Translations under genes and position numbers: made by a program
DNA from: Persephonella hydrogeniphila
Lineage (GTDB): Bacteria; Aquificota; Aquificia; Aquificales; Hydrogenothermaceae
Length of the DNA: 64,000 nt
Direction: 5' to 3'
Assembly (NCBI RefSeq): GCF_900215515.1
Contig: NZ_OBEI01000009.1
Span: 1 to 64,000 of the forward strand
Shown here: one piece after another, positions 1 to 64,000 of the stretch
How positions within the stretch are numbered: position 1 is the first letter of the stretch
Layout of the letters: each line of letters begins with the position of its first letter
The notes under the pieces: generated by a model
What the model was told of the DNA's origin: nothing
Seen by the model: only the letters and a program-made list of their open reading frames with translations
Databases searched by the model: none

Positions 1-49
1 GGCTTGCGTATTTGTACTTATGAAATTTCTAATCTATAACATAGCTCTC

Positions 50-1900
50 TTACTGGCTGTGTTGTTTTTTATATTTAGAATTTTTAAACAGGCTTGCAGG
101 GTGTTTGACTTTTATCATCTTTACGTACTGCCATGGTCCTGGCATCAGGAACATCCCAAGAAGAACCTGATTGTGTGTCATTCCAAGTACAGATGGACCT
201 CCATGGATTTTGTTTACAACTTCTAAGGCAAGTGTATCAACAGGTTCAATTCTTCCATCTCCAGTCTGAACTGCAAGGGTTCCGAATTTCTCTGCATGGT
301 TTTTATCTAATTTTTTGACGGTGTTTATAATCTCTTCCATATTAGGTTTTTGGGGGACTACACTCTCTTTCTGGGAGGATTGTCCACTCTGCATTCCAGG
401 GTATGCTACTGAACTGTATGAAAAAGATAGAACAGATATTAGGATAAGTATTATTTTTGCTGTATCTTTGTTTAACATCTTTAATGTCCTCCCGAATCTG
501 CTAAATGGGTTTAACAGGTTTAAGAATAAACCGAGGAATAGAAGACCGTAACCTATATATGTAGGTATTACGCCAGGGTCATGGTTGACGGATAGCACCG
601 TTCCTTTTTCATCCGGATCATAGGAAGACTGGAAGAATTTGTACCCTCCGTATACAAGGGGGTGGTTCATATGTATGTTGTACTCAAACTCCTTTTTATT
701 AACAGGATCTTTTACTATGACATGGCTTTCATAGGAAGATGGCTTATTGGAACCGGGGTATTTTCTCATAACGAAATCTTTCAGATATATATAAAATGGA
801 AGAGTTATTACTTTTGCTCCCCACTCAAGTTTAAGATCCAGGTCTTTTATTTTTATATTTTTTGGTATTCCCGGTGTACTTCCCCCTCTTCCTAAGAGGG
901 CTGTTTCTATCCTTTCACCGTCGTATTCCACCTCTACAAACAGTGCCGATAAAACAGAGGAGTTTCTGAGGATATCCTTTGTTCTTGGAAGTGGAACAAC
1001 AACTTCTTTGCCACTGACGACAGCCTGCTTTACAACAAAGTTAAGACCACCTACAGAGTAAAGAGTTCTTTCCTGCAGTGGATACTCATTACCTGCTTTT
1101 ATCATTCCCTGTGATCTGTCTGCCATTTTCATCCATTGGATAGGCAGATTTGAAAGGAGGTAAAACTTTTTATCTTTTACAAAGAAGAAAACAAAATCTT
1201 TTCCTTCAAGTTTTTTCTGGAATTTTTTTGGATCGGAAAATATGAAAGCAAAGCTACCGAAGTCTTCTATAGAACCTTCTTTCATAGTGAGGTCAACGCT
1301 GTCCATTCCAGCAGAAGCTCTAAGTGTAATAATAGGTTCTCCGTTAGGATCTTCTTTTATCTCTGTGGTAACCCCTTTTATAAAGTTTTTATACCTTACT
1401 ATTAAAGGTTTGCCTTCTATATCTATCTTTTCCTCAAAATTATTCACATTAAAAACAGGAACAGCAGAAAGAAGTAGAGACCTTTCTAATTTAAACTCTT
1501 TATCTCCCTTTTTTGCTGAGATTTGGAGAAAAGGATCCCTTGAAAATATCTGGTTTTGTTCCTGTTTTTCCCTTATGTGCATCATGCCTTCGTAACCGAA
1601 GTATCTTGTGATTGCAGCACCAATAAATATAACAATAAATGACAAGTGGAATATAAAGAGGGGTATTTTTTTAGGTTTCCACATTTTATATCTGAAAATA
1701 TTTCCTATTAGATTTATAACAAGTAGCGTTAAAAGCACCTCAAACCATCTGGTACCGTAAACAAGAGCATAGGCTGTTTCTCTCCCAAAATCATTCTCTA
1801 TGAATGTTGCTGTGCCGACAACAGCCCCAAATATAACGAGTAAAACAACAGTTAGTTTTAATGAAAAAAGAAAATCTGTTACAGTTTTCAGTATACTCAT
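50..1900 (-). CDS. resB: ResB/CcsB-type cytochrome c biogenesis protein, apparently cut short
   Basis: System II cytochrome c maturation protein that helps move haem across the membrane and attach it to apocytochromes. Three N-terminal membrane helices (about residues 13-33, 52-70, 80-98; His85 lies in the third), a large extracytoplasmic ResB domain, then another helix near 450. After residue 530 there is a segment of the type that opens the CcsA/ResC half of fused CcsBA proteins (HAEKFGTL, then RIEPVDTL). The reading frame stops just after it, so the CcsA half with its WWD haem motif is absent. The 616-residue product is much shorter than fused CcsBA proteins (around 900 or more, from memory). 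Two in-frame stops lie in the 90 bases before the window edge. It could be a split gene or a pseudogene. The family assignment is firm; the state of the 3' end is uncertain. Confidence 0.8.
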   Translation of the reverse strand: MSILKTVTDFLFSLKLTVVLLVIFGAVVGTATFIENDFGRETAYALVYGTRWFEVLLTLLVINLIGNIFRYKMWKPKKIPLFIFHLSFIVIFIGAAITRYFGYEGMMHIREKQEQNQIFSRDPFLQISAKKGDKEFKLERSLLLSAVPVFNVNNFEEKIDIEGKPLIVRYKNFIKGVTTEIKEDPNGEPIITLRASAGMDSVDLTMKEGSIEDFGSFAFIFSDPKKFQKKLEGKDFVFFFVKDKKFYLLSNLPIQWMKMADRSQGMIKAGNEYPLQERTLYSVGGLNFVVKQAVVSGKEVVVPLPRTKDILRNSSVLSALFVEVEYDGERIETALLGRGGSTPGIPKNIKIKDLDLKLEWGAKVITLPFYIYLKDFVMRKYPGSNKPSSYESHVIVKDPVNKKEFEYNIHMNHPLVYGGYKFFQSSYDPDEKGTVLSVNHDPGVIPTYIGYGLLFLGLFLNLLNPFSRFGRTLKMLNKDTAKIILILISVLSFSYSSVAYPGMQSGQSSQKESVVPQKPNMEEIINTVKKLDKNHAEKFGTLAVQTGDGRIEPVDTLALEVVNKIHGGPSVLGMTHNQVLLGMFLMPGPWQYVKMIKVKHPASLFKNSKYKKQHSQ

Positions 1901-2125
1901 ATACAGCCCCCAATTCAGTTAATTAGAAGTTTTATAAATTTCCATAAAAAACATAATACTACTAATATTGTGAAAAAAGTAGGGATTTCAATAGTAATTA
2001 TTACTGATAATGAAAATTATTGAATTATACCAATGACTTATATAACTATTTAATTTTATTTTGAGATTGAAACTGTATATAAATAACATGGAATGCAGAT
2101 ATTTTAATATTTTCTTTACGGGAAA

Positions 2126-2153
2126 AGCGTTATATAATATAAACTATAACGCT
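2126..2153 (+). promoter_or_regulatory. ModE-like operator overlapping the modA promoter
   Basis: Perfect 9-bp inverted repeat, AGCGTTATA (2126-2134) and TATAACGCT (2145-2153), with a 10-bp spacer, 14 bases upstream of modA. CGTTAT and ATAACG lie in a 24-bp frame, which agrees with my recollection of the Escherichia coli ModE site. A TATAAT hexamer (2133-2138) sits inside the palindrome, so a bound regulator would block the promoter. The molybdate-responsive role is inferred; no ModE gene with a helix-turn-helix is in this window. Confidence 0.72.
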
Positions 2154-2166
2154 TGAGGTCTGGTTA

Positions 2167-2901
2167 ATGAAGGTTTTACTGACTGTCTTTTTTATCTTTT
2201 TTTCTTTTTCTTATGGAGAAACATTAAGAATAGCAGCTGCTGCAAATGTTCAATATGCACTTCAGGATATCATCTCATCTTTTAGAAAAAAATTCCCACA
2301 GGTAGAGATAATAATATCTGTATCATCTTCAGGGAAACTTACAGCACAGATAGAAAGGGGAGCACCTTTTGATATATTTCTGTCTGCAAATATGAAATAT
2401 CCAGAATATCTTTATAAGAAAGGTTTAGCGTTAGGTAAACCAGTTGTTTATGCAAAGGGAGTTCTTGTACTGTGGAGTATGAAGAATATACCTTTGAAAG
2501 AGAAAGATATTTTCGTACTGGAAGAAGATACAGTAAAGAAGATAGCCATTCCAAATCCAAGGAATGCACCTTATGGAGAAGAAGCAGTAAAAGCATTGAA
2601 ATTTTACCGGCTGTACAGGAAAGTAAAAAACAAACTTGTTTACGGTGAAAGTGTTTCACAGGCTACTCAGTACATATACAAAAAACTTGTTGATGCCGGT
2701 TTTTGTTCAAAATCTGTTGTCCTTTCTCCGAAGATGAGAGGAAAAGGAGTGTGGATAGAGGTAGATAGAAAAGCTTACAGCCCTATAAAACAGGGAGCTG
2801 TAATTCTGAGTAAAAATATCTATGCAAAAGAGTTTTTGAGGTTCCTATTGTCTGACGAAGGGAAAAAAATACTGAAAAAATATGGATATATAATCAGATG
2901 A
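2167..2901 (+). CDS. modA: Molybdate/tungstate-binding periplasmic protein ModA
   Basis: Substrate-binding protein that delivers molybdate or tungstate to the ModBC importer. Residues 1-17 form a Sec signal peptide; the mature part has the ModA pattern, with an early run of small residues (AAAANVQYAL), SSSGKL, a GAPFDIFLSA segment and a C-terminal SDEGKKILKKYG. The 244-residue length is normal. The ATG follows a GAGG at 2155-2158. It is the first gene of a four-gene operon; its stop overlaps the next start (ATGA). The palindrome just upstream suggests repression when the oxyanion is plentiful. Tungstate as the preferred ligand is possible in a thermophile, but the sequence does not settle this. 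Confidence 0.93.
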   Translation: MKVLLTVFFIFFSFSYGETLRIAAAANVQYALQDIISSFRKKFPQVEIIISVSSSGKLTAQIERGAPFDIFLSANMKYPEYLYKKGLALGKPVVYAKGVLVLWSMKNIPLKEKDIFVLEEDTVKKIAIPNPRNAPYGEEAVKALKFYRLYRKVKNKLVYGESVSQATQYIYKKLVDAGFCSKSVVLSPKMRGKGVWIEVDRKAYSPIKQGAVILSKNIYAKEFLRFLLSDEGKKILKKYGYIIR

Positions 2902-3311
2902 ACAAAATCAGAGGTATTATTGTAAATATAGAAAGTTCAGAGAATGTTTCTCTTGTTGAGGTAGATACCCCTGTAGGAAAGATATGTTCTGTTGTCATTG
3001 AAACACCAGAAACAGCTGATTATTTAAAAAAAGGAAATGAGGTTTATGTCTTATTTAAGGAAACAGAAGTATCGGTAGGAAAAAATTTTTCAGGGGAGAT
3101 CAGTCTGAGGAACAGGGTTGAGTGTATTGTAAAAGAAATTCAAAAGGGAAAAATACTGTCACGAATAGTCCTCCAGAGTGACGGGGAAGATATTGTTTCT
3201 GTAATAACAACAAGATCTGCTGAGAGAATGAATATCCAGAAAGGTGATAATGTTACTGCCTTTATAAAAACAAATGAAGTAAGTCTTATGGAGATAGTAA
3301 ATGGACAGTGA
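2898..3311 (+). CDS. Tandem-Mop (molbindin-type) protein
   Basis: 137 residues made of two Mop-like beta-barrel repeats (about 1-68 and 69-137), each with the family rhythm of a VDTPVGKICSVV- or TTRSAERM-type core and a closing strand with EVS (KETEVSVG, KTNEVSLM). Mop domains bind molybdate or tungstate and also form the C-terminal effector region of ModE and ModC. It has no DNA-binding domain, so it is a stand-alone oxyanion store or sensor rather than ModE itself. It sits between modA and modB, overlapping modA by 4 bases and modB by 11, which implies translational coupling. An unusual possibility is a trans-acting regulatory domain for ModC, whose own C-terminus is short. Confidence 0.8.
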   Translation: MNKIRGIIVNIESSENVSLVEVDTPVGKICSVVIETPETADYLKKGNEVYVLFKETEVSVGKNFSGEISLRNRVECIVKEIQKGKILSRIVLQSDGEDIVSVITTRSAERMNIQKGDNVTAFIKTNEVSLMEIVNGQ

Positions 3312-3981
3312 GTTTTTACAGACGGTTTTCCTGACATTTAAACTTGCAACTGTCACTACTGTAATTCTTTTTTTGATAGGTCTTCCTTTATCTTACTTTC
3401 TTGCATATAAAGATTTTAGATTTAAGCCTGTTGTTGAGACTGTTGTAAGCCTTCCTCTGGTTCTTCCTCCTACAGTTTTAGGTTTTTACCTTCTCGTCCT
3501 TTTGAGTCCAGACTCTTTTATAGGTAGATTTTTGCAAAATATTATTGGAAAACAGTTGATATTTAGCTTTGAAGGTATTGTTATAGGTTCTGTTATATAC
3601 AGTCTTCCTTTCCTCGTCCATCCCTTTCAGTCGGGTTTCCAGTCTGTCCCAAGAAGTATAATAGAGGCTTCTTACACCCTCGGAAAAGGTAAGATAGAGA
3701 CATTAATAAAGGTTATACTCCCAAATATGAAACATTCCATATTAACAGGGATTGTCCTTGCCTTTGCCCATACCGTTGGAGAGTTTGGCGTTGTCCTTAT
3801 GATTGGTGGTTCAATTCCCGGTGAGACAAAAGTTGCCTCTATTGCAATATATGAAGAGGTAGAAGCCCTTAACTATAGCAAGGCTAATCTGTATGCTGTT
3901 GTTCTTTTTATTATAACTTTTTTGATACTTATTACTGTGTACACAGTAAATAGAAGATTTACGAGGGCTGATAGTTTATGA
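3301..3981 (+). CDS. modB: Molybdate ABC transporter permease ModB
   Basis: Inner-membrane permease of the molybdate/tungstate importer, 226 residues, with about five membrane helices. The cytoplasmic EAA loop that contacts the ATPase reads EASYTLGKGKIETLIKVILP (around residues 122-141). LPLVLPPTVLGFYLL and HTVGEFGVVLMIGG are typical of ModB. The start lies inside the end of the preceding Mop gene and the stop overlaps modC (ATGA), so the four genes form one transcript. Length and motifs agree with an intact protein. Confidence 0.93.
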   Translation: MDSEFLQTVFLTFKLATVTTVILFLIGLPLSYFLAYKDFRFKPVVETVVSLPLVLPPTVLGFYLLVLLSPDSFIGRFLQNIIGKQLIFSFEGIVIGSVIYSLPFLVHPFQSGFQSVPRSIIEASYTLGKGKIETLIKVILPNMKHSILTGIVLAFAHTVGEFGVVLMIGGSIPGETKVASIAIYEEVEALNYSKANLYAVVLFIITFLILITVYTVNRRFTRADSL

Positions 3982-4844
3982 AAATAAAACTGAAGAAGAG
4001 GCTTAAAGGGGCAGAGGAAAATTTTTTTCTTGATGTAGATATAAATGTAGAAGAAGGCTGTTTTATAACTATTTTTGGGAAATCAGGAGCAGGAAAGACA
4101 AGTATTTTGAGGATGATAGCAGGTCTTGTGGAACCAGATGAAGGATTTATAGAAGTGAAGGGAGATATCTGGTATGACAGTAAAAGGGGTATAAATCTTC
4201 CTCCACAGAAAAGAAAGGTCGGTTTTGTGTTTCAGGATTATGCACTTTTCCCAAATATGACTGTTGAGGAGAATATAAAATTTGGTATGGAAAAGGAAGA
4301 CAGGGAGCTTTTAGAAAAGCTTTTAGAACTAACAGAGCTTAAAAAGCTAAGAGACAGGAAACCTGCTACCCTTTCAGGGGGACAGAAACAGAGAGTAGCA
4401 CTTGCAAGAGCTGTGGCGAGGAAGCCGGATTTACTACTTCTTGATGAGCCTTTATCTGCTCTTGATATAGATATGAGAAGAAAGCTTCAGGAAGAGTTAA
4501 TAAGAATACACAAAGAGTTTTCTCTAACAACATTTATGATAAGCCATGATTTTTCTGAAGTATTTAGACTTTCCAACAGGGTTTTTGTTATACAAAACGG
4601 GAAGATTGTTAAAGAAGGAAAACCTGAGAAGGTTTTTATTCAGGAAAGAATAAGTGGTAAAGTAAAGTTTTCTGGAGAGATTCTCCAGATAAAAAAGGAA
4701 GATGTTTTTTATATAGTAACTGTTATGGTGGGAAATAACATCATAAAAGTTGTGGCAGATATACAGGAGGTTAAAGATTTAAAAGTAGGAGACAGAGTTA
4801 TTATTGCATCAAAAGCCTTTAATCCTTTTATACTAAAAACCTAA
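3978..4844 (+). CDS. modC: Molybdate ABC transporter ATP-binding protein ModC
   Basis: ATPase of the ModABC importer. It has Walker A (GKSGAGKTS, about residues 35-43), Q-loop (FVFQDYALFP), ABC signature LSGGQKQR, Walker B (LLLLDEP) and the H-loop histidine (MISHD). The last 65 residues (from about 225) form one Mop-like domain, as in other ModC proteins, although the total of 288 is shorter than the roughly 350 of E. coli ModC. The tandem-Mop protein earlier in the operon may compensate. The gene ends tail to tail with ccdA, the two stop codons sharing CTAA. Confidence 0.92.
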   Translation: MKIKLKKRLKGAEENFFLDVDINVEEGCFITIFGKSGAGKTSILRMIAGLVEPDEGFIEVKGDIWYDSKRGINLPPQKRKVGFVFQDYALFPNMTVEENIKFGMEKEDRELLEKLLELTELKKLRDRKPATLSGGQKQRVALARAVARKPDLLLLDEPLSALDIDMRRKLQEELIRIHKEFSLTTFMISHDFSEVFRLSNRVFVIQNGKIVKEGKPEKVFIQERISGKVKFSGEILQIKKEDVFYIVTVMVGNNIIKVVADIQEVKDLKVGDRVIIASKAFNPFILKT

Positions 4845-5695
4845 ATCAGTATGGCTGTTATTCTTTCGAGGCTTCCTGTCAAAAGGAGAATACCAACAAA
4901 TATAAGCAGAAGACCCCCTACTATCTCAATAATAAGAAAATATCTTCTCATAAAATTGAAAAACCTGAAGAACTGATTTATAGCCATTGCCGTTATAATA
5001 AAAGGAATTCCAAGACCCATAGAAAATGCAAACAAAAGTATAACTCCCTGCATTACAGTTTCCTGCTGTGATGCATAAAGAAGAATAGCTCCTAAAACAG
5101 GTCCTATACAGGGTGTCCATCCAAATGCAAAAGCAACACCGACGATAAACGCTCCAATTATCCCCGGAGGTTTCTTTTTTACCTCAGCTGTTTTTTGCTG
5201 GTATAGAATTTTGTAAAGGCCAGAGTAGTAAAAGAGAAGAAGAGCGATACCTATGACAGGAAGAAGTATTAAATCATTTAAAGGGTTTCCTGTGAAAGCA
5301 ACTCCTATACCGTAAATAACAACCGAGATCCCAAATATTATATAAAGCCATAATTTAGCCCTTTCTGACTGGAAAACTCCTGTAAAATGAACTCCAAGGA
5401 GAATAACAAGAACAGCTGCTATCTTGGATATTATATATTTATACTCCTGCAGAAGCTGTCCCACAAATGTAGATGCTGCCCCTAAGGCTGTAAATACAAT
5501 AGAAAAACCTATAACAAACGCTATTGCAGAGTATACAACACTCCAGTCTATCCTGTTCTCTGTCTGGGATGCTGTCTGGGCTGTAACTCCGGATATATAA
5601 GCGATATATCCCGGAATTATAGGAAGTACACAGGGAGACAGAAAAGCAACAACACCTGCAAGAAAAGCAGCTCCTATAGAAACACTCTCAACCAT
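4841..5695 (-). CDS. ccdA: CcdA-type thiol-disulfide transporter for cytochrome c biogenesis
   Basis: Polytopic membrane protein that passes electrons from cytoplasmic thioredoxin to extracytoplasmic thiol-disulfide proteins. The two redox cysteines lie in the characteristic helix motifs LSPCVLPIIPGY (about residues 19-30) and TPCIGPVLGA (about 194-203). The 284 residues carry about eight hydrophobic segments, slightly more than minimal CcdA. Its ATG directly abuts the stop of the upstream thioredoxin gene (TAAATG), so the pair is an operon. Likely job: keep the CXXCH cysteines of apocytochromes reduced for the ResB/CcsA haem ligase encoded about 3 kb away. Confidence 0.9.
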   Translation of the reverse strand: MVESVSIGAAFLAGVVAFLSPCVLPIIPGYIAYISGVTAQTASQTENRIDWSVVYSAIAFVIGFSIVFTALGAASTFVGQLLQEYKYIISKIAAVLVILLGVHFTGVFQSERAKLWLYIIFGISVVIYGIGVAFTGNPLNDLILLPVIGIALLLFYYSGLYKILYQQKTAEVKKKPPGIIGAFIVGVAFAFGWTPCIGPVLGAILLYASQQETVMQGVILLFAFSMGLGIPFIITAMAINQFFRFFNFMRRYFLIIEIVGGLLLIFVGILLLTGSLERITAILI

Positions 5696-6166
5696 TTATT
5701 TCTCCTCTAAAAACTTTTTAATGTATCTATCAAGCTTCTTTATACTGTAAGCTCCATAAATTATTTTACCTATTGTAAGGTCTTTCCTCAGTATGTATGT
5801 AATAGGAGTTCCTATAATTCTGTACTTGTTTTTTACTGTGTCATTTCCTATTAAAACCGGAAAATCAAACCCCCACTCTTTTTTTATTTTTTTAATTTTT
5901 TCAGGATTTTTTTCATCAATGATTACTCCGAAAAATTTAACATTTTTGTTTTTGTATTTGTGATAAAGCTTATTTATCTGGGGAAGCTCTTCCATACAGG
6001 TATGACATGTTTTTGACCAGAAAACAAGATAAACAACGTTTCCTTTCAGTTCTTCAAGCCTGACGGTTTTTCCATTTTCATCTTTTAGCTGGAACATATA
6101 TGGTTTCAGACCTTTTCCGTAAGAAAGACCAAAAACGAGTAATAACAGTAAAATTATCCTTCTCAT
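5696..6166 (-). CDS. ResA/TlpA-like thiol-disulfide oxidoreductase
   Basis: Membrane-anchored or exported thioredoxin-fold protein that reduces disulfides outside the cytoplasm. A hydrophobic N-terminus (RRIILLLLLVFGLSYG) is followed by a TlpA-like fold with the active site WSKTCHTCMEELP (CHTC near residue 50) and the cis-proline segment GTPITYI. I take the ATG at 6166, giving MRRIIL, because GGAG lies seven bases before it; an ATG five codons upstream lacks a ribosome site. It is followed at once by ccdA, its expected electron donor, which supports a role in cytochrome c maturation. Confidence 0.87.
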   Translation of the reverse strand: MRRIILLLLLVFGLSYGKGLKPYMFQLKDENGKTVRLEELKGNVVYLVFWSKTCHTCMEELPQINKLYHKYKNKNVKFFGVIIDEKNPEKIKKIKKEWGFDFPVLIGNDTVKNKYRIIGTPITYILRKDLTIGKIIYGAYSIKKLDRYIKKFLEEK

Positions 6167-6213
6167 ACTGAGCTCCGCCATATTTTTGTTCTGTTAATAA
6201 TTTTAAAATTAGG

Positions 6214-6260
6214 TTGTTATCATAGTATGATGAATATTATATATTTTATACAGGAAGGAG
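6214..6260 (+). promoter_or_regulatory. Probable promoter and strong ribosome site of frdB/sdhB
   Basis: TTGTTA (6214-6219) is followed after 17 bases by TTATAT (6237-6242), or after 15 by TATTAT. A strong Shine-Dalgarno AAGGAGGAT precedes the ATG at 6265. Divergent orientation from the thioredoxin gene makes a promoter necessary here. Confidence 0.5.
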
Positions 6261-6264
6261 GATC

Positions 6265-6999
6265 ATGGAAAAAGCGGTTTTAAAAATAAAAAGATTTGAT
6301 GGTAAAAAAGAATGGATAGATAGCTATGAGATAGAGATACAGGACAGGACTACGATAATTGAAGCTCTTATGCATATCCACGATACAACAGATCCTACCC
6401 TTTCTTTTAGAGTCCAGTGTAGGTCTGCTATATGTGGAACATGTGGCGTAAAAATAAACGGAGAAAAACATGTACTTGGATGTAAAACAAAAATAAAAGA
6501 AAATCTCCAGAATGGAGAACTGTTAATAGAACCTCTTTCAAATATGGAAGTGATAAAAGACCTTGTAGTAAATCATCAGGACTTTCTCTACAGGATAAAA
6601 GATGTTAAGGGGTGGTTTGTTCCAAAGGAAGATTTTCAGCCTGTATATCCGGAAGATCTCCAGAAGTTTGATAAGGAAACTGACTGTATTCTATGTGGTA
6701 TATGCTACTCTGTCTGTCCTGTTTTTGAAACAGATAAAGATTTTGGGGGACCTATCAATTTTGTTAAGGTTTTCAGGTTCTGGAAGGACAAAAACGATGC
6801 CTTAGGAGATGAGAGAATTGTTCTTGCTGATAAGGAGCATATAACAAGCTGTGTTCACTGCAAGTACTGCAGTTTTTCTTGCCCAAAACAGATACCTGTA
6901 GAACAGGATATACTCCAGATAGAGTTTTACGGGAAACAGAAAGGAATTATCAAAAAAGAAGAAGGAGGTTTTGGATTTTCAACTCCTTTCGGGTTTTAA
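6265..6999 (+). CDS. frdB: Succinate dehydrogenase/fumarate reductase iron-sulfur subunit
   Basis: Electron-transfer subunit between the flavoprotein and the quinone site. An N-terminal plant-type ferredoxin domain has the 2Fe-2S cysteines (CRSAICGTCG, then C near residue 73). The C-terminal domain has CILCGICYSVCP and CVHCKYCSFSCP for the 4Fe-4S and 3Fe-4S clusters. The 244-residue length is normal. FrdA and membrane-anchor genes are not adjacent, so the subunits are scattered or it serves a different complex. In Aquificota the reverse TCA cycle needs fumarate reductase, so that direction is plausible; direction cannot be read from sequence. The stop overlaps the convergent PerM-like gene by 4 bases. 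Confidence 0.92.
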   Translation: MEKAVLKIKRFDGKKEWIDSYEIEIQDRTTIIEALMHIHDTTDPTLSFRVQCRSAICGTCGVKINGEKHVLGCKTKIKENLQNGELLIEPLSNMEVIKDLVVNHQDFLYRIKDVKGWFVPKEDFQPVYPEDLQKFDKETDCILCGICYSVCPVFETDKDFGGPINFVKVFRFWKDKNDALGDERIVLADKEHITSCVHCKYCSFSCPKQIPVEQDILQIEFYGKQKGIIKKEEGGFGFSTPFGF

Positions 7000-8060
7000 G
7001 TTTTTGTTACATATTTTTCTCTGAAAAGAAGGAGCATATTATCTATCATAACCATTATGATAGGAGCAAGGAATACTCCTAAAAAGCCAAACATATTCAG
7101 TCCTCCGATAATTGCAAAAACAAGAATCATAGGGTGGATATCTGTTTTATCCCCAATGACGACCGGTTTTATGATGTTGTCTATTGTGCTGATTACAAAA
7201 GTACCATAAAGTGCAAAAAGAAAAGCTGTTATAAATCCTTTTGACAGGAGGGTGTATATCGCTATAGGAACCCATATCAATGAGGCTCCTCCTACCGGTA
7301 TAAACGCAGCAACAAATGTTATGAATGCCCAGAAATAACTCATTTCCAATCCTATAGCAAAATAACCTATGAAAGATAGTATCCCCTGTGCTATAGCTGT
7401 CAGAACAGATCCTAAAACCACTCCCTGTATAGCCCTGTAGCTTTTTGATATAAGGAAAGATTTGTCTTTTTCAGATAGTGGAATTATGCTGTAGACTCTG
7501 TTGTAAAGAGATTGACCGTCTTTAAAGAGAAAAAATATAGTTACCAGCATTATAACGATCCCTATTATAAGCAGTGTTATATCAACGAATATTCCTTTTC
7601 CCTGCTGTATAACAAAAGAAACAATCTCGTTAATCAATCCTCTTACAGCATCGCTGATATCCACCCTTATATTCAATGAGTTTAATGTGTTTTCAAGGAT
7701 GGAGTATATTTTTGAGATGACAGGGGTTTCCTTTATCAGTATGTCTAAATCTTTGTACTTTGATATTTTTTCTATGATTAAAGGGTAGAGAGTTATTATC
7801 TGATTAATCAGGAAAGCTACAAGTATTATAGAAGGAATTATAATAAACATAAAAATAAGGGCAGTCATTAAAAGTGATGCTATGATTTTACTTTTTAGTC
7901 GGGAAAGTATACGTACATAAACAGGATAAAATATAATTGTAATCAAAATTGATAGTGTTATAACTTTTAAAAAAGGTTCAAAAAGAAGATATCCCAAAAA
8001 AAGGAAAAAAGACAGGAAACCAAAGAAAAAGATGTTTCCTATCTGTTCTGAAGAGCTCAA
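6996..8060 (-). CDS. AI-2E/PerM-family membrane transporter
   Basis: 354 residues with about seven membrane segments and the AI-2E transporter architecture: an N-terminal helix pair, a central polar region (about 95-140), then the conserved block PVGGASLIWVPIAIYTLL (about residues 254-271) and GLNMFGFLGVFLAP near the C-terminus. Members export diverse small molecules or sodium; the substrate here is unknown. The start is TTG at 8060, directly preceded in frame by TAG; no stronger start follows. It lies 9 bases after a 32-codon membrane-peptide gene and is probably co-transcribed with it. Confidence 0.85.
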   Translation of the reverse strand: MSSSEQIGNIFFFGFLSFFLFLGYLLFEPFLKVITLSILITIIFYPVYVRILSRLKSKIIASLLMTALIFMFIIIPSIILVAFLINQIITLYPLIIEKISKYKDLDILIKETPVISKIYSILENTLNSLNIRVDISDAVRGLINEIVSFVIQQGKGIFVDITLLIIGIVIMLVTIFFLFKDGQSLYNRVYSIIPLSEKDKSFLISKSYRAIQGVVLGSVLTAIAQGILSFIGYFAIGLEMSYFWAFITFVAAFIPVGGASLIWVPIAIYTLLSKGFITAFLFALYGTFVISTIDNIIKPVVIGDKTDIHPMILVFAIIGGLNMFGFLGVFLAPIIMVMIDNMLLLFREKYVTKT

Positions 8061-8069
8061 CTATCTAAA

Positions 8070-8168
8070 TTATTCTTCTCCTCTTTTAAGTGCACCTGAT
8101 GCAAAAGCTACAATTCCTGTGACAATTGTAAAGATTACCATAACAATAAAAGGTATCCACGGTTCCAT
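8070..8168 (-). CDS. 32-residue single-helix membrane peptide
   Basis: Very short gene: MEPWIPFIVMVIFTIVTG begins a hydrophobic helix (about residues 4-25) that ends with the basic/acidic tail LKRGEE. I chose the ATG at 8168 because GGAGGAG lies six bases upstream; an upstream in-frame extension to 8252 has no ribosome site and a charged, unlikely sequence. It precedes the PerM-like gene by 9 bases. I do not recognise a family. It could be a small subunit of a membrane complex, comparable in size to CcoQ-like peptides, but nothing here identifies a partner. Confidence 0.6.
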   Translation of the reverse strand: MEPWIPFIVMVIFTIVTGIVAFASGALKRGEE

Positions 8169-8255
8169 CTCATGCTCCTCCGTTATTGATTTGTATTTTT
8201 TATATTTTCTAAAGTTAAAAATACTGTATCTTATTTTCAACTGTTTAGTCAAGAT

Positions 8256-9470
8256 TTATGTCTGATGAATAAGATGTCTGTATCCTCTCTTTGATATTAT
8301 CTTTAATGGAATTTTGTACTGTTTAAAAACTGCTTCTTTAAATATATAAGCAGGGTATCCTTTAAATTTTATTTTGTTGCCTATCATACCTACGCCGTAT
8401 CTCCCTCCAAGAGCAGAGACCATACCTTTCATGTAAGGGCTCTTTTCGATTAGAGGTCTATTTTCTATGATGTTTTTTATATGCTCTGCTGTGATTTCTC
8501 CTGTCTGAATCGCGATCTGTGCCATAGGAGGCAGGATTATCCCTGTACGGAGGTCTTTTACCTCTGCACTGTCTCCTATAACAAAAACATTTTTTAGACC
8601 TTCCGGTCTGAAGAATCTGTCTACTACAGCCTGATTTTTTTTGTTCAGTTTTATTCCTAATTTTGGTAATAGAGAGCTTGCTACAATACCTCCAGTCCAT
8701 ATAAAGAAATCCTGTTTTATAAAGTCTCCATCTTCTAAATAAACATTTTCACTGTCTACTTTTACAATTTTTTTTCCTGTTATTATGTTAACCCCAAGAT
8801 CTTTTAATCTTTTTGTGGCTGTTTCGTATACGAAACTGTCCATTCCCGGTAGTATTCTGTCTGCAGCCTCTATTATTGTTATGTTAAGTCCATTACACAA
8901 AAATCCGATTTTCTCAAAAAACTTTCTTGAGTAAGCAGCCATCTCAGCTGCTATCTCTACTCCTGCAAGGCCAGCTCCACCTACTACAATATTAAACTGA
9001 TTTTCTCTGGTGATATAGCACTGATCTTCTTCTTTAATTTTCTGGAATATTTTTTTCTCAAACTTCTGTTTAAAGTCGAGGCTTCTGTCGAGGGTTTTTA
9101 CACCTGCAGCAAACTCTCTTAATCCCTCTATAGGTGGAAAGAATGTTCTACTTCCTGTGGCTATTACAAGAAAATCATACTCTAAATCAAATCTTTCTCC
9201 GTAAACTTTATTCTTGTCAAAATCAACATCTGTAATTTTGTCTTTGAAAAAGTATACAGATTTTCCAAGACCTTCCGCGACTGTTGGGAGATCTATTATT
9301 ATGTCTGATATAAGATACTCATTGGCTATAAATTTGTACACTTCAGGCTGGAGGTACTGGTAGGGATTCTGGTCTATAAGGTAAACCCGTGCATCTGTGT
9401 TATAACGGGAAAACTTTCTTATAAATGATAACCCTGCGTATCCTCCCCCAATTACTATTACTGTTTTCAT
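8256..9470 (-). CDS. NDH-2-like FAD-dependent pyridine nucleotide-disulfide oxidoreductase
   Basis: 404-residue two-dinucleotide-fold flavoprotein. FAD site GGGYAGLSFI (residues 8-17), a second Rossmann site VVGGAGLAGVEIAAEMA (about 164-180) and the FAD-closing motif NVFVIGDSAE (about 295-304). ATGSRTFFPPIEG is typical of the family. The overall pattern fits type II NADH:quinone dehydrogenase better than sulfide:quinone reductase, because I see no conserved catalytic cysteine pair; the C-terminus is basic and amphipathic, suiting a monotopic membrane association. It lies directly downstream of the DhnA aldolase gene, two bases apart. Substrate assignment is moderate. Confidence 0.8.
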   Translation of the reverse strand: MKTVIVIGGGYAGLSFIRKFSRYNTDARVYLIDQNPYQYLQPEVYKFIANEYLISDIIIDLPTVAEGLGKSVYFFKDKITDVDFDKNKVYGERFDLEYDFLVIATGSRTFFPPIEGLREFAAGVKTLDRSLDFKQKFEKKIFQKIKEEDQCYITRENQFNIVVGGAGLAGVEIAAEMAAYSRKFFEKIGFLCNGLNITIIEAADRILPGMDSFVYETATKRLKDLGVNIITGKKIVKVDSENVYLEDGDFIKQDFFIWTGGIVASSLLPKLGIKLNKKNQAVVDRFFRPEGLKNVFVIGDSAEVKDLRTGIILPPMAQIAIQTGEITAEHIKNIIENRPLIEKSPYMKGMVSALGGRYGVGMIGNKIKFKGYPAYIFKEAVFKQYKIPLKIISKRGYRHLIHQT

Positions 9471-9472
9471 CT

Positions 9473-10273
9473 TTACTGCTGCAGTATTTTCATAGCTTCA
9501 TCAACTGTAATACCTTCGTGTACTATCTTTGAAAGAACGTAGGTTATTTTTGCAACATCATCATGCTGGAATATATTTCTTCCTACAGAAAGACCTGCAC
9601 ATCCAGCAACAACGACAGCATCGTATATCATCTGTAAAAGTTCTCTATCTGAACTTACCTTTGGACCTCCTGCAATAACTACAGGAACAGGACATCCTTC
9701 AACTACTTTTCTGAACGTATCTGGACTTCCTGTATATGGAACTTTTACTATATCTGCCCCAAGTTCAGCCCCTATTCTCGCTATGTGTGCTATGGCATCC
9801 GGGTCGAATGGATTTTTCACTTCTGGACCTCTGTAGTAAAGCATGGCTACAAGGGGCATCTGCCATTCTAAACATGCCTTTGATACTGTACCAAAATCTT
9901 TAAGCATCTGTTTTTCATCCTCTGCACCGATATTAACGTGGATGGATACACCATCAGCTCCGAGCTTTATAGCCTCTTCGACAGTGCATACCAGTACTTT
10001 GTCATTTTTTCTTAAAGAAAGGTCTGTTGATGCTGACATATGGATAATTAACCCGACATCTTTACCTTTTCCCCTGTGCCCCTGTTCAACTATTCCTTTG
10101 TGGAGTATTATTGCATTTGCCCCCCCTTCTGCTATTTTTTCTACTGTATCTTTTATATTAATAATACCTTTCATAGGTCCTGAGCTCACACCGTGATCCA
10201 TCGGAACGATGACTGTCTTTCCTGTATCCCTGTTCATTATTCTTTCTAATCTGACCTTCTTTCCGATTCCCAA
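9473..10273 (-). CDS. DhnA-family class I aldolase (ADH synthase or fructose-bisphosphate aldolase)
   Basis: 266-residue TIM-barrel aldolase of the archaeal DhnA/FbaB family. [11 protein letters not shown] near the N-terminus, DIVKVPYTG with the likely Schiff-base lysine (about residue 176), and GGPKVSSD plus GRNIFQHDD for phosphate binding are clear. It most resembles the archaeal 2-amino-3,7-dideoxyheptulosonate synthase branch by memory of the methanogen protein, where a tyrosine precedes the PRG motif; here the segment reads LYYRGPEV, lacking that proline. It may therefore act in an alternative aromatic pathway or in gluconeogenesis. Start is TTG at 10273 with AAGGAGGG six bases upstream. 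Confidence 0.8.
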
Positions 10274-10292
10274 TTTTTCCCTCCTTAAGCTT

Positions 10293-10436
10293 TTATATAA
10301 TTTTACCTAAAACAAAACCTAAAATAAAAGCGATGATAACGGCTATTATCAGTTTTGTATTGTCTGCCGGAGGAGATGGCTGACTTTTATACGAGACTTT
10401 CTTTTCTTTCATGTAATCTCTGTCATAGAGTCCCAT
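10293..10436 (-). CDS. 47-residue small membrane protein
   Basis: Short gene read from the sequence: it opens [13 protein letters not shown], has a Pro/Ser-rich stretch and closes with one helix ([19 protein letters not shown]). The ATG at 10436 has AGGAGGGAG four bases upstream and lies inside the last codons of the LapA-like gene (14-base overlap), while the aldolase gene follows 19 bases later, so it is within the operon. The opening GLYDRDY motif is one I associate with small bacterial proteins sometimes fused or adjacent to rhomboid proteases; that link is from memory. No function assigned. Confidence 0.65.
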
Positions 10437-10812
10437 TTTCTCCCTCCTCTTTTACAGAGATTTTTTGCTCATTTTTCAGTATTTCTATCTCTCCTTCTAA
10501 CTTTTTAATCTGTTCTTCCTTTTGATGGATTTCTTTTCTGCATTTGTCGAGTTCTTTTTCCAGACTTTTTATATTCCTCTGGAGTTTAAGTTTATCTATT
10601 CTGTACGCTATCCAGTCTGTTATAGCGAAAAGAATAATCATCACAGCTCCAATTATTATACTTACAATAATGACAAGAGCGAGGGGAATTTCTGGGGTTT
10701 TTAGGTTTGGAAGTATATTTACTGAAACATTAGGAGATGTATTCATAGATACAAAATAAGCCACACACAGCAGTATAATAAGCCATAAAATAAGTTTTAT
10801 TTTACTCCACAT
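10423..10812 (-). CDS. LapA-domain (DUF1049-like) membrane protein
   Basis: 129 residues: two membrane helices (about 5-22 and 44-66) joined by a short loop containing NTSPNVSVNILP, then a long charged coiled coil (about 75-115) rich in Lys/Glu. This matches LapA/YciS-type proteins, which in proteobacteria assist lipopolysaccharide assembly control. It overlaps the HIT gene upstream by 11 bases and the 47-residue membrane gene downstream by 14. Family assignment is by architecture and the SVN-P motif; function in this organism is inferred. Confidence 0.72.
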   Translation of the reverse strand: MWSKIKLILWLIILLCVAYFVSMNTSPNVSVNILPNLKTPEIPLALVIIVSIIIGAVMIILFAITDWIAYRIDKLKLQRNIKSLEKELDKCRKEIHQKEEQIKKLEGEIEILKNEQKISVKEEGENGTL

Positions 10813-11293
10813 TTTCTATCGCCTCTTTTATCTTGTAGTAAAGCTCTTTTAAATCCTGTGATATTACTTTTACTTCTCCTATAACAGGCATAAAATTGGT
10901 ATCCCCGTTCCATCTTGGAACTATATGATTATGAAGATGTGACTCAAGACCGGCACCTGCAACTCTACCAAGGTTATATCCCAGATTAAAACCATCTGGT
11001 TTTAAAGCTTTTCTCAGGGCTTTTATTCCTAATTTTGTTAGTCTGGAGATCTCACACAAGACCTCATCTTCAACCTGTATAAAATCTCCTATATGCTGGT
11101 AAGGAGCAACCATTAGATGCCCGGCATTGTAAGGGTACAGATTCATTATGATAAATGCATTTTCTCCCCTGTAAACAACTAGCCTTTTTTCATCTTCATC
11201 TTTGTTTTTTGCAGCGGCACATAGAAAACAGTCTTCCATCTTGTCATACGTTTCTATATACTGACTTCTCCACGGAGAGTAAAGCCTTTCCAT
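10802..11293 (-). CDS. HIT-family nucleotide hydrolase/phosphorylase
   Basis: 163-residue histidine-triad protein acting on nucleoside phosphates such as Ap4A. The catalytic triad segment HLHNHIVPRW lies at about residues 118-127, with CFLC (22-25) a possible zinc pair and NLYPYNAGHLMVAPYQH as the conserved nucleotide-binding strand-helix. The N-terminal LYSPWRSQYI segment is typical of the Ap4A phosphorylase-like branch found widely in bacteria. The gap to priA is 8 bases and its end overlaps the LapA-like gene. Substrate not determinable from sequence. Confidence 0.88.
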   Translation of the reverse strand: MERLYSPWRSQYIETYDKMEDCFLCAAAKNKDEDEKRLVVYRGENAFIIMNLYPYNAGHLMVAPYQHIGDFIQVEDEVLCEISRLTKLGIKALRKALKPDGFNLGYNLGRVAGAGLESHLHNHIVPRWNGDTNFMPVIGEVKVISQDLKELYYKIKEAIENVE

Positions 11294-11301
11294 AATTCCT
11301 C

Positions 11302-13347
11302 CTAAAAGATCTTTCTCGGATCTACATCAATTATTAATTTTATACCTTTTTTTGAGGATAATCTGTAAAGATTTATGATTTTTTCTTTTTCTTTAAAATC
11401 TTTTAGTAAAACCTGTATTCTTTTTCTTTCTCTTGCTGTCTGGTGATACGCCAGAAAAGGTCCTTCGTAATTTATATTGTTTATTTTCTCTTTGTTGATC
11501 CACTGTTTTATAAGCTTTTCTACTTTTTCTGTGGAAAGCTCTTTTTTTTCAAATGTAAGGAGTATCAGTCTTGAAAAAGGTGGATAACCTGAGATTTTCC
11601 TTTTTTTCAGTTCTTCATTGTAAAAGATCTCAGGTTTTTTATTCAGTAATGCATTTATGCTTATATTTTCTTTTCCTTGATTTGTAAGTATTATATACTC
11701 CTTTTTTGTCTTCAGATAAGGCATACATACAGCTCTAAAAAAACTTTCTTCTCCTCTAAAATCAGGTATGTATAGAAAAATGTCAGGGTTTATGTTTATA
11801 ACATAATCATACTCATTAGTTAAAAACTCTTTTCCTGACAGATTTGAAATGATATCTATTTTTTCCTTTTCTCCTATGTATTCTTTTACTGATTTCTCTA
11901 CCTTTTCTATCCCGAATCCAACCTCTTTTAAAGGTGTTTCACATTCTGAGCATATCTGCTTGTATGTGTATTTTTTACCACATATCTCACATCGGAGGTA
12001 TTTTTCTCCATTTTTTGTGTATATCTTTAAGGGAATATCACATCTGTCACACTTTATCTCATCTTCGCACCTGTTGCAGTAAAGAAATGAGGCGTATCCT
12101 TTTCTATTTGTTATAAGGAGAAAGTTTCCGCTTTCATTTTTTATAAAATCAAGAATTTTCCTGTCTAATATCTGCTCAGGGGAGAATTTTCTTAAGGTTA
12201 TTTTTGGATTTTTTCTTTTCAGTATATTTCCTTTAAATAGTTCTTTTCCGATTTTTTTCTTCAGAAGATAGTAAGATTCTACAGAAGGTATAGAACTGCT
12301 GTAGATTATGGCATTTTTCTCTTTTATCTTATGTATTAATGCTGCAACTCGTCTGGCATCGTATCTGGGAGTTCTCTGATTTTTGTATGCTTCTGAATAC
12401 TCTTCTTCTATAATTATTGTTGACAGATTTTTTATGGGTATAAAGAGGGAGGAATGGGTTCCAATAGTAATGCTTCCCTGTAGCTTTTTTAGATTAAACC
12501 AGATCTTTATTTTTTCTTTTTCCGGAATAGGATCAAAATACACAAAAAGTTTGTCTCCAAATACTTTTTTGAAGTAAGGGAATACCTCTTTTATCGCCTT
12601 TATACTTGGGAAAAGTATAAGGGTTGATCTTCCTTCTTTTGTATTTTTCAGAGATATATGTATGTATTTGTTTAATCTTTTTTTTGCAGGTTCAGAGTTA
12701 TATATGTATATACCTTTTTCTACGGGACTTTCACCAAAAATCTTATCAGGCTGTTTTAACCTGTCTTCTGTGAAAATAAGTTTTTCTTCCTTTATATATC
12801 CTCTTTTAATAAGTGTTTTTAAAGAGCTTTCGCTGAAGCCTGCTTCTTTTATCTGGCTTTTTGTAACCTCTCCATTTTCCATAATAAACTCAAGAAGTCT
12901 TAGAGATTTTTCTGATAGCCTCTGTATTCCTGAGAGAGATACCACAGCAGGAGTGTAAACTTTTTCTTCAGAGACTGCTTTGATCCATTTTTGTGTTTTT
13001 TTATTGTATTTCCATCTGAGACCTTCAGGCATTGCATAGTAAGCTGTTATACCTATTGGGGATATGTAGTACTCTGAAACCTGTTTTATTAATTTTATAT
13101 ACTCTTCTGTAAATACAGGTTCTTTATCTGGGAGAGATTCTATCTGTTTTATTTTTTTGTATTCAGGATTACAGGATATATCTGTTATTATTCCTGTCAT
13201 TTTAGTATTTCTAAATGGAACAAGAACTCTCCTTCCTATAAGCTGGTTTGCTTCGTAATATGAGGGAATCTTATAAGTAAAAGTCATAAAAAGCGATACA
13301 GGAAGAGCAACCTCAACAAACAGTTCTTTATCTTCTTTTTCTTTCAC
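11302..13347 (-). CDS. priA: PriA-like primosomal protein lacking recognisable helicase motifs
   Basis: 681 residues with the PriA plan: N-terminal 3'-DNA-binding domain ([28 protein letters not shown]), a winged-helix region (about 145-195), helicase lobes, and an intact double zinc motif ([13 protein letters not shown] and CEICGKKY...CSEC, about 424-470). However, the Walker A position (about 210-222) reads YNSEPAKKR instead of a GxxGSGKT loop, the DEEH box reads EEEY (about 314), and motifs V and VI are absent after the zinc domain. It should bind DNA and perhaps load the replicative helicase, but ATP-driven unwinding looks lost. Start GTG overlaps the hslV stop (GTGA). Comparable helicase-less PriA proteins are known in actinobacteria. 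Confidence 0.85.
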
Positions 13348-13877
13348 AATTCTTCTATGGTAAAGTTGTCATTTGTGTAAATACATATCTGTGAAGCGAT
13401 CTTCATAGCTTCTTCAACAATCTCCCTTGCTGAAAGGTCTGTGTTTCTGTAGAGGGCAAGTGCTGCTGATCTTGCAAAGTCTCCACCAGAACCTGTTGCC
13501 AGCACAGGTTCATCAGGCTCTATCACATCACCATTTCCGGAGATAAGAAACATATTTTCTTTATCTGCTGCAATTAAGACAGCTTCTAATCTTCTGAGAA
13601 ATTTATCTGTTCTCCAATCTTTTGCAAGTTCTACAGCAGCTTTTAAGAGATTTCCCCTGTATTTGTTCAGTTTCTCTTCTAATCTTTCCATAAGAGCAAG
13701 TCCATCTGCTGCTGAGCCGGCAAATCCTACAACTACTTTACCGTCCTGTAGTTTTCTTATTTTTTTTGCTGTTGCTTTCATAACAGAGCTTCCTAGTGTA
13801 ACCTGACCGTCTCCAGCTATAACTGTTTTACCATTTTTCCTGATTACAAGTATTGTTGTACTTCTACTTTTCTCCAC
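13344..13877 (-). CDS. hslV: ATP-dependent protease peptidase subunit HslV (ClpQ)
   Basis: 177-residue threonine peptidase of the HslUV protease. The proteasome-like core is clear: [10 protein letters not shown] (the first or second Thr, residues 7-8, would be the nucleophile), [36 protein letters not shown] and ATGSGGDFA. Six residues (MEKSRS) precede the Thr, so a short propeptide must be removed, or the true start is further in. GTG start at 13877 lies inside the end of the NlpC gene. Its partner hslU is not adjacent but 39 kb away on the other strand, although the two are usually neighbours. Confidence 0.93.
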
Positions 13878-14427
13878 TTATCATCTCCTCAGGATCATAT
13901 AAAAATAATCTTTTTGCAAAAAGGAATCTTCTCAGATAGTAATCTTTATCTATATCACTGATCATTATTCTTTTTCCTGCAGATGATGCATGTATCATCT
14001 TACCTTCTCCTACATATATACCTACGTGGGAAGGAAATCTTGCGTATGTTCGGAAAAATAAAAGATCTCCCGGCTTTAGATCTTCCCTGCTTACATACAT
14101 TCCGTATTCAGCCTGATATCTCGCTGTTCTTGGAAGATAAATACCTGCCATGGCATACACTTTCTGCACAAACGCCGAACAGTCCATTCCCCATATAGTT
14201 TCTCCTCCAAACCGGTACTGAATACCTAAAAGTCCTATGGCAAAGTCAACGATACTTCTCTGGATGTCAGGAGCTGGAATTCCGTCGTCGACCATTACTG
14301 CCATATATCTTTTTTTCTCATATTTGAACTTCAAACTGTTGTAGTAATCATTTTCAAATATTTTTATATCTTTACTGAAAGCCGATACGCTAAATAAAAT
14401 TCCTATAAAAAGGATTATTAATCTCAT
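13864..14427 (-). CDS. NlpC/P60-family cell-wall endopeptidase
   Basis: Secreted peptidoglycan hydrolase that cuts stem peptides. A signal peptide ([18 protein letters not shown]) is followed by an NlpC/P60 domain with catalytic Cys in [10 protein letters not shown] (about residue 82), His in [10 protein letters not shown] and the third polar residue as His in MIHASSAG. I place the start at 14427; the upstream ATG at 14451 sits only two bases past a TATAAT and would be nearly leaderless. It overlaps hslV by 14 bases and probably opens the long minus-strand operon. The absence of separate SH3 or LysM domains leaves its targeting unclear. Confidence 0.85.
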
Positions 14428-14451
14428 AGCCCTACCCTTTTTATTTTTCAT

Positions 14452-14462
14452 AATTATAACAA
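14452..14462 (-). promoter_or_regulatory. Extended -10 promoter element for the nlpC-hslV-priA run
   Basis: Read on the minus strand, the sequence TGTTATAAT matches the extended -10 form (TG, one base, TATAAT). No good -35 hexamer lies at the usual distance, which extended -10 promoters tolerate. It lies between the divergent nlpC and rsmD genes and just before the minus-strand gene, whose chosen start is about 25 bases downstream. Confidence 0.5.
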
Positions 14463-14480
14463 ATCTGATATTATTAGGAT

Positions 14481-14936
14481 ATGAATGAACTTAGACCAAC
14501 ATCCTCAAAGGTAAGACAGGCTTTATTTAATATTCTTTACGATATTACAGGTAGTAGATTTTTAGATCTATTTGCAGGAACAGGAGAGATAGGAATCACA
14601 GCATTGAAAAAGGGAGCAGATTTTGTGATTTTTGTTGAAAAGGATAAAAAAAGAGCTGAAAAAATCAAAAGAAATGCATCAAAATACTCAAAAAATTTCA
14701 AAGTTGTTTCAACAGATGCCCTTAAATTTTTGAAAAGTTATAAAGGGGAACATTTTGATATCATTTTTGCAGATCCTCCTTACAATTACAGATATTATGA
14801 TAAATTAATAGATATGGCTCTGAAAAAACTGAGAGAAGGTGGAGTTTTTATATTAGAGCACAGAACAGATAAATCTTTTGGTGCTGAGGAGGAGAGGAGA
14901 TACGGGGATACAGTACTATCTTTCTGGAGAAAATAG
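14481..14936 (+). CDS. rsmD: 16S rRNA guanine-N2 methyltransferase RsmD, short form
   Basis: Class I SAM-dependent methyltransferase that modifies G966 of 16S rRNA. LRPTSSKVRQALFN (about 4-17), the SAM loop FLDLFAGTGEIGI (27-39) and catalytic ADPPYNYRYYD (about 93-103) identify it. At 151 residues it lacks the usual N-terminal 20-30 residues before the LRPT motif (the RIIAG-GR strand). No in-frame upstream start was found within the promoter gap, so the shortening looks real. First gene of rsmD-coaD-lptE-holA-ruvB; its TAG abuts the coaD ATG. Confidence 0.88.
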   Translation: MNELRPTSSKVRQALFNILYDITGSRFLDLFAGTGEIGITALKKGADFVIFVEKDKKRAEKIKRNASKYSKNFKVVSTDALKFLKSYKGEHFDIIFADPPYNYRYYDKLIDMALKKLREGGVFILEHRTDKSFGAEEERRYGDTVLSFWRK

Positions 14937-15422
14937 ATGATAACAAAGATATGTGTTTACCCCGGTACGTTCGATCCGGTTCATTACGGCCATATAGATA
15001 TAGTCAAAAGAGCTCTTAATATATTTGATTATGTGGTTGTTGCTGTGGCGAAAAACCCGAGGAAAAAACCTCTTTTTACTGTAGAGGAAAGGGTAGAGAT
15101 GTTCAGGGAATCTGTAAAAGATTTTGGCTCTGAAAGGGTAATAATAGAGCCCTTTGACGGCCTTCTTGTTAACTTTATGAAAAAGTACAACACAAAGATA
15201 ATAGTGAGGGGAGTTAGACTTTTTACGGATTTTGAGTATGAACTGCAGATTGCGATGACAAACTACAATTTAGATAAAGTCGAAACATTATTCCTTATGC
15301 CCTCTCAGGAACTAATACATATAAGTTCTTCTATAGTTAAAGATGTGGCTTCCCACCATGGAGACCTTTCTAAAATGGTTCACCCCTATGTAGAGAAAAA
15401 GCTTGAGGAGAGATTTATATAA
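14937..15422 (+). CDS. coaD: Phosphopantetheine adenylyltransferase CoaD
   Basis: Catalyses the fourth step of coenzyme A synthesis, adenylating 4'-phosphopantetheine. The nucleotidyltransferase motifs are intact: YPGTFDPVHYGHIDIV (HxGH variant, residues 8-23) and ISSSIVKDVASHHGDLS (about 126-142). VRGVRLFTDFEYELQIA is the family-typical dimer/substrate segment. The length of 161 is standard. It directly follows rsmD, a very common pairing, and overlaps the lipoprotein start downstream by one base. Confidence 0.96.
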   Translation: MITKICVYPGTFDPVHYGHIDIVKRALNIFDYVVVAVAKNPRKKPLFTVEERVEMFRESVKDFGSERVIIEPFDGLLVNFMKKYNTKIIVRGVRLFTDFEYELQIAMTNYNLDKVETLFLMPSQELIHISSSIVKDVASHHGDLSKMVHPYVEKKLEERFI

Positions 15423-15898
15423 TGTTAAGGATTTTACTGATTTTTATTGTTCTGTTAAGCGGGTGTGGATATAAATCTGTCGATTACAGAAATAAAAAGG
15501 TAGAGATTTACTGTATTAAAAGCATTAAATTCCCCCGTGCAGAAGCTACAGCCCTTGATGTTTTTTACAGAGCTGTATCGGATGCCATTATATCCTCAGG
15601 AAATACAGTTGAATGTTCCGGAAAAACAACAAGATATATATTTGTACAGGTAAAATCCCTTAATATAAGTCCGATAGGATATTCTCCGGCACAGAGGGCA
15701 AGTATATATAAAGTTACTGTAGATCTTGATTTTATTATCCAGAATAGAAAAAATGAGGAACTGTTGAGAAAAAATATAAAAGAGATGGCACAGTATACAG
15801 GAACAGGTTTAAGTGGTGATGTAGAGAGGAGATATGCTGTTGAAGAGATAGGAAGACTTGTAAATATAAGGATTTTTTCTATATTAACTGGTCAGTGA
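15422..15898 (+). CDS. lptE: LptE-like outer-membrane lipoprotein
   Basis: 158 residues with a lipoprotein signal (LLSGC, Cys about residue 15, followed by GYKS) and a small alpha/beta domain. The GCGY start, single-domain size and position immediately before holA match LptE, the plug that assists LptD in placing lipopolysaccharide in the outer membrane; lptE-holA order is also seen in Escherichia coli. Sequence conservation in this family is low, so the call rests on lipobox, size and gene order. Overlaps holA by 4 bases. Confidence 0.7.
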   Translation: MLRILLIFIVLLSGCGYKSVDYRNKKVEIYCIKSIKFPRAEATALDVFYRAVSDAIISSGNTVECSGKTTRYIFVQVKSLNISPIGYSPAQRASIYKVTVDLDFIIQNRKNEELLRKNIKEMAQYTGTGLSGDVERRYAVEEIGRLVNIRIFSILTGQ

Positions 15899-16890
15899 TG
15901 GCAGAGAAAAGCATAATTCAGCTTATTAAGAATTTTGATATTCAAACCTTAAAACCTGTTGTTTTTGTTTACGGAAATGAAGAGTTTTTGAAAAAGCAGC
16001 TTGTTGATAAACTGAAAGAAAAAGAAGACATTCATCTGTTCTGGGGAGATGAAACATCTTATAACCAGATAAAAGAACTTTTTTCTAATCCTTCTCTTTT
16101 TTCTGAGGGGAATACAGCAGTTTTACTGGATTTTGAAAGTTTTTACCAGAGGCAGACAAAGGAAGACCAAAAAGAGTTTATCAAACTTATAGAAAGTGTA
16201 CATATTCCAGACAGATTTTTTATTATCAGTAAGAAAGAGAAAATCCCTGTAAAAGAGCCGTATAAAACTTTTAAAAATATCGCCGATAAAGTGGTTTCCC
16301 AGAGATTGACGCCTAAGGCTTTTATGGTTTCTATTAAGAAAAAAATTGAAAAATCAGGAAAGGAGATAGATGATGACACTCTAAAATATCTGTCATCTAT
16401 GCTGAGCAATGACCTGTGGTATGCAAAACAGGAAATAGAAAAACTCCTTACATACCTTAATGATAAAAGAAAAGTAACAAAGGAAGATATAGACAGAGTT
16501 GTAACACCTAAAATTTCTGAAAATGTATTTGTTTTCCTTGATAAATTTTTTGCTGGGGAGGCAGAGGCTGTTAGACTGTTAAAAGAGCTTACAGAAACAA
16601 CTCACCATCCATTTGAGATCCAGTCTCTGCTTCTTAATCAGATTAACAGACTTTTGCTTTTTAGAACATTAATAGAAAAAGGAAAATCTGTAGATTTTGC
16701 TTTTGAAAAAATGCATATAAAACATCCTGCTGTTAAAGGAAGTATACAAAAACAGGCATCAAGGCTGAGCAAAGATGAGTTAATACAGCTTATAAAAGAG
16801 TTATACGTATTAGAAAAAAAACAGAAGGTGCAGTACGAAGATATATACAAATCCTTAGAGCAGTTTGTAATAAAAAGGGTTATAAAATGA
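15895..16890 (+). CDS. holA: DNA polymerase III delta subunit HolA
   Basis: Clamp-loader subunit that opens the beta sliding clamp. 331 residues with the family opening PVVFVYGNEEFLKKQ (about 21-35), a degenerate AAA+ fold without Walker A, and the C-terminal helical collar (HHPFEIQSLLLNQINRLL, LSKDELIQLIKELYVLEKK). Adjacent GTG (15895) and ATG (15898) codons can both serve as start. It overlaps lptE upstream and ruvB downstream by 4 bases each, consistent with one transcript. Confidence 0.88.
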   Translation: MMAEKSIIQLIKNFDIQTLKPVVFVYGNEEFLKKQLVDKLKEKEDIHLFWGDETSYNQIKELFSNPSLFSEGNTAVLLDFESFYQRQTKEDQKEFIKLIESVHIPDRFFIISKKEKIPVKEPYKTFKNIADKVVSQRLTPKAFMVSIKKKIEKSGKEIDDDTLKYLSSMLSNDLWYAKQEIEKLLTYLNDKRKVTKEDIDRVVTPKISENVFVFLDKFFAGEAEAVRLLKELTETTHHPFEIQSLLLNQINRLLLFRTLIEKGKSVDFAFEKMHIKHPAVKGSIQKQASRLSKDELIQLIKELYVLEKKQKVQYEDIYKSLEQFVIKRVIK

Positions 16891-17837
16891 AAGAAGATAC
16901 AGCACTTGATATAACTCTAAGACCTAAATATCTGAAGGATTATATAGGTCAGGAAAAAGTAAAAGAACAGATATCTCTTTTTATAGAGGCATCAAAAAAA
17001 AAGTCCGAGGTGTTAGATCATGTTCTGATAAATGGACCTCCTGGTCTTGGAAAAACAACGCTTGCTCAGGTAATAGCAAACGAGCTTAAAAAAAATATTG
17101 TATTTACATCAGGACCTCTACTTGAAAAAAAGGGAGATCTTGCAGGTATCCTTTCACAGCTTGAAGAGGGAGATATACTGTTTATTGATGAGATTCACAG
17201 ATTAAATCCTTCTGTAGAAGAAACCCTTTATCCTGCAATAGAAGATTTCAGGATAGATATCATTATAGGTAAAGGGAGTTCCTCAAGAACAGTAAGGATT
17301 GAGCTTCCCCGTTTTACACTTATAGGAGCTACTACAAGAGCAGGAATGCTTACCTCCCCACTTCTGTCCCGATTTGGGATTGTTCTTAATATGGATTTTT
17401 ATGATATAACTTCTTTGAAATCTGTAATTTTAAGATCTGCAAAGATCCTATCTATAGAAATAACAGAAGAAGGAGCTTTTGAAATTGCAAAAAGATCAAG
17501 GGGAACTCCGAGAACAGCCAACAGGCTTTTAAAGAGGGTACATGATTACTCTGTAGTTCACTATTCAGGAAAAATAGATAAAAAGATAGCACAGGAAGCC
17601 CTCGAATTTTTCGAGATAGACGAAAACGGACTGGATCAAAACGACAAAAGATATCTTTTTACACTTGTCAAAAGATTTGGAGGAAAACCTGTAGGTTTAT
17701 CAACACTTTCTTCAGCTTTATCAGAGAGCAAAAGCACAATAGAGGAGCTTATAGAACCTTATCTTCTCAGAGAAGGATATATAGAAAGAACTCCAAAGGG
17801 AAGAATTCCTACAGAAAAAGCTATTAAACTGTTCTAA
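16887..17837 (+). CDS. ruvB: Holliday junction branch-migration ATPase RuvB
   Basis: Hexameric motor that drives branch migration with RuvA. LRPKYLKDYIGQEKVKEQ at the N-terminus, Walker A NGPPGLGKTTLA (about 49-60), Walker B LFIDEIHRL, sensor GATTRAGMLTSPLLSRFG and the C-terminal winged helix (about 250-316) ending LLREGYIERTPKGRIPT. At 316 residues it is slightly shorter than many RuvB proteins. Last gene of the rsmD operon; a separate promoter for nadA follows. ruvA and ruvC are not in this window. Confidence 0.95.
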   Translation: MKEDTALDITLRPKYLKDYIGQEKVKEQISLFIEASKKKSEVLDHVLINGPPGLGKTTLAQVIANELKKNIVFTSGPLLEKKGDLAGILSQLEEGDILFIDEIHRLNPSVEETLYPAIEDFRIDIIIGKGSSSRTVRIELPRFTLIGATTRAGMLTSPLLSRFGIVLNMDFYDITSLKSVILRSAKILSIEITEEGAFEIAKRSRGTPRTANRLLKRVHDYSVVHYSGKIDKKIAQEALEFFEIDENGLDQNDKRYLFTLVKRFGGKPVGLSTLSSALSESKSTIEELIEPYLLREGYIERTPKGRIPTEKAIKLF

Positions 17838-17839
17838 AT

Positions 17840-17868
17840 TTGAAAAAAAATCACAGTTTATATATATT
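17840..17868 (+). promoter_or_regulatory. Promoter of nadA
   Basis: TTGAAA (17840-17845), a 17-base spacer and TATATT (17863-17868) lie in the 74-base gap between ruvB and nadA. The nadA ribosome site AGGAGG follows further downstream at about 17900. Confidence 0.55.
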
Positions 17869-17911
17869 ATAAAGCTAAAATAAAACAACGTTTGATTTTA
17901 GGAGGATAGAA

Positions 17912-18856
17912 TTGACCGCTGTAATTGATGAGAAAAAGCAAGAAGTTATAAATAAGATAAACTATCTTAGAAAAAAGAAAAATGCTGTAATACTTGCCCA
18001 TTACTACCAGAGGGGAGAGATACAGGATATTGCTGATGTTGTAGGGGATTCTTTAGAGCTTGCCAGAAGAGCACAGGAGACAGATGCAGATATAATCGTT
18101 TTTGCAGGTGTGAAATTTATGGCAGAAACGGCAAAAATCCTGAACCCCGACAAGAAGGTACTCCATCCAAATCCAGAAAGTGGTTGTCCTATGGCAGATA
18201 TGGCAACTGTTGAAGGAGTGTTAAAGCTAAAAGAGGAACATCCTGATGCTGTGGTAGTTTCATATATAAACACAAATGCAGATGTAAAAACTGTGTCTGA
18301 TGTTATAGTGACATCACGAAACGCTGTAAATGTAATAAGGAAACTTGAAGCCAAAAAAATTATCTTTGTTCCGGATCAGTTTTTAGGTTCTTATGTTGCA
18401 AGACAGATTCCGGAAAAAGAGTTCATACTGTGGAAAGGTTTCTGTCCTCCCCATTTTAACCTGACACCTGATCAGCTTCTTGCTTTGAAAGAAAAGTATC
18501 CAGATGCAAAGATAGCAGTTCATCCGGAATGCAATACAGAAACTGTAAAGATTGCTGATTTTGTAGGGAGTACATCTCAGATTATAGAGTTTGCAACAAC
18601 ATGTGAGGCAAAAAATGTGATAATCGGAACAGAGGTTGGGTTGAAACACTGGCTTGAAAAAGTCAATCCAGATAAGAACTATATATTCCCAGTTAATGCA
18701 GATTACTGCGGTACTGTACACTGCTGTGATATGAAGAAAAACACTCTGGAAAAAATAGCTGATGTGTTAGAAAATGAGACAAATGAGATAATACTTCCTG
18801 AAGATATAATACAAAAGGCGAAAAGACCCCTCGATGTAATGCTCTCTATTGTATAA
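17912..18856 (+). CDS. nadA: Quinolinate synthase NadA
   Basis: Oxygen-sensitive 4Fe-4S enzyme that condenses iminoaspartate with dihydroxyacetone phosphate in NAD synthesis. 314 residues; AHYYQRGEIQDIADVVGDSL near residue 30, the cluster cysteines in ESGCPMAD, HPECNTE and the C-terminal TVHCCDMKKNTLE region, and VSYINTNADVK all match. The C-terminal site has an extra Cys pair (C and CC) compared with the common single cysteine. Start is TTG with AGGAGG upstream. nadB and nadC are not in the window. Confidence 0.95.
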   Translation: MTAVIDEKKQEVINKINYLRKKKNAVILAHYYQRGEIQDIADVVGDSLELARRAQETDADIIVFAGVKFMAETAKILNPDKKVLHPNPESGCPMADMATVEGVLKLKEEHPDAVVVSYINTNADVKTVSDVIVTSRNAVNVIRKLEAKKIIFVPDQFLGSYVARQIPEKEFILWKGFCPPHFNLTPDQLLALKEKYPDAKIAVHPECNTETVKIADFVGSTSQIIEFATTCEAKNVIIGTEVGLKHWLEKVNPDKNYIFPVNADYCGTVHCCDMKKNTLEKIADVLENETNEIILPEDIIQKAKRPLDVMLSIV

Positions 18857-18896
18857 ATGGAGGAGAGGGGGATTTGAATAGAGGGAGGGGTGCTTT

Positions 18897-19247
18897 TTAA
18901 TACTTCCTTACTGTCGGATCTATGTAATCACTCCACGCAAGAATCCCACCCTCAACATTTTTTACATTGTGGTATCCATGTTCCATCAACCATAAAGTGG
19001 CCTGAAGACTTCTATTTCCGCTTCTACAAATTATATAAATAGGTTTGTCTTTTGGAAGTTTTCCGATTACAGAAGGTAGCCTCATAAGAGGAACAAGAAT
19101 GGCATCTTTTTCTCTTATTCTTGAAAATTCGTACTCTTGAGGTTCTCTAACATCTAAAAGTATAAAATCTTCTCCGTTATCTATTTTTTCTTTAAGTTCC
19201 TGTACAGATATATGTATTTTCTGGTATGTTTCTTTATCTAAAAACAT
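18897..19247 (-). CDS. Rhodanese-domain sulfurtransferase
   Basis: Single-domain rhodanese of 116 residues. ILLDVREPQEYEFSRI (about 29-44) and the active-site loop ICRSGNRS with catalytic Cys (about residue 73) are intact; GGILAW closes the domain. It can move sulfane sulfur from thiosulfate or persulfides, which would suit a sulfur-oxidising chemolithotroph. No signal peptide, so cytoplasmic. It stands alone on the minus strand between nadA and the glcD-like gene. Confidence 0.9.
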   Translation of the reverse strand: MFLDKETYQKIHISVQELKEKIDNGEDFILLDVREPQEYEFSRIREKDAILVPLMRLPSVIGKLPKDKPIYIICRSGNRSLQATLWLMEHGYHNVKNVEGGILAWSDYIDPTVRKY

Positions 19248-19438
19248 CTCTTTCCTCCTGAATTATTCTTATATAATTATATGCATTTATTTTGAAATTT
19301 TTATCTATTATCATTATTGATTATATCTATAGATAATTTGATAAAATAAATATTTCTTCTAAGATGTGAGGTTTATCATTCCCTTATCTGTATAGATTTG
19401 TTATTTTTTGCCTAATTCTGTGTAAAGGAGTAAGGATC

Positions 19439-20845
19439 ATGTTTGAAGCAAAACAAAAAGATATCGTAAAAGTCCCAGATAGAGTAAAAAGAGCTTTAAA
19501 AGAGATTTTAGGGGAAGAAAACTGCCTTGATGATCCAATGGATAGACTTCTTTACTCGTATGATGCAACAAGAATAAAGATGCTACCGGAGCTTGTTGCA
19601 ATTCCCCAGAATCAGGAGCAGGTTCAGAAAATAGTCCAGATATGTTATGAAGAAGGAGTACCTGTGACACCGAGAGGTGCAGGCTCAGGATATACAGGAG
19701 GAGCTCTTCCTGTAAAAGGTGGAGTTGTTGTTTCCTTTGAAAAGATGGACAGGATACTTGAAATAGATGAAGACAATGCTGTGGCAAGGGTTCAGCCGGG
19801 AGTTATCACGTATAGATTACAAAAGGCTGTTGAGAAAGTGGGACTTTTTTATCCACCTGATCCTGCAAGCTACAAATACTGTACTTTAGGTGGAAATGTT
19901 GCAGAAAATGCAGGTGGTCCAAGATGCGTAAAGTATGGTGTTACACGGGAGTATATTATGGAGTTAAACACCGTCATCCATACAGGGGAGATAATACACA
20001 CAGGAAGACCAACACTTAAAGATGTTGCTGGATATGATATAACAAGGCTTTTTATAGGCAGTGAAGGAACTCTGGGGCTTTTTACAGAAATAACAGTTAA
20101 ACTCATACCAAAGCCTCAGGCAGCAAAAACAGCAATGGCAATTTTTTCAGATATAGCAGCTGTAGGAAAAACAGTTAAAGACATATTTAAAGCTGGAATA
20201 CAACCGTCAGCCCTTGAGTTTATGGATAAACTTGCTATAAATGCTGTTGAGGATTTTGGACATTTTGGTCTGCCGAGGGATGCTGAAGTGCTTCTACTTA
20301 TAGAGGTAGATGGACATCCGAAAGCATTAGATGATCAGATAACAGAAGTAGCGAGAATATGTGAGAGAAATGGGGCAAAGGTAAGTATCGCAAAAACAGC
20401 AAAAGAAGCAGAAAAACTGTGGGAGGCAAGGAGAGCTTTATCGCCTGCTGTTTCAAAATTAGGAAGGGTAAAAATAAATGAAGATATTGTATTTCCAAGG
20501 AGTTATCTACCTGAAGCCCTTCCAAAGTTACGGGAGATAGGTAAAAAGTACAATCTGAAAATGGTCAATTTTGGACATATAGGAGATGGAAATGTACATG
20601 CAAACTTTATGATAGATGGAAAAGATCAGGATGAGCTTAAAAGGACAGAAAAGGCTGTTGAGGAAGTCTTTGAGCTGGCACTTTCTTACGGAGGTTCTAT
20701 AACAGGAGAACATGGTGTTGGCATAACAAAAGCTCCATTTATGAAAAAGCAGTTTAGACCCTCTGAACTTGAGATTATGAGGGGAATAAAAAAGGTATTT
20801 GACCCTAAAGGTCTGATAAATCCGGGGAAGATGGATATAGATTGA
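19439..20845 (+). CDS. GlcD-type FAD-linked oxidase (glycolate/D-lactate dehydrogenase family)
   Basis: 468-residue VAO-fold flavoprotein. The FAD-binding region has VTPRGAGSGYTGGALPVKGGVVV (shown in part by RGAGSGYTGG, about 79-88), the CTLGGNVAENAGGPRCVKYG segment and FIGSEGTLGLFTE. The C-terminal oxidase domain ends with HIGDGNVHANFM and GSITGEHGVG, conserved for substrate and metal binding. This subfamily oxidises glycolate, D-lactate or D-2-hydroxyglutarate; no GlcE/GlcF partner is adjacent, so the substrate is open. ATG preceded by AAGGAGTAAGG. Confidence 0.9.
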   Translation: MFEAKQKDIVKVPDRVKRALKEILGEENCLDDPMDRLLYSYDATRIKMLPELVAIPQNQEQVQKIVQICYEEGVPVTPRGAGSGYTGGALPVKGGVVVSFEKMDRILEIDEDNAVARVQPGVITYRLQKAVEKVGLFYPPDPASYKYCTLGGNVAENAGGPRCVKYGVTREYIMELNTVIHTGEIIHTGRPTLKDVAGYDITRLFIGSEGTLGLFTEITVKLIPKPQAAKTAMAIFSDIAAVGKTVKDIFKAGIQPSALEFMDKLAINAVEDFGHFGLPRDAEVLLLIEVDGHPKALDDQITEVARICERNGAKVSIAKTAKEAEKLWEARRALSPAVSKLGRVKINEDIVFPRSYLPEALPKLREIGKKYNLKMVNFGHIGDGNVHANFMIDGKDQDELKRTEKAVEEVFELALSYGGSITGEHGVGITKAPFMKKQFRPSELEIMRGIKKVFDPKGLINPGKMDID

Positions 20846-20894
20846 TATATATGGTATATTATTTATTTCGTTAATTAAATTGTGGAGGAAAAAG

Positions 20895-21089
20895 ATGGCT
20901 GTCTGTCAGATATGCGGGAAAAAAACAGCACACGGAAACAGAGTTGCCCACTCTGCAACAACAACAAAGAGAGTATGGAGGCCTAACCTTCAGAGAGTAA
21001 GGGCTGTTATGCCTGATGGTTCAGTAAAAAGAATATACGTATGTGCAAAATGCCTCAAAGCCGGTAAAGTCAAAAAAGCGGTCAGATAG
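20895..21089 (+). CDS. rpmB: 50S ribosomal protein L28
   Basis: 64 residues from the ATG at 20895, chosen because GGAGG precedes it by six bases (an upstream ATG-less extension has no support). MAVCQICGKKT and the second pair VCAKCLKAGK give a four-cysteine zinc-binding form (C+), and HSATTTKRVWRPNLQRVRA is the conserved core. A 9-bp hairpin begins at the end of the reading frame and includes the stop codon. Confidence 0.96.
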   Translation: MAVCQICGKKTAHGNRVAHSATTTKRVWRPNLQRVRAVMPDGSVKRIYVCAKCLKAGKVKKAVR

Positions 21090-21107
21090 GGAAATCCTTA
21101 TCTGACC
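21080..21107. terminator. Hairpin across the rpmB stop codon
   Basis: Inverted repeat GGTCAGATA (21080-21088) and TATCTGACC (21099-21107) with a 10-base loop. No thymidine run follows on the plus strand, but A6 precedes it, so the uridine run would appear on the minus strand. It may terminate poorly or stabilise the rpmB message end; the role is uncertain. Confidence 0.45.
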
Positions 21108-21165
21108 TCTCCCTTGAAAACCTCCTCCTTTTCTGTCATCTTTATTTAAAAAAACAGGTATTACG

Positions 21166-23109
21166 ATGGAAGTTCTCTCAAAAGAAGATATATTTCCTAC
21201 ACTAAAAAAGCTTTTCTCCTCAGCTAAGAAATCTTTGAAAATCTCATCACCGTGGATAAAAACAGAGGTTTTTGAAAAACTCCTCGACAACAAAAAAATT
21301 AACCTTGAGCTAATTATAAGAAATTCAGAAATTGAAGATTTTCTTATCACAGATACAGATATCTTTGAGATTGTAAAAGAGATAGGAGGCAGGATATATC
21401 TTAATCCTGATATACATTCAAAATTTGTTATCGTAGATGAAGAGATTGCCGTTGTAGGTTCTGCAAATATAACAAAATCTGGTATTTATTTAGATGGAAA
21501 TATAGAAACAGCTGTTCTTATCGATGACAAAAAAGAGGTAAAAAAGCTTTTATCCCAGTTTGAAAGTATAAAAAGCTCATCTATTGATATTTTTCAGGAA
21601 ATCGCTGGAATTGTTCTGAATTCTGTAAGTGCCATATCATCTGAAGTTTTACTTTTTCAGGAAATTCCCCAGCAGACATATGTAAAAATACCTATTTCAC
21701 AAAAAGCTTTTCTCCTTGGAAGAATAGCTATAGTCAAAGATATAAATGACTCTGTATTCTCGACATTTTACAACTTTGCAGGGAAATCAATATTTACCGA
21801 ACCAAAAAAATTAGAGATGGTAATTACTGAAAAAGATCCTGTTCTTAGAAAGGTTCTTTTACTTGCTTATCTCAATGAGAAAAACGCAAGTATAAAAGTA
21901 GGACAGCTTGAACTGCTTGCTGAGTTTAACCCTGAAAAGATAAAAGAAAAAGAAAGTATTCTCAAAACTCCTATGACTCCTCCACAGGCAGGTAGCCTCG
22001 TTTACACTCTCAAAAATGAAAAAGAGATTGAGGATATAATGCAGATAAATCATGCAGGCTACCAGATGAGCAGACCTGTTAGATTTGGAAAACTCTTCAA
22101 CTCAAATCTGAATGCTTTTATAGATCTGGAGAAGATTTACACTATGCATATGGCTGTTTTGGGGACTACAGGCTCAGGAAAAACAACTTTTGTTAGAAGA
22201 CTGCTTGAAAACCTAAACTTTAACGATATAAAAGTGTATATATTTGATCTTTACGGAGAGTATGGCAAATCTGTTAAAGATAAGTATGAACTTTCTTTTC
22301 CAAATACTCTGTTTCCAATCAGTTTTGAGAACATAAAAGAGCTTTTCAGACAGTACGGAGTATTATTTCAGGAAAAATCTACAGAGGAAAAAAGGGTAGG
22401 TGCGTTTCTGAGGAAAAATCTCAAACCTGATTTACATATTATAGGTTTCAGAGAAAAATCCCTTGAAGATCTTGTTATAGAAGCTGCAGAGCTTGCAGAT
22501 ATAAAAGGAGAGCTTAGAAATGAGCTGTTTCTTTTTATGGATATGTTAAGAAGGGATTTTGAAGAGGAGTTTCTTAAAGTTCATCCCCAGATTGTTAAAG
22601 AGATGGAAGATAGCCTTATTACCGATAAAAATGCAGTGATATATAACTTTCAGGAAGTAGAAGATCCTGTTACCAGAGTAAATATAGCCGGAATTTTAAT
22701 GAAAGAGATATTCCGTTTGTCTAAAACAGACAGAAAAAAAAGTGTGATAATCCTTGAAGAAGCCCAAAACTTTGCCCCTGAAAAGGGATTTGGTGAGATA
22801 CAGTCAGGTTCTTCAAATCTATCCTATCTGATGGCAAGAAAAATCGCAACGGAGGGAAGGAAGTTTAATTTAGGTTTGATAGCCATAACCCAAAGACCTG
22901 CAAATATCAGTAAGTATGTTCTCTCACAGCTTAATACTCAGGCTGTGTTCAAACTTATAAACAGAAACGACCTTGATGCCGTCTCTGTGTTTTTTGAATA
23001 CTCAAAGGAAGATATATTCAGTGTACTGCCTTTCTTAAAACCGGGAACAGGTTTTATCACAGGATTAGGGGTACCTTTCGGTATACTGACAGAAATAAAA
23101 CTTGGATAA
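21166..23109 (+). CDS. herA: PLD nuclease-like domain fused to HerA-type translocase ATPase
   Basis: 647 residues. Residues 1-130 form a phospholipase D-like domain with a complete HKD motif: H84-S-K86, D91 and GSAN (98-101) in HSKFVIVDEEIAVVGSAN. From about 150 a beta-rich linker of HAS-barrel type leads to a HerA/FtsK-like ATPase: Walker A GTTGSGKTT (about 333-341), Walker B VIILEEAQNFAP (about 527) and TQRP (about 575). HerA hexamers thread DNA and work with NurA nuclease; a NurA gene lies 2.5 kb downstream in the same direction. Ordinary HerA lacks a PLD domain, so this may be a self-sufficient translocating nuclease, or the PLD may act as a DNA-binding module. No membrane segment. Confidence 0.85.
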   Translation: MEVLSKEDIFPTLKKLFSSAKKSLKISSPWIKTEVFEKLLDNKKINLELIIRNSEIEDFLITDTDIFEIVKEIGGRIYLNPDIHSKFVIVDEEIAVVGSANITKSGIYLDGNIETAVLIDDKKEVKKLLSQFESIKSSSIDIFQEIAGIVLNSVSAISSEVLLFQEIPQQTYVKIPISQKAFLLGRIAIVKDINDSVFSTFYNFAGKSIFTEPKKLEMVITEKDPVLRKVLLLAYLNEKNASIKVGQLELLAEFNPEKIKEKESILKTPMTPPQAGSLVYTLKNEKEIEDIMQINHAGYQMSRPVRFGKLFNSNLNAFIDLEKIYTMHMAVLGTTGSGKTTFVRRLLENLNFNDIKVYIFDLYGEYGKSVKDKYELSFPNTLFPISFENIKELFRQYGVLFQEKSTEEKRVGAFLRKNLKPDLHIIGFREKSLEDLVIEAAELADIKGELRNELFLFMDMLRRDFEEEFLKVHPQIVKEMEDSLITDKNAVIYNFQEVEDPVTRVNIAGILMKEIFRLSKTDRKKSVIILEEAQNFAPEKGFGEIQSGSSNLSYLMARKIATEGRKFNLGLIAITQRPANISKYVLSQLNTQAVFKLINRNDLDAVSVFFEYSKEDIFSVLPFLKPGTGFITGLGVPFGILTEIKLG

Positions 23110-23170
23110 TCTGGAAAAAGAAGATTTCTGTTATAAATTATCGGCAAAAACATAAGAAGGGGTGTCTGTA

Positions 23171-24202
23171 ATGAAGTTCGTTGATAAAGCTAAAGTGTAC
23201 GTAAAAGCTGGAGATGGAGGTAATGGTTGTGTTGCTTTCAGAAGGGAGAAGTTTGTTCCTATGGGGGGTCCTTCAGGTGGGAATGGAGGAAAAGGTGGAG
23301 ATGTAATATTTGAGGCAGATAGTAGCGTTAAAACCCTTCTTGATTTTAAACATAAAAGGCATTTTAAGGCTGAAAAAGGACAGTCAGGTTCAGGTAGCAA
23401 TAAACACGGAAAAAGCGGGAAAGATCTGATAATAAAAGTACCTGTTGGAACAGTAATAAAGGACAGCCAGTCAGGTGAGATAATTGCAGATCTTGTGTCT
23501 CCCGGACAGAGGGTGATAGTTGCAAAAGGTGGAAAAGGAGGAAGAGGAAATGCTGCCTTTAAAACATCTACAAAACAGGCTCCAGACTATGCAGAAGAAG
23601 GAGAATCTGGTGAAGAAAGATGGGTTGAGCTTGAGCTGAAACTTATAGCTGATATAGGGATTATAGGTTTTCCTAATGCAGGAAAATCCACACTTATATC
23701 TGTTTTAACAAAGGCAAAACCAAAAGTGGCAGATTATCCGTTTACAACACTTGCCCCAGTTCTTGGAGTAATGGAGATAGATTATGGAAAGTCTGTTGTT
23801 CTGGCTGACATACCCGGATTGATTGAAGGAGCATCTAAAGGGCACGGTCTCGGTCATGAGTTTTTGAGGCATATAGAGAGAACAAAAGCTCTTTTACATA
23901 TGATAGATATATCTGATTTCAGAGAAAGGGATCCTTTAGAAGCTTTCGAGATAATAAACAGAGAGATGAGAGAGTACTCTCCGGAGCTTGTAGAAAAACC
24001 ACAGATAGTCGTAGGAAACAAAGTGGATATGCTTTCTGATAAAAATGAGCTTGAAAGATTAAAAAATGAGTTTTCCAGTAAGGGTTACCGCTTTATCCCT
24101 GTGTCGCTAATAACAGGAGAAGGAGTTGACAGGTTAAAAAGAGAAATAGTAAATTTGTACAATCAGATAGAAGAGGGGGAAAGGACTATTGAAAAAACTT
24201 AA
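23171..24202 (+). CDS. obg: Obg GTPase
   Basis: Essential ribosome-associated GTPase of 343 residues. The glycine-rich Obg fold (AGDGGNGCVAFRREKFVPMG, residues about 13-32) precedes a G domain with GFPNAGKSTLIS (G1), TTLAPVLG (G2), DIPGLIEGA (G3), GNKVDM (G4) and VSLITGEG (G5). I start at the ATG at 23171, eight bases after AAGAAGGGG, rather than the GTG three codons earlier. It overlaps the next gene by 14 bases. Confidence 0.95.
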   Translation: MKFVDKAKVYVKAGDGGNGCVAFRREKFVPMGGPSGGNGGKGGDVIFEADSSVKTLLDFKHKRHFKAEKGQSGSGSNKHGKSGKDLIIKVPVGTVIKDSQSGEIIADLVSPGQRVIVAKGGKGGRGNAAFKTSTKQAPDYAEEGESGEERWVELELKLIADIGIIGFPNAGKSTLISVLTKAKPKVADYPFTTLAPVLGVMEIDYGKSVVLADIPGLIEGASKGHGLGHEFLRHIERTKALLHMIDISDFRERDPLEAFEIINREMREYSPELVEKPQIVVGNKVDMLSDKNELERLKNEFSSKGYRFIPVSLITGEGVDRLKREIVNLYNQIEEGERTIEKT

Positions 24203-25157
24203 TCTTGCTGTAATATCCACTTTACTGATTATTTTTATTTCTGCAGGGGCTTATCTGACAGCAAAGTACTTTGGAGAAAAAAGGTTCAAAGAAACAGCTG
24301 AGTTGTACCTCCAGCAGGCAGGTTTAAAAGATAAAGTTATCGTCTCAGATTACGAGTACAACCCTATAACAGGGGTAGGTGTCCTGAAAGATGTCAAACT
24401 TATAGATTACTCCAGTAAAGAACTTATATTCAAGAAAATAGATAGAATTGAGCTTAGGAAGTATGAGGTAGATAAAAAAACAGAAATTCCTCTCAAGGTG
24501 GATATAGCTGCCTACGGGCTTGTTGCAGAGTTAAAGGAGAATGGAGACAAACTTAGAGGGGAGATCTTTTCTGTTTACTCGTACGATCCGGAAAAAAAAC
24601 AGCTTAAGATTGAAAATTTAGAGGTAAGATTTCCTCAGTTTTTTGAGGTTAAAACATCTTTTTCCTTCGGGAATTTGGATAAAGAGCTACTACAAAAGCT
24701 TATAGAATTAGGAAAGGAAAGGCCGTCAAATCCCCATACAGGAGATTTGATGCTCCTTTACAGCAGGCTATTACAGGTAAAGCCGGAGTTTTTCCATTTT
24801 GAATTTGCAGATAGAGGAATTGTTCAAAAATATATTACAGAAGAAGCTAAAAAATCAGGTAAAAAGCCTGAAGATTTAAAAAAGAAAATAATCACTGACC
24901 TTGAAAGGTCGAAAGCAAAAGCCTCAACAGAGTTTGAAAAAAAGCTGATAGATGGACTTATACAGACAGTTAAGAATGGAAATGTGAGGTTTATATTCCA
25001 GATAAAGTCTAAGAAAGATGTAACACTGCAGGATGTTATAGCGATGGTTATGAGAGCTGGAATGATAGGGCAGACGGAAGAAGAGAGAGCAAAGCTGTTT
25101 ATAGAATCATTCACCGAGTACTTTGATACAGATTTCAGATACCAGAAGGAAATTTAA
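24189..25157 (+). CDS. Unknown membrane-anchored extracytoplasmic protein
   Basis: 322 residues with one N-terminal hydrophobic helix (about 6-26) and a long hydrophilic body rich in charged residues and beta-type segments, ending in helices (about 220-320). No catalytic motif that I recognise. The body has a DUF945-like or AsmA-like feel (YDYNPITGVGVLKDVKLIDY-type repeats), but I would not claim membership. TTG start overlaps the end of obg with AAGGA upstream, so it belongs to the herA-to-nurA transcript. Likely sits in the periplasm facing the envelope. Confidence 0.7.
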   Translation: MKKLNLAVISTLLIIFISAGAYLTAKYFGEKRFKETAELYLQQAGLKDKVIVSDYEYNPITGVGVLKDVKLIDYSSKELIFKKIDRIELRKYEVDKKTEIPLKVDIAAYGLVAELKENGDKLRGEIFSVYSYDPEKKQLKIENLEVRFPQFFEVKTSFSFGNLDKELLQKLIELGKERPSNPHTGDLMLLYSRLLQVKPEFFHFEFADRGIVQKYITEEAKKSGKKPEDLKKKIITDLERSKAKASTEFEKKLIDGLIQTVKNGNVRFIFQIKSKKDVTLQDVIAMVMRAGMIGQTEEERAKLFIESFTEYFDTDFRYQKEI

Positions 25158-25158
25158 T

Positions 25159-25605
25159 ATGCTTGTAAACAGATTTCCCAAGATGGCTGCCTTACAGAAG
25201 TACAGAGCGCTGAGGCTCGGTTATCCTGAAGACTTAGCTGAAGCTATCGGGATAGCAGAAGCTTTAAAGTACGCTATTTTTAAAAGACTTGCCCATTCAG
25301 AAAGGAGATACAGGGAAGAGGAAGAAAAAAGAAAGAAAAAGGAAATACAGTCTTTAGACTGGGAGAGATTTAAGATTTTTAAGCTTGCCTCTTATAACGG
25401 TTGGCCTTATGTTGCAGGAAAAGTAGAGACGCCTGAAGAGTACAGGAAAAATGTATTCTGGAGATTTGGAGAAGAAGGAGGGAAAAAGATAGAAGAATGG
25501 GCAGAAAAGATTATACAGAAAGTTCCTGAAGATTATCTAAAAAATGAGCAGAAATTTTTCAGAGAAGTATGGGTTCCTAACAGAGATGAACCTATTGAGG
25601 TTTAA
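25159..25605 (+). CDS. Unknown cytoplasmic helical protein
   Basis: 148 residues from the ATG at 25159, one base after the previous stop. N-terminal helix region (LQKYRALRLGYPEDLAEAIG), a strongly charged helix RRYREEEEKRKKKE around 52-65, then an aromatic-rich C-terminal half containing NGWPYVAGKV and YRKNVFWRFG. No family recognised. It sits between the membrane protein and nurA with only 11 bases to nurA, so it is probably co-expressed with it; a DNA-metabolism role would be guilt by association only. Confidence 0.7.
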   Translation: MLVNRFPKMAALQKYRALRLGYPEDLAEAIGIAEALKYAIFKRLAHSERRYREEEEKRKKKEIQSLDWERFKIFKLASYNGWPYVAGKVETPEEYRKNVFWRFGEEGGKKIEEWAEKIIQKVPEDYLKNEQKFFREVWVPNRDEPIEV

Positions 25606-25616
25606 AAAGGGTAGAG

Positions 25617-26774
25617 ATGAGACCTGAAATACTGAATAAAACATATCTTCTGAGAAATGAACTTTCTGAATTTGCCATTTCGTTGAGTGAAGAGATTAAA
25701 AGAGAAGAAGTGCTATCAAAATGGGAAGATTACACACCGAAACCTGTATACAGATATCTTGCAGCAGAAGACGGCTCATATAATAAAAAAAATTTTATAG
25801 GTTTTTATCTGTATTCCGTTTCTGGGTATGCTGTAGGATTTAAATCCGATGGTAATTTTTCAGAAGAGGTAACAGGAGATATAAATCTGTCTGTTATCAA
25901 AAAAACGGAAGCTGTAGATCAGTATCTCAGGATGCTTATGTTTCTGTGCGAGCTTAAAGCTCTTTTGAAACTTGCCATAAGAGAAAAACCAGAAATTTTA
26001 GTTATAGATGGAACCCTTTCCAGCAGGTTTATAACTATCTTTCCAAAAACAGACTGGTTTTCCTCTGAAGAGTTTGAAGGAAAAATAGCAGATATTGCAG
26101 GATCTTTTGTAAAAGATATTAAGGAAAAAATATTTGACGAAGATATTGTAGCTTTTTCCAGAGATATAAAGGATAGACTGATAAAAAAGCTTCATGAGGA
26201 ATTGGGAGATAAAGGCTTAAGAAAAGATATAATTGAAGCTGCCCTTTCAAAGCTTGCGTATTTTGAGTATCTTATTCTTCTTCATACGCTTTTTTACGGT
26301 CTTGACTGGAATCCGGTTGTTATAGGAGTAGCAAAAACATCCTTCTCTACAGATATATTCAAAAAATCTCTGCCAGACTTAAGGATATTTCACCAGTTTG
26401 TAAACAAAACAGGATATTCAAAACCTGAGATGTATGTGAATTTAGATGAGCTTAAATGGGAGTTTTCAGGAAAGTTTGAGAATATAGAGGAAGATATAGC
26501 ATACCAGCTGAAAGATGTGAGTATAAAATATTTTTACGGCAAATACGATACCGGAAGGACTATATCACTTATTGAGCTGTACGAAAACCCTGCACATGAA
26601 GATGTAACGCCTGAGTATATTTTAGATACACTTTCTTACTTTGCTGTCGCAGGATACCCTTTCCCACTGAAAAAAGCAGATAATGAAGTTAGAATAACAA
26701 AAGGGGATATGGAGCTTATACAAAATCTTCTGGGACTGCAGAGGGAACTCCACGGAAGGGAAGGTCTTGAGTAG
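25617..26774 (+). CDS. nurA: NurA-domain nuclease
   Basis: 385 residues matching the NurA 5'-3' exonuclease family, which resects DNA ends with the HerA motor. Metal-binding acidic residues are in place: EDGSYN with Asp52 (DGS motif), Glu112 in MFLCELKALL and Asp131 in LVIDGTL. The C-terminal GYPFPLKKADNEVRIT block matches the family end. It is 2.5 kb downstream of the PLD-HerA fusion, with the same strand and tight spacing through obg and two unknown genes. Its end overlaps the TTG of the HhH protein by 8 bases. Confidence 0.8.
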   Translation: MRPEILNKTYLLRNELSEFAISLSEEIKREEVLSKWEDYTPKPVYRYLAAEDGSYNKKNFIGFYLYSVSGYAVGFKSDGNFSEEVTGDINLSVIKKTEAVDQYLRMLMFLCELKALLKLAIREKPEILVIDGTLSSRFITIFPKTDWFSSEEFEGKIADIAGSFVKDIKEKIFDEDIVAFSRDIKDRLIKKLHEELGDKGLRKDIIEAALSKLAYFEYLILLHTLFYGLDWNPVVIGVAKTSFSTDIFKKSLPDLRIFHQFVNKTGYSKPEMYVNLDELKWEFSGKFENIEEDIAYQLKDVSIKYFYGKYDTGRTISLIELYENPAHEDVTPEYILDTLSYFAVAGYPFPLKKADNEVRITKGDMELIQNLLGLQRELHGREGLE

Positions 26775-27069
26775 ATTTTTCAATTTAGAGTTATTAAAGT
26801 ATCAGGTGTACACAACAGTTTTTACTGTGTTTTTTTCTGTTTTTGGTCTCAGTCTATTTTATACAATATACACACCCCACAAGCCAGAAGAACTTAAACT
26901 TGATATAAATACAGCAGATTATTACGATCTATTAAAAGTGCCTTTTATAGGCAGAAAAACTGCCGAAAAAATACTAAAAATTAGAGAAGAATACGGTTTT
27001 GTTCCTGAGGAAGAGATAAAAAAACTTAGATATTACAAAAAATTCAAGTATTTTATAAGGGTGGAATGA
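26767..27069 (+). CDS. Membrane-anchored helix-hairpin-helix protein (ComEA-like)
   Basis: 100 residues: one membrane helix (about 14-35), a short linker, then a ComEA-type HhH domain (LDINTADYYDLLKVPFIGRK, about 44-63, with the VPFIGRKTAEKIL hairpin). HhH domains bind the DNA backbone without sequence preference. It is shorter than Bacillus ComEA. The TTG start is inside the nurA stop region, so translation is coupled to the nuclease. Roles could be DNA uptake in transformation or tethering DNA ends at the membrane; no ComEC or pilus gene lies nearby. Confidence 0.78.
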   Translation: MSRFFNLELLKYQVYTTVFTVFFSVFGLSLFYTIYTPHKPEELKLDINTADYYDLLKVPFIGRKTAEKILKIREEYGFVPEEEIKKLRYYKKFKYFIRVE

Positions 27070-27806
27070 TGCTGTTAGAAAATATGTCCTATGTTGAGGT
27101 TGAGGCTTATCTGGTGGAAAAGGATATTGTTATTGTTCCTGTAGGTTCAACAGAGCAACACAGTCCTTACGGTCTTATCGGTACAGATTTCATAACCGCT
27201 GAAGCAATAGCACGGGAGGTAGGAAGAAGGCTCGATATTATCGTTGCTCCTACAATAAATTATGGGATGTCACAGCATCATATGGGATTTAAAGGAACTG
27301 TTACACTTTCTCCAGAAACAATGGTCAGATTTATAAAAGACATAACACAGTCCTTTTTAGACCACGGTTTTAGAAGAATAGTTTTTATAAACGGACATGG
27401 AGGGAATATAGAGCCTGTGAGAACAGCTTTTTCACAGCTAAAGTACGAAAACAAAAAGGGTATATTTGAGATTATCTCATGGTTTCTACTTCCTGAAGTA
27501 CAGGAGATAGAAAGGGATATATTTGAAGACAAAAACGGCCTACACGCAACTCCGTCAGAGGTATCCATAACAAAGTATCTACGGCCTGAAGCCTTCAAAA
27601 CAAAACCTACAGAGAAGAAGAAAATAACAAAAAATAAGATTTATTTTCCCCTTTCCAGAGAGGAGTTCAAAAAAGCATACCCTGATGGGAGAATGGAATC
27701 TGCACCATGGCTTGCAAAGGAAAAGTACGGAAAACTTATTATAGAGGAGGCTGTAAGGGCGATATCTTCAAGAATAAGGGGAATTCTTAAACTGAAGATA
27801 CTCTGA
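27066..27806 (+). CDS. Creatininase-family amidohydrolase
   Basis: 246-residue metal-dependent amidase fold. Zinc-ligand motifs are intact: VGSTEQHSPYGLIGTD (Glu/His/Asp, about 23-38), INGHGGN (about 115-121) and NGLHATPSEVS with the metal/catalytic Glu (about 158-168). Members include creatininase, MftE and ArfB (formamide hydrolase of archaeal flavin/deazaflavin pathways). The substrate cannot be told here. It overlaps the HhH gene by 4 bases and ends the operon; a strong promoter for the chemosensory genes follows. Confidence 0.85.
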   Translation: MMLLENMSYVEVEAYLVEKDIVIVPVGSTEQHSPYGLIGTDFITAEAIAREVGRRLDIIVAPTINYGMSQHHMGFKGTVTLSPETMVRFIKDITQSFLDHGFRRIVFINGHGGNIEPVRTAFSQLKYENKKGIFEIISWFLLPEVQEIERDIFEDKNGLHATPSEVSITKYLRPEAFKTKPTEKKKITKNKIYFPLSREEFKKAYPDGRMESAPWLAKEKYGKLIIEEAVRAISSRIRGILKLKIL

Positions 27807-27881
27807 TTATATGAGTCTTTCTTTTTCTAATAATCTATTAATAATATTAGCATATTTTAAAAAGTTTCTGTTAAAATAATC

Positions 27882-27910
27882 TTGACTGTTAATAATCTTG
27901 AACTTATATT
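27882..27910 (+). promoter_or_regulatory. Sigma-70-type promoter of the chemosensory operon
   Basis: TTGACT (27882-27887), 17-base spacer, TATATT (27905-27910), one of the best promoters in the window. The first ribosome site, AAGGAGG, follows about 23 bases later before the ATG at 27946. Confidence 0.75.
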
Positions 27911-27945
27911 CATATAAAAAATTTATACCTCCAAGGAGGGCCAGA

Positions 27946-29820
27946 ATGGGATTTATTACATTTGGGGAAGATTCTCCTAAAAGGAATACATCAGAGTCTC
28001 CATATAAAGAAACTGTGATTCCATCAAAGCCATCTATTACAGATGAAAAAGCCCTTAAAGAAGCCTCTGAACTTCTCCTTTCTAAAGCACAGGAAGGCCT
28101 TGCAGCTATAGAAGAGTTAAAAGGAACTATGGAACAGATAGCTGCAGCAGCTGAAGAAAGCGCTGGAGCTGCAGAAGAAAGTCTAAGTGCTGTTACAGAG
28201 ATAAAACAAAACTCAAAGTTTTTAGAAAAAGAAGCCTCGGAAGTTTTTGAGATAGCCCAGAGACTTGAAGAACTGCTTGACGAGCTATCAAACGATATAG
28301 AAGAGTCCAGTGTGGGTATGAAAAAAACAGCAGATAGCGCTGTAAACATAGCTAAGAAAAGTGAAAAATTATATGAGGCTTCCAAAAACATAACAAATGC
28401 CGTTGAACTTATAACAAAGCTTGCCAAAAAAACATCTCTCCTTGCACTTAACGCAGCTATAGAAGCTGCAAGGGCAAAGGAAAAAGGTAAAAGTTTTACA
28501 GTGATGGCCTCTGAAATAAGGATTATGGCATCAAAGGCAAATAATCATGCACAGGCAATTAAAGAGATAGTAGAAAATATACAGGAAAAAATAAGCACTA
28601 TAAGGGAAGGAATAATAAAAGTGAAGGAAGAGATGGAAGAAGCCTCCCGTTACAGCCTCCAGTCTGCGGACAAGATGAAACAGATTATCAGCTATATGGA
28701 ACAGTTTATGAGAACAATGGATGAGGTGATTTCTTCAATAAACAGGGTAGTAAATGAAATCCAAAAACTCCATCAGGGTTCAGAAACAATAGCTGCAGCA
28801 GCCGAAGAGAGTGCAAGTGCAGTAGCAGAGGTAACCAACACAGTAAGTATGCAGGTACAGGCATTTTCACAGACGGAAGATGCTGCAAATATGATAAAAC
28901 AGCTTGTTTACAAACTTAACTCGGAGGAGAGAGATGCAGTTGCAAATGAGCTTGCCACAGCGTCTGAACAGCTTTCAAGCTCTGTAGAAGAGCTTGAGAA
29001 ATCTATGGAAGAGGTTGTTGAAGCCTTAGAACAGATAGAACAGGCAGCTGAGATATCAAAGAACGATGCTTCAAAGAATGCTATGGTCGCTGAAAAATCT
29101 GTAGAGTATATAACACACTCAAAAGAGCTTGTTGAAAATCTAAAAAACAGATTGGAAGATATCGATAAAGAGTTCCATGAGATTATATCCCTGTTAGAAG
29201 ATGTCAAGAAAAAAGGAGAAAATAACTCAAAAATAGCTCAAGAGAGGAAAAACGAGCTTAACTATGTAAAGTCAAAAATAAACTCGTTAAACAACACCAT
29301 AAGAAAGATAGAACTTGCCATAGTTCAGACAGCTGCTCTTTCTATAAATGGAGCTGTTGAGGCTATCAGGATAGGAGAGTTAGGTGAAGGTTTCAGCGAG
29401 GTGAGTAATGATATAAGAGAACTTGCAACAAGCTCAGAGGAAAACCTTGATAAAGTAGTGGAGATAATAGATGAGGTTCAGGAAGAGAACGATATAATCT
29501 CTGTAGAGATAAACAATATTATACTTACACAGGAAAGGGAAAATGAGAAGCTTCACAGAATAAGCAGTGAGTTACAGAAGAATGTAGAAAGTATAAATAA
29601 AGTTAAAGAAAAGGTAAATCTATTCTTAAAATCTATAGATGAGATGCTTACAGCCCTTGAACAGACAAAGATAGCCTCTGACCAGATAAAAGAGGCTGCA
29701 GAACTGTCCCACAAAAATGTTTCGGAATCAAAGGAAGCGGCTTCTATTATACTTCGTATAGCAAGGGAGATGAACTCTGCTGTACACGGGATATCTGCTT
29801 TTGCAAATACTCTTGTATAA
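27946..29820 (+). CDS. Soluble chemoreceptor with two tandem signalling hairpins
   Basis: 624 residues, all predicted coiled coil, without a membrane helix or an obvious sensory domain. It contains two MCP-type hairpin tips: LLALNAAIEAARAKEKGKSF (about residue 165) and a more divergent LSINGAVEAIRIGELGEGFS (about 465). Each is flanked by heptad helices and Ala/Glu-rich segments of methylation type (AAAAEESAGAAEES, AAAAEESASAVAEV). This looks like an internal duplication. CheR and CheB genes downstream fit adaptation by methylation. The ATG at 27946 is chosen for AAGGAGG eight bases upstream. The second tip lacks several canonical residues and may not engage CheA. Confidence 0.85.
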   Translation: MGFITFGEDSPKRNTSESPYKETVIPSKPSITDEKALKEASELLLSKAQEGLAAIEELKGTMEQIAAAAEESAGAAEESLSAVTEIKQNSKFLEKEASEVFEIAQRLEELLDELSNDIEESSVGMKKTADSAVNIAKKSEKLYEASKNITNAVELITKLAKKTSLLALNAAIEAARAKEKGKSFTVMASEIRIMASKANNHAQAIKEIVENIQEKISTIREGIIKVKEEMEEASRYSLQSADKMKQIISYMEQFMRTMDEVISSINRVVNEIQKLHQGSETIAAAAEESASAVAEVTNTVSMQVQAFSQTEDAANMIKQLVYKLNSEERDAVANELATASEQLSSSVEELEKSMEEVVEALEQIEQAAEISKNDASKNAMVAEKSVEYITHSKELVENLKNRLEDIDKEFHEIISLLEDVKKKGENNSKIAQERKNELNYVKSKINSLNNTIRKIELAIVQTAALSINGAVEAIRIGELGEGFSEVSNDIRELATSSEENLDKVVEIIDEVQEENDIISVEINNIILTQERENEKLHRISSELQKNVESINKVKEKVNLFLKSIDEMLTALEQTKIASDQIKEAAELSHKNVSESKEAASIILRIAREMNSAVHGISAFANTLV

Positions 29821-29830
29821 AGGGTAGGAG

Positions 29831-31180
29831 ATGATAAACATACTGGAGTTTACTGTAAAAGATCTTCTGTTCGGGCTGAGAACTGAATATATAAAGTACA
29901 TATTCGACATTGAGCATGTAAAACCGGCTCCTCTTATGCCTGATTATGTTGCTGGATTTACAGTTCACGGAAAGTATATATATCCGTTGATATGTATGGA
30001 AAAAGTCCTTGAGCTTTCCGAAGAGTGTAGTGATCCTGTCGGAAAAACAGCTATAGCCGTTGATATAGACGGAAATATATACTCTCTTATTGTTGACGAG
30101 ATACTGAAAATTCAGGAAATAGAAGAAACCTCTTCAGAAAATGATGTGGTGAATTTTTATAATCTACAGGGTAGAGTTCTTGAAGAGATCACGCCCCAGT
30201 TTCTTAGGAAGAAAATAAAGTTTCCACCGGTAAAACAGCATGTTGAGACAGATTTTTTAGGAAAAAAAGAGACGCAGAAAAAAGGCGAGATCAGCTTTAT
30301 GATCTTTCAGTTAGGGGATAAGTGGCTTGCAGTAAACACAGATTTTGTTAGAAAAGTAGAGGACATAGAAACTGTAAATATAACTCCAGTTAAAGAAAAA
30401 GAGTGGATAGAAGGAGTATTTTTGGTAAAAGGCGTTCCTGTAAAAGCGGGAAATATGAAAAAACTCCTTGATATAGGTAATTCATCTGGTAGTAATCTGA
30501 TTATTTTGGAAAAAGAGAGGAAATACTTTGGTCTGATTGTTGATGAGATTATTGATATATACACCACCGAAGAAAATAGAATAAACAGAGGAAGCGATAC
30601 AGACTCTATTTTTAAGGATTTCTTTGTTTACTCTAACAGAGCTATTCCTGTTATATCAGAGAGCTTTATTAATGAAGTTTTGGATAAATACTCCCTTGAG
30701 ATTGAAGAAACTGAGGATGAGTTTTTCACAAAGGGCAAAAGCAAAGTTGACATCCTTGTTTTCAGGATCGGAAAAGAAAAGCTTGGTCTTAAGATGGAAA
30801 ATTTAGATGAGGTGCTTGAATTAAAAGAAGTACATTTTAGCAGTTATCCTACAGAAAACGAGTTTGTTAAAGGTATTATAGCAAAGGGTAATGAGTCTTA
30901 CTATCTTATCAGCTATGAATCAGCTTTAAAAGAGAAGATAGACACAGATTCTGAAGATACAAAAATTCTTGTGATAACAGATAAAGGCTTTAAAGTGGCT
31001 GTTTTAATATCAGATATAGAAGATATAATCTCTGTACCTGAGGAAAATATAGCAGAATTAGAAGACGACAGTCTGTTTATAAAAGGTACAGTTATAGACA
31101 AAAAGGGAGGATTACTAAATCTGCTTAATCCACGCTGGATTATCAGCAGGTACGGCAGTACAAAACCTGTAAAAAAATAA
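29831..31180 (+). CDS. Triple CheW-domain coupling protein
   Basis: 449 residues comprising three CheW-like beta-barrel repeats (about 1-120, 150-275 and 300-440). Each has the family order: an opening FxxxxxxxGL strand (ILEFTVKDLLFGL, FMIFQLGDKWLAV, ILVFRIGKEKLGLK), a VxGxxxxxG-type strand (YVAGFTVHGKYIYPL, IEGVFLVKGVPV, VKGIIAKGNESYYL) and a closing xxVDEI segment. Multi-CheW proteins can scaffold receptor-kinase arrays. No CheA is present, so it either serves a kinase encoded elsewhere or connects the receptor to the methylation enzymes. Confidence 0.85.
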   Translation: MINILEFTVKDLLFGLRTEYIKYIFDIEHVKPAPLMPDYVAGFTVHGKYIYPLICMEKVLELSEECSDPVGKTAIAVDIDGNIYSLIVDEILKIQEIEETSSENDVVNFYNLQGRVLEEITPQFLRKKIKFPPVKQHVETDFLGKKETQKKGEISFMIFQLGDKWLAVNTDFVRKVEDIETVNITPVKEKEWIEGVFLVKGVPVKAGNMKKLLDIGNSSGSNLIILEKERKYFGLIVDEIIDIYTTEENRINRGSDTDSIFKDFFVYSNRAIPVISESFINEVLDKYSLEIEETEDEFFTKGKSKVDILVFRIGKEKLGLKMENLDEVLELKEVHFSSYPTENEFVKGIIAKGNESYYLISYESALKEKIDTDSEDTKILVITDKGFKVAVLISDIEDIISVPEENIAELEDDSLFIKGTVIDKKGGLLNLLNPRWIISRYGSTKPVKK

Positions 31181-31192
31181 GGGAGGACTTTT

Positions 31193-32035
31193 GTGGAAGA
31201 TGTATCGTCGGGGAAGCTTAAAAAGCTACGGGATTTTATAAATATGAAATTCGGTATTTATATAGACGATGACAAACTTCTTTCAATGTACAAAAAGAAA
31301 TTTTCAAAGCTGATGGAGCAGTTTGATTATAAAGATTTCTCTTCTTTTCACAGAGATATAGTTTTTAATAAAAATTCTGAGCTGGTAAAAGAGCTTATCA
31401 GTACGGTAACGGTAAATGAGACTTATTTTTTCAGAGAAAAGCACCAGTTTGATACACTTATTAATTATGTTTTACCTGAACTTGACAGGATAAGACCTTC
31501 ATCTGAATCTATAAATATACTGAGTGCCCCCTGCTCTACAGGGGAAGAGGTTTACAGCATAGCTATATATCTTCTTGAAGAGGGAAATTTAATAAAAAAG
31601 AGAAATTTTCTTCTGCTTGGGATAGATATAGACAGCGAAGCTATAAGAAAGGCAAGGGAAGGACTGTATCCTGAAAGAAGTCTGATTAAATTACCTGAAA
31701 ATATTATCAAAAAATATTTTAGGAAAGAAGGAAATCTTTACCGTATATCAGACTTTTTAAGAAGATCTGTTAATTTCAGGGTGGTTAATGTCCTTGATAA
31801 ATATGCTATGAAAAGACTTGGAAAGTTTGATGTCATATTTTCAAGAAACCTTCTTATATACTTTGACGAAAGAAATAGAAGAGAAGCTCTGTCTATATAC
31901 TACAGTATATTAAAAGACGGAGGATACCTTTTCTTAGGACATGCAGAAAGGGTACCTGATGATTTTACATTATTTGAGAAAATTAAGTTGGGAGAAAGTT
32001 ACATTTACAGAAAAGCAGAGGTAAAAGATGGCTAA
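31193..32035 (+). CDS. cheR: Chemotaxis protein methyltransferase CheR
   Basis: 280 residues that methylate receptor glutamates using SAM. N-terminal helical domain (about 1-75), then TVNETYFFREKHQFDTL (about 76-92) and the SAM site NILSAPCSTGEEVYSIAIY (about 104-122), with FDVIFSRNLLIYFDE (catalytic region) and GYLFLGHAER. GTG start with GGGAGGAC upstream. Overlaps the next gene by 8 bases. It lacks the beta-subdomain pentapeptide-binding extension that I would need for tethering to be certain. Confidence 0.93.
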   Translation: MEDVSSGKLKKLRDFINMKFGIYIDDDKLLSMYKKKFSKLMEQFDYKDFSSFHRDIVFNKNSELVKELISTVTVNETYFFREKHQFDTLINYVLPELDRIRPSSESINILSAPCSTGEEVYSIAIYLLEEGNLIKKRNFLLLGIDIDSEAIRKAREGLYPERSLIKLPENIIKKYFRKEGNLYRISDFLRRSVNFRVVNVLDKYAMKRLGKFDVIFSRNLLIYFDERNRREALSIYYSILKDGGYLFLGHAERVPDDFTLFEKIKLGESYIYRKAEVKDG

Positions 32036-34559
32036 TACTGCAGACAAACCCTGTCTGATAGAAGAATGCGTAAAAAACGAACTGTTTTCTGGTGGGAATG
32101 TGGGACTGTTTGTTGTCAAAAACAGTCCCCGCTGGAATTTTGAGGACTGTTCTGAGAATATAGAAGAGATAACCGGATACTCACCACAGCAGATAAAAGA
32201 TAAAAATATAGGTCTTTTGGATTTAGTACATCCTGAAGATAAAGATACACTTATTAAGGATTTTCAAAAAGCAAGAAGAAAAAATGAGAAAGTGTGGGAC
32301 TACAGTAAAGTAAGACTCATCCACAGAGAAGGAAAAACTGTATGGGTATCCCTAAGAATACATTTTGTAGAAAACGAATCAGGGAGAATCCCGTATTTTG
32401 TGGGATACATTGTAGATATAACAGAAGAGGTAGAAAACAGAAAACTGTTTGAGACCTTAACAGATTTCGTTCCGATAGGAATATTCCTTCAGGAAAATGA
32501 AAGATTAATCTATGTGAACAAAAGATCTGTTGATATTGTCGGGTACTTTCCACAGGAGATATACCAGATGGAGAGCTTCTTTAATCTGATACACCCTGAA
32601 GATAGGCATACTGTAAGAAAAATTATAGAGATGAGGGAACAGGGATATAAAGGGGTAATGAGCTACCGTATCCGGTTGATAACAAAAGAAGGTAGACCTA
32701 AATGGGTTCAGATAAACTCTATAACAATTGAATATCAGAACAGAATATTAGGTCTTGGCACAGTTCAGGATATAGACAGGGTTGTCCAGTTAGAGTTTGC
32801 AAAAAATCTGCTTTCTGAGATAAACAGAATGATGCTTTCTATAAGAGACAGGGACTCCCTTCTTGAAGGTGTGTGTGAAATATTTAAAGAATATGGAGAG
32901 TTTAGAGGGATTGCTGTTTTCAGAGTGGAAGATAACAGACTTTCGCCTGAGTGTATGTACAGCAGAAATAACTTTTTAAGTAGATTAGAAAATGTAGATA
33001 TCCCAGAAAAAAGAATACTAAAAATTAAAAAACCGCTTTATCTGAAGGATATTGAGGGGCTAAAAGATTTTGATAGCTGGAAAGAAATTATGAGAAAAAA
33101 TGGTGTAGATTCCCTTATGTTGCTTCCAGTTATAGTTGATAAAAAACTTGAGTATGTCATATCTGTGTACATACACGGAAAGGATTACTACATGGATGAT
33201 GTTTTAGATGTTTTCAGCGAGATATCCAAAGATATATCCTTTGCTATGAAACATATTAAGCAGGAGGAGGATCTGTTTTACAAGGAGTTTTTTGATTCTG
33301 TTACACAGGTAGGAAACAGAACATACCTGCTGAAAACCCTTGAAAAATATACCAGTAGAGGAAGAGCTTTTTATCTTATCGTGGCAGATATATACAACTT
33401 CAGATATATAAATGAAAAGTATGGTAAAGAGTTTGGAGATAAGCTTCTTAGAGAGTTAGCCCAGAAACTTGATAAACAGCTTGTCTATGAGAACGTGTTC
33501 CGTATAGGGAGTGATGAGTTTGCTATAGTTTCTTATGCAACGGATATTTATAGTGTGGTAAATAAAATAAAAGATATTTTTGAAGATATATCTATAAATA
33601 ATAAAAGATTATCTGTTGGTTTCAATCTGGGAATTGTCAGGTATCCAGATGATGGAGAGGATATCAATGAGCTTCTGATAAAAGGAGAAAGAACTGTAGA
33701 AATCGCTAAAAAAGAAGGAAAAAACAAGATAGTGTTTTTTGACAGGGAGAAATATGAGACGGTTGTCCAGACTATATCTATTGAAGAGCAGTTAGAAAAA
33801 GCTATAAAAAAAGATGAGTTTATCCTTTACTTTCAACCTATACTGTCTGTGAAAAATAACAGTATCAAAGCTTTTGAGGTTCTGATAAGATGGAAAACAG
33901 AGGATGGACAGATAGTTCTCCCTGAAAAGTTTATACAGGTTGCAGAAAGCACAGGTCAGATTAAAGAGATAGACAAAATTGTGGTGCTAAAGGTTCTGAA
34001 ACTTATTAAAAAAATAGAAAATAAGAAGATAAAATTCCCTTCCAAAAAAGGCAGATTCAAGAATGTATCAAGGGTTAAATTCTCCGTAAATATAACCCCA
34101 AGATTTATAAAGGAATTTGTCAGTTTTCTTACAGGTTTAACAGAAGAAGACAGAAAAATCCTCAGTAAAAATGTTGTGATAGAGCTCACAGAAAGGGAAT
34201 CCTTCGAGGTTTATACAGAAAAAGAAAGTATAAATAGACTTAAGAAAATGGGATTCAAGATCGCTATTGATGATTTTGGAACAGGATACTCCTCTTTAAG
34301 CTATATATCGGAACTCAAAATTAACTATCTGAAAATAGACAAAATATTTATAAATAAGATGCTTTCAGACAGAAGAGTACACAGACTCGTCCAGTCTATA
34401 ATTAATATTGCCAGAACATTTGGAATAAAAACTGTTGCAGAAGGGGTAGAAACGAAAAGACAGTTGGAAGAGCTAAAAAAGTTAGGATGTGATAAATATC
34501 AGGGCTACTATTTCAGTCCACCTGTATCACAGGAAGAGTTTGAAAAGTATATAGGGTAG
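32028..34559 (+). CDS. PAS-PAS-GAF-GGDEF-EAL cyclic-di-GMP signalling protein
   Basis: 843 residues, cytoplasmic. Two PAS/PAC repeats (about 20-140 and 145-260, each with YSPQQIKDK/YFPQEIYQM and a WVSLRI/WVQINS strand), a GAF-like domain (about 270-415), a GGDEF domain whose active loop is GSDEF (about 494) and an EAL domain with EVL at the signature (about 617), IELTE, IDDFGTGYSS and AEGVET. The intact metal-binding EAL residues suggest c-di-GMP hydrolysis; GSDEF may retain weak cyclase or GTP-sensing function. Its place between cheR and cheB links the receptor system to c-di-GMP. Confidence 0.88.
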   Translation: MANTADKPCLIEECVKNELFSGGNVGLFVVKNSPRWNFEDCSENIEEITGYSPQQIKDKNIGLLDLVHPEDKDTLIKDFQKARRKNEKVWDYSKVRLIHREGKTVWVSLRIHFVENESGRIPYFVGYIVDITEEVENRKLFETLTDFVPIGIFLQENERLIYVNKRSVDIVGYFPQEIYQMESFFNLIHPEDRHTVRKIIEMREQGYKGVMSYRIRLITKEGRPKWVQINSITIEYQNRILGLGTVQDIDRVVQLEFAKNLLSEINRMMLSIRDRDSLLEGVCEIFKEYGEFRGIAVFRVEDNRLSPECMYSRNNFLSRLENVDIPEKRILKIKKPLYLKDIEGLKDFDSWKEIMRKNGVDSLMLLPVIVDKKLEYVISVYIHGKDYYMDDVLDVFSEISKDISFAMKHIKQEEDLFYKEFFDSVTQVGNRTYLLKTLEKYTSRGRAFYLIVADIYNFRYINEKYGKEFGDKLLRELAQKLDKQLVYENVFRIGSDEFAIVSYATDIYSVVNKIKDIFEDISINNKRLSVGFNLGIVRYPDDGEDINELLIKGERTVEIAKKEGKNKIVFFDREKYETVVQTISIEEQLEKAIKKDEFILYFQPILSVKNNSIKAFEVLIRWKTEDGQIVLPEKFIQVAESTGQIKEIDKIVVLKVLKLIKKIENKKIKFPSKKGRFKNVSRVKFSVNITPRFIKEFVSFLTGLTEEDRKILSKNVVIELTERESFEVYTEKESINRLKKMGFKIAIDDFGTGYSSLSYISELKINYLKIDKIFINKMLSDRRVHRLVQSIINIARTFGIKTVAEGVETKRQLEELKKLGCDKYQGYYFSPPVSQEEFEKYIG

Positions 34560-34570
34560 GAGGTTGTCCT

Positions 34571-35659
34571 TTGAAGAAAAAAGTTCTTGTTGTTGATGAC
34601 TCGGCACTTGTAAGGAGAATTCTCACAAAAATACTTACAGATATGGGGTTGGAAGTAGACACAGCAAAAGATGGGAAAGAGGCTGTGGAAAAAGCTCTTT
34701 CAAAAGATTACGACCTTATTACAGTGGATATTGAGATGCCCCATAAGAACGGTATTCAGGTTATAAAAGAGATAATGGACAGAAAGCCGACGAGAATTCT
34801 TGTTATCAGTGCCTACACTACAGAAGATGCCCAGCTTACTCTGGAAGCTTTAGATAACGGAGCCCTTGGATTTATCACAAAGCCTTCAAAGATTGGAACT
34901 TCTTTACAGCAGATAGAAGAAGAGATAAAACAGAAAGTAAGTGAGATACTGAAAGTGCCAAAGTTTAAAATACTGATGAACAGAAAAAAAGCATCAAAGC
35001 TAAAAGAAGAGTTTTTAAATCTGAAAAGTATAGATACCGGCAGTTACGACCCGAAGGAAGATTTAAAGTACATTCTTATAGGAGCCTCTACAGGAGGACC
35101 CCGATTAATAGAAACAATAGCTGTAACTCTACCGGAAAATTATCCATATCCAATATGTGTAGTCCAGCATATGCCTGTTAATTTTACAAAAAAGTTTGCT
35201 GAAAGACTTAACTCTCTAAGTAAATTAAATGTTGTTGAAGCATCTAACGGGGAAGAAGTTGTTCCGGGAAAAATGATAATAGGTAAAGGAGGATGGCATC
35301 TGCATTTTTCCAGAAGATCAACAGATAACACAGTTATATGTAAACTGGCTCCAAATACAGCAGGGAGGTTCTTTGTACCATCTGTAGACGAGATGTTTTT
35401 CTCAGCCCTTGAGGTTATTGACCCGAAAAAAATAATGGCTATACTTTTAACAGGAATAGGTGATGATGGGGCAGACGGTATGGTGGCTTTAAAAAAAGCC
35501 GGAGCGTACACTATAGCAGAAAGTGAAGAAACAGCAATAGTGTACGGGATGCCAAAAGAAGCTTATTTAAGGGGAGGTGCCACGAAAGTTCTTCCTTTTC
35601 CTGAGATAGTAAAAGAGATTCTTAGATTTGGAGCCAGAGATGAGCTTCAAAAAGTTTGA
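34571..35659 (+). CDS. cheB: Chemotaxis methylesterase CheB
   Basis: 362 residues. N-terminal receiver domain (VVDDSALVRRIL, phospho-acceptor Asp in LITVDIEMP about residue 56, Thr/Ser in VISAYT, Lys in FITKP) joined to a methylesterase with catalytic Ser in GASTGGP (about 175), His in VVQHMP and Asp in TGIGDDGADG (about 299). The receiver normally takes phosphate from CheA, which is not in this window. TTG start at 34571 with AGGAGG upstream. The end overlaps the next gene. Confidence 0.95.
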   Translation: MKKKVLVVDDSALVRRILTKILTDMGLEVDTAKDGKEAVEKALSKDYDLITVDIEMPHKNGIQVIKEIMDRKPTRILVISAYTTEDAQLTLEALDNGALGFITKPSKIGTSLQQIEEEIKQKVSEILKVPKFKILMNRKKASKLKEEFLNLKSIDTGSYDPKEDLKYILIGASTGGPRLIETIAVTLPENYPYPICVVQHMPVNFTKKFAERLNSLSKLNVVEASNGEEVVPGKMIIGKGGWHLHFSRRSTDNTVICKLAPNTAGRFFVPSVDEMFFSALEVIDPKKIMAILLTGIGDDGADGMVALKKAGAYTIAESEETAIVYGMPKEAYLRGGATKVLPFPEIVKEILRFGARDELQKV

Positions 35660-36260
35660 GGAGCAGAAGATACACAGATTTAAGGATTTTGATGAGGCAA
35701 AGGTTTATATAGAGGATATGAATAAAGATATAAATCTGACCTTTGAAGCTATAGATTACATGGTAAGTAGAAAAGAGTACCATTTCCTATTAAAAAACCT
35801 TGTAAGGCAGTTTTATAATAGTGGAGGAAGTCCTCAACTCTTTGATTACTTTTTCTCAAAATTATCAGACTGTCCCGGAAGGAAAACAGATATAGAGATT
35901 TACTTTAAGATATTAGAGTCTCCTAATAAAACCCTTAAAAGCTCTTTTACAGGTTATCTTAAAGCATGTGCTGAAAAGCTATATCCGTTTATTATGGATA
36001 TGCTAAGAAGCAACGAGGCAGAAAAAAGAAAGATGGCTGTATGTATTCTCCGTCATTTACCCTCAGAAGAGGTAAAAGAGAAGATAGTAAGCATGATAAA
36101 AACAGAGGAAGATAAAACTGTTATGGAAGAGATTGTAAAATATTTGGAGATATATGCATTTGAAGAGAATGTAGACTGTTTAAAATTTATAAATGAAAAA
36201 TTCCCTGAGTTCGATAAAAAAGTTCAAAATATACTGAGAAATATAAGAGATGATGAGTAA
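35640..36260 (+). CDS. Helical (HEAT-like) protein at the end of the chemosensory operon
   Basis: 206 residues, predicted all-helical, with repeat-like helix pairs (about 105-200: YPFIMDMLRSNEAEKRKMAV, LPSEEVKEKIVSMIKTEEDK) that suggest HEAT-type protein interaction. No catalytic motif. I chose the ATG at 35640, six bases after GGAG, within the cheB 3' end. Its stop overlaps the ATG of the truncated sir2 gene. HEAT proteins occur in some chemosensory clusters; the precise partner is unknown. Confidence 0.65.
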   Translation: MSFKKFEEQKIHRFKDFDEAKVYIEDMNKDINLTFEAIDYMVSRKEYHFLLKNLVRQFYNSGGSPQLFDYFFSKLSDCPGRKTDIEIYFKILESPNKTLKSSFTGYLKACAEKLYPFIMDMLRSNEAEKRKMAVCILRHLPSEEVKEKIVSMIKTEEDKTVMEEIVKYLEIYAFEENVDCLKFINEKFPEFDKKVQNILRNIRDDE

Positions 36261-36489
36261 AGAGCAGATAAACGATCAGATACAGAAAGCCAGAGATGTT
36301 TTAAGGGAAGCTGATGCAGTTTTGATTACTGCCGGGGCAGGAATGGGAGTTGATAGTAGTCTACCAGATTTCAGGGGAGTTGAGGGATTCTGGAGAGCTT
36401 ACCCGATCGCAAAAAAATTAGGTCTCAGGTTTGAAGAACTTGCCAACCCCAGATGGTTCAGGGAAAATCCAAAGCTGGCATGGGCATAA
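36250..36489 (+). pseudogene. sir2 5' fragment, interrupted after 79 codons
   Basis: The start of a Sir2-family gene: helix-containing N-terminus, then the NAD-binding GAGMGVDSSLPDFRG (about 30-44) and WRAYPIAKKLGLRFEELANP, ending at a stop right after the ALAWA region. The zinc cysteines, the catalytic His and the C-terminal Rossmann half are missing. The ATG overlaps the preceding gene's stop, so this is probably the original start of the native gene. Bases 36328-36485 recur at 38070-38227 with one mismatch, marking a recombination junction. Confidence 0.85.
36328..36485 (+). repeat. Left copy of 158-bp direct repeat inside sir2
   Basis: 158 bases identical to 38070-38227 except at 36358 (A here, G at 38100). 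Sequence before the repeat is clearly diverged between the copies though it encodes a similar protein; sequence after it is unrelated. Confidence 0.95.
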
Positions 36490-36578
36490 TGTATCTAAGA
36501 GTTCATTTTAATCCAAAATGACGAAAGTATTTGGATATATAAGAGTATTAACCGAAGAATAGCAAGAGAAATTTTATT

Positions 36579-36845
36579 ATGGAAATAGAATACTCACAAC
36601 ACTTTTGGGAACAACTTAAAGAAAGAGTAAAATCATCACCAGTTGAGCTAACTATAGAGATTATTGAAGATACTATTAAAAATCCTGATTTCATCGTGGA
36701 AGATAGAAAACCATGTAGAGAGGGGCGGGTAAAAAAGATACAAGGAAGATGTCTAAAAGTTGTTGTAGAAAAAGAATTTAATAAATTAAAAGTAATAACA
36801 ATTTTTTGGGACAGAACCTTAAGAAGGAGAGGATTATGCAAGTAA
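36579..36845 (+). CDS. DUF4258-like small protein, possible toxin
   Basis: 88 residues. The opening HFWEQLKERVKSSP (His/Arg pattern), DTIKNPDFIVED and C-terminal KVITIFWDRT match DUF4258, a RelE/BrnT-like fold proposed to act as a toxin or RNase. The ATG lies after a weak purine-rich stretch. It overlaps a DUF2283 gene by 10 bases; that pairing is common and suggests a two-gene module. Both lie in the insertion that splits sir2. Toxicity is inference only. Confidence 0.65.
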   Translation: MEIEYSQHFWEQLKERVKSSPVELTIEIIEDTIKNPDFIVEDRKPCREGRVKKIQGRCLKVVVEKEFNKLKVITIFWDRTLRRRGLCK

Positions 36846-37039
36846 AGTATGATAAAGATACAGACATACTTACTATAAAGTTGTCTGATAAAAGACCTGT
36901 AGAAAGTGAACATTTAGTACAGCAAGGTATAGTTATTGACTATGATGAAAACAATAACATTATTGGTTTGGAAATATTTGATTGGAGTGAAAGAAAAAGT
37001 ATAGAGCTTCCCTTTAAAACAAAATTAGCAACTTTGTAG
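36836..37039 (+). CDS. DUF2283 small protein
   Basis: 67 residues from the ATG at 36836 with GGAG five bases upstream. YDKDTDILTIKLSD, GIVIDYDENNNIIGLEIFDW and the acidic profile match DUF2283. Members typically sit downstream of DUF4258-like genes and may neutralise them. Start overlaps the DUF4258 end, implying coupled translation at a fixed ratio. Confidence 0.75.
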   Translation: MQVKYDKDTDILTIKLSDKRPVESEHLVQQGIVIDYDENNNIIGLEIFDWSERKSIELPFKTKLATL

Positions 37040-37050
37040 AAAGAGTAGTA

Positions 37051-37849
37051 CTATCTAAAAATAGCTAAAAGATTTGTAAAATAAAATTATGAAGAAGAGG
37101 GGAAGACCAAGGAAATATCAAGAAAATATAAGATGTCCAGAATGTGGTTCAAATTGGTGTAAGAAATTTGGAAAAAATACAGGAAAACAAAGATATAAAT
37201 GTAATGATTGTGGAAGACATTTCTATGAAGGAGCAAAATACCATAAACACCCAGAAAAAACAAAACTACTTGCCTTAAAGATGTATACTGAAGGGATGAG
37301 TAAATCTGCTATAGCAAGGGTTTTAAATCTACCTTATGGAACTGTAGCCAGATGGACATATGAAATTGGTAAATTTTTAGACCAGTATTTAGAGAGAAAA
37401 TAGAAAAGACTATCAAAAAGGGTAGATATAGAGGAGATATCTATAGATGAGATGAGAACATATATAAACAAAAATACAGAAGAAAATTCAGTATGGATAT
37501 GGACAGCCTGTATAAAGAAAAAAGACAAGAAGTATTATGTATATGAGGTTGGAGATAGAAATGAAAAAACTTTTTTAAAATCTGCTGGCTAAATTACCAT
37601 TAGCTAAAGAGTATCATACAGATGGATACCATATATATAAGTACTGGTTAAACAGGAAGCAACACAAGGTAAGTAAATTTAGGAAGACAAATATGAATGA
37701 GGGATTACATTCAAGATTAAGGGATAGGCTAAACAGATTGAGAAGGAAAACAAAAGGGTACAGCAAGAATATTAATTCATTAAGATATGCATTGGCTATT
37801 GTTTTTAGTTTTACAAATATCCCTGCTGATTTTGGCTACCTTTAGATAG
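37051..37849 (+). mobile_element. Decayed IS1-like insertion sequence
   Basis: About 0.8 kb bounded by imperfect terminal inverted repeats CTATCTAAAAATAGC (37051-37065) and its counterpart at 37835-37849 (13 of 15 match). Flanks GAGTAGTA (37043-37050) and GAGTATCA (37850-37857) agree at 6 of 8 positions and may be a worn target duplication. It contains a transposase with two disruptions. IS1 family is inferred from the zinc ribbon plus HTH and the YHTDGYHIY/RKTKGYSK C-terminal signatures. Confidence 0.72.
37089..37845 (+). pseudogene. IS1-family transposase, broken by a stop and a frameshift
   Basis: The first 104 codons give an InsA-like zinc ribbon (CPECGSNWCKKFG, CNDCGRHF) and helix-turn-helix (MSKSAIARVLNLPYGTVARW). 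An in-frame TAG at 37401-37403 interrupts; the same frame continues with the DDE-core part (DIEEISIDEMRTYI, GDRNEKTF) until TAA at 37590, and homology then moves to the +1 frame (LPLAKEYHTDGYHIYKYWL, RDRLNRLRRKTKGYSK) up to 37845. A regulated frameshift would not explain the TAG, so I treat it as inactive. The internal stop at the InsA/InsB boundary is nevertheless where IS1 shifts frame. Confidence 0.8.
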
Positions 37850-37994
37850 GAGTATCAATTTTTATCACGAATTATCAATATCGTTAAGATTTAAGACAAT
37901 ATTAAACTTAAAACTAATTTGGAATTGGTAATGATTTTAAATTAGAATATTTCTAATCGAATAATATCTATGGATATATTTAAGAATAGCAAAA

Positions 37995-38846
37995 ATGTTT
38001 GAAAGAAAGTTGAATAATGAAATTCAAAAAGCAAAAGAAGTATTACAAAATGCAGATGCCATTCTTATAACTGCCGGGGCAGGAATGGGAGTTGATAGTG
38101 GTCTACCAGATTTCAGGGGAGTTGAGGGATTCTGGAGAGCTTACCCGATCGCAAAAAAATTAGGTCTCAGGTTTGAAGAACTTGCCAACCCCAGATGGTT
38201 CAGGGAAAATCCAAAGCTGGCATGGGCTTTCTATGGGCACAGATTAAATCTATACAGAAAGACCAAACCCCATGAAGGTTTTTATCTTCTAAAAAAATTA
38301 GGAGAAAGAAAGAAAGGAGGATATTTCGTTTTCACATCAAATGTTGATGGACAGTTCCAGAAGGCAGGTTTTGACGAAAAAAGAATAGTAGAAATTCATG
38401 GCTCCATTCATCATCTCCAGTGCACAGTTCCCTGTATGGATGATATATGGTCTGCAGACGGAATAGAAATAGATATTGATATGGAAAAATTTGAAGCAAA
38501 GGAGCCATTACCACTGTGCAGACACTGTAAAGAGATAGCAAGACCAAATATTTTGATGTTTGGTGATTGGGAATGGATTTCCCACAGAACTGCCGGACAG
38601 GAATTTCTATTTGAAAGATGGTTAGAGAAGATAGATGATATGGGGTATAATCTTGCAATTATTGAGATAGGAGCAGGTAAAGCCGTCCCGACGGTAAGAA
38701 TGCTCTCTGAAAGGGTAGCTGATAATTTTTATGGAACATTAATCAGAATAAACCCACGGGATTATGATGTTCCTTCTTCCAGACATATATCAATCCCCCT
38801 TGGTGGTCTTGAAGGTATCAAAAAGATAATAGAGGGAATTCTTTGA
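37995..38846 (+). CDS. Sir2-family NAD-dependent deacylase, hybrid copy
   Basis: 283-residue complete Sir2-type protein. NAD motifs GAGMGVDSGLPDFRG (about 29-43), TSNVDGQF with Asn/Asp, the catalytic His in HGSIHHLQC, a zinc site from CTVPC-type and CRHCKE cysteines and RPNILMFGDWEW. It should remove acyl groups from lysines or act as an NAD hydrolase. Its first 25 codons differ from those of the truncated copy upstream, whereas the next 158 bases are nearly identical. No good ribosome site precedes the ATG. The product is probably a recombinant of a foreign 5' end and the native 3' end. Confidence 0.88.
   Translation: MFERKLNNEIQKAKEVLQNADAILITAGAGMGVDSGLPDFRGVEGFWRAYPIAKKLGLRFEELANPRWFRENPKLAWAFYGHRLNLYRKTKPHEGFYLLKKLGERKKGGYFVFTSNVDGQFQKAGFDEKRIVEIHGSIHHLQCTVPCMDDIWSADGIEIDIDMEKFEAKEPLPLCRHCKEIARPNILMFGDWEWISHRTAGQEFLFERWLEKIDDMGYNLAIIEIGAGKAVPTVRMLSERVADNFYGTLIRINPRDYDVPSSRHISIPLGGLEGIKKIIEGIL
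38070..38227 (+). repeat. Right copy of 158-bp direct repeat inside sir2
   Basis: Partner of 36328-36485, one mismatch. The copies are 1742 bases apart, so a crossover between them would delete the insertion and restore an uninterrupted native sir2. Confidence 0.95.
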
Positions 38847-38871
38847 AAATTCTTAGATAATGCATATATTC

Positions 38872-38891
38872 CCTGTGGGATTTTCCACAGG
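38872..38891 (+). promoter_or_regulatory. Hairpin overlapping the ribosome site of the next gene
   Basis: CCTGTGG (38872-38878) and CCACAGG (38885-38891) with a six-base loop. The right arm overlaps AGGAGG (38889-38894), the ribosome site for the ATG at 38901. No U-run follows, so a terminator is less likely than a structure that limits translation. Confidence 0.45.
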
Positions 38892-38900
38892 AGGTTTAAT

Positions 38901-39218
38901 ATGAAAATAAAAATCACTCCAAAATTAGTCACCACTGTTTTATTCAGCCTGATGATACTGTCTGTAGGTTTTTACATGATAGAAAGAAGTATTGATTTTT
39001 TTAATTCAGAGTTTGCAAGGAACGAGTCTGATTTTAGAGGGTATCTGACTGTTTTATTTGCAAGACTTTTTATGATAATAGGATGGATAGCTATAATAGC
39101 TGCTCTGTACTTCAGGGGTCATTTTAAGGATGTTGAAAAACCAAAAACAGACATTCTTGAGCTCCATGAGAAGATAGAAAAAATAGAGAGAGAAAAACAG
39201 AAGCAACAGGGGGAATAA
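38901..39218 (+). CDS. Small two-helix membrane protein of unknown function
   Basis: 105 residues: helix 1 about 9-30, a polar loop (ERSIDFFNSEFARNESDFRGY), helix 2 about 47-70, then a charged cytoplasmic coiled coil (about 78-105, Lys/Glu rich). No family recognised. The stop lies in the loop of a strong hairpin. It follows sir2 by 54 bases and a hairpin covers its ribosome site. Confidence 0.7.
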   Translation: MKIKITPKLVTTVLFSLMILSVGFYMIERSIDFFNSEFARNESDFRGYLTVLFARLFMIIGWIAIIAALYFRGHFKDVEKPKTDILELHEKIEKIEREKQKQQGE

Positions 39219-39228
39219 AGCCCCCTGT
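39206..39228. terminator. Bidirectional terminator between converging genes
   Basis: Perfect 8-bp stem ACAGGGGG (39206-39213) and CCCCCTGT (39221-39228) with a seven-base loop that contains the stop codon of the plus-strand gene. On the minus strand a thymidine-rich tract (TGCTTCTGTTTTT) follows, so it should end the ferredoxin transcript. Confidence 0.75.
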
Positions 39229-39240
39229 GATATATAGGGA

Positions 39241-39465
39241 TTACTCTTCTACAACCTCAGTTACAAGAGCACCAGATGGACATTCTTCTGTGATTTCGAG
39301 AGCTCTTTCTGCAAGTTCTCCTTCTATAATAGCACCATCTCCACCTATATCATCTTTTACTTTAGCTATTCCGTCTCCCTGATCCTCGTAAACTTCTGGG
39401 AGCTCGTCATAGCAAAGAGCACATGCTGTGCAGAGATCCTGATCTACTGATACTTTAACTTTCAT
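39241..39465 (-). CDS. 4Fe-4S single-cluster ferredoxin
   Basis: 74-residue electron carrier with three cysteines in CTACALC (12, 15, 18) and a fourth in EECPSGAL (about 62), the pattern of one-cluster thermophile ferredoxins. The middle carries an acidic insertion (DQGDGIAKVKDDIGGDG). In Aquificota such proteins feed reductive TCA cycle enzymes. AAGGAGG precedes its ATG. Confidence 0.92.
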   Translation of the reverse strand: MKVKVSVDQDLCTACALCYDELPEVYEDQGDGIAKVKDDIGGDGAIIEGELAERALEITEECPSGALVTEVVEE

Positions 39466-39507
39466 TTGACTAAACCTCCTTGTTATTTGTAAGTCGTAAG
39501 TTCATAT

Positions 39508-39536
39508 AGTATATGCTAACAGGTACTAAATTGCAA
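39508..39536 (-). promoter_or_regulatory. Promoter of the ferredoxin gene
   Basis: On the minus strand: TTGCAA (39536-39531), 17-base spacer, TATACT (39513-39508). Spacing is ideal. The TTGCAA hexamer is palindromic, so it may also serve as -35 for hemW on the plus strand, though its -10 is poor there. Confidence 0.7.
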
Positions 39537-39581
39537 TATAACAATGTTTTATTTTACACAGGATAATGGTATTTTATAGGT

Positions 39582-40682
39582 ATGATAGAAGGGGTTTACA
39601 TACATATACCGTTTTGTAATCTGAAATGTCCTTACTGTGATTTTACCTCTGTAGCTGTAAATGACAGAACTCTTTTTGGAGAGTATGTCAAAGCTGTAAA
39701 AAAGGAAGTATCTCTGTACAGAGGGGAAGATTTTTCTGTTAAAAGTATATATTTTGGTGGTGGCACACCTTCTCTGATAGAACCGGAGCAGATAGTTTCT
39801 CTCATCAACACGATATTAAAGGAATACAGGACAGAAAACAGAGTAGAGATTACTGTAGAAATCAATCCGGAAACATACAGATACGAACAGTTTAGGGTAC
39901 TTAAAGAAGCAGGAGTAAACAGGATAAGTATAGGGGCGCAGAGTTTTTTAGAAAAAAATCTGAGAAGGCTCGGAAGAGTTCATTCTCCTAAAGATACCGT
40001 GCAAACAGTTGAAGATGCATTAAAAGCTGGTTTTGAAAATATAAGTCTCGATATGATTTACGGTATATCTGGTCAGAGTATAAAAGATTTAGAAAAAGAT
40101 TTAGAGTTGTTCACATCTCTTCCTGTAAAACATATATCAGCATATATGCTGACAGCCTATGATGAAACTCCTCTGGGACAGATGGTAAAAAGCGGTGATT
40201 ATCAGATGTTAGGTGAAGATATACTCCTTGATATGTTTAAACTTATAGACGAGTATCTTGAAATGAAAGGATTTAAAAGATATGAGCTATCTAACTGGGC
40301 AAAAACTGATTATATGTGCAGACATAACCTTCTTTACTGGAAAAGGAAAGAATTTTTAGGGCTTGGGGTATCTGCGTGGTCTTATGTAGATAATATCCGC
40401 TTTGGGAATACAAAAAATCTGTCTGAGTATATGGAAAAGGTAAATAAAGGTAAAAAGCCTGTAGTTTTTAAAGAAGTAATTGATGAAGAGGAAGAGAAAA
40501 AAGAAAAGATATTTCTTGGTTTGAGACTTGTAGAAGGTATTGAACTTCATTTAATAGAAAACAGGATGGATTTTGTAAATAGTATAGTAAATCAGAATCT
40601 GGCAAAAATAGAAAACAACAGACTTATCCTTACACCTGAAGGTATTATGCTATCTAACTATATATCTTCACGTCTGATATAA
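39582..40682 (+). CDS. hemW: HemW-type radical SAM haem chaperone
   Basis: 366 residues of the coproporphyrinogen dehydrogenase-like family. CNLKCPYCDF (Cys about 12, 16, 19) binds the 4Fe-4S cluster; FGGGTPS, ISIGAQSF and ISLDMIYGISGQS are the SAM-binding sites, and the C-terminal HemN domain (about 250-366) is present. The three-Cys motif without an extra fourth Cys fits HemW, which gives haem to respiratory proteins, over HemN. Start chosen at the first ATG of the frame. Confidence 0.88.
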   Translation: MIEGVYIHIPFCNLKCPYCDFTSVAVNDRTLFGEYVKAVKKEVSLYRGEDFSVKSIYFGGGTPSLIEPEQIVSLINTILKEYRTENRVEITVEINPETYRYEQFRVLKEAGVNRISIGAQSFLEKNLRRLGRVHSPKDTVQTVEDALKAGFENISLDMIYGISGQSIKDLEKDLELFTSLPVKHISAYMLTAYDETPLGQMVKSGDYQMLGEDILLDMFKLIDEYLEMKGFKRYELSNWAKTDYMCRHNLLYWKRKEFLGLGVSAWSYVDNIRFGNTKNLSEYMEKVNKGKKPVVFKEVIDEEEEKKEKIFLGLRLVEGIELHLIENRMDFVNSIVNQNLAKIENNRLILTPEGIMLSNYISSRLI

Positions 40683-40685
40683 CTC

Positions 40686-41480
40686 TTATTGGGACAGTTT
40701 TTTACTTCTTTTTGTCGCTTCCTCTACAGCAGATATTACAGCATCTTTCAGACCTTTTTCTTCTAATTTGTGAAGGGCATAGATAGTTGTTCCTGCTGGA
40801 GAACTGACCTTATCTCTGAGTACTGATGGATGCTCTCCGGTTTCTTTTACTAGCTTTGCTGCACCTAAAACTGTCTGGACTGCAAGCTCAGAAGCCTGTT
40901 TGTAAGAGAGTCCCCCCTTTATACCTCCTTGAATAAGCCCCTCTATAAACATAAAAACATAGGCAGGTCCACTTCCAGACAGACCTGTTACGGTATCCAT
41001 AAGACTTTCATCAACTTCGACAACACTGCCAAGACTTTTTAGTAAATGAAAAATCTCTTCCCTTTTTATAGGATCTATATCCTCGAAACTTACTGCGATT
41101 GCCCCTTCACCTATTAGAGCTGGAGTATTCGGCATTACTCTGATAACAATGCTTTTGATGACTTCTTTTATTTTCTGTATACTGATTCCTGCAATAACGG
41201 ATATAACTACCTTCTCTTCTGTAAAAAAATCTTTGATAGGTTCTACAGTTTTTAGAAAGTCTTTAGGTTTTACGGCAAGAAAGATTATCTCAGAGTTTTC
41301 TACAACCCTTCTGTTACTTGAAGTCCCTGCTACATTGTACTTTTCGACCATTAATTCTACTTTATCAGGGTCTATATCTGACACAATAATATCGGTAGAT
41401 TTTACAGTTTTACTTTTGGTAAGACCCCTTATTATAGCCTCACCCATATTTCCACAGCCTATAACGCCGATCTTAAACAT
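40686..41480 (-). CDS. proC: Pyrroline-5-carboxylate reductase
   Basis: Last step of proline synthesis. 264 residues; Rossmann motif IGVIGCGNMGEAIIRG (about 4-19), VIRVMPNTPALIGEGA (about 110-125), and the dimerisation/active region LSGSGPAYVFMFIEGL plus HPSVLRDKVSSPAGTTIYAL. Lengths and motifs are standard. Ends 4 bases from the convergent hemW and overlaps the exonuclease start upstream. Confidence 0.96.
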   Translation of the reverse strand: MFKIGVIGCGNMGEAIIRGLTKSKTVKSTDIIVSDIDPDKVELMVEKYNVAGTSSNRRVVENSEIIFLAVKPKDFLKTVEPIKDFFTEEKVVISVIAGISIQKIKEVIKSIVIRVMPNTPALIGEGAIAVSFEDIDPIKREEIFHLLKSLGSVVEVDESLMDTVTGLSGSGPAYVFMFIEGLIQGGIKGGLSYKQASELAVQTVLGAAKLVKETGEHPSVLRDKVSSPAGTTIYALHKLEEKGLKDAVISAVEEATKRSKKLSQ

Positions 41481-42090
41481 ACCGTTTCCTTTTTTCTCTG
41501 TAATTGATCTTTTTCCCTTCAGAAAGCTTTATTATATCAATAATCCTGTTCACGTTGTAATCTTCAAGAAATGATAGCATTTTTTCAAATATTTTCATGG
41601 TAACTTCTGCATCTGAAAGTGCTCTGTGCTTTTGTCTATAGGGTATGTTAAAGTGGTAAGCTATATGTTCTAAAGATTTACTGTCTATATCTGGAAGAAT
41701 TCTCCTTGCGAGGTTATCTGTGCATATAGAGGGATTTTTAATAGTCTTACCTGTGTAAAGCTTCGTATTGTAGTTCAAAAATGAGATATCAAACTTTGCA
41801 TTGTGGGCAACTATTATGCTGTCATCTATAAATCTAAGAAAATCAGGAAGAACATCTTTTATCTTAGGCTGGTCTATCACCATCGCATTTGTTATACCTG
41901 TCAGTTTTGTTATATGGGGTGGTATAAACTCTGTGTCTGGCTTTATCAGCTTCCAGAACCTGTCAATCTCTATGTTTCCCTGAAATTTTATCGCTGCTAT
42001 CTCTATTATGTAATCTCTTTCAGGATTAAAACCTGTTGTTTCAAGGTCTATAACCGTAAAAACTGCTTCATCTGTAGTAAGGTTAAACAT
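41473..42090 (-). CDS. DnaQ/epsilon-like 3'-5' exonuclease
   Basis: 205-residue DEDDh exonuclease. Exo I VIDLETTGF (Asp about 14 and Glu 16), Exo II AHNAKFDISFLN (about 92-103) and Exo III HRALSDAEVT (His about 155, Asp 160) are complete. It could proofread for DNA polymerase III or act as a small DNA/RNA exonuclease; the stand-alone form is common where PolC is absent. Overlaps proC by 8 bases. The C-terminal basic tail (KKINYREKRKR) may bind nucleic acid. Confidence 0.9.
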   Translation of the reverse strand: MFNLTTDEAVFTVIDLETTGFNPERDYIIEIAAIKFQGNIEIDRFWKLIKPDTEFIPPHITKLTGITNAMVIDQPKIKDVLPDFLRFIDDSIIVAHNAKFDISFLNYNTKLYTGKTIKNPSICTDNLARRILPDIDSKSLEHIAYHFNIPYRQKHRALSDAEVTMKIFEKMLSFLEDYNVNRIIDIIKLSEGKKINYREKRKRYV

Positions 42091-42115
42091 CTTCCTGCCT
42101 TTACTCTTTATTTAT

Positions 42116-43273
42116 TTAGTATATCCTTGTTATCAATTTAAACAACCACGGATAAAGTATACCGCTTATTAACGCAGACAAAACAATCATAGACGCGTAG
42201 TCTTCCGGTATTACTTTTGTTTCGAGACCGAGGGTTGCTATAGCTACAAGTAGTGTAAGTGGCATAGACAGGGCAAAAGGAAAGGCAAGAATCTCTTTCA
42301 GCCGGAAACCGGAAAACAATAGTGGAAAAGCTCCTGCAACTCTTATCAGAAGGATGGTTATAGATATCATAAAAGCTCCCAATATTATCTCTTTTTTCAG
42401 CAGATTAAACAGATCAAACCTTAGGCCTACTTCTATGAAGAAAACAGGTATCAAAAATCCATAACCAAAGCTGCTTATTTTTTCTTGTATCTGTTCTCTC
42501 TTTTTGAATATCATTGCAAATAGCATCCCACCAAAAAATGCCCCGATTATATACTCAAGCCCTAAAAGGCTGGCAAGGGCTGCAAAGATAAACATATTGG
42601 CAAAATTTGCCCTTACATCTGTTTCTGTGGGATCTTCTGTTTTTATAAAAGTAAAGACCTTCTTAGGATTCCACCAGGCATAAAGCTGAAATGCCTTAAG
42701 AATAAGATAAGCTATAAAAAAGAACAGATATATCTCAAATAGGTGTATAAATGTTTTTTCAGAAAAACCATACTCAAAATACATAAAAAATGCAGATATA
42801 AAAACAAGAGATATCACTTCTCCTAAGCTTGCTATTATCAGGGTAGACTGGGCAAAATCTGTGTGTATAAGACCTGTGTCCTTTAAGACAGGATATAAAA
42901 GACCTATAGCTATGGTCAGGTATACAAGTATATTTATCTTTGGCTGGTCGAAATAAAGAGCAACAAAGAAAGATAAGGCTATAATTATAAACAGGGATAT
43001 GAAGTAGATAATCAGCTCTCTTTTAGGTGTTATCTTTATTCTTTCAAAATTTATCTCAAGACCTGCAAGATACATAAGAATAAGAAAACCAAGACTGCCT
43101 AAAAAATGGATAACTGTCATACTTTCTGTTGCTTTGTTAAAAAATATACCGATAACAAGCCCGAATATTATTTCACCAACAGCAGAAGGAAGCATCAGCT
43201 TTCTACTTATAAACGGTATTACAAAAGCTCCTACCGATACTACAAGTAGAAGAATAGATTCTTCTTTACTCAT
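42116..43273 (-). CDS. CPA2-family cation/proton antiporter
   Basis: 385 residues with about 12-13 membrane helices, a KefB/NapA-type antiporter for sodium or potassium. GIFFNKATE, FLILMYLAGLEI (helix with the family LxG-E motif), ETDVRANFAN near the ion-binding middle and LEYIIGAFFGGMLFAM are characteristic. It has no C-terminal TrkA-N domain; that regulatory part appears as the separate gene upstream (8-base overlap). The pair reconstitutes the KefC-like domain set in two polypeptides. Confidence 0.85.
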   Translation of the reverse strand: MSKEESILLLVVSVGAFVIPFISRKLMLPSAVGEIIFGLVIGIFFNKATESMTVIHFLGSLGFLILMYLAGLEINFERIKITPKRELIIYFISLFIIIALSFFVALYFDQPKINILVYLTIAIGLLYPVLKDTGLIHTDFAQSTLIIASLGEVISLVFISAFFMYFEYGFSEKTFIHLFEIYLFFFIAYLILKAFQLYAWWNPKKVFTFIKTEDPTETDVRANFANMFIFAALASLLGLEYIIGAFFGGMLFAMIFKKREQIQEKISSFGYGFLIPVFFIEVGLRFDLFNLLKKEIILGAFMISITILLIRVAGAFPLLFSGFRLKEILAFPFALSMPLTLLVAIATLGLETKVIPEDYASMIVLSALISGILYPWLFKLITRIY

Positions 43274-44705
43274 AGGTTTCCTCTAACGGTATACACAGTA
43301 CAGATGAACTGCTTTCTTTTGTTATATAAAAGGGAACATTTGGGTTTAAAATGGATATATCTTCTTTTTTATCGTAAGAGACAATCAAAAGATGATCGGG
43401 TTTGTCTTTAATATATTTTAGTGTTTCTTTTACAGGATTTCCTTCAAGGACTGTGTATTTTATTCCTGTTTTGTATATATGCTCAAAATCAGAAACGATA
43501 TTATTTCTTTCCTTCAGTTCTTCTTCCTCTTCTATTCCCCTCAGCTCTGCAGGCATTATACCGTAAACAACCTCAAAAGGAATTTTCATAAGCCTCGATA
43601 TCTCTATTCCTATCTCCAGAGTAAATGCAGGGTCTGGACAGTTAAGGGATATTATAAGCTCTTTGTATGGAAATCTTCCTCTGCTTATTAAGAACGGTCT
43701 TTCTCCATTCTCAAATATTTTTTTCAGTTTAAACCAGCTAAAAATAGGATTTTTGACAAATGGAATTACTGTTACTCCTATATTTTCCTCTACTTTTAGA
43801 AGTTCTGTGTAATCATTTACTTTGTTTTTTATCTCAAAAGAGTCTACCGTTTCTTTAATGTAATCAAAATCTTTTCTTACATCGTATCCTTTATACGGAT
43901 AAATCTGGAGTTTATGGGCTTTTGTGTTTCTTTTGAAATAGGCTGCTTCTTCGAATGTTTTTCTGTATTTTGGATGGTAAACAGTTGCAAAATCTGCACC
44001 AAACTGGAGGGGAAACTGGGGAATTCCTTTTAGAAGTATGCTGACAAGATTTTCCAGTACAACTGGATCTCCGATAAGAACAACCTTATCTCCTACTTTT
44101 ATCCTTTCTTCTCCTGTTGGAATGATCAGTTCTCCGTCTCTATATATAGCTGCTATTCTCCATTTAGATGGTCTGAGGTATTTTAGTTTTCTATCTATCA
44201 GATGAGATCTTGCAAGTATATGAACTTCGATAATCTCTCCTTTTCCTAATCCTATATTTGTTGCGATTGTGTAATTTTTTTCTATTTTGGAAACTATCGC
44301 ATTGGTTATAATCTCTGCAGGTTTTATTATTGAAGTCTGAAATTTTTCAAACTCCTCTTCCCTGTTTTCTTCAAAAAGCATTACCATAATGGAGGAATCA
44401 AGATTAAATACTTCTCTTGCTATTCTGCATATTTCCAGTGAAACATCTGTGTCTCTTATCGTAGAAACGATGTATTTTACATTCTGTAGATCTAACTTTT
44501 TCCATGTGAGGATACTGGAGGCGTCGCCTACTACAAATGAGATATTTTTGTTTTCCTTAAATCTCTCTTCTATCTCTCTTACGGTATTTTCTGATATATC
44601 AACAGAGATAATCTCCCAGTTCTTTGACAGTTTTTCAAGGAGTTTTCTCCCGAAAAAACCAAGACCAAATATAGCGATTTTTCTTTTCCCACCCTCAGAA
44701 ACCAT
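43266..44705 (-). CDS. TrkA-type NAD-binding regulator with C-terminal USP-like domain
   Basis: 479 residues. TrkA-N Rossmann fold (IAIFGLGFFGRKLLEKL, about 13-29; VVGDASS for the partner turn), a TrkA-C-like barrel (about 150-240, GKGEIIEVHI, KVGDKVVLIGD) and a C-terminal universal-stress/cation antiporter-type domain (about 310-479) with LLIVSYDKKEDISI and SSSVLCIPL. It overlaps the antiporter gene by 8 bases and probably gates it in response to NAD(H). I chose the ATG at 44705 with GGAGAG upstream; an upstream extension is unsupported. Confidence 0.82.
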   Translation of the reverse strand: MVSEGGKRKIAIFGLGFFGRKLLEKLSKNWEIISVDISENTVREIEERFKENKNISFVVGDASSILTWKKLDLQNVKYIVSTIRDTDVSLEICRIAREVFNLDSSIMVMLFEENREEEFEKFQTSIIKPAEIITNAIVSKIEKNYTIATNIGLGKGEIIEVHILARSHLIDRKLKYLRPSKWRIAAIYRDGELIIPTGEERIKVGDKVVLIGDPVVLENLVSILLKGIPQFPLQFGADFATVYHPKYRKTFEEAAYFKRNTKAHKLQIYPYKGYDVRKDFDYIKETVDSFEIKNKVNDYTELLKVEENIGVTVIPFVKNPIFSWFKLKKIFENGERPFLISRGRFPYKELIISLNCPDPAFTLEIGIEISRLMKIPFEVVYGIMPAELRGIEEEEELKERNNIVSDFEHIYKTGIKYTVLEGNPVKETLKYIKDKPDHLLIVSYDKKEDISILNPNVPFYITKESSSSVLCIPLEETYE

Positions 44706-44741
44706 AAACTCTCCATTGTGTAGTAAAATAAATTTCAATTC

Positions 44742-44749
44742 ATTATAAC
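44742..44749. promoter_or_regulatory. Back-to-back -10 elements of divergent genes
   Basis: On the minus strand TGTTATAAT gives an extended -10 (TATAAT at 44747-44742) for the TrkA-type gene. The overlapping TATAAC (44744-44749) reads on the plus strand toward the CgeB-like gene. The two transcripts would compete for RNA polymerase. Confidence 0.5.
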
Positions 44750-44769
44750 AAAACAAAAATGGAGGAAGT

Positions 44770-46023
44770 ATGAAACCGAGAATAGTTTTTGTCAAAACTC
44801 CAGACCCGAGAGGAGTGGTGGATACTCTGATTAAAGGTCTTTCCAAATCGCTCTCTGCAAGAAATTTTGAAGTCAAAATCGTAGAACCTACTCAAAATAA
44901 TATTCAAGAAGTTGTTAATGAAATTATCGAGTATAAACCTCTTTTTACATTTGATTTCAATCTTGATGGTCTTATTTTTGCTGAAAAGGACGGACAGCAG
45001 AAAATCCTTGCAGATATCATAGGAAATATACACGTAACATGGTTTTTGGATGACCCTATGATTCATTTTACAAAACTTAAACCTGCCCTGCAGTCTAACC
45101 AGCTTTTATACCTTACGATAGATATAGAACATGGTCAGTGGCTTGGTTCTATAGGAAAAAATGTTGCTTTTCTTGCACCGGGGATAAATCCTTCAGATTT
45201 TCCACCTCCGAATGTAGAAAAAGAGTTTGATCTTGCTTTTGTTGGACCTGTTGCAGATCCTGATAATATAGAGCATTCATGGAAAGAAAGATTTGATGAT
45301 AATCTGTTTGGTTTCGCTGTAGAGTTAGGAAGGATGCTGTACAGAAATCCAGATATGCCTGTAAGATTTGCATCAGGATATCTTCTTTCACAGTACAATC
45401 AGGATTTTCAGCAGGCCATGATAAAGTTTCAACAGGAGAGGGAAGAGGAGTTTATGCAGTACCTTACAGAGATAACTCTTTATGCTATGCATATGAGAAG
45501 ATGGAATATTATAGATTCTATAGAGGATTTTGAGATAAATATCTTAGGACCTGTTGATGGAGAAACAAAAGATAATGTGGTTGTTTATCCAAAGATAATT
45601 GCGAATGAAGATATTATAAGTTTCCTATCAAAAACAAAAATTACCCTTCTATCCCATCCTCCGTTTATTCCTACAGGACTTGCTTACAGTGTATTTGCTT
45701 CTGTAGGTGCAAACAGTCTGACTATGGTTGAGGAAAGGCTTTCTTCAAAATCTTTCCTCATAGACGGTAGGGATATTATTACATACCATCCAATAGATTC
45801 TATAGAGATTGAAGGAAAAATCGCTTACTATCTTGAAGAAGCCCCATCAGAGAGGGAAGCTATCGCAAAACAGGGAAGGGATACAGTATTCCAGAATCAC
45901 ACTATTCTCCAGAGAGGTGAGTTTCTCGCTAATATGCTAAATGATATAATCAAAAGGGCATCTCAGGAAGATGAAAAAAAGGAGCAGGTTTCTGAAGAGC
46001 CTCCCCCTGAAAAATTAAATTAA
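44770..46023 (+). CDS. CgeB-like glycosyltransferase-fold protein
   Basis: 417 residues without signal peptide. A GT-B-like N-terminal half (RIVFVKTPDPRGVVDTLIKG, TFDFNLDGLIF, VTWFLDDPMIHF) and a C-terminal block with the family-type SVFASVGANSLTMVEERLSSKSFL. This matches the CgeB/DUF3880-type proteins seen near flagellar or surface-sugar genes. ATG follows GGAGGAAG. The acidic/proline tail (EDEKKEQVSEEPPPE) is unusual. Sugar and acceptor are unknown. Confidence 0.65.
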   Translation: MKPRIVFVKTPDPRGVVDTLIKGLSKSLSARNFEVKIVEPTQNNIQEVVNEIIEYKPLFTFDFNLDGLIFAEKDGQQKILADIIGNIHVTWFLDDPMIHFTKLKPALQSNQLLYLTIDIEHGQWLGSIGKNVAFLAPGINPSDFPPPNVEKEFDLAFVGPVADPDNIEHSWKERFDDNLFGFAVELGRMLYRNPDMPVRFASGYLLSQYNQDFQQAMIKFQQEREEEFMQYLTEITLYAMHMRRWNIIDSIEDFEINILGPVDGETKDNVVVYPKIIANEDIISFLSKTKITLLSHPPFIPTGLAYSVFASVGANSLTMVEERLSSKSFLIDGRDIITYHPIDSIEIEGKIAYYLEEAPSEREAIAKQGRDTVFQNHTILQRGEFLANMLNDIIKRASQEDEKKEQVSEEPPPEKLN

Positions 46024-46024
46024 A

Positions 46025-46049
46025 AGGGGGCTTTTGCCCTATATTTTTC
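46025..46049. terminator. Terminator between CgeB-like and SPOR genes
   Basis: GGGC (46028-46031), TTTT loop, GCCC (46036-46039), then ATATTTTTC. The stem is short but followed by a uridine-rich stretch; on the minus strand the same stem is followed by CCTTTTAATTTAATTTTT. Confidence 0.55.
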
Positions 46050-46701
46050 TTACAAACCCTTTTATATTTTTTTCTTTCATGAATCTGTAGGCTTCTTTTC
46101 TATTTTTGAAACTTCCGATTAAAACCTTGTAAAGTTCACCTTCTTTTCTTATTTTTGCGTTAGGCATATTAAGTTTTTTTAGCAGTTTTTCAGCTTTCTT
46201 TTTTGTAGAGAAAGCTCCGGCCTGTATGTAATATCCTGAAGGGAAAGGATTTTTAGCAACTTTTTTCTGCTCTTTTTTGGGCTTTTCTTCTGTTTTTTTA
46301 GATGCTTTTTCAGGAGTTTTTTCTGCTACTTTTTTTTCTGTTTTTAGAGGGGTAGATATTTTTTCCTGAACGGTTTTTGGTTTTTCTACTTTTTTCTCTT
46401 CAATAACCTTTTCAGCTTTTACCGGCTGTTCGGGAGATTTGATATCTTCCTTTTTTTCTACTTTCGGAACAGTTTTTTCTGCAGGAGGTGTATTTTTCTC
46501 TTCCTTTTTTTGTTTTGCAATTATATTAATCTCCGGTTCAGAGATTGTTTCTTCTTTTCCTGAATAGACATTAATTCCTATTATGGAGAAAATAATTACA
46601 ATTAACAATCCAGAGAGAAGAATAATGATTCTTTCTATCTTTTCCTGTTTGGATTTTGCTTCTTCTAATTTTTTTATTGTATCTTTTAGGTCTTTGTCCA
46701 T
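46039..46701 (-). CDS. SPOR-domain membrane protein
   Basis: 220 residues: a short cytoplasmic coiled coil, one membrane helix (about 25-47), a long Lys/Glu/Pro linker (about 60-145) with repeated EKK and KTE motifs, and a C-terminal SPOR domain (FPSGYYIQAGAFSTKKKAEKL..., about 152-220). SPOR binds bare glycan strands of septal peptidoglycan. It likely acts at division sites. It lies one base from argS and is likely co-transcribed with it. Confidence 0.85.
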   Translation of the reverse strand: MDKDLKDTIKKLEEAKSKQEKIERIIILLSGLLIVIIFSIIGINVYSGKEETISEPEINIIAKQKKEEKNTPPAEKTVPKVEKKEDIKSPEQPVKAEKVIEEKKVEKPKTVQEKISTPLKTEKKVAEKTPEKASKKTEEKPKKEQKKVAKNPFPSGYYIQAGAFSTKKKAEKLLKKLNMPNAKIRKEGELYKVLIGSFKNRKEAYRFMKEKNIKGFVRKI

Positions 46702-46702
46702 T

Positions 46703-48364
46703 TTACATCCTCTCCACCGGCGTTATTCCCATAAGTCTAAAAAGAGTTCTTAAAGCTTCTCTGATAGCCTTAAGTAAAAACAGTCTCGCCCTCATTAATT
46801 TTTCGTCATCTTTTACTAAAAATTTAAAGTTGTTGTAGTAATAATGAAAATCAGATGCAAGCTGGTATGTAATCTGTGTAAGTTTGTGGGGCTGTTGTTT
46901 TTCACCGGCTTCCCTTATCAAATCAGGAATAAAAGCGAGATGCTTCATCAGTATCCTTTCCTGTTCTTCTTTTAGAAGATCAATTTCCCCTTCAAAATCC
47001 TCTTCAGGATCAAAACCGTATTTCTCCTTTGCTTCTCTGAAAACACTGCATATTCTTGCATGGGCATACTGGACGTAATAAACAGGGTTTTCAGAGCTTT
47101 TTTTCAGGGCAAGGTCTATATCAAAATTGAGGTGTGTATCACTGTCTTTTGTAAGGAAGAAGTAAATTACAGCATCTTTACCTACTTCTTCAATAAGCTC
47201 TTTCAGCGTGATGAAGCTACCGGATCTTTTTGACATCTTTACTTCCTGACCGTTTCTGAACAGTTTTACAAGCTGAATGAAAATCACTTTTATCCAGTTC
47301 TCAGGAACTCCAAAAGCCATAACAGCTGCTTTCAGTCTTGGGAAGTAACCATGGTGATCTGCTCCCCATACATTAACGATAAAATCGTATCCTCTCTTAA
47401 ATTTGTCATAATGGTATGCAATATCTCCTGCAAAGTATGTGTAAGAGCCATCAGATTTTATTATCACTCTGTCCTTGTCATCTCCGTAAAGTGAGGTTTT
47501 TACCCATACAGCTCCTTCCTTTTCATAGATCATTCCTTTATCTTTTAGAAATTGTATAGCTTCATCTACTTTTCCGGTTGTGTACAGTTTTTTCTCGCTG
47601 AACCATATATCAAACTCGACTCCAAACTCTTTTAGATCATTTTTTATTCTCTCTAAAAGCAGTTCTTTTGCAAACTCGGCACAGAAATCTATGGCCTGTT
47701 TTTCGTCTACAAAAGAGAGAATTTTTTCCCTTTCGTACCTGTATAAATGCTCAGCTATTTCTTTGATATATTCTCCGTGGTATCCATCTTCAGGGAAAGG
47801 GTAATCAGGCTCTTCAATCTGTCTAAACCGGGCATAAACAGATTCTCCTAATTTTTTTATCTGGTTTCCTGCATCATTTATGTAGAACTCCCTTTCTACT
47901 TCATATCCTATATACTCGTACAGGTTTGACTGGACATTACCGACTACAGCTCCCCTTCCGTGTCCCAGATGAAGGGGACCTGTAGGATTTGCACTTACAA
48001 ACTCTATGTTTATCCTTCCCCTGTTTTTTTCTTTTGCTACACCGTATCTATCCTTTTCCTCAAGTATCTGTCTCAGAACATCTGAATAATACTCTGTAGA
48101 CAGAAATATGTTTATGAAACCTGCACCTGCCACTTCTACCTTTGAAAAATAGGGAAGATTTTGTATTATCTCTTTTATTTCAGAGGCGATGTCTACAGGC
48201 TTTTTTTTCAGATACTTAGAAAGTAAAAAGGCTATATTAATAGACAAATCTCCAAATCTGTCCTCTTTAGGTATATCTATTTTTAGTTTATCTTTTACCT
48301 GTTCTACTTCAGGAATATGTTTCTTAAGCTCTTCTATAATCCTGTTTTTTATTTCTTCTTTCAT
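46703..48364 (-). CDS. argS: Arginyl-tRNA synthetase
   Basis: 553-residue class I enzyme that charges tRNA-Arg. N-terminal Add1 domain, HIGH signature as [19 protein letters not shown] (about 116-134), KMSKRSGSF (KMSKS-type, about 359-367) and the C-terminal anticodon domain ([18 protein letters not shown]-type ending). Length is normal. AAAGGAGAAAG precedes the ATG. Downstream SPOR gene probably shares its message. Confidence 0.97.
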
Positions 48365-48464
48365 CTTTCTCCTTTATAATAGTTGTTTTTTAATATTTTA
48401 CCCTATTGGGTTTTTTGAAAGGAGAAAAAGATTTAAAATAATAAAACAAAAACGAGGTGAGAAA

Positions 48465-50084
48465 TTGCAGAAATTCATATTTATAACAGGTGGGGTTCTT
48501 TCCTCTCTGGGAAAAGGTGTAGCATCAGCCAGCATCGGCTCAATCTTAGAAAATATGGGATACAAAATAACATTCCTCAAACTTGACCCATATCTTAATA
48601 TAGATCCGGGAACTATGAATCCTTACCAGCATGGTGAAGTGTATGTCACAGAAGACGGAGCAGAAACAGATCTTGATCTGGGTCATTATGAAAGATTTAC
48701 CAATGTTACCCTTACAAAGTACAACAACACAACCTCAGGAAAACTATACAACTCTCTTCTTGAAAAGGAGAGAAGGGGAGCATATTTAGGGGCTACTGTT
48801 CAGGTAATTCCCCATTTTACAAATGAGATTATAAGAAGTATAGAAAAGGCTGCATCTAAATCAGATATAGCCCTTATAGAGATAGGAGGTACAGTAGGAG
48901 ATATAGAGAGCTTACCTTTCTTAGAGGCAATCAGGCAGATGGGACTTGAGTTAGGCAAAGAAAATTCCCTCTTTATTCATCTTACGTATGTTCCCTATAT
49001 CAAAGCTGCTGGAGAGCTCAAAACAAAACCTTCTCAGCACTCTGTAAAAGAATTAAGAGCTATCGGGATACAGCCTGATATTCTTATATGCAGGGCAGAT
49101 AGACCTCTGCCTAAACCTATAAAAAGAAAGCTTGCCCTTTTTACAAATGTTGAGGAAGATGCTGTTATATCTGCACCTGATGTGGATATAATCTACAAAA
49201 TTCCCCTTTACTTCCATAAAGAAAAAATAGACAGAATAATAGCGAAACACCTTAATTTAGAGTACAGAGAACCTGAGCTTAAACACTGGCAGAGAATTGT
49301 TAATACACTCTCTAAGCTGAAAAAGGAGACAGATATAGCTATAGTAGGTAAGTATGTAGAACTGAAGGACGCCTACAAAAGTATAATAGAGTCCTTTACA
49401 CATGCCCAGATACCAAATGAGATAAAGGTAAACCTCCACTGGATTAATGCAGATGAACTTACAGAGGAAAATATAGATGAAAAATTGGGAGATGTAGATG
49501 GTATCCTCGTTCCGGGGGGATTTGGAGAAAGGGGAGTTGAGGGAAAGATACTCACAGCAAAATATGCAAGGGAAAATAACATACCGTATTTTGGTATATG
49601 TCTCGGTATGCAGGTTGCTGTTATAGAGTTTGCAAGAAATGTTGTAGGTCTAAAGGAAGCAAACTCAACAGAGTTTGATCCCCAGACTCCTTATCCTGTT
49701 ATAGATCTTATGCCTGAGCAAAAAGGTATAGAAAATAAAGGAGGAACAATGAGACTTGGGGCGTACAGATGTACCCTTGTAGAAGGTACAAAGGCGTTTG
49801 AGATATATGGAGAAAAAGAGATATACGAAAGGCACAGACACAGGTATGAGTTTAATCCGGATTTTAGACCTATCCTTGAGGAAAAGGGTCTTATTGTATC
49901 TGGTGTATACAAAGCAAAAAATCTCGCAGAGATAATAGAACTTCCAGAAGATATGCATCAGTGGTTTGTAGCCTGCCAGTTTCATCCTGAGTTCAAAAGT
50001 AAACCTTTTAAGCCCCACCCTCTTTTTGTAGCTTTTGTAAAAGCAAGTTATGAAAACAGAAAGAGAAAAAATGCCACTTCCTGA
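48465..50084 (+). CDS. pyrG: CTP synthase
   Basis: Converts UTP to CTP using glutamine. 539 residues from TTG (48465), after GAGGTGAG; an open frame further upstream lies antisense to argS and is rejected. Synthetase domain [23 protein letters not shown] (shown in part: [10 protein letters not shown]), [21 protein letters not shown]; glutaminase domain with [13 protein letters not shown] (catalytic Cys, about 379), and H...E in CQFHPEFKS. All known active-site elements are present. Confidence 0.97.
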
Positions 50085-50134
50085 GCAGGCTATTCCTCAT
50101 TATATTAATAAGAAAATCGTAATATGGAGAATAG

Positions 50135-52273
50135 ATGGAATATCTTGATTATCTTTTCTCTCCAAGATCCATAGCTATTATCGGGGCTACAGATAAAAAG
50201 GAGAAAGTAGGATATGCGATATTTAAAAATATCGTAGAAGGAGGGTATAAAGGGAAAATATATCCTGTTAATAAAAGACTTGATTACTTAGAAGGATACA
50301 GAGTATACAGGTCTGTTCTTGATATCGAAGACAGCATAGATCTGGCAATTATCAGTATTCCTATACAGTATGTTCCGGAGCTTTTTGAACAGCTGGGAAG
50401 AAAAAGAGTTAAAACTGCTGTAGTTATATCTGCAGGAGGAAAGGAAACAGGTGAAAAAGGAAAGCAGATAGAAGAAGCTATAAAGGAAAGGGCAAAGAAA
50501 TACAGGATAAGATTTCTTGGACCTAACTGCCTCGGGTTTGTAAATACCCTTATTGATCTGAATGCAAACTTTGGTCTGGACAAACCACTTAAAGGAAAAA
50601 CGGCTTTTATATCCCAGAGTGGAGCACTTTTTACTGCAATAATGGACTGGGCGTTAAGGGAAAAAATAGGATTTTCCTATGCTGTCAGTATAGGAAACAT
50701 GGCAGATTTAACATTTGGGGATATTATTGAGTATCTTGGTAAAAAAGAAGAAGTAGACACGATCTTACTGTATATGGAGAGTCTTACAGATCCAGAAAAA
50801 TTTGCGAATGTATCAAGAAAAATATCCCAGAAAAAACCTATTATCGTTGCAAAGGCAGGAAGATCAGAAAGCGGGCAGAAAGCTGCAGTATCCCACACAG
50901 GAGCTATAGCAGGGAAAGATTTCCTCTATTCAGCCCTTTTTAAAAGATGTGGTATAGTTAGATCGGATAATGTTTTACAGCTTTTTGATCTGACAGAAGC
51001 ATTTTCCAAACAGCCAGTTCCTGAAGGAAACAGATTTGTGGTGGTAACAAATGCTGGTGGTCCGGGGGTTATGGCTGCTGATCAGTTTGATAAATGGAAT
51101 GTAAAACCTGTCAGCTTGTCTGAAGAAACTATAGAGAGGTTGAACAAACTGCTTCCTCGTGTATGGAGCCATAACAATCCAGTAGATATAATAGGAGATG
51201 CTCCTCCTGAAAGGTACAGAAAAACATTGGAGATTTTATTTGAAGCACCAGAAATAGACGGTATTATATGTATCCTCACACCCCAGTTTATGACAAAGCC
51301 TTATGAGACTGCAGTTCAGTTCTATGAAGTTTCAAAAGGAAAAAAGAAACCTTTTTATCCTGTTTTGCTTGGAGGGGAAAAGTTAGAAAAGGCAAAACTG
51401 TTCCTTGAAGAACATAACATTCCTGTGTTTGAAACTCCAGAAGAAGCTGTTGATTCTATGTTTTTGAGTTACAGTTATACTTATAGAAAAAGGTTAGTAG
51501 CAGAAGATATATTGGAAAAAAGCAGAGGTAAGAACTATAAAACTGTTAAACATATAATAGATAAAAATCTTAACGAAGATAATATCCTCCTTACCGAGTT
51601 TGAAACAAAGAAAATCCTGTCAGCGTATGGCATACCTGTAAATGATACCTATAACACTATCAGTGTAGATGAGGCTGTAAATGTAGTTAGAAATATAGGC
51701 TTTCCTGTTGTTATGAAGATAAACTCCCCTGATATCCTTCATAAGTCAGAGGCAGGAGGTGTGATAACCGGCATAAAAGATATTGATTCTGTAAAGAAAT
51801 CCTTTGAGAAAATCTTACAAAACGCCAAAAAGTATAAACCTGATGCGAAAATAGAAGGGATCATAGTTGAAAAACAGGTTAGCGGTGACTTTGAACTTAT
51901 AATAGGAAGCAGTTTTGACAAACTATTCAAGCAATATATTATGTTTGGAATGGGGGGAACTATGGTTGAGTTCTTCAAAGACGTTTCTTTTGATTTTCCT
52001 CCTTTATCTAAAGTGGCAGCAAAGGAACTTATTGCCTCAACCAGAATATATAGACTTTTAAAGTCTGGATTTAGGGATAAAAAACCAGTGGAAATTAACG
52101 GTTTAATAGATATATTAATGAATGTATCTGATCTTTTAATAGATTTTCCACAGATAGAAGAGTTAGATATTAATCCTTTGCTGGCAAAGGAGAATAAGTT
52201 TTACGCCGTAGATGGAAGAATAAAGTTAAGAAGATTTGAAGGAAAAAACACTATTTTAGGAGGTGTTAATTGA
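50135..52273 (+). CDS. ADP-forming acyl-CoA synthetase (alpha-beta fusion)
   Basis: 712-residue enzyme that makes ATP from acetyl-CoA or another acyl-CoA, or the reverse. Alpha half with CoA-binding ([18 protein letters not shown], about 13-30) and the phosphohistidine His in VSHTGAIAG (about 255); beta half ATP-grasp (about 490-712) with [20 protein letters not shown] and [13 protein letters not shown]. Unlike Pat-type acetyltransferases it has no GNAT domain. The fused form is frequent in archaea and thermophilic bacteria. Its stop overlaps the hslU start (TTGA). Confidence 0.9.
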
Positions 52274-53613
52274 TAAAGGAAGAGCTAACGCCAAAACAGA
52301 TAGTAGAGGAACTTGATAAGTATATAGTTGGGCAAAAAGATGCAAAAAAGGCTGTTGCGATAGCTTTAAGGAACAGATGGAGAAGACAGCAGCTTCCTGA
52401 AGAACTTAGAGATGAGATAATACCGAAAAATATACTGATGATAGGACCGACAGGTGTAGGTAAAACAGAGATTGCAAGAAGACTTGCAAACCTTGTAGGA
52501 GCTCCATTTATAAAAGTAGAAGCTACAAAATTCACAGAAGTAGGATATGTTGGAAGAGATGTTGAATCTATTATAAGAGAGCTTGCAGAGGCTTCATTTA
52601 AGATGGTTAAAGCTGAGAAAATGGAAGAGGTTCAGGAGAGAGCAAAAGCCCTCGCTGAGGAAAAGGTACTGGACTATCTAATTCCAAGAAAAGTCAGGAG
52701 ATTTGGAAGTTTGGAATCTTATGAAGAAGAGGAATCTCCTGCAAGGGAAAAATTCAGACAGATGCTCAAAGAAGGACAGCTTGATGATAGGGTGATAGAG
52801 ATAGATGTTGAAGAAAAACCTGTATCAGTTATCGGTGGAGTTATAGCCCCTGGAATGGAAGATATTGAAAATCAGCTGAGAGATCTGTTTTCTAATCTTA
52901 CCCCTTCTAAAAGAAAAAGGAGAAAAGTTACCGTTAAAGAAGCCTTAAAAATACTACAGCAACAGGAAGCTGAAAAGTTAATCGATATGGACGAAGTTGC
53001 TTCAGAGGCTGTTTACAGGGCAGAAAATTTTGGTATTGTTTTTATAGACGAGATAGATAAAGTTGCAGGAAAATCATCAGGCTCTTCTCCTGATGTCTCA
53101 AGGGAAGGTGTACAGAGAGATTTACTTCCTATAGTTGAAGGTACAACGGTATCTACAAAATACGGACCTATTAAAACAGATCATATACTTTTTATAGCTG
53201 CAGGAGCTTTCCATCTATCAAAACCGTCAGATCTAATACCTGAGCTTCAGGGAAGATTTCCTATAAGAGTAGAACTCCAGCCTTTAACAAAGGAAGATTT
53301 TGTAAAGATACTCACCCAACCCAAAAATGCATTGATAAAACAGTACAAGGCGCTTATGGAAACAGAAGGGGTTCATCTTGAGTTTACAGATGATGCTATT
53401 GAAACAATAGCAGAAATTGCAGAAGAGGTAAATGAAAAAACTGAAAACATTGGTGCCAGAAGGTTGCACACAATACTTGAAAGGATAATGGAAGATTACT
53501 CATTTGAAGCTCCTGAACTAAAAGGACAGTATATAATAATTGATGAAAAGCTTGTTAGACAGAAACTTGAAGATGTTGTTCAGAGTGAAGATCTAACAAG
53601 ATATATCCTATAA
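52270..53613 (+). CDS. hslU: HslU ATPase subunit of HslUV protease
   Basis: 447-residue AAA+ unfoldase that feeds Hsl[26 protein letters not shown] at the start, Walker [16 protein letters not shown] (about 57-71), I-domain insertion (about 105-230), Walker [11 protein letters not shown] (about 257-266), sensor 2 [10 protein letters not shown] (about 395-405) and the C-terminal EDLTRYIL that docks into HslV. TTG start overlaps the preceding gene. hslV lies 39 kb away on the opposite strand. Confidence 0.96.
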
Positions 53614-53627
53614 AGGAGGTTTATAAA

Positions 53628-53885
53628 ATGGCTGAAAAAAAAGAAAAAACAAAGAAAGAAGAAGAGGTAAATATTGAGGTTATAAAGCAGGATCTTGAAA
53701 GATTGAAGCAGGATATCGAGAGACTAAAACTGAAAGCAATGCCTAAGTCTCCTACAGAGATGATGAAAAAGGATACAGTGGTTAAAATACTCGATGAAAC
53801 AGAGGAAATCATTAAGAAAACATTCTCTGTTCTTGAAGGAGCTATAATCGGTGCCATAGAGGGAGCAAAGAAAAATCTCAAATAA
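53628..53885 (+). CDS. Small coiled-coil protein of unknown function
   Basis: 85 residues: charged N-terminal region, a heptad helix (IKQDLERLKQDIERLKLK, about 18-36), a short linker (PKSPTEMMKKDTVV), then an amphipathic/hydrophobic helix (ILDETEEIIKKTFSVLEGAIIGAI) and a basic tail. Strong AGGAGG upstream. It lies between hslU and a RAM-domain gene, with 14- and 11-base gaps, so all three are likely co-expressed. No family recognised. Confidence 0.65.
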   Translation: MAEKKEKTKKEEEVNIEVIKQDLERLKQDIERLKLKAMPKSPTEMMKKDTVVKILDETEEIIKKTFSVLEGAIIGAIEGAKKNLK

Positions 53886-53896
53886 GAGGTGGAAAA

Positions 53897-54199
53897 ATGG
53901 AAGAACAACTTAATGAATCTCCTATCCCCTTTTCTGAACTTCTTAAAGAAATAGATATAAAGGACAAATCAACCGCTTATGTACTGATTGAGGCAAATCC
54001 TCAGGATATACCGTATATAATGGAAGAACTTGCAAAAATAGAGAATGTGAGGTCTGCAGATGTTGTTACAGGAATATACGATATTATTGTTTTCTTAGAA
54101 GGGGAAGACCAGAACGAGATAGGAAAAGTAGTTATAAGAGATATTAACGGTATAAGAGGAGTAAAAAAAGCAACAACATGTATGGTTGTAAAGATATAA
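53897..54199 (+). CDS. Stand-alone Lrp/AsnC-type ligand-binding (RAM) domain protein
   Basis: 100 residues: a short leader, then the RAM fold (STAYVLIEANPQDIPYIMEELAKI, VRSADVVTGIYDIIVFLEG, RDINGIRGVKKATTCMVVKI). No helix-turn-helix, so it is a sensor that could form mixed oligomers with Lrp-type regulators or bind amino acids. Last gene before a good terminator. SD GAGG precedes the ATG. Confidence 0.8.
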   Translation: MEEQLNESPIPFSELLKEIDIKDKSTAYVLIEANPQDIPYIMEELAKIENVRSADVVTGIYDIIVFLEGEDQNEIGKVVIRDINGIRGVKKATTCMVVKI

Positions 54200-54202
54200 C
54201 CC

Positions 54203-54640
54203 TCAGTGTCTATGACCTGGGGGAACCCATCCTCTTTTAAAAGGTGGGGTTTTTTTGACACATACCTTTTTCTCTTTAACTTTAATAAGATTTCTTCCTT
54301 TAAAGTATTTCAGCTTTACAATTCTGCATTTTCCCACCCATCTTCCTGGGATAGCTTTTATTATTATATTTTCCCTGCATCTGTAACACCTGTAAACAAC
54401 AGGTCTGTCGTAGCTGACACATTCTTCTGCAGCCTTTGAAGATATCTCAACAATTGTTCCTGTTACAACAGCTCCAACTATACCTCCTATAAAAGCACCT
54501 CTCCATGGGTTTTCCTCATCAAGAATAGCCCCTACAGCTGAACCGGCAGCTCCACCAACAACAGCACCTTCATAAGCCTGTTTTGTACATCCTGTCAGTA
54601 CTGCAACTCCAAGAATTAGAGCAACAATTTTTTTCTTCAT
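54203..54640 (-). CDS. Glycine-zipper lipoprotein
   Basis: 145 residues with a type II signal (LTGC, Cys about 18) and two glycine-rich helices of glycine-zipper type (GAVVGGAAGSAVGAIL, GAFIGGIVGAVVTGTIV, about 26-68), typical of outer-membrane lipoproteins related to the 17-kDa antigen and OsmB. Then a Cys-rich stretch (CVSYDRPVVYRCYRCRE) and a basic C-terminus ending GWVPPGHRH. Multiple cysteines outside are uncommon. Its 3' end contains the terminator of the plus-strand genes. Confidence 0.8.
   Translation of the reverse strand: MKKKIVALILGVAVLTGCTKQAYEGAVVGGAAGSAVGAILDEENPWRGAFIGGIVGAVVTGTIVEISSKAAEECVSYDRPVVYRCYRCRENIIIKAIPGRWVGKCRIVKLKYFKGRNLIKVKEKKVCVKKTPPFKRGWVPPGHRH
54226..54256 (+). 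terminator. Intrinsic terminator after the RAM-domain gene
   Basis: CCCA-T-CCT (54226-54233, T unpaired) pairs with AGGTGGG (54242-54248), followed by G and seven T residues. It lies within the 3' end of the convergent lipoprotein gene. Confidence 0.75.
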
Positions 54641-54654
54641 ATCAGCCCTCCTTT

Positions 54655-54897
54655 TTACTCTGCTCCCTGAACCTGTCTTATTCTCCTTGCAAGCTCTCTT
54701 ATAGCCTCCATCTGGCTCATACCCTGCTCCATCAGTTCCCTCACAGTCTGTGCTTTTGCAAGTGTATTAACCACTTCCATAACTTCACCGTCTATCTCAC
54801 ACTCATTTTTTCCTTCCTGAACAGTCTGGAGTATACATAACTCAAGCTGTTCCTTTGTAAATTTCACAGATAACTCTTTAATCTCTTTTATATTCAT
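54655..54897 (-). CDS. Small acidic helical protein, tandem paralogue A
   Basis: 80 residues, clearly paralogous to the next gene upstream (54894-55148). Shared core: NIKEIKEL, KFTxEQ, then [17 protein letters not shown] and [11 protein letters not shown]. The C-terminal arginine-rich helix may bind RNA or protein. No family recognised with confidence. ATG overlaps the paralogue's stop by 4 bases. Confidence 0.75.
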   Translation of the reverse strand: MNIKEIKELSVKFTKEQLELCILQTVQEGKNECEIDGEVMEVVNTLAKAQTVRELMEQGMSQMEAIRELARRIRQVQGAE

Positions 54898-55148
54898 TTT
54901 TCCACCCCCTGTACTCTTCTTATTCTTCTTGCAAGTTCTCTTATTGCTTCAATCTCTGTCATACCCTGTTCCATCAGTTCTCTTACTGTTTCAGCCTTTG
55001 CAAGTGTGTTCAGGATTTCCATTGTATCTCCAGAAACCTCGCATCCTTCTAAAGTAGGCTTACCTATTTTCAGTGTCTGGTCTATACAGCTTTCTATCTG
55101 CTCAGGGGTAAACTTTTTTGCAAGCTCTTTAATCTCTTTTATATTCAC
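54894..55148 (-). CDS. Small acidic helical protein, tandem paralogue B
   Basis: 84 residues; tandem paralogue of the preceding entry, with an extra four residues around LEGCEVSG. The conserved block [16 protein letters not shown] and [15 protein letters not shown] is nearly identical. Overlaps smpB end by 4 bases, so smpB-B-A form one operon. One Cys near residue 44. Function unknown. Confidence 0.75.
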
Positions 55149-55603
55149 AGCTTTATTCTCCCTTTGTATTTCTTGGACAGCTCTCTTTTTATATCCCTTT
55201 CTTTTATAGCTTCCCTTTTTTCATACTTTGCCTTACCCTTTGCAAGGGCTATCTCAAGCTTTACCTTTCCATTTTTTAAATATAGTTTTAACGGGATAAT
55301 GGTCAAACCTTTCTCCTGTACTTTTCCCATCAGTTTAAGTATCTCCCTTTTGTGAAGGAGCAGTTTTCTTTTTCTGTAAGGGTCGTGTTGTAATCTTCCT
55401 GCAGGTTTATATGGGGCGATGTACATGTTGTATATGTAAGCTTCACCGTTATCTATCCTTATGAAAGAATCCCTGAGATTGACACTTCCTTCTCTTATAG
55501 ATTTTACCTCTGTTCCTTTGAGAACAATACCTGCCTCGTATGTCTCTATAATAGAGTAGTTATGATACGCATTCTTGTTTGTAGCAATAACTTTTATTCC
55601 CAT
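55145..55603 (-). CDS. smpB: SsrA (tmRNA)-binding protein SmpB
   Basis: 152 residues needed for trans-translation at stalled ribosomes. [24 protein letters not shown] (shown in part: [11 protein letters not shown]), [35 protein letters not shown] and [18 protein letters not shown] are characteristic; the C-terminal KYKGRIKL tail is shorter than usual. No tmRNA gene was seen in the window. First gene of the small minus-strand operon. Confidence 0.95.
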
Positions 55604-55669
55604 TTCATCACCATTTCATTTTTTTCAATTAGAATAATTATAAAACTAATGGGGAAAAAGGGAAAAAGT

Positions 55670-58564
55670 ATGAAAAAGATTACGCTTTTTTTAATGGTTT
55701 TTTTCGTTTTTATAAACATTTCTTATTCTGAGATTAAATACAAACTGGATGTTTCTATAGATGCACAGAAAGGCTCTTTAAAAGCTGCTGCAACAATCAA
55801 ATCAGACAAGCCTGAAAAAATAAAACTATATACCGAAGGTCTTGATGTTATTGCTGTTTTGTACGGGAAGGAAAAACTTCCTGTAGATAGAGGAGTTTAT
55901 CAGTTTGATTTACAACCAGAAAAAGAACTGACAGTTATATACTCCCTTAAACTACAGGATTACAACTCAGAAGATATAATAACCGATGAGGCTATAAGTC
56001 TATTAGGAAACTGGTACCCTTTTCTTGATAAACCGGCTGTTTACAGACTTAGAGCAGAAGTTCCTGATGGATTTATTATGGTATCAGAAGCAGAGGACTG
56101 GAAAGTTGAGAAAAGAGAAGAGAAGTCTGTATACTCGTTTGATTTTCCCTATCCCCTTGAGCATGTACATCTTATCGGAACAAAAAGCTGGATAGTAAAG
56201 GAGAAACTCTACAACGGAATAAAAATACAGACATACTTTTTTGAAAGGGATAAAGATCTTGCAGACCGTTATATAGATACAACGATACGCTACATAAAAG
56301 ATTACGAAAACAGAATAGGTAGATTTCCGTATAAAAGATTTGCTGTTGTTGAGAATTTTTTCCCTACAGGATACTCAATGCCTACATTTACCCTGATAGG
56401 AGAGCGAATCATAAGATTTCCATTTGTCCTCAAAAGTTCACTTCCCCATGAGATACTTCACCAGTGGTTTGGCTGTTCTGTGTATGTAGACTACAACACA
56501 GGAAACTGGGCAGAGGGTCTTACAACTTATTTATCTGATTACTACTACTCTGAAGATAAAAAAATGTACAGAAAAAACACAGTTCTCAAATATATAGCTT
56601 ATGGAAAAAATGATTATCCGTTAGAGGATTTCCGGAGTAAAACAGACAAAAAGTCTGAGGCGATAGGTTACGGAAAAACGATGATGGTTTTCTATATGTT
56701 AGAAGAGATTATAGGGAAGGAAGAATTTGATAAATTTTTATCTCTTCTGTACAGAGATTTTAAGTTTAGAAAAGCCTCATGGGAAGATATAAGAACAGTT
56801 GTAAACCATATAACAGGAAAAGATCACACATGGTTTTTTGAACAGTGGATAAAAAGAAAAGGGATTCCCCGTTTAAAAGTTTCTGTAAAAGATCACTCTC
56901 TGAAGGAAGACGGTTTCCACATAAAAATAGAAATACAACAGGAAAAACCCTACAGACTAAAAATACCTGTTTTTGTTGAAACATATCTGGGAGAAGAGAA
57001 AAAAACATTCTGGATAAGTAAAAAGAAAAACGAGATAGAGATAGTTGTTGATAATGAACCTTTATCTGTTTATATAGACAGGGATTATCAGGTATTCAGA
57101 GATTTAGAGTGGGAAGAGATAAATCCTGTCATTTATTTTACTCTTGCAGGAAAAAATGCTGTTGTTTATTCACAGGATAAAATGGTTTATGTTCCTGTAT
57201 CTGGGTATTATAAAGAAGGAGTTTTAAAAAATCCCGACCAGTTTTCATACAGTGATATATACGACAAAAATGTTGTAATTTTAGGAGCAGACAATCCTGT
57301 TGTAGAAAGGATATTTGGGAAAAAACTTCCTTCTGGTTATGCTTATGTGGAAGTTTTTAAAAATCCTTTTGGAGATAGGAATGTTATCACTGTATTCAAT
57401 CTAAAATCTGTGATGCAGGCGAAGATGGTTATAGGGAGAATAAAGCATTACGGTAAATACTCAAAGCTGAGATTTGACGGTTTCAGAATCACACAAAAGA
57501 TAACCAAAAACTATCAGAACGGAATGCATCTACATGTAAGACAGAAGGCGGAAATAGTCTCGGAAGACGGAATCAAATCTTTTGATAATGTTGTTCAGGA
57601 TGCACTTAAAGGAAGAGTTATATACATAGGCGAGCAGCATACTATGTTTTCTAACCATGCCATGCAGCTAAATATAATAAAAGCTATCCACAAAAAATAT
57701 CCTGATATTGCTGTTGGTATGGAGATGTTCCAGAGATCAAAACAGCCGGTAATAGATAAATATCTGAAAGGTGAGATAGATGAAAAAACATTTTTAAAAG
57801 AGTCAGAGTACTACAAGGCGTGGAAATATAACTACCATCTATACAGACCTATCATCAACTACTGTAAGGAAAATGGTATACCTATCGTTGCCCTAAATGC
57901 CGACAGGGAGCTTGTAAGGAAAGTATCCCAGAAAGGAATAGAGAGCCTCTCTAAAGAAGATATAAAAAAACTACCTGAGGATATGGATTTTGTGAATTTC
58001 AGATATATAGAGTATCTTAAGAGCATATTTGCTGAACATGGTAAATCTGTTACAAAAAAGAAGAAATTCAGTAGTTTTCTCCAGTCACAGATTATATGGG
58101 ATGAAACAATGGCAGAAACGGCATCACAGTATCTAAAAAACAATCCGGATAAAAAACTTATTGTACTTGCAGGTGGAGGACATATAAGATTCAGATACGG
58201 TATACCCTCCAGAGTAGAAAGAAGAACAGGAGAAAGAGGTCTTACTATTCTTATGGATGACCAGCTAAAAAAAGGAATAGCAGATTACATTGTTTATACA
58301 GCGCATCTGACGGGTGAAAAAGAAAGAAAAATCGGAGTGTATGTTGAAGAGACTGGAAAAGGCCTGAAAGTAGACAAGGTGGTCAAGGATTCTCCGGCGG
58401 AAAAAGCAGGTATCAAAAAGGGAGATCTGATAGTGGGATTCAATGGAAGAAAGATAAATGATCTTATAGATCTGAAAGTAGAGCTTTTCTTTGCACAGGG
58501 TGAAAATGAGATAGTAGTAAAAAGGAAAGGGAAAGAAGTAAAAATGAAAATCGAGCTGGAATAA
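55670..58564 (+). CDS. M1 aminopeptidase-ChaN-PDZ fusion, exported
   Basis: 965 residues. A signal peptide (KKITLFLMVFFVFINISYS), then an M1-type peptidase region with HEILHQWFG (about 261-269) and WAEGLTTYL (zinc Glu about 283, 17 residues after the second His). From about 650 a ChaN/haem-cofactor-type domain: YIGEQHTMFSNHAMQ, GMEMFQRS, VALNADREL and WDETMAETASQYL. The last 60 residues form a PDZ (LKVDKVVKDSPAEKAGIKKGDLIVG). Each domain is recognisable, but I have not met them together. Likely roles: periplasmic peptide degradation combined with haem handling. The ATG at 55670 follows AAGGGA; earlier in-frame ATGs are less likely. Confidence 0.82.
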   Translation: MKKITLFLMVFFVFINISYSEIKYKLDVSIDAQKGSLKAAATIKSDKPEKIKLYTEGLDVIAVLYGKEKLPVDRGVYQFDLQPEKELTVIYSLKLQDYNSEDIITDEAISLLGNWYPFLDKPAVYRLRAEVPDGFIMVSEAEDWKVEKREEKSVYSFDFPYPLEHVHLIGTKSWIVKEKLYNGIKIQTYFFERDKDLADRYIDTTIRYIKDYENRIGRFPYKRFAVVENFFPTGYSMPTFTLIGERIIRFPFVLKSSLPHEILHQWFGCSVYVDYNTGNWAEGLTTYLSDYYYSEDKKMYRKNTVLKYIAYGKNDYPLEDFRSKTDKKSEAIGYGKTMMVFYMLEEIIGKEEFDKFLSLLYRDFKFRKASWEDIRTVVNHITGKDHTWFFEQWIKRKGIPRLKVSVKDHSLKEDGFHIKIEIQQEKPYRLKIPVFVETYLGEEKKTFWISKKKNEIEIVVDNEPLSVYIDRDYQVFRDLEWEEINPVIYFTLAGKNAVVYSQDKMVYVPVSGYYKEGVLKNPDQFSYSDIYDKNVVILGADNPVVERIFGKKLPSGYAYVEVFKNPFGDRNVITVFNLKSVMQAKMVIGRIKHYGKYSKLRFDGFRITQKITKNYQNGMHLHVRQKAEIVSEDGIKSFDNVVQDALKGRVIYIGEQHTMFSNHAMQLNIIKAIHKKYPDIAVGMEMFQRSKQPVIDKYLKGEIDEKTFLKESEYYKAWKYNYHLYRPIINYCKENGIPIVALNADRELVRKVSQKGIESLSKEDIKKLPEDMDFVNFRYIEYLKSIFAEHGKSVTKKKKFSSFLQSQIIWDETMAETASQYLKNNPDKKLIVLAGGGHIRFRYGIPSRVERRTGERGLTILMDDQLKKGIADYIVYTAHLTGEKERKIGVYVEETGKGLKVDKVVKDSPAEKAGIKKGDLIVGFNGRKINDLIDLKVELFFAQGENEIVVKRKGKEVKMKIELE

Positions 58565-58592
58565 AGAAAAAAGCTTATTATATTTTCTAACT

Positions 58593-61043
58593 ATGGAAAC
58601 TCTTAAGTATTACAAAAGTAGAATAGCATTTGCAAGAACACTGCCTGAAAAGCCGGCAAAGTTCGGTGATTTTGCTTTTGAAAATGAAAAAATATCAAAA
58701 TTTTTAGAAGAAAAAAATATAAAACTGTACTCACATCAGGCAGAGGCGTTAAGTCTTATAAAAGATAGGAAAAACATTGTTCTGACAACACCAACAGCAT
58801 CAGGAAAATCCCTTGTGTATATACTTTCTGTCCTTGAGAAAATAAAAGAAAATCCCTACACAAAAGCAGTTCTTATTTTTCCTCTGAAAGCCCTTGCAAG
58901 AGACCAGTACGGAAAAGTAATGGACATAATATTTGAGACAGGGATAGAAGCATCTGTAGATGTTTATGATGGAGATACACCGAGAGAAAAGAGACAGGAG
59001 ATAAAAAAATCTCCCCCAAACTTCCTAATAACGACACCTGATATGCTAAATACGGGAATAATTCCTTACCACACAGGATGGTCTTTGTTTTTTGAAGATT
59101 TAGATTTTGTAGTTCTTGATGAGATTCATGCATACAGAGGAATTTTAGGTTCCCATGTATCAAATATAATAAGAAGACTAAAGAGGGTTGTGTCTTTTTA
59201 CAGAACAAAGAAACCTGTCTTTATCACGAATTCTGCTACTATACATAACCCTTCAGAATTTGCATCAAAACTTATTGGCGAAAAGGTTCATGAGATATCA
59301 GAATCTGGAGCTCCTTTACCTGAAAGGGAGATACAGATATTTAAAGGTCTAAAAAGCTTGGAAACAGCAGAACTTGTCTCTAATATGGTTATCGAGGATG
59401 TGTCAACGATAGTTTTTGTTGATAGCAGAAAAGAAGCAGAAATACTGGCGTTAAGAATTAAAGATATCCTGAGAAAAAAAGGAAGGGAAGATCTTGTAGA
59501 AAAGGTAAGCCCGTACAGATCAGGTTATACTCCTGCTGAAAGAAGAGAGATAGAGTTCAAGCTTTTAACAAGAAATATACTTGCTGTTATATCAACAAGT
59601 GCCCTTGAGATGGGTATAGATATAGGAGATCTTGAAAGCTGTGTTCTTGTGGGATACCCAGGGACTCTTGCCCAGTTATGGCAGAGATTTGGGAGGGCAG
59701 GAAGAAGAGATAAAAAAGCTTACAATATCCTGATACCAAAAAGAAATGCCCTCGATCAGTACTTTGTGAAAAATCCTGAAGAACTATTTGAAAGAAAAAT
59801 GGAAGAACCTATAATAAACCCGAAAAACAGATATATACTAAAAAAACATATACCTGTTATGGCTTTTGAACTTCCAATAAAGATAAACGAGCTTTCTGAA
59901 GAAGAAAAAGAGGTTGCAAGAGAACTGTACCGGGAAAAAAAACTGAGATTTTCAAATAACAAACTATATGCATCAAAGCAGGAACCTTTCAGTATAAGAT
60001 CTGCTGGAGACAGCTACTCAATTGTAGAAACGGTTTCAGGGAGAATTGTAGGGGATATATCAGAAGATATTCTTATCTATGAAGCCCATCCGGGAGCTGT
60101 CTACATCCATAATGGTGAAAAGTATATAGTAGAGCATGTAGATACACAGGAAAAGACAGTTTTTGTTATCAAAAGCGATGTTTCTTATATAACGGAACCT
60201 TTAAAGGAATCTTTTATAGATATCATATCTGTAGACAGCTGGAGGAAAAAAGGGAAAATAGAGATATTCAAAGGAAAAGTTAATGTGAAAACAACTGTTG
60301 TTGGCTACTCGATGAGGGATCTTGATAGAGAAGAGAAATTAAAAGATTTTGTTTTTGAACCGGAGGGTTATCTATCAAGAGAGTTTGAGACTATCGCTTT
60401 CTGGTGGACTATGCCTGAAGAGTGGGAAAAAGAGATAATTGCTTTTAATACAAAGTATAATGTAAGGCTTCTAAATAGTTTTATACAGGAAAAAGGAAGG
60501 CTGTACACAGGTGATTATATATACTCTGACCTTATTTTTGAAAAACTTCTCAGTTTCAGAAAAAATGGAGATAGCGATGCTTTTGATTTTGTTTTAAGGG
60601 CAACACACTCCCTTTACACAAAAATGAATGATAAAGAAAAGGAGAGATACAAGGAGTATCTGAAAAGGATTAGAGAGAAAAAAAACGCATTTTTAGGGGC
60701 ACTCCACGGAGTTGAACATGCACTTATAGGGATATATCCCCTTTATGCGATGAATGACAGGTGGGATATAGGAGGACTTTCAACACCTTTCTTTCCAGAG
60801 ACAGGAAAGCCTACAATTTTTATATACGATGGTTACGAAGGTGGTGTAGGTTATTCTGATGTAGGTTTTAATAGACTTGAAGAGATGATAAAAAGCACAT
60901 ATAAGACTATATCAAAATGTGGATGTATTTCTGGATGTCCGTCCTGTATATACTCTCCTAAATGCGGAAACTCAAACGATTACCTTGATAAAACCGCTTC
61001 TATTATTCTGTCAAACAGAATAATGAAAGAACTGGGCAGATAG
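58593..61043 (+). CDS. mrfA: MrfA/YprA-type DEAD-box helicase
   Basis: 816 residues. Helicase lobes: Q-type YSHQAEAL, Walker A TPTASGKSLV (about 66-75), DEIH (about 176), SATI, and motif VI QRFGRAGRRD (about 370). A C-terminal MrfA Zn-binding DUF1998-like domain has four Cys in CGCISGCPSCIYSPKC (about 776-791). MrfA unwinds DNA and is needed for mitomycin C repair without UvrA in Bacillus. No MrfB nuclease gene is adjacent. GGG.GAUAU-type ribosome site is weak; ATG at 58593. Confidence 0.9.
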   Translation: METLKYYKSRIAFARTLPEKPAKFGDFAFENEKISKFLEEKNIKLYSHQAEALSLIKDRKNIVLTTPTASGKSLVYILSVLEKIKENPYTKAVLIFPLKALARDQYGKVMDIIFETGIEASVDVYDGDTPREKRQEIKKSPPNFLITTPDMLNTGIIPYHTGWSLFFEDLDFVVLDEIHAYRGILGSHVSNIIRRLKRVVSFYRTKKPVFITNSATIHNPSEFASKLIGEKVHEISESGAPLPEREIQIFKGLKSLETAELVSNMVIEDVSTIVFVDSRKEAEILALRIKDILRKKGREDLVEKVSPYRSGYTPAERREIEFKLLTRNILAVISTSALEMGIDIGDLESCVLVGYPGTLAQLWQRFGRAGRRDKKAYNILIPKRNALDQYFVKNPEELFERKMEEPIINPKNRYILKKHIPVMAFELPIKINELSEEEKEVARELYREKKLRFSNNKLYASKQEPFSIRSAGDSYSIVETVSGRIVGDISEDILIYEAHPGAVYIHNGEKYIVEHVDTQEKTVFVIKSDVSYITEPLKESFIDIISVDSWRKKGKIEIFKGKVNVKTTVVGYSMRDLDREEKLKDFVFEPEGYLSREFETIAFWWTMPEEWEKEIIAFNTKYNVRLLNSFIQEKGRLYTGDYIYSDLIFEKLLSFRKNGDSDAFDFVLRATHSLYTKMNDKEKERYKEYLKRIREKKNAFLGALHGVEHALIGIYPLYAMNDRWDIGGLSTPFFPETGKPTIFIYDGYEGGVGYSDVGFNRLEEMIKSTYKTISKCGCISGCPSCIYSPKCGNSNDYLDKTASIILSNRIMKELGR

Positions 61044-61955
61044 CTATATCCTCAGGAGATTTTTTTCTTCCTGTTTTCTTCTTACAGCTTCGTCTATAGC
61101 TTTTAGAACATCCATCTTTCTTTTTGAGGAACACCATTCAGGGGCTATAAGCTCTTCTTCTGTTGCTTCTCCTGTTAGTCTTTGGACGATGATATCCTCA
61201 GGGAGGACTTCCAATATATCTGCAACAATTTTTGCATACTCTTCCAACTCTAAAACTCCAAACTCTCCATTTGCATACTGTTTTGCCATAACGGTATGTT
61301 TTACTACATGGAGAGGGTGGATTTTTATACCGTCTATAGGGAGTGCTGCTATCAGCTTTGCTGTTTCAATATAATCTTCATACTCATCTCCGGGAAGTCC
61401 AACAATCATATGGGCACACACTTTTATACCGGGTCTTTTTTTGGTTCTCAGAACGGCATCAACAAACTCGGAAACACCGTGTCCCCTGTTTATATTTCTC
61501 AGAGTTTTTATATTTGCTGTCTGCAGTCCATACTCTAACCATATCTCTGGTTTTTCAACGGTGTATGTCGCTATCAGATCTAAGACAGGCTCCGGTACAA
61601 CATCCGGTCTTGTTCCGATGGACATTCCTATTATCTCAGGGTATTCCATCGCTTTGTCGTATATCTCTTTTAACTTTTCTACTGGAGCGTATGTATTGGA
61701 AAAAGCCTGAAAGTAAGCTATATACCCTTTTATCTTTTTGAATCTTTTTGAGTAAAAATCTATAGACTTTTCTATCTGTTCTTCTACTGTCTGTCTGGTC
61801 ATAGCATAGGGACTAAAGGAGGTGTTGTTGCAGAATGTACATCCACCAAATGCAACATTTCCATCTCTGTTTGGACATGTAAATCCGGCATCTATCGATA
61901 TCTTCTGAATTCTTCCACCGTATTTATCTTTCAGATACTGGTTGAATTTAATCAT
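61044..61955 (-). CDS. YhcC-type radical SAM protein
   Basis: 303 residues. The cluster cysteines are CPNRDGNVAFGGCTFC (about 27-42), slightly longer-spaced than the standard CxxxCxxC, as in the TIGR01212 family. ISIGTRPDVVPEPVLDLI and VELKLLPVLHTVM-type C-terminal region (KIHPLHVVKHTVMAKQYANGEF) are typical. GAGGAAGAG overlaps the ATG. Reaction is unassigned in this family. Converges with the helicase gene. Confidence 0.85.
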   Translation of the reverse strand: MIKFNQYLKDKYGGRIQKISIDAGFTCPNRDGNVAFGGCTFCNNTSFSPYAMTRQTVEEQIEKSIDFYSKRFKKIKGYIAYFQAFSNTYAPVEKLKEIYDKAMEYPEIIGMSIGTRPDVVPEPVLDLIATYTVEKPEIWLEYGLQTANIKTLRNINRGHGVSEFVDAVLRTKKRPGIKVCAHMIVGLPGDEYEDYIETAKLIAALPIDGIKIHPLHVVKHTVMAKQYANGEFGVLELEEYAKIVADILEVLPEDIIVQRLTGEATEEELIAPEWCSSKRKMDVLKAIDEAVRRKQEEKNLLRI

Positions 61956-61999
61956 CTCTTCCTCTTTTTTCGGAATATTCTACAATAATTTGTATAAAT

Positions 62000-63985
62000 T
62001 TAACCACTATTTTTTCCGATGCAACATTTTTCAGAAGGTTTTCCCAGATAGTACCCCTGAGAGTAATCTATACCCATACTTTTTACCATCTGGTACACAT
62101 CTTCGTTGTACACATACTCAGCTATTGTTCTGATCCCTAATTTTTTTGAGAAGTCTACAATTGTAGAGACGATAATCTGTACGTAAAGATCATGGGGAAG
62201 CTGTTTTATTAGAGAGCCGTCTATTTTTATATAGTCAGGCTCGAGATTGACTATGTGGGAGTAGTTAGAGTAACCGCTTCCAAAATCGTCTATGGCTATT
62301 TTTGCATTAAGATTTTTTATATTTTTTACAAATGTGTATATCGTTTCGTAATTTTTTATACTTTCACTTTCTAAAATCTCGAATGTCAGTCTTTTTGCAA
62401 CATCAGGCTCTTTTTCAAGTAAATGGTATATGTAGTTTACTATCTCTTCATCTGTCATATCTTCGCTGGACAGATTTATAGAAAACTCAACATCAGCATC
62501 CCTGAATCTCTCAAATGCTTTTTCTATAACAGTTTTTGTTATTATGTTGTAGTATTTTGATTCTTTTGCTATAGGGAGAAAAAACATAGGGGATATTATG
62601 TTGCCGTTTGGGTCTATTATCCTTACAAGACATTCGTACTTTGCTACTTTTCCTGTTTTGTTATCAAATATAGGCTGGTAAAACAGCTTTATCTGATTGT
62701 TATTTATTGCGTATTTGATGATACTCAGTATTTTCAGGTTATCTTCTATTATCTTTGTTAGATTTAGCTCTTCTGAATATATCATGTATTTTTCTCTTCT
62801 TTTTTTCACATACTTCAAAACCATATCTGCTTTTTCTAAAAGAGGTTTTTCATAAGATACCCCTACAGACACATTTATACTGATTTCTATATCTATCTCT
62901 TTCCCTTTATCTGATGTTTTTATTACAAAAAGATGGTTTTCTATCTCTTTTATAAGCTTTTCAACTATCTGTATTGTTTTCTCTCTGAGGTCTTCATACA
63001 GAATCCCAAAATCATCTGCTCCCAGTCTAAATATTTCTGCTTTTATATTCTCTCTTTCAATAAAACTTTTAATAAAGCTCCCAAGCTGAACAAGTAATCT
63101 GTCTCCAGATTCTGAACCATATAGATCATTTATATGCTTAAAATTATCTACATTTACAAGTATAAAAGTAGGCTCTTTGTACTCCCTTTCTTTGAGGAAA
63201 AATGCCCTTCTGTTCGGAAGACCTGTTAGCTCGTCTGTAACCATCTTTTGCTCTAAGTTTCTCTGGAGAGCTTTAAGAAGCCTGTTGTTCATCTCTAATT
63301 TTATCAACAGATACGCAAGATAACCTAAGACTCCCAAGAACATACCTGTAGATACTACACTGAAAGCTGTTATAACTTTAGACTCTTCATTTGTTTCCTG
63401 TATAAATCTGTTTTTCAAGTTGTTCAGTATCTCTTTGTCTTTATTTTTTTCTAAGATAAAGGTGAGAGTATCGTAATAGACAGGAAAGTTGTTTATAAAA
63501 ACATTAAGATGAGATATAAAAACATTGTGGAAGTTCTGGATTTCTGGATTTTTGAATCTATAAGTTTTTAGTACTTTTAAATCTTTGCGTAATTCATCTA
63601 AAAAAGATCGATCTAAACTGTTTTTTAGTATAAAAACTGTTGATATAACCCTGTTAATGATAAGAAAGTATCTTATGTCCGGTTTGTCTGTCAGTTTGAT
63701 GTATCTGAGAGCGAGGGAAGGGATGTAGGTCTGGGAATTTTTTATCAGGGAGTTTAGAGTTTCAAATCTATGTATGGCATCTACCTTTTTCTTAAACTCT
63801 TTTTCATACTCTTTCAGGAGCATAAGGGAGCCTGTATGAAAACTGTTATTGAGATGGCTGTTTTTCAGCTTTTTGATATCATCTTCTATCTCTTTTATAG
63901 ACTGGTAAATTCTGTCGTAGTTGTAGTAAAGATAAAAACTGCTTTTTAAAATGTTACTATCTATCTTGTACTCGCCTTTTTCCAT
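62000..63985 (-). CDS. Membrane GGDEF-EAL protein, 5' end possibly outside the window
   Basis: 661 visible residues: an extracytoplasmic all-helical sensor (about 1-205), one membrane helix (about 210-232), a GGDEF domain with GADDF at the active loop (about 320), and EAL with ECL at the signature (about 451), IDDFGSGYSNYS and TIAEYVYNE. The sensor should be preceded by a second membrane helix, which is not visible; the frame stays open to the window edge and the ATG at 63985 lacks a clear ribosome site, so the gene probably starts beyond 64000. The altered GGDEF suggests GTP sensing; EAL residues look competent for c-di-GMP hydrolysis. Confidence 0.82.
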   Translation of the reverse strand: MEKGEYKIDSNILKSSFYLYYNYDRIYQSIKEIEDDIKKLKNSHLNNSFHTGSLMLLKEYEKEFKKKVDAIHRFETLNSLIKNSQTYIPSLALRYIKLTDKPDIRYFLIINRVISTVFILKNSLDRSFLDELRKDLKVLKTYRFKNPEIQNFHNVFISHLNVFINNFPVYYDTLTFILEKNKDKEILNNLKNRFIQETNEESKVITAFSVVSTGMFLGVLGYLAYLLIKLEMNNRLLKALQRNLEQKMVTDELTGLPNRRAFFLKEREYKEPTFILVNVDNFKHINDLYGSESGDRLLVQLGSFIKSFIERENIKAEIFRLGADDFGILYEDLREKTIQIVEKLIKEIENHLFVIKTSDKGKEIDIEISINVSVGVSYEKPLLEKADMVLKYVKKRREKYMIYSEELNLTKIIEDNLKILSIIKYAINNNQIKLFYQPIFDNKTGKVAKYECLVRIIDPNGNIISPMFFLPIAKESKYYNIITKTVIEKAFERFRDADVEFSINLSSEDMTDEEIVNYIYHLLEKEPDVAKRLTFEILESESIKNYETIYTFVKNIKNLNAKIAIDDFGSGYSNYSHIVNLEPDYIKIDGSLIKQLPHDLYVQIIVSTIVDFSKKLGIRTIAEYVYNEDVYQMVKSMGIDYSQGYYLGKPSEKCCIGKNSG

Positions 63986-64000
63986 ATCTTTTATTTTGTC

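Follow-up and report, generated by a model that had tools for sequence, protein, structure and literature searches.

The operon on the forward strand at 27946–36260 of the window (the whole 64,000-nucleotide stretch of Persephonella hydrogeniphila DNA analysed here) is a member of the kinase-less “partial F9” chemosensory class. It possesses a double-signalling soluble receptor of the F9 type (DosM) and a CheW3, and it carries dosM, cheW3, cheB and cheR without the cheA and cheY that a full F9 cluster contains. The first-pass annotation had correctly noted the absence of CheA and CheY, and neither gene is found in the operon or adjoining it, but it missed that this is the known F9 class, with its DosM and CheW3. 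As to function, there is in our estimate an even chance that DosM and CheW3 would form a kinase-free lattice whose state is adjusted by methylation and linked to the breakdown of c-di-GMP, with cross-talk from the flagellar (F14) kinase through CheB as a possible addition; this mechanism is one that we infer from comparing sequences.

Table 1. Features of the partial F9 operon in the window, with the evidence for each.
Feature	Position	Strand	Evidence
Promoter (candidate, consensus match) and RBS	27882..27939	+	Sequence and consensus scan
DosM-type soluble chemoreceptor, 624 aa	27946..29820	+	Pfam MCPsignal, two tips, no TM, model
DosM tip 1, near canonical (KKTSLLALNAAIEAARAKEKGKSF)	28423..28530	+	Alignment with F9 receptors and the genome's other receptors
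DosM tip-2 region (ALSINGAVEAIRIGELGEGF)	29254..29523	+	Alignment; same alignment used for multi-genome profile scan
CheW3, 449 aa	29831..31180	+	Pfam, model, PDB matches, alignments
CheW3 domains 1, 2, 3	approx. 29831–30210, 30287–30690, 30743–31155	+	Pfam, model
CheR methyltransferase	31193..32035	+	Pfam CheR, E 1.4e-56
PAS-PAS-GAF-GGDEF-EAL protein, 843 aa	32028..34559	+	Pfam (GAF weak), alignment
CheB: receiver and methylesterase	34571..35659	+	Pfam Response_reg and CheB methylesterase, alignment
HEAT-like protein	35640..36260	+	Weak HEAT_2 match; position as in full F9 operons

The ORF list gives six tightly packed genes in the same direction, and those previously read as encoding CheR, CheB and a GGDEF-EAL protein were all matched by Pfam. 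The strong promoter proposed for them is weakly supported: a TTGACT-17-TATATT match from the consensus scan (27882–27910) lies 35 bp ahead of the DosM ATG, with a good RBS (AAGGAGG, 27933–27939) downstream of it, but shuffled sequence yields matches of this type at least as often as the region does. The last gene likely starts at ATG 35640, where the ORF list has TTG 35628. Its product matches HEAT in Pfam below the cut-off and aligns to the HEAT protein of full F9 operons with an hhalign probability of 25%; because this homology is weak, the HEAT-like identity rests on position together with weak HEAT similarity. Directly 3′ of this gene lies the 5′ fragment of a Sir2-type deacylase gene (36252–36489, ~79 codons and then a stop), with an intact paralogue at 37995–38846. 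Between the two are a zinc-ribbon/HTH transposase-like ORF and two small ORFs resembling, by look, DUF4258/DUF2283, and the region looks like an insertion or duplication scar.

DosM contains several Pfam MCPsignal stretches, no predicted transmembrane segments and two tips (LLALNAAIEA and ALSINGAVEA) 300 residues apart. Its AlphaFold model (pLDDT 88) consists of long helical hairpins, with helices at residues 34–176, 178–325 and 329–623 that make up two signalling hairpins (34–325 and 329–623), which agrees with the earlier description of a soluble receptor with two hairpin tips. The second tip is divergent, as had also been remarked, but this is normal for F9 since full F9 receptors share the divergence in our alignments. 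The tip-2 region is nevertheless highly conserved among kinase-less F9 receptors, with 83–92% identity among the Hydrogenothermaceae sampled. Several kinase-less DosM sequences begin with MGFxxF(E) and several HEAT-like proteins with M(G/S)FxxFEE or MFKKF; these N-termini may share a short docking motif.

Full F9 systems (V. cholerae cluster I, PMC7534058; Aquificaceae; proteobacterial plasmids) share with the window the double-tip soluble receptor, the triple CheW, CheB and CheR, the core gene order and, in most operons, a HEAT-repeat gene, but differ in possessing their own CheA and CheY and in keeping R62 in nearly every CheW domain. The F9 signature, the two-layered cytoplasmic F9 array and array formation without CheA are all known from V. 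cholerae (PMC7534058). Partial F9, defined as dosM, cheW3 and cheBR without cheA/cheY, was published in 2022 for Nitratiruptor, Nautilia and Aquificota (PMC9321776), and the window operon agrees with it both in this gene set and in that the genome has only one cheA, which belongs to a different class. The part of that paper available to us, unlike the window, includes no GGDEF-EAL or HEAT-like gene in the set; it reports that no informative residue variation was found, and mentions neither the loss of R62 nor the loss of the CheB phospho-site, both found here.

A profile search with the tip-2 region, covering one genome per species from 84,980 species, returned ten loci, all from Hydrogenothermaceae, Desulfurobacteriaceae, Nautiliaceae or Campylobacterales. 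In a scan of the phylum, CheW3 was present in 27 of 136 Aquificota genomes. No cheA was seen at the loci of nine Hydrogenothermaceae genomes (including this one) and three Desulfurobacteriaceae genomes, and the Desulfurobacteriaceae genome G133 possesses two copies of the module; all eight Aquificaceae loci examined have their own CheA near CheW3, and CheY where the contigs reach far enough. A FastTree phylogeny of DosM and CheW3, rooted on proteobacterial full F9, joins the kinase-less sequences into one group beside Aquificaceae, with a long branch of 1.5 substitutions per site leading to it. We do not claim this grouping as well supported because its label is 0.306 and labels may have shifted on re-rooting. 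The Marinitoga plasmid pMO1 was considered as an independent kinase-less F9 and rejected: its receptors have one tip each and are predicted to contain membrane segments, and no E/R pair is lost from its CheW3. On the stretch of this plasmid from Marinitoga okinawensis (L096, OX370180.1), which has no CheA, the triple CheW is accompanied by two membrane MCPs, a diguanylate cyclase and an HD-type c-di-GMP phosphodiesterase; here too triple CheW is linked with c-di-GMP, but without the F9 receptor.

CheW3 is a triple CheW, as the first-pass annotation had it, with three Pfam CheW stretches, three CheW-like units in the AlphaFold model (pLDDT 82.6) and CheW and CheA as top PDB matches. A CheW capable of kinase control carries a conserved arginine (R62 in E. 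coli, NLRG), which in E. coli is required for function and dispensable for assembly; the window CheW3 aligns Gly, Lys and Gly at this position in domains 1, 2 and 3. Across the kinase-less CheW3 alignments, R62 is kept in 0/18, 1/18 and 6/18 sequences for domains 1, 2 and 3, compared with 15/16, 15/16 and 16/16 in full F9, and Lys replaces it in domain 2 of nine of the 18 and in domain 1 of one. Correctly framed F14 CheW, CheV and CheA-P5 sequences sampled as a control keep R62; this control excludes the loci from G092 and G129, and its sequences from G064 and G082 are of CheV-like and CheA-P5-like type. Loss of the whole E38–R62 pair was dropped as a marker, and only R62 is taken as evidence, because the F14 CheW of this genome, like that of other Hydrogenothermaceae, has Lys at E38. 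Kinase-less CheW3 is divergent overall (28.5% of Aquificaceae-invariant residues kept), and the residue losses probably reflect one or few ancestral events rather than 18 independent ones. On the megaplasmid of Ruegeria sp. TM1040 (L105, NC_008043.1), a triple CheW with E/R pairs kept in all three domains neighbours CheR and CheD, and an IS3-like element comes next; no CheA is annotated in the stretch read.

The receiver of the window CheB has the acidic pair, phospho-Asp, Thr/Ser and Lys of a domain under phosphorylation control all intact in the alignment, and the same is true of all eight Hydrogenothermaceae operon genes. This implies some kinase input and, since the protein looks phosphorylatable, makes cross-talk from the F14 kinase possible. 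In two of the three kinase-less lineages the receiver is degraded: the phospho-Asp is missing in 4/4 Desulfurobacteriaceae genes, and the three Nautiliaceae proteins, in which an Asp aligns at the phospho-site, have an incomplete or absent acidic pair and lack the remaining phosphorylation-site residues together with part of the domain. CheB tracks the kinase-less module, being present in every module-bearing genome and few others. In Hydrogenothermaceae it occurs in 9/9 module-bearing and 6/24 module-less CheA-positive genomes (hypergeometric probability about 1e-4, calculated by hand with phylogeny and MAG gaps ignored), and in Desulfurobacteriaceae in 3/3 module-bearing and 0/16 module-less CheW-positive genomes (about 1e-3, again ignoring phylogeny and MAG gaps). 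The only other CheB gene of this genome lies in a CheB-HEAT-CheR mini-cluster on contig C1 (C1:308,000–310,400; L032:4008–6402) without receptor, CheW or kinase, which is probably the residue of an older operon copy because the genes on either side of it are those that flank the complete kinase-less operon in four other genomes (G092, G088, G082 and G087).

The operon's EAL domain is a predicted-active phosphodiesterase, with the catalytic residues E(A/V)L, N, E, DD, K, E and Q present in the alignment, while its GGDEF motif reads GSDEF and lacks the signature of an active diguanylate cyclase; the second Gly is replaced in seven of eight homologues, in which the EAL residues are present. Most of the proteobacterial plasmid operons examined have the full F9 order DosM-CheW3-CheB-HEAT-CheR-CheY-CheA (those of Rhizobium and Novosphingobium are without the HEAT gene). 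Five Persephonella operons read DosM-CheW3-CheB-HEAT-CheR-GGDEF-EAL, so that the enzyme gene occupies the CheY-CheA position; in G091, one of the five, contig ends truncate DosM and the final gene. In the window and two close relatives (G086, G069) a probable orthologue lies between CheR and CheB. An EAL gene also immediately precedes each of the two G133 modules and a Campylobacterales module (L087); compared with the EAL proteins that were read correctly, these match other genes best. The G128 module shows no adjoining EAL gene, and at several further loci the sequence stops before any neighbours would appear. A single EAL adjacency is weak evidence because this 2-Mb genome has about 22 EAL genes; that such genes recur at differing positions carries more weight. 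A protoglobin-PAS-GGDEF-EAL protein (L070:15473–18148) is encoded two genes before one of the G133 modules, hinting at an oxygen or gas input. In Wsp-type systems, a CheA-type kinase acts on a receiver-GGDEF protein and the output is c-di-GMP. The window operon would resemble these in tying chemosensory proteins to c-di-GMP enzymes, but it contains no kinase and its GGDEF-EAL protein no receiver domain.

The lines of evidence on kinase INDEPENDENCE are thus the state of R62, the state of the CheB receiver and the co-occurrence of CheB with the module. In the mechanism we propose, DosM and CheW3 would build a kinase-free lattice in the cytoplasm, with a methylation state determined by CheR and CheB, and readout would occur as the lattice clusters or gates the PAS-PAS-GAF-GGDEF-EAL protein, which would act mainly as a c-di-GMP phosphodiesterase; the proposed output would therefore be the c-di-GMP level and not CheY phosphate. 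Through phosphorylation of CheB, the F14 kinase of Hydrogenothermaceae may still adjust the module, an input that has probably been lost in the Desulfurobacteriaceae and Nautiliaceae versions. The first-pass annotation had left two routes standing, from the scaffold to c-di-GMP or methylation, or through a kinase encoded elsewhere. A kinase elsewhere does exist, but the loss of R62, the decay of the CheB receiver in the sister lineages and an EAL gene where CheY-CheA would otherwise be all speak for the c-di-GMP route that needs no kinase. Counting against this route are the intact Hydrogenothermaceae CheB, the one CheA per reasonably complete genome, the number of EAL genes, the module without an adjoining one and the overall divergence of kinase-less CheW3.

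That kinase, exactly one CheA in a search of the genome, belongs to the flagellar F14 cluster on contig C4, together with CheZ, CheR, CheW, a CheV-like protein, CheY and receptors; no CheB is present in this cluster. A CheA elsewhere that serves the operon was what the first-pass annotation had set against its own proposal, and this is half borne out, because the CheA exists, with a CheY and a CheW, and nothing links it to the operon. No second CheA was found in any kinase-less genome searched; the only module-bearing genome found without any CheA (G128) proves nothing because it is only 83% complete. The authors of PMC9321776, in the part available to us, propose that partial F9 cooperates with the CheA of another system; DosM and CheW3 would then recruit the sole CheA of the genome, that of F14, and signal via its CheY. 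This is possible but, in our view, rather unlikely. The lone CheA beside the module in every reasonably complete genome, the intact Hydrogenothermaceae CheB receiver and the E38/R62 pair kept in domain 3 of 6/18 kinase-less CheW3 all agree with it, but domains 1 and 2 are without R62 while the F14 CheW keeps it, and two of the three lineages have a degraded receiver. Less probable still is a one-way arrangement in which the output of the module is kinase-free and the F14 CheA contacts it solely through CheB, so that the state of flagellar chemotaxis sets DosM methylation: the intact receivers in 8/8 Hydrogenothermaceae and an F14 cluster without its own CheB fit this, but it is inapplicable to Desulfurobacteriaceae or Nautiliaceae with their degraded receivers. 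Decay of a full F9 system into a remnant with no present function, which the missing CheA and CheY and the existence of the C1 mini-cluster without DosM or CheW3 might suggest, is very improbable given intact ORFs in the window and the relatives seen (contig ends apart), the conserved tip-2 region and intact catalytic residues in CheB and EAL.

Chemosensory arrays are usually understood as devices controlling CheA. Array signalling without phosphotransfer would be demonstrated by a clade in which receptor, CheW and methylation enzymes persist while the kinase and the CheW arginine are gone, as is the phospho-site of CheB in two lineages. It is possible, though in our estimate less likely than not, that in three vent-associated lineages a receptor/CheW lattice has dropped its histidine kinase and directly controls c-di-GMP turnover while keeping methylation adaptation, as a chemosensory pathway whose output is free of phosphotransfer. 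The partial F9 puzzle is now testable, as the published model of a borrowed kinase and the c-di-GMP model make opposite predictions.
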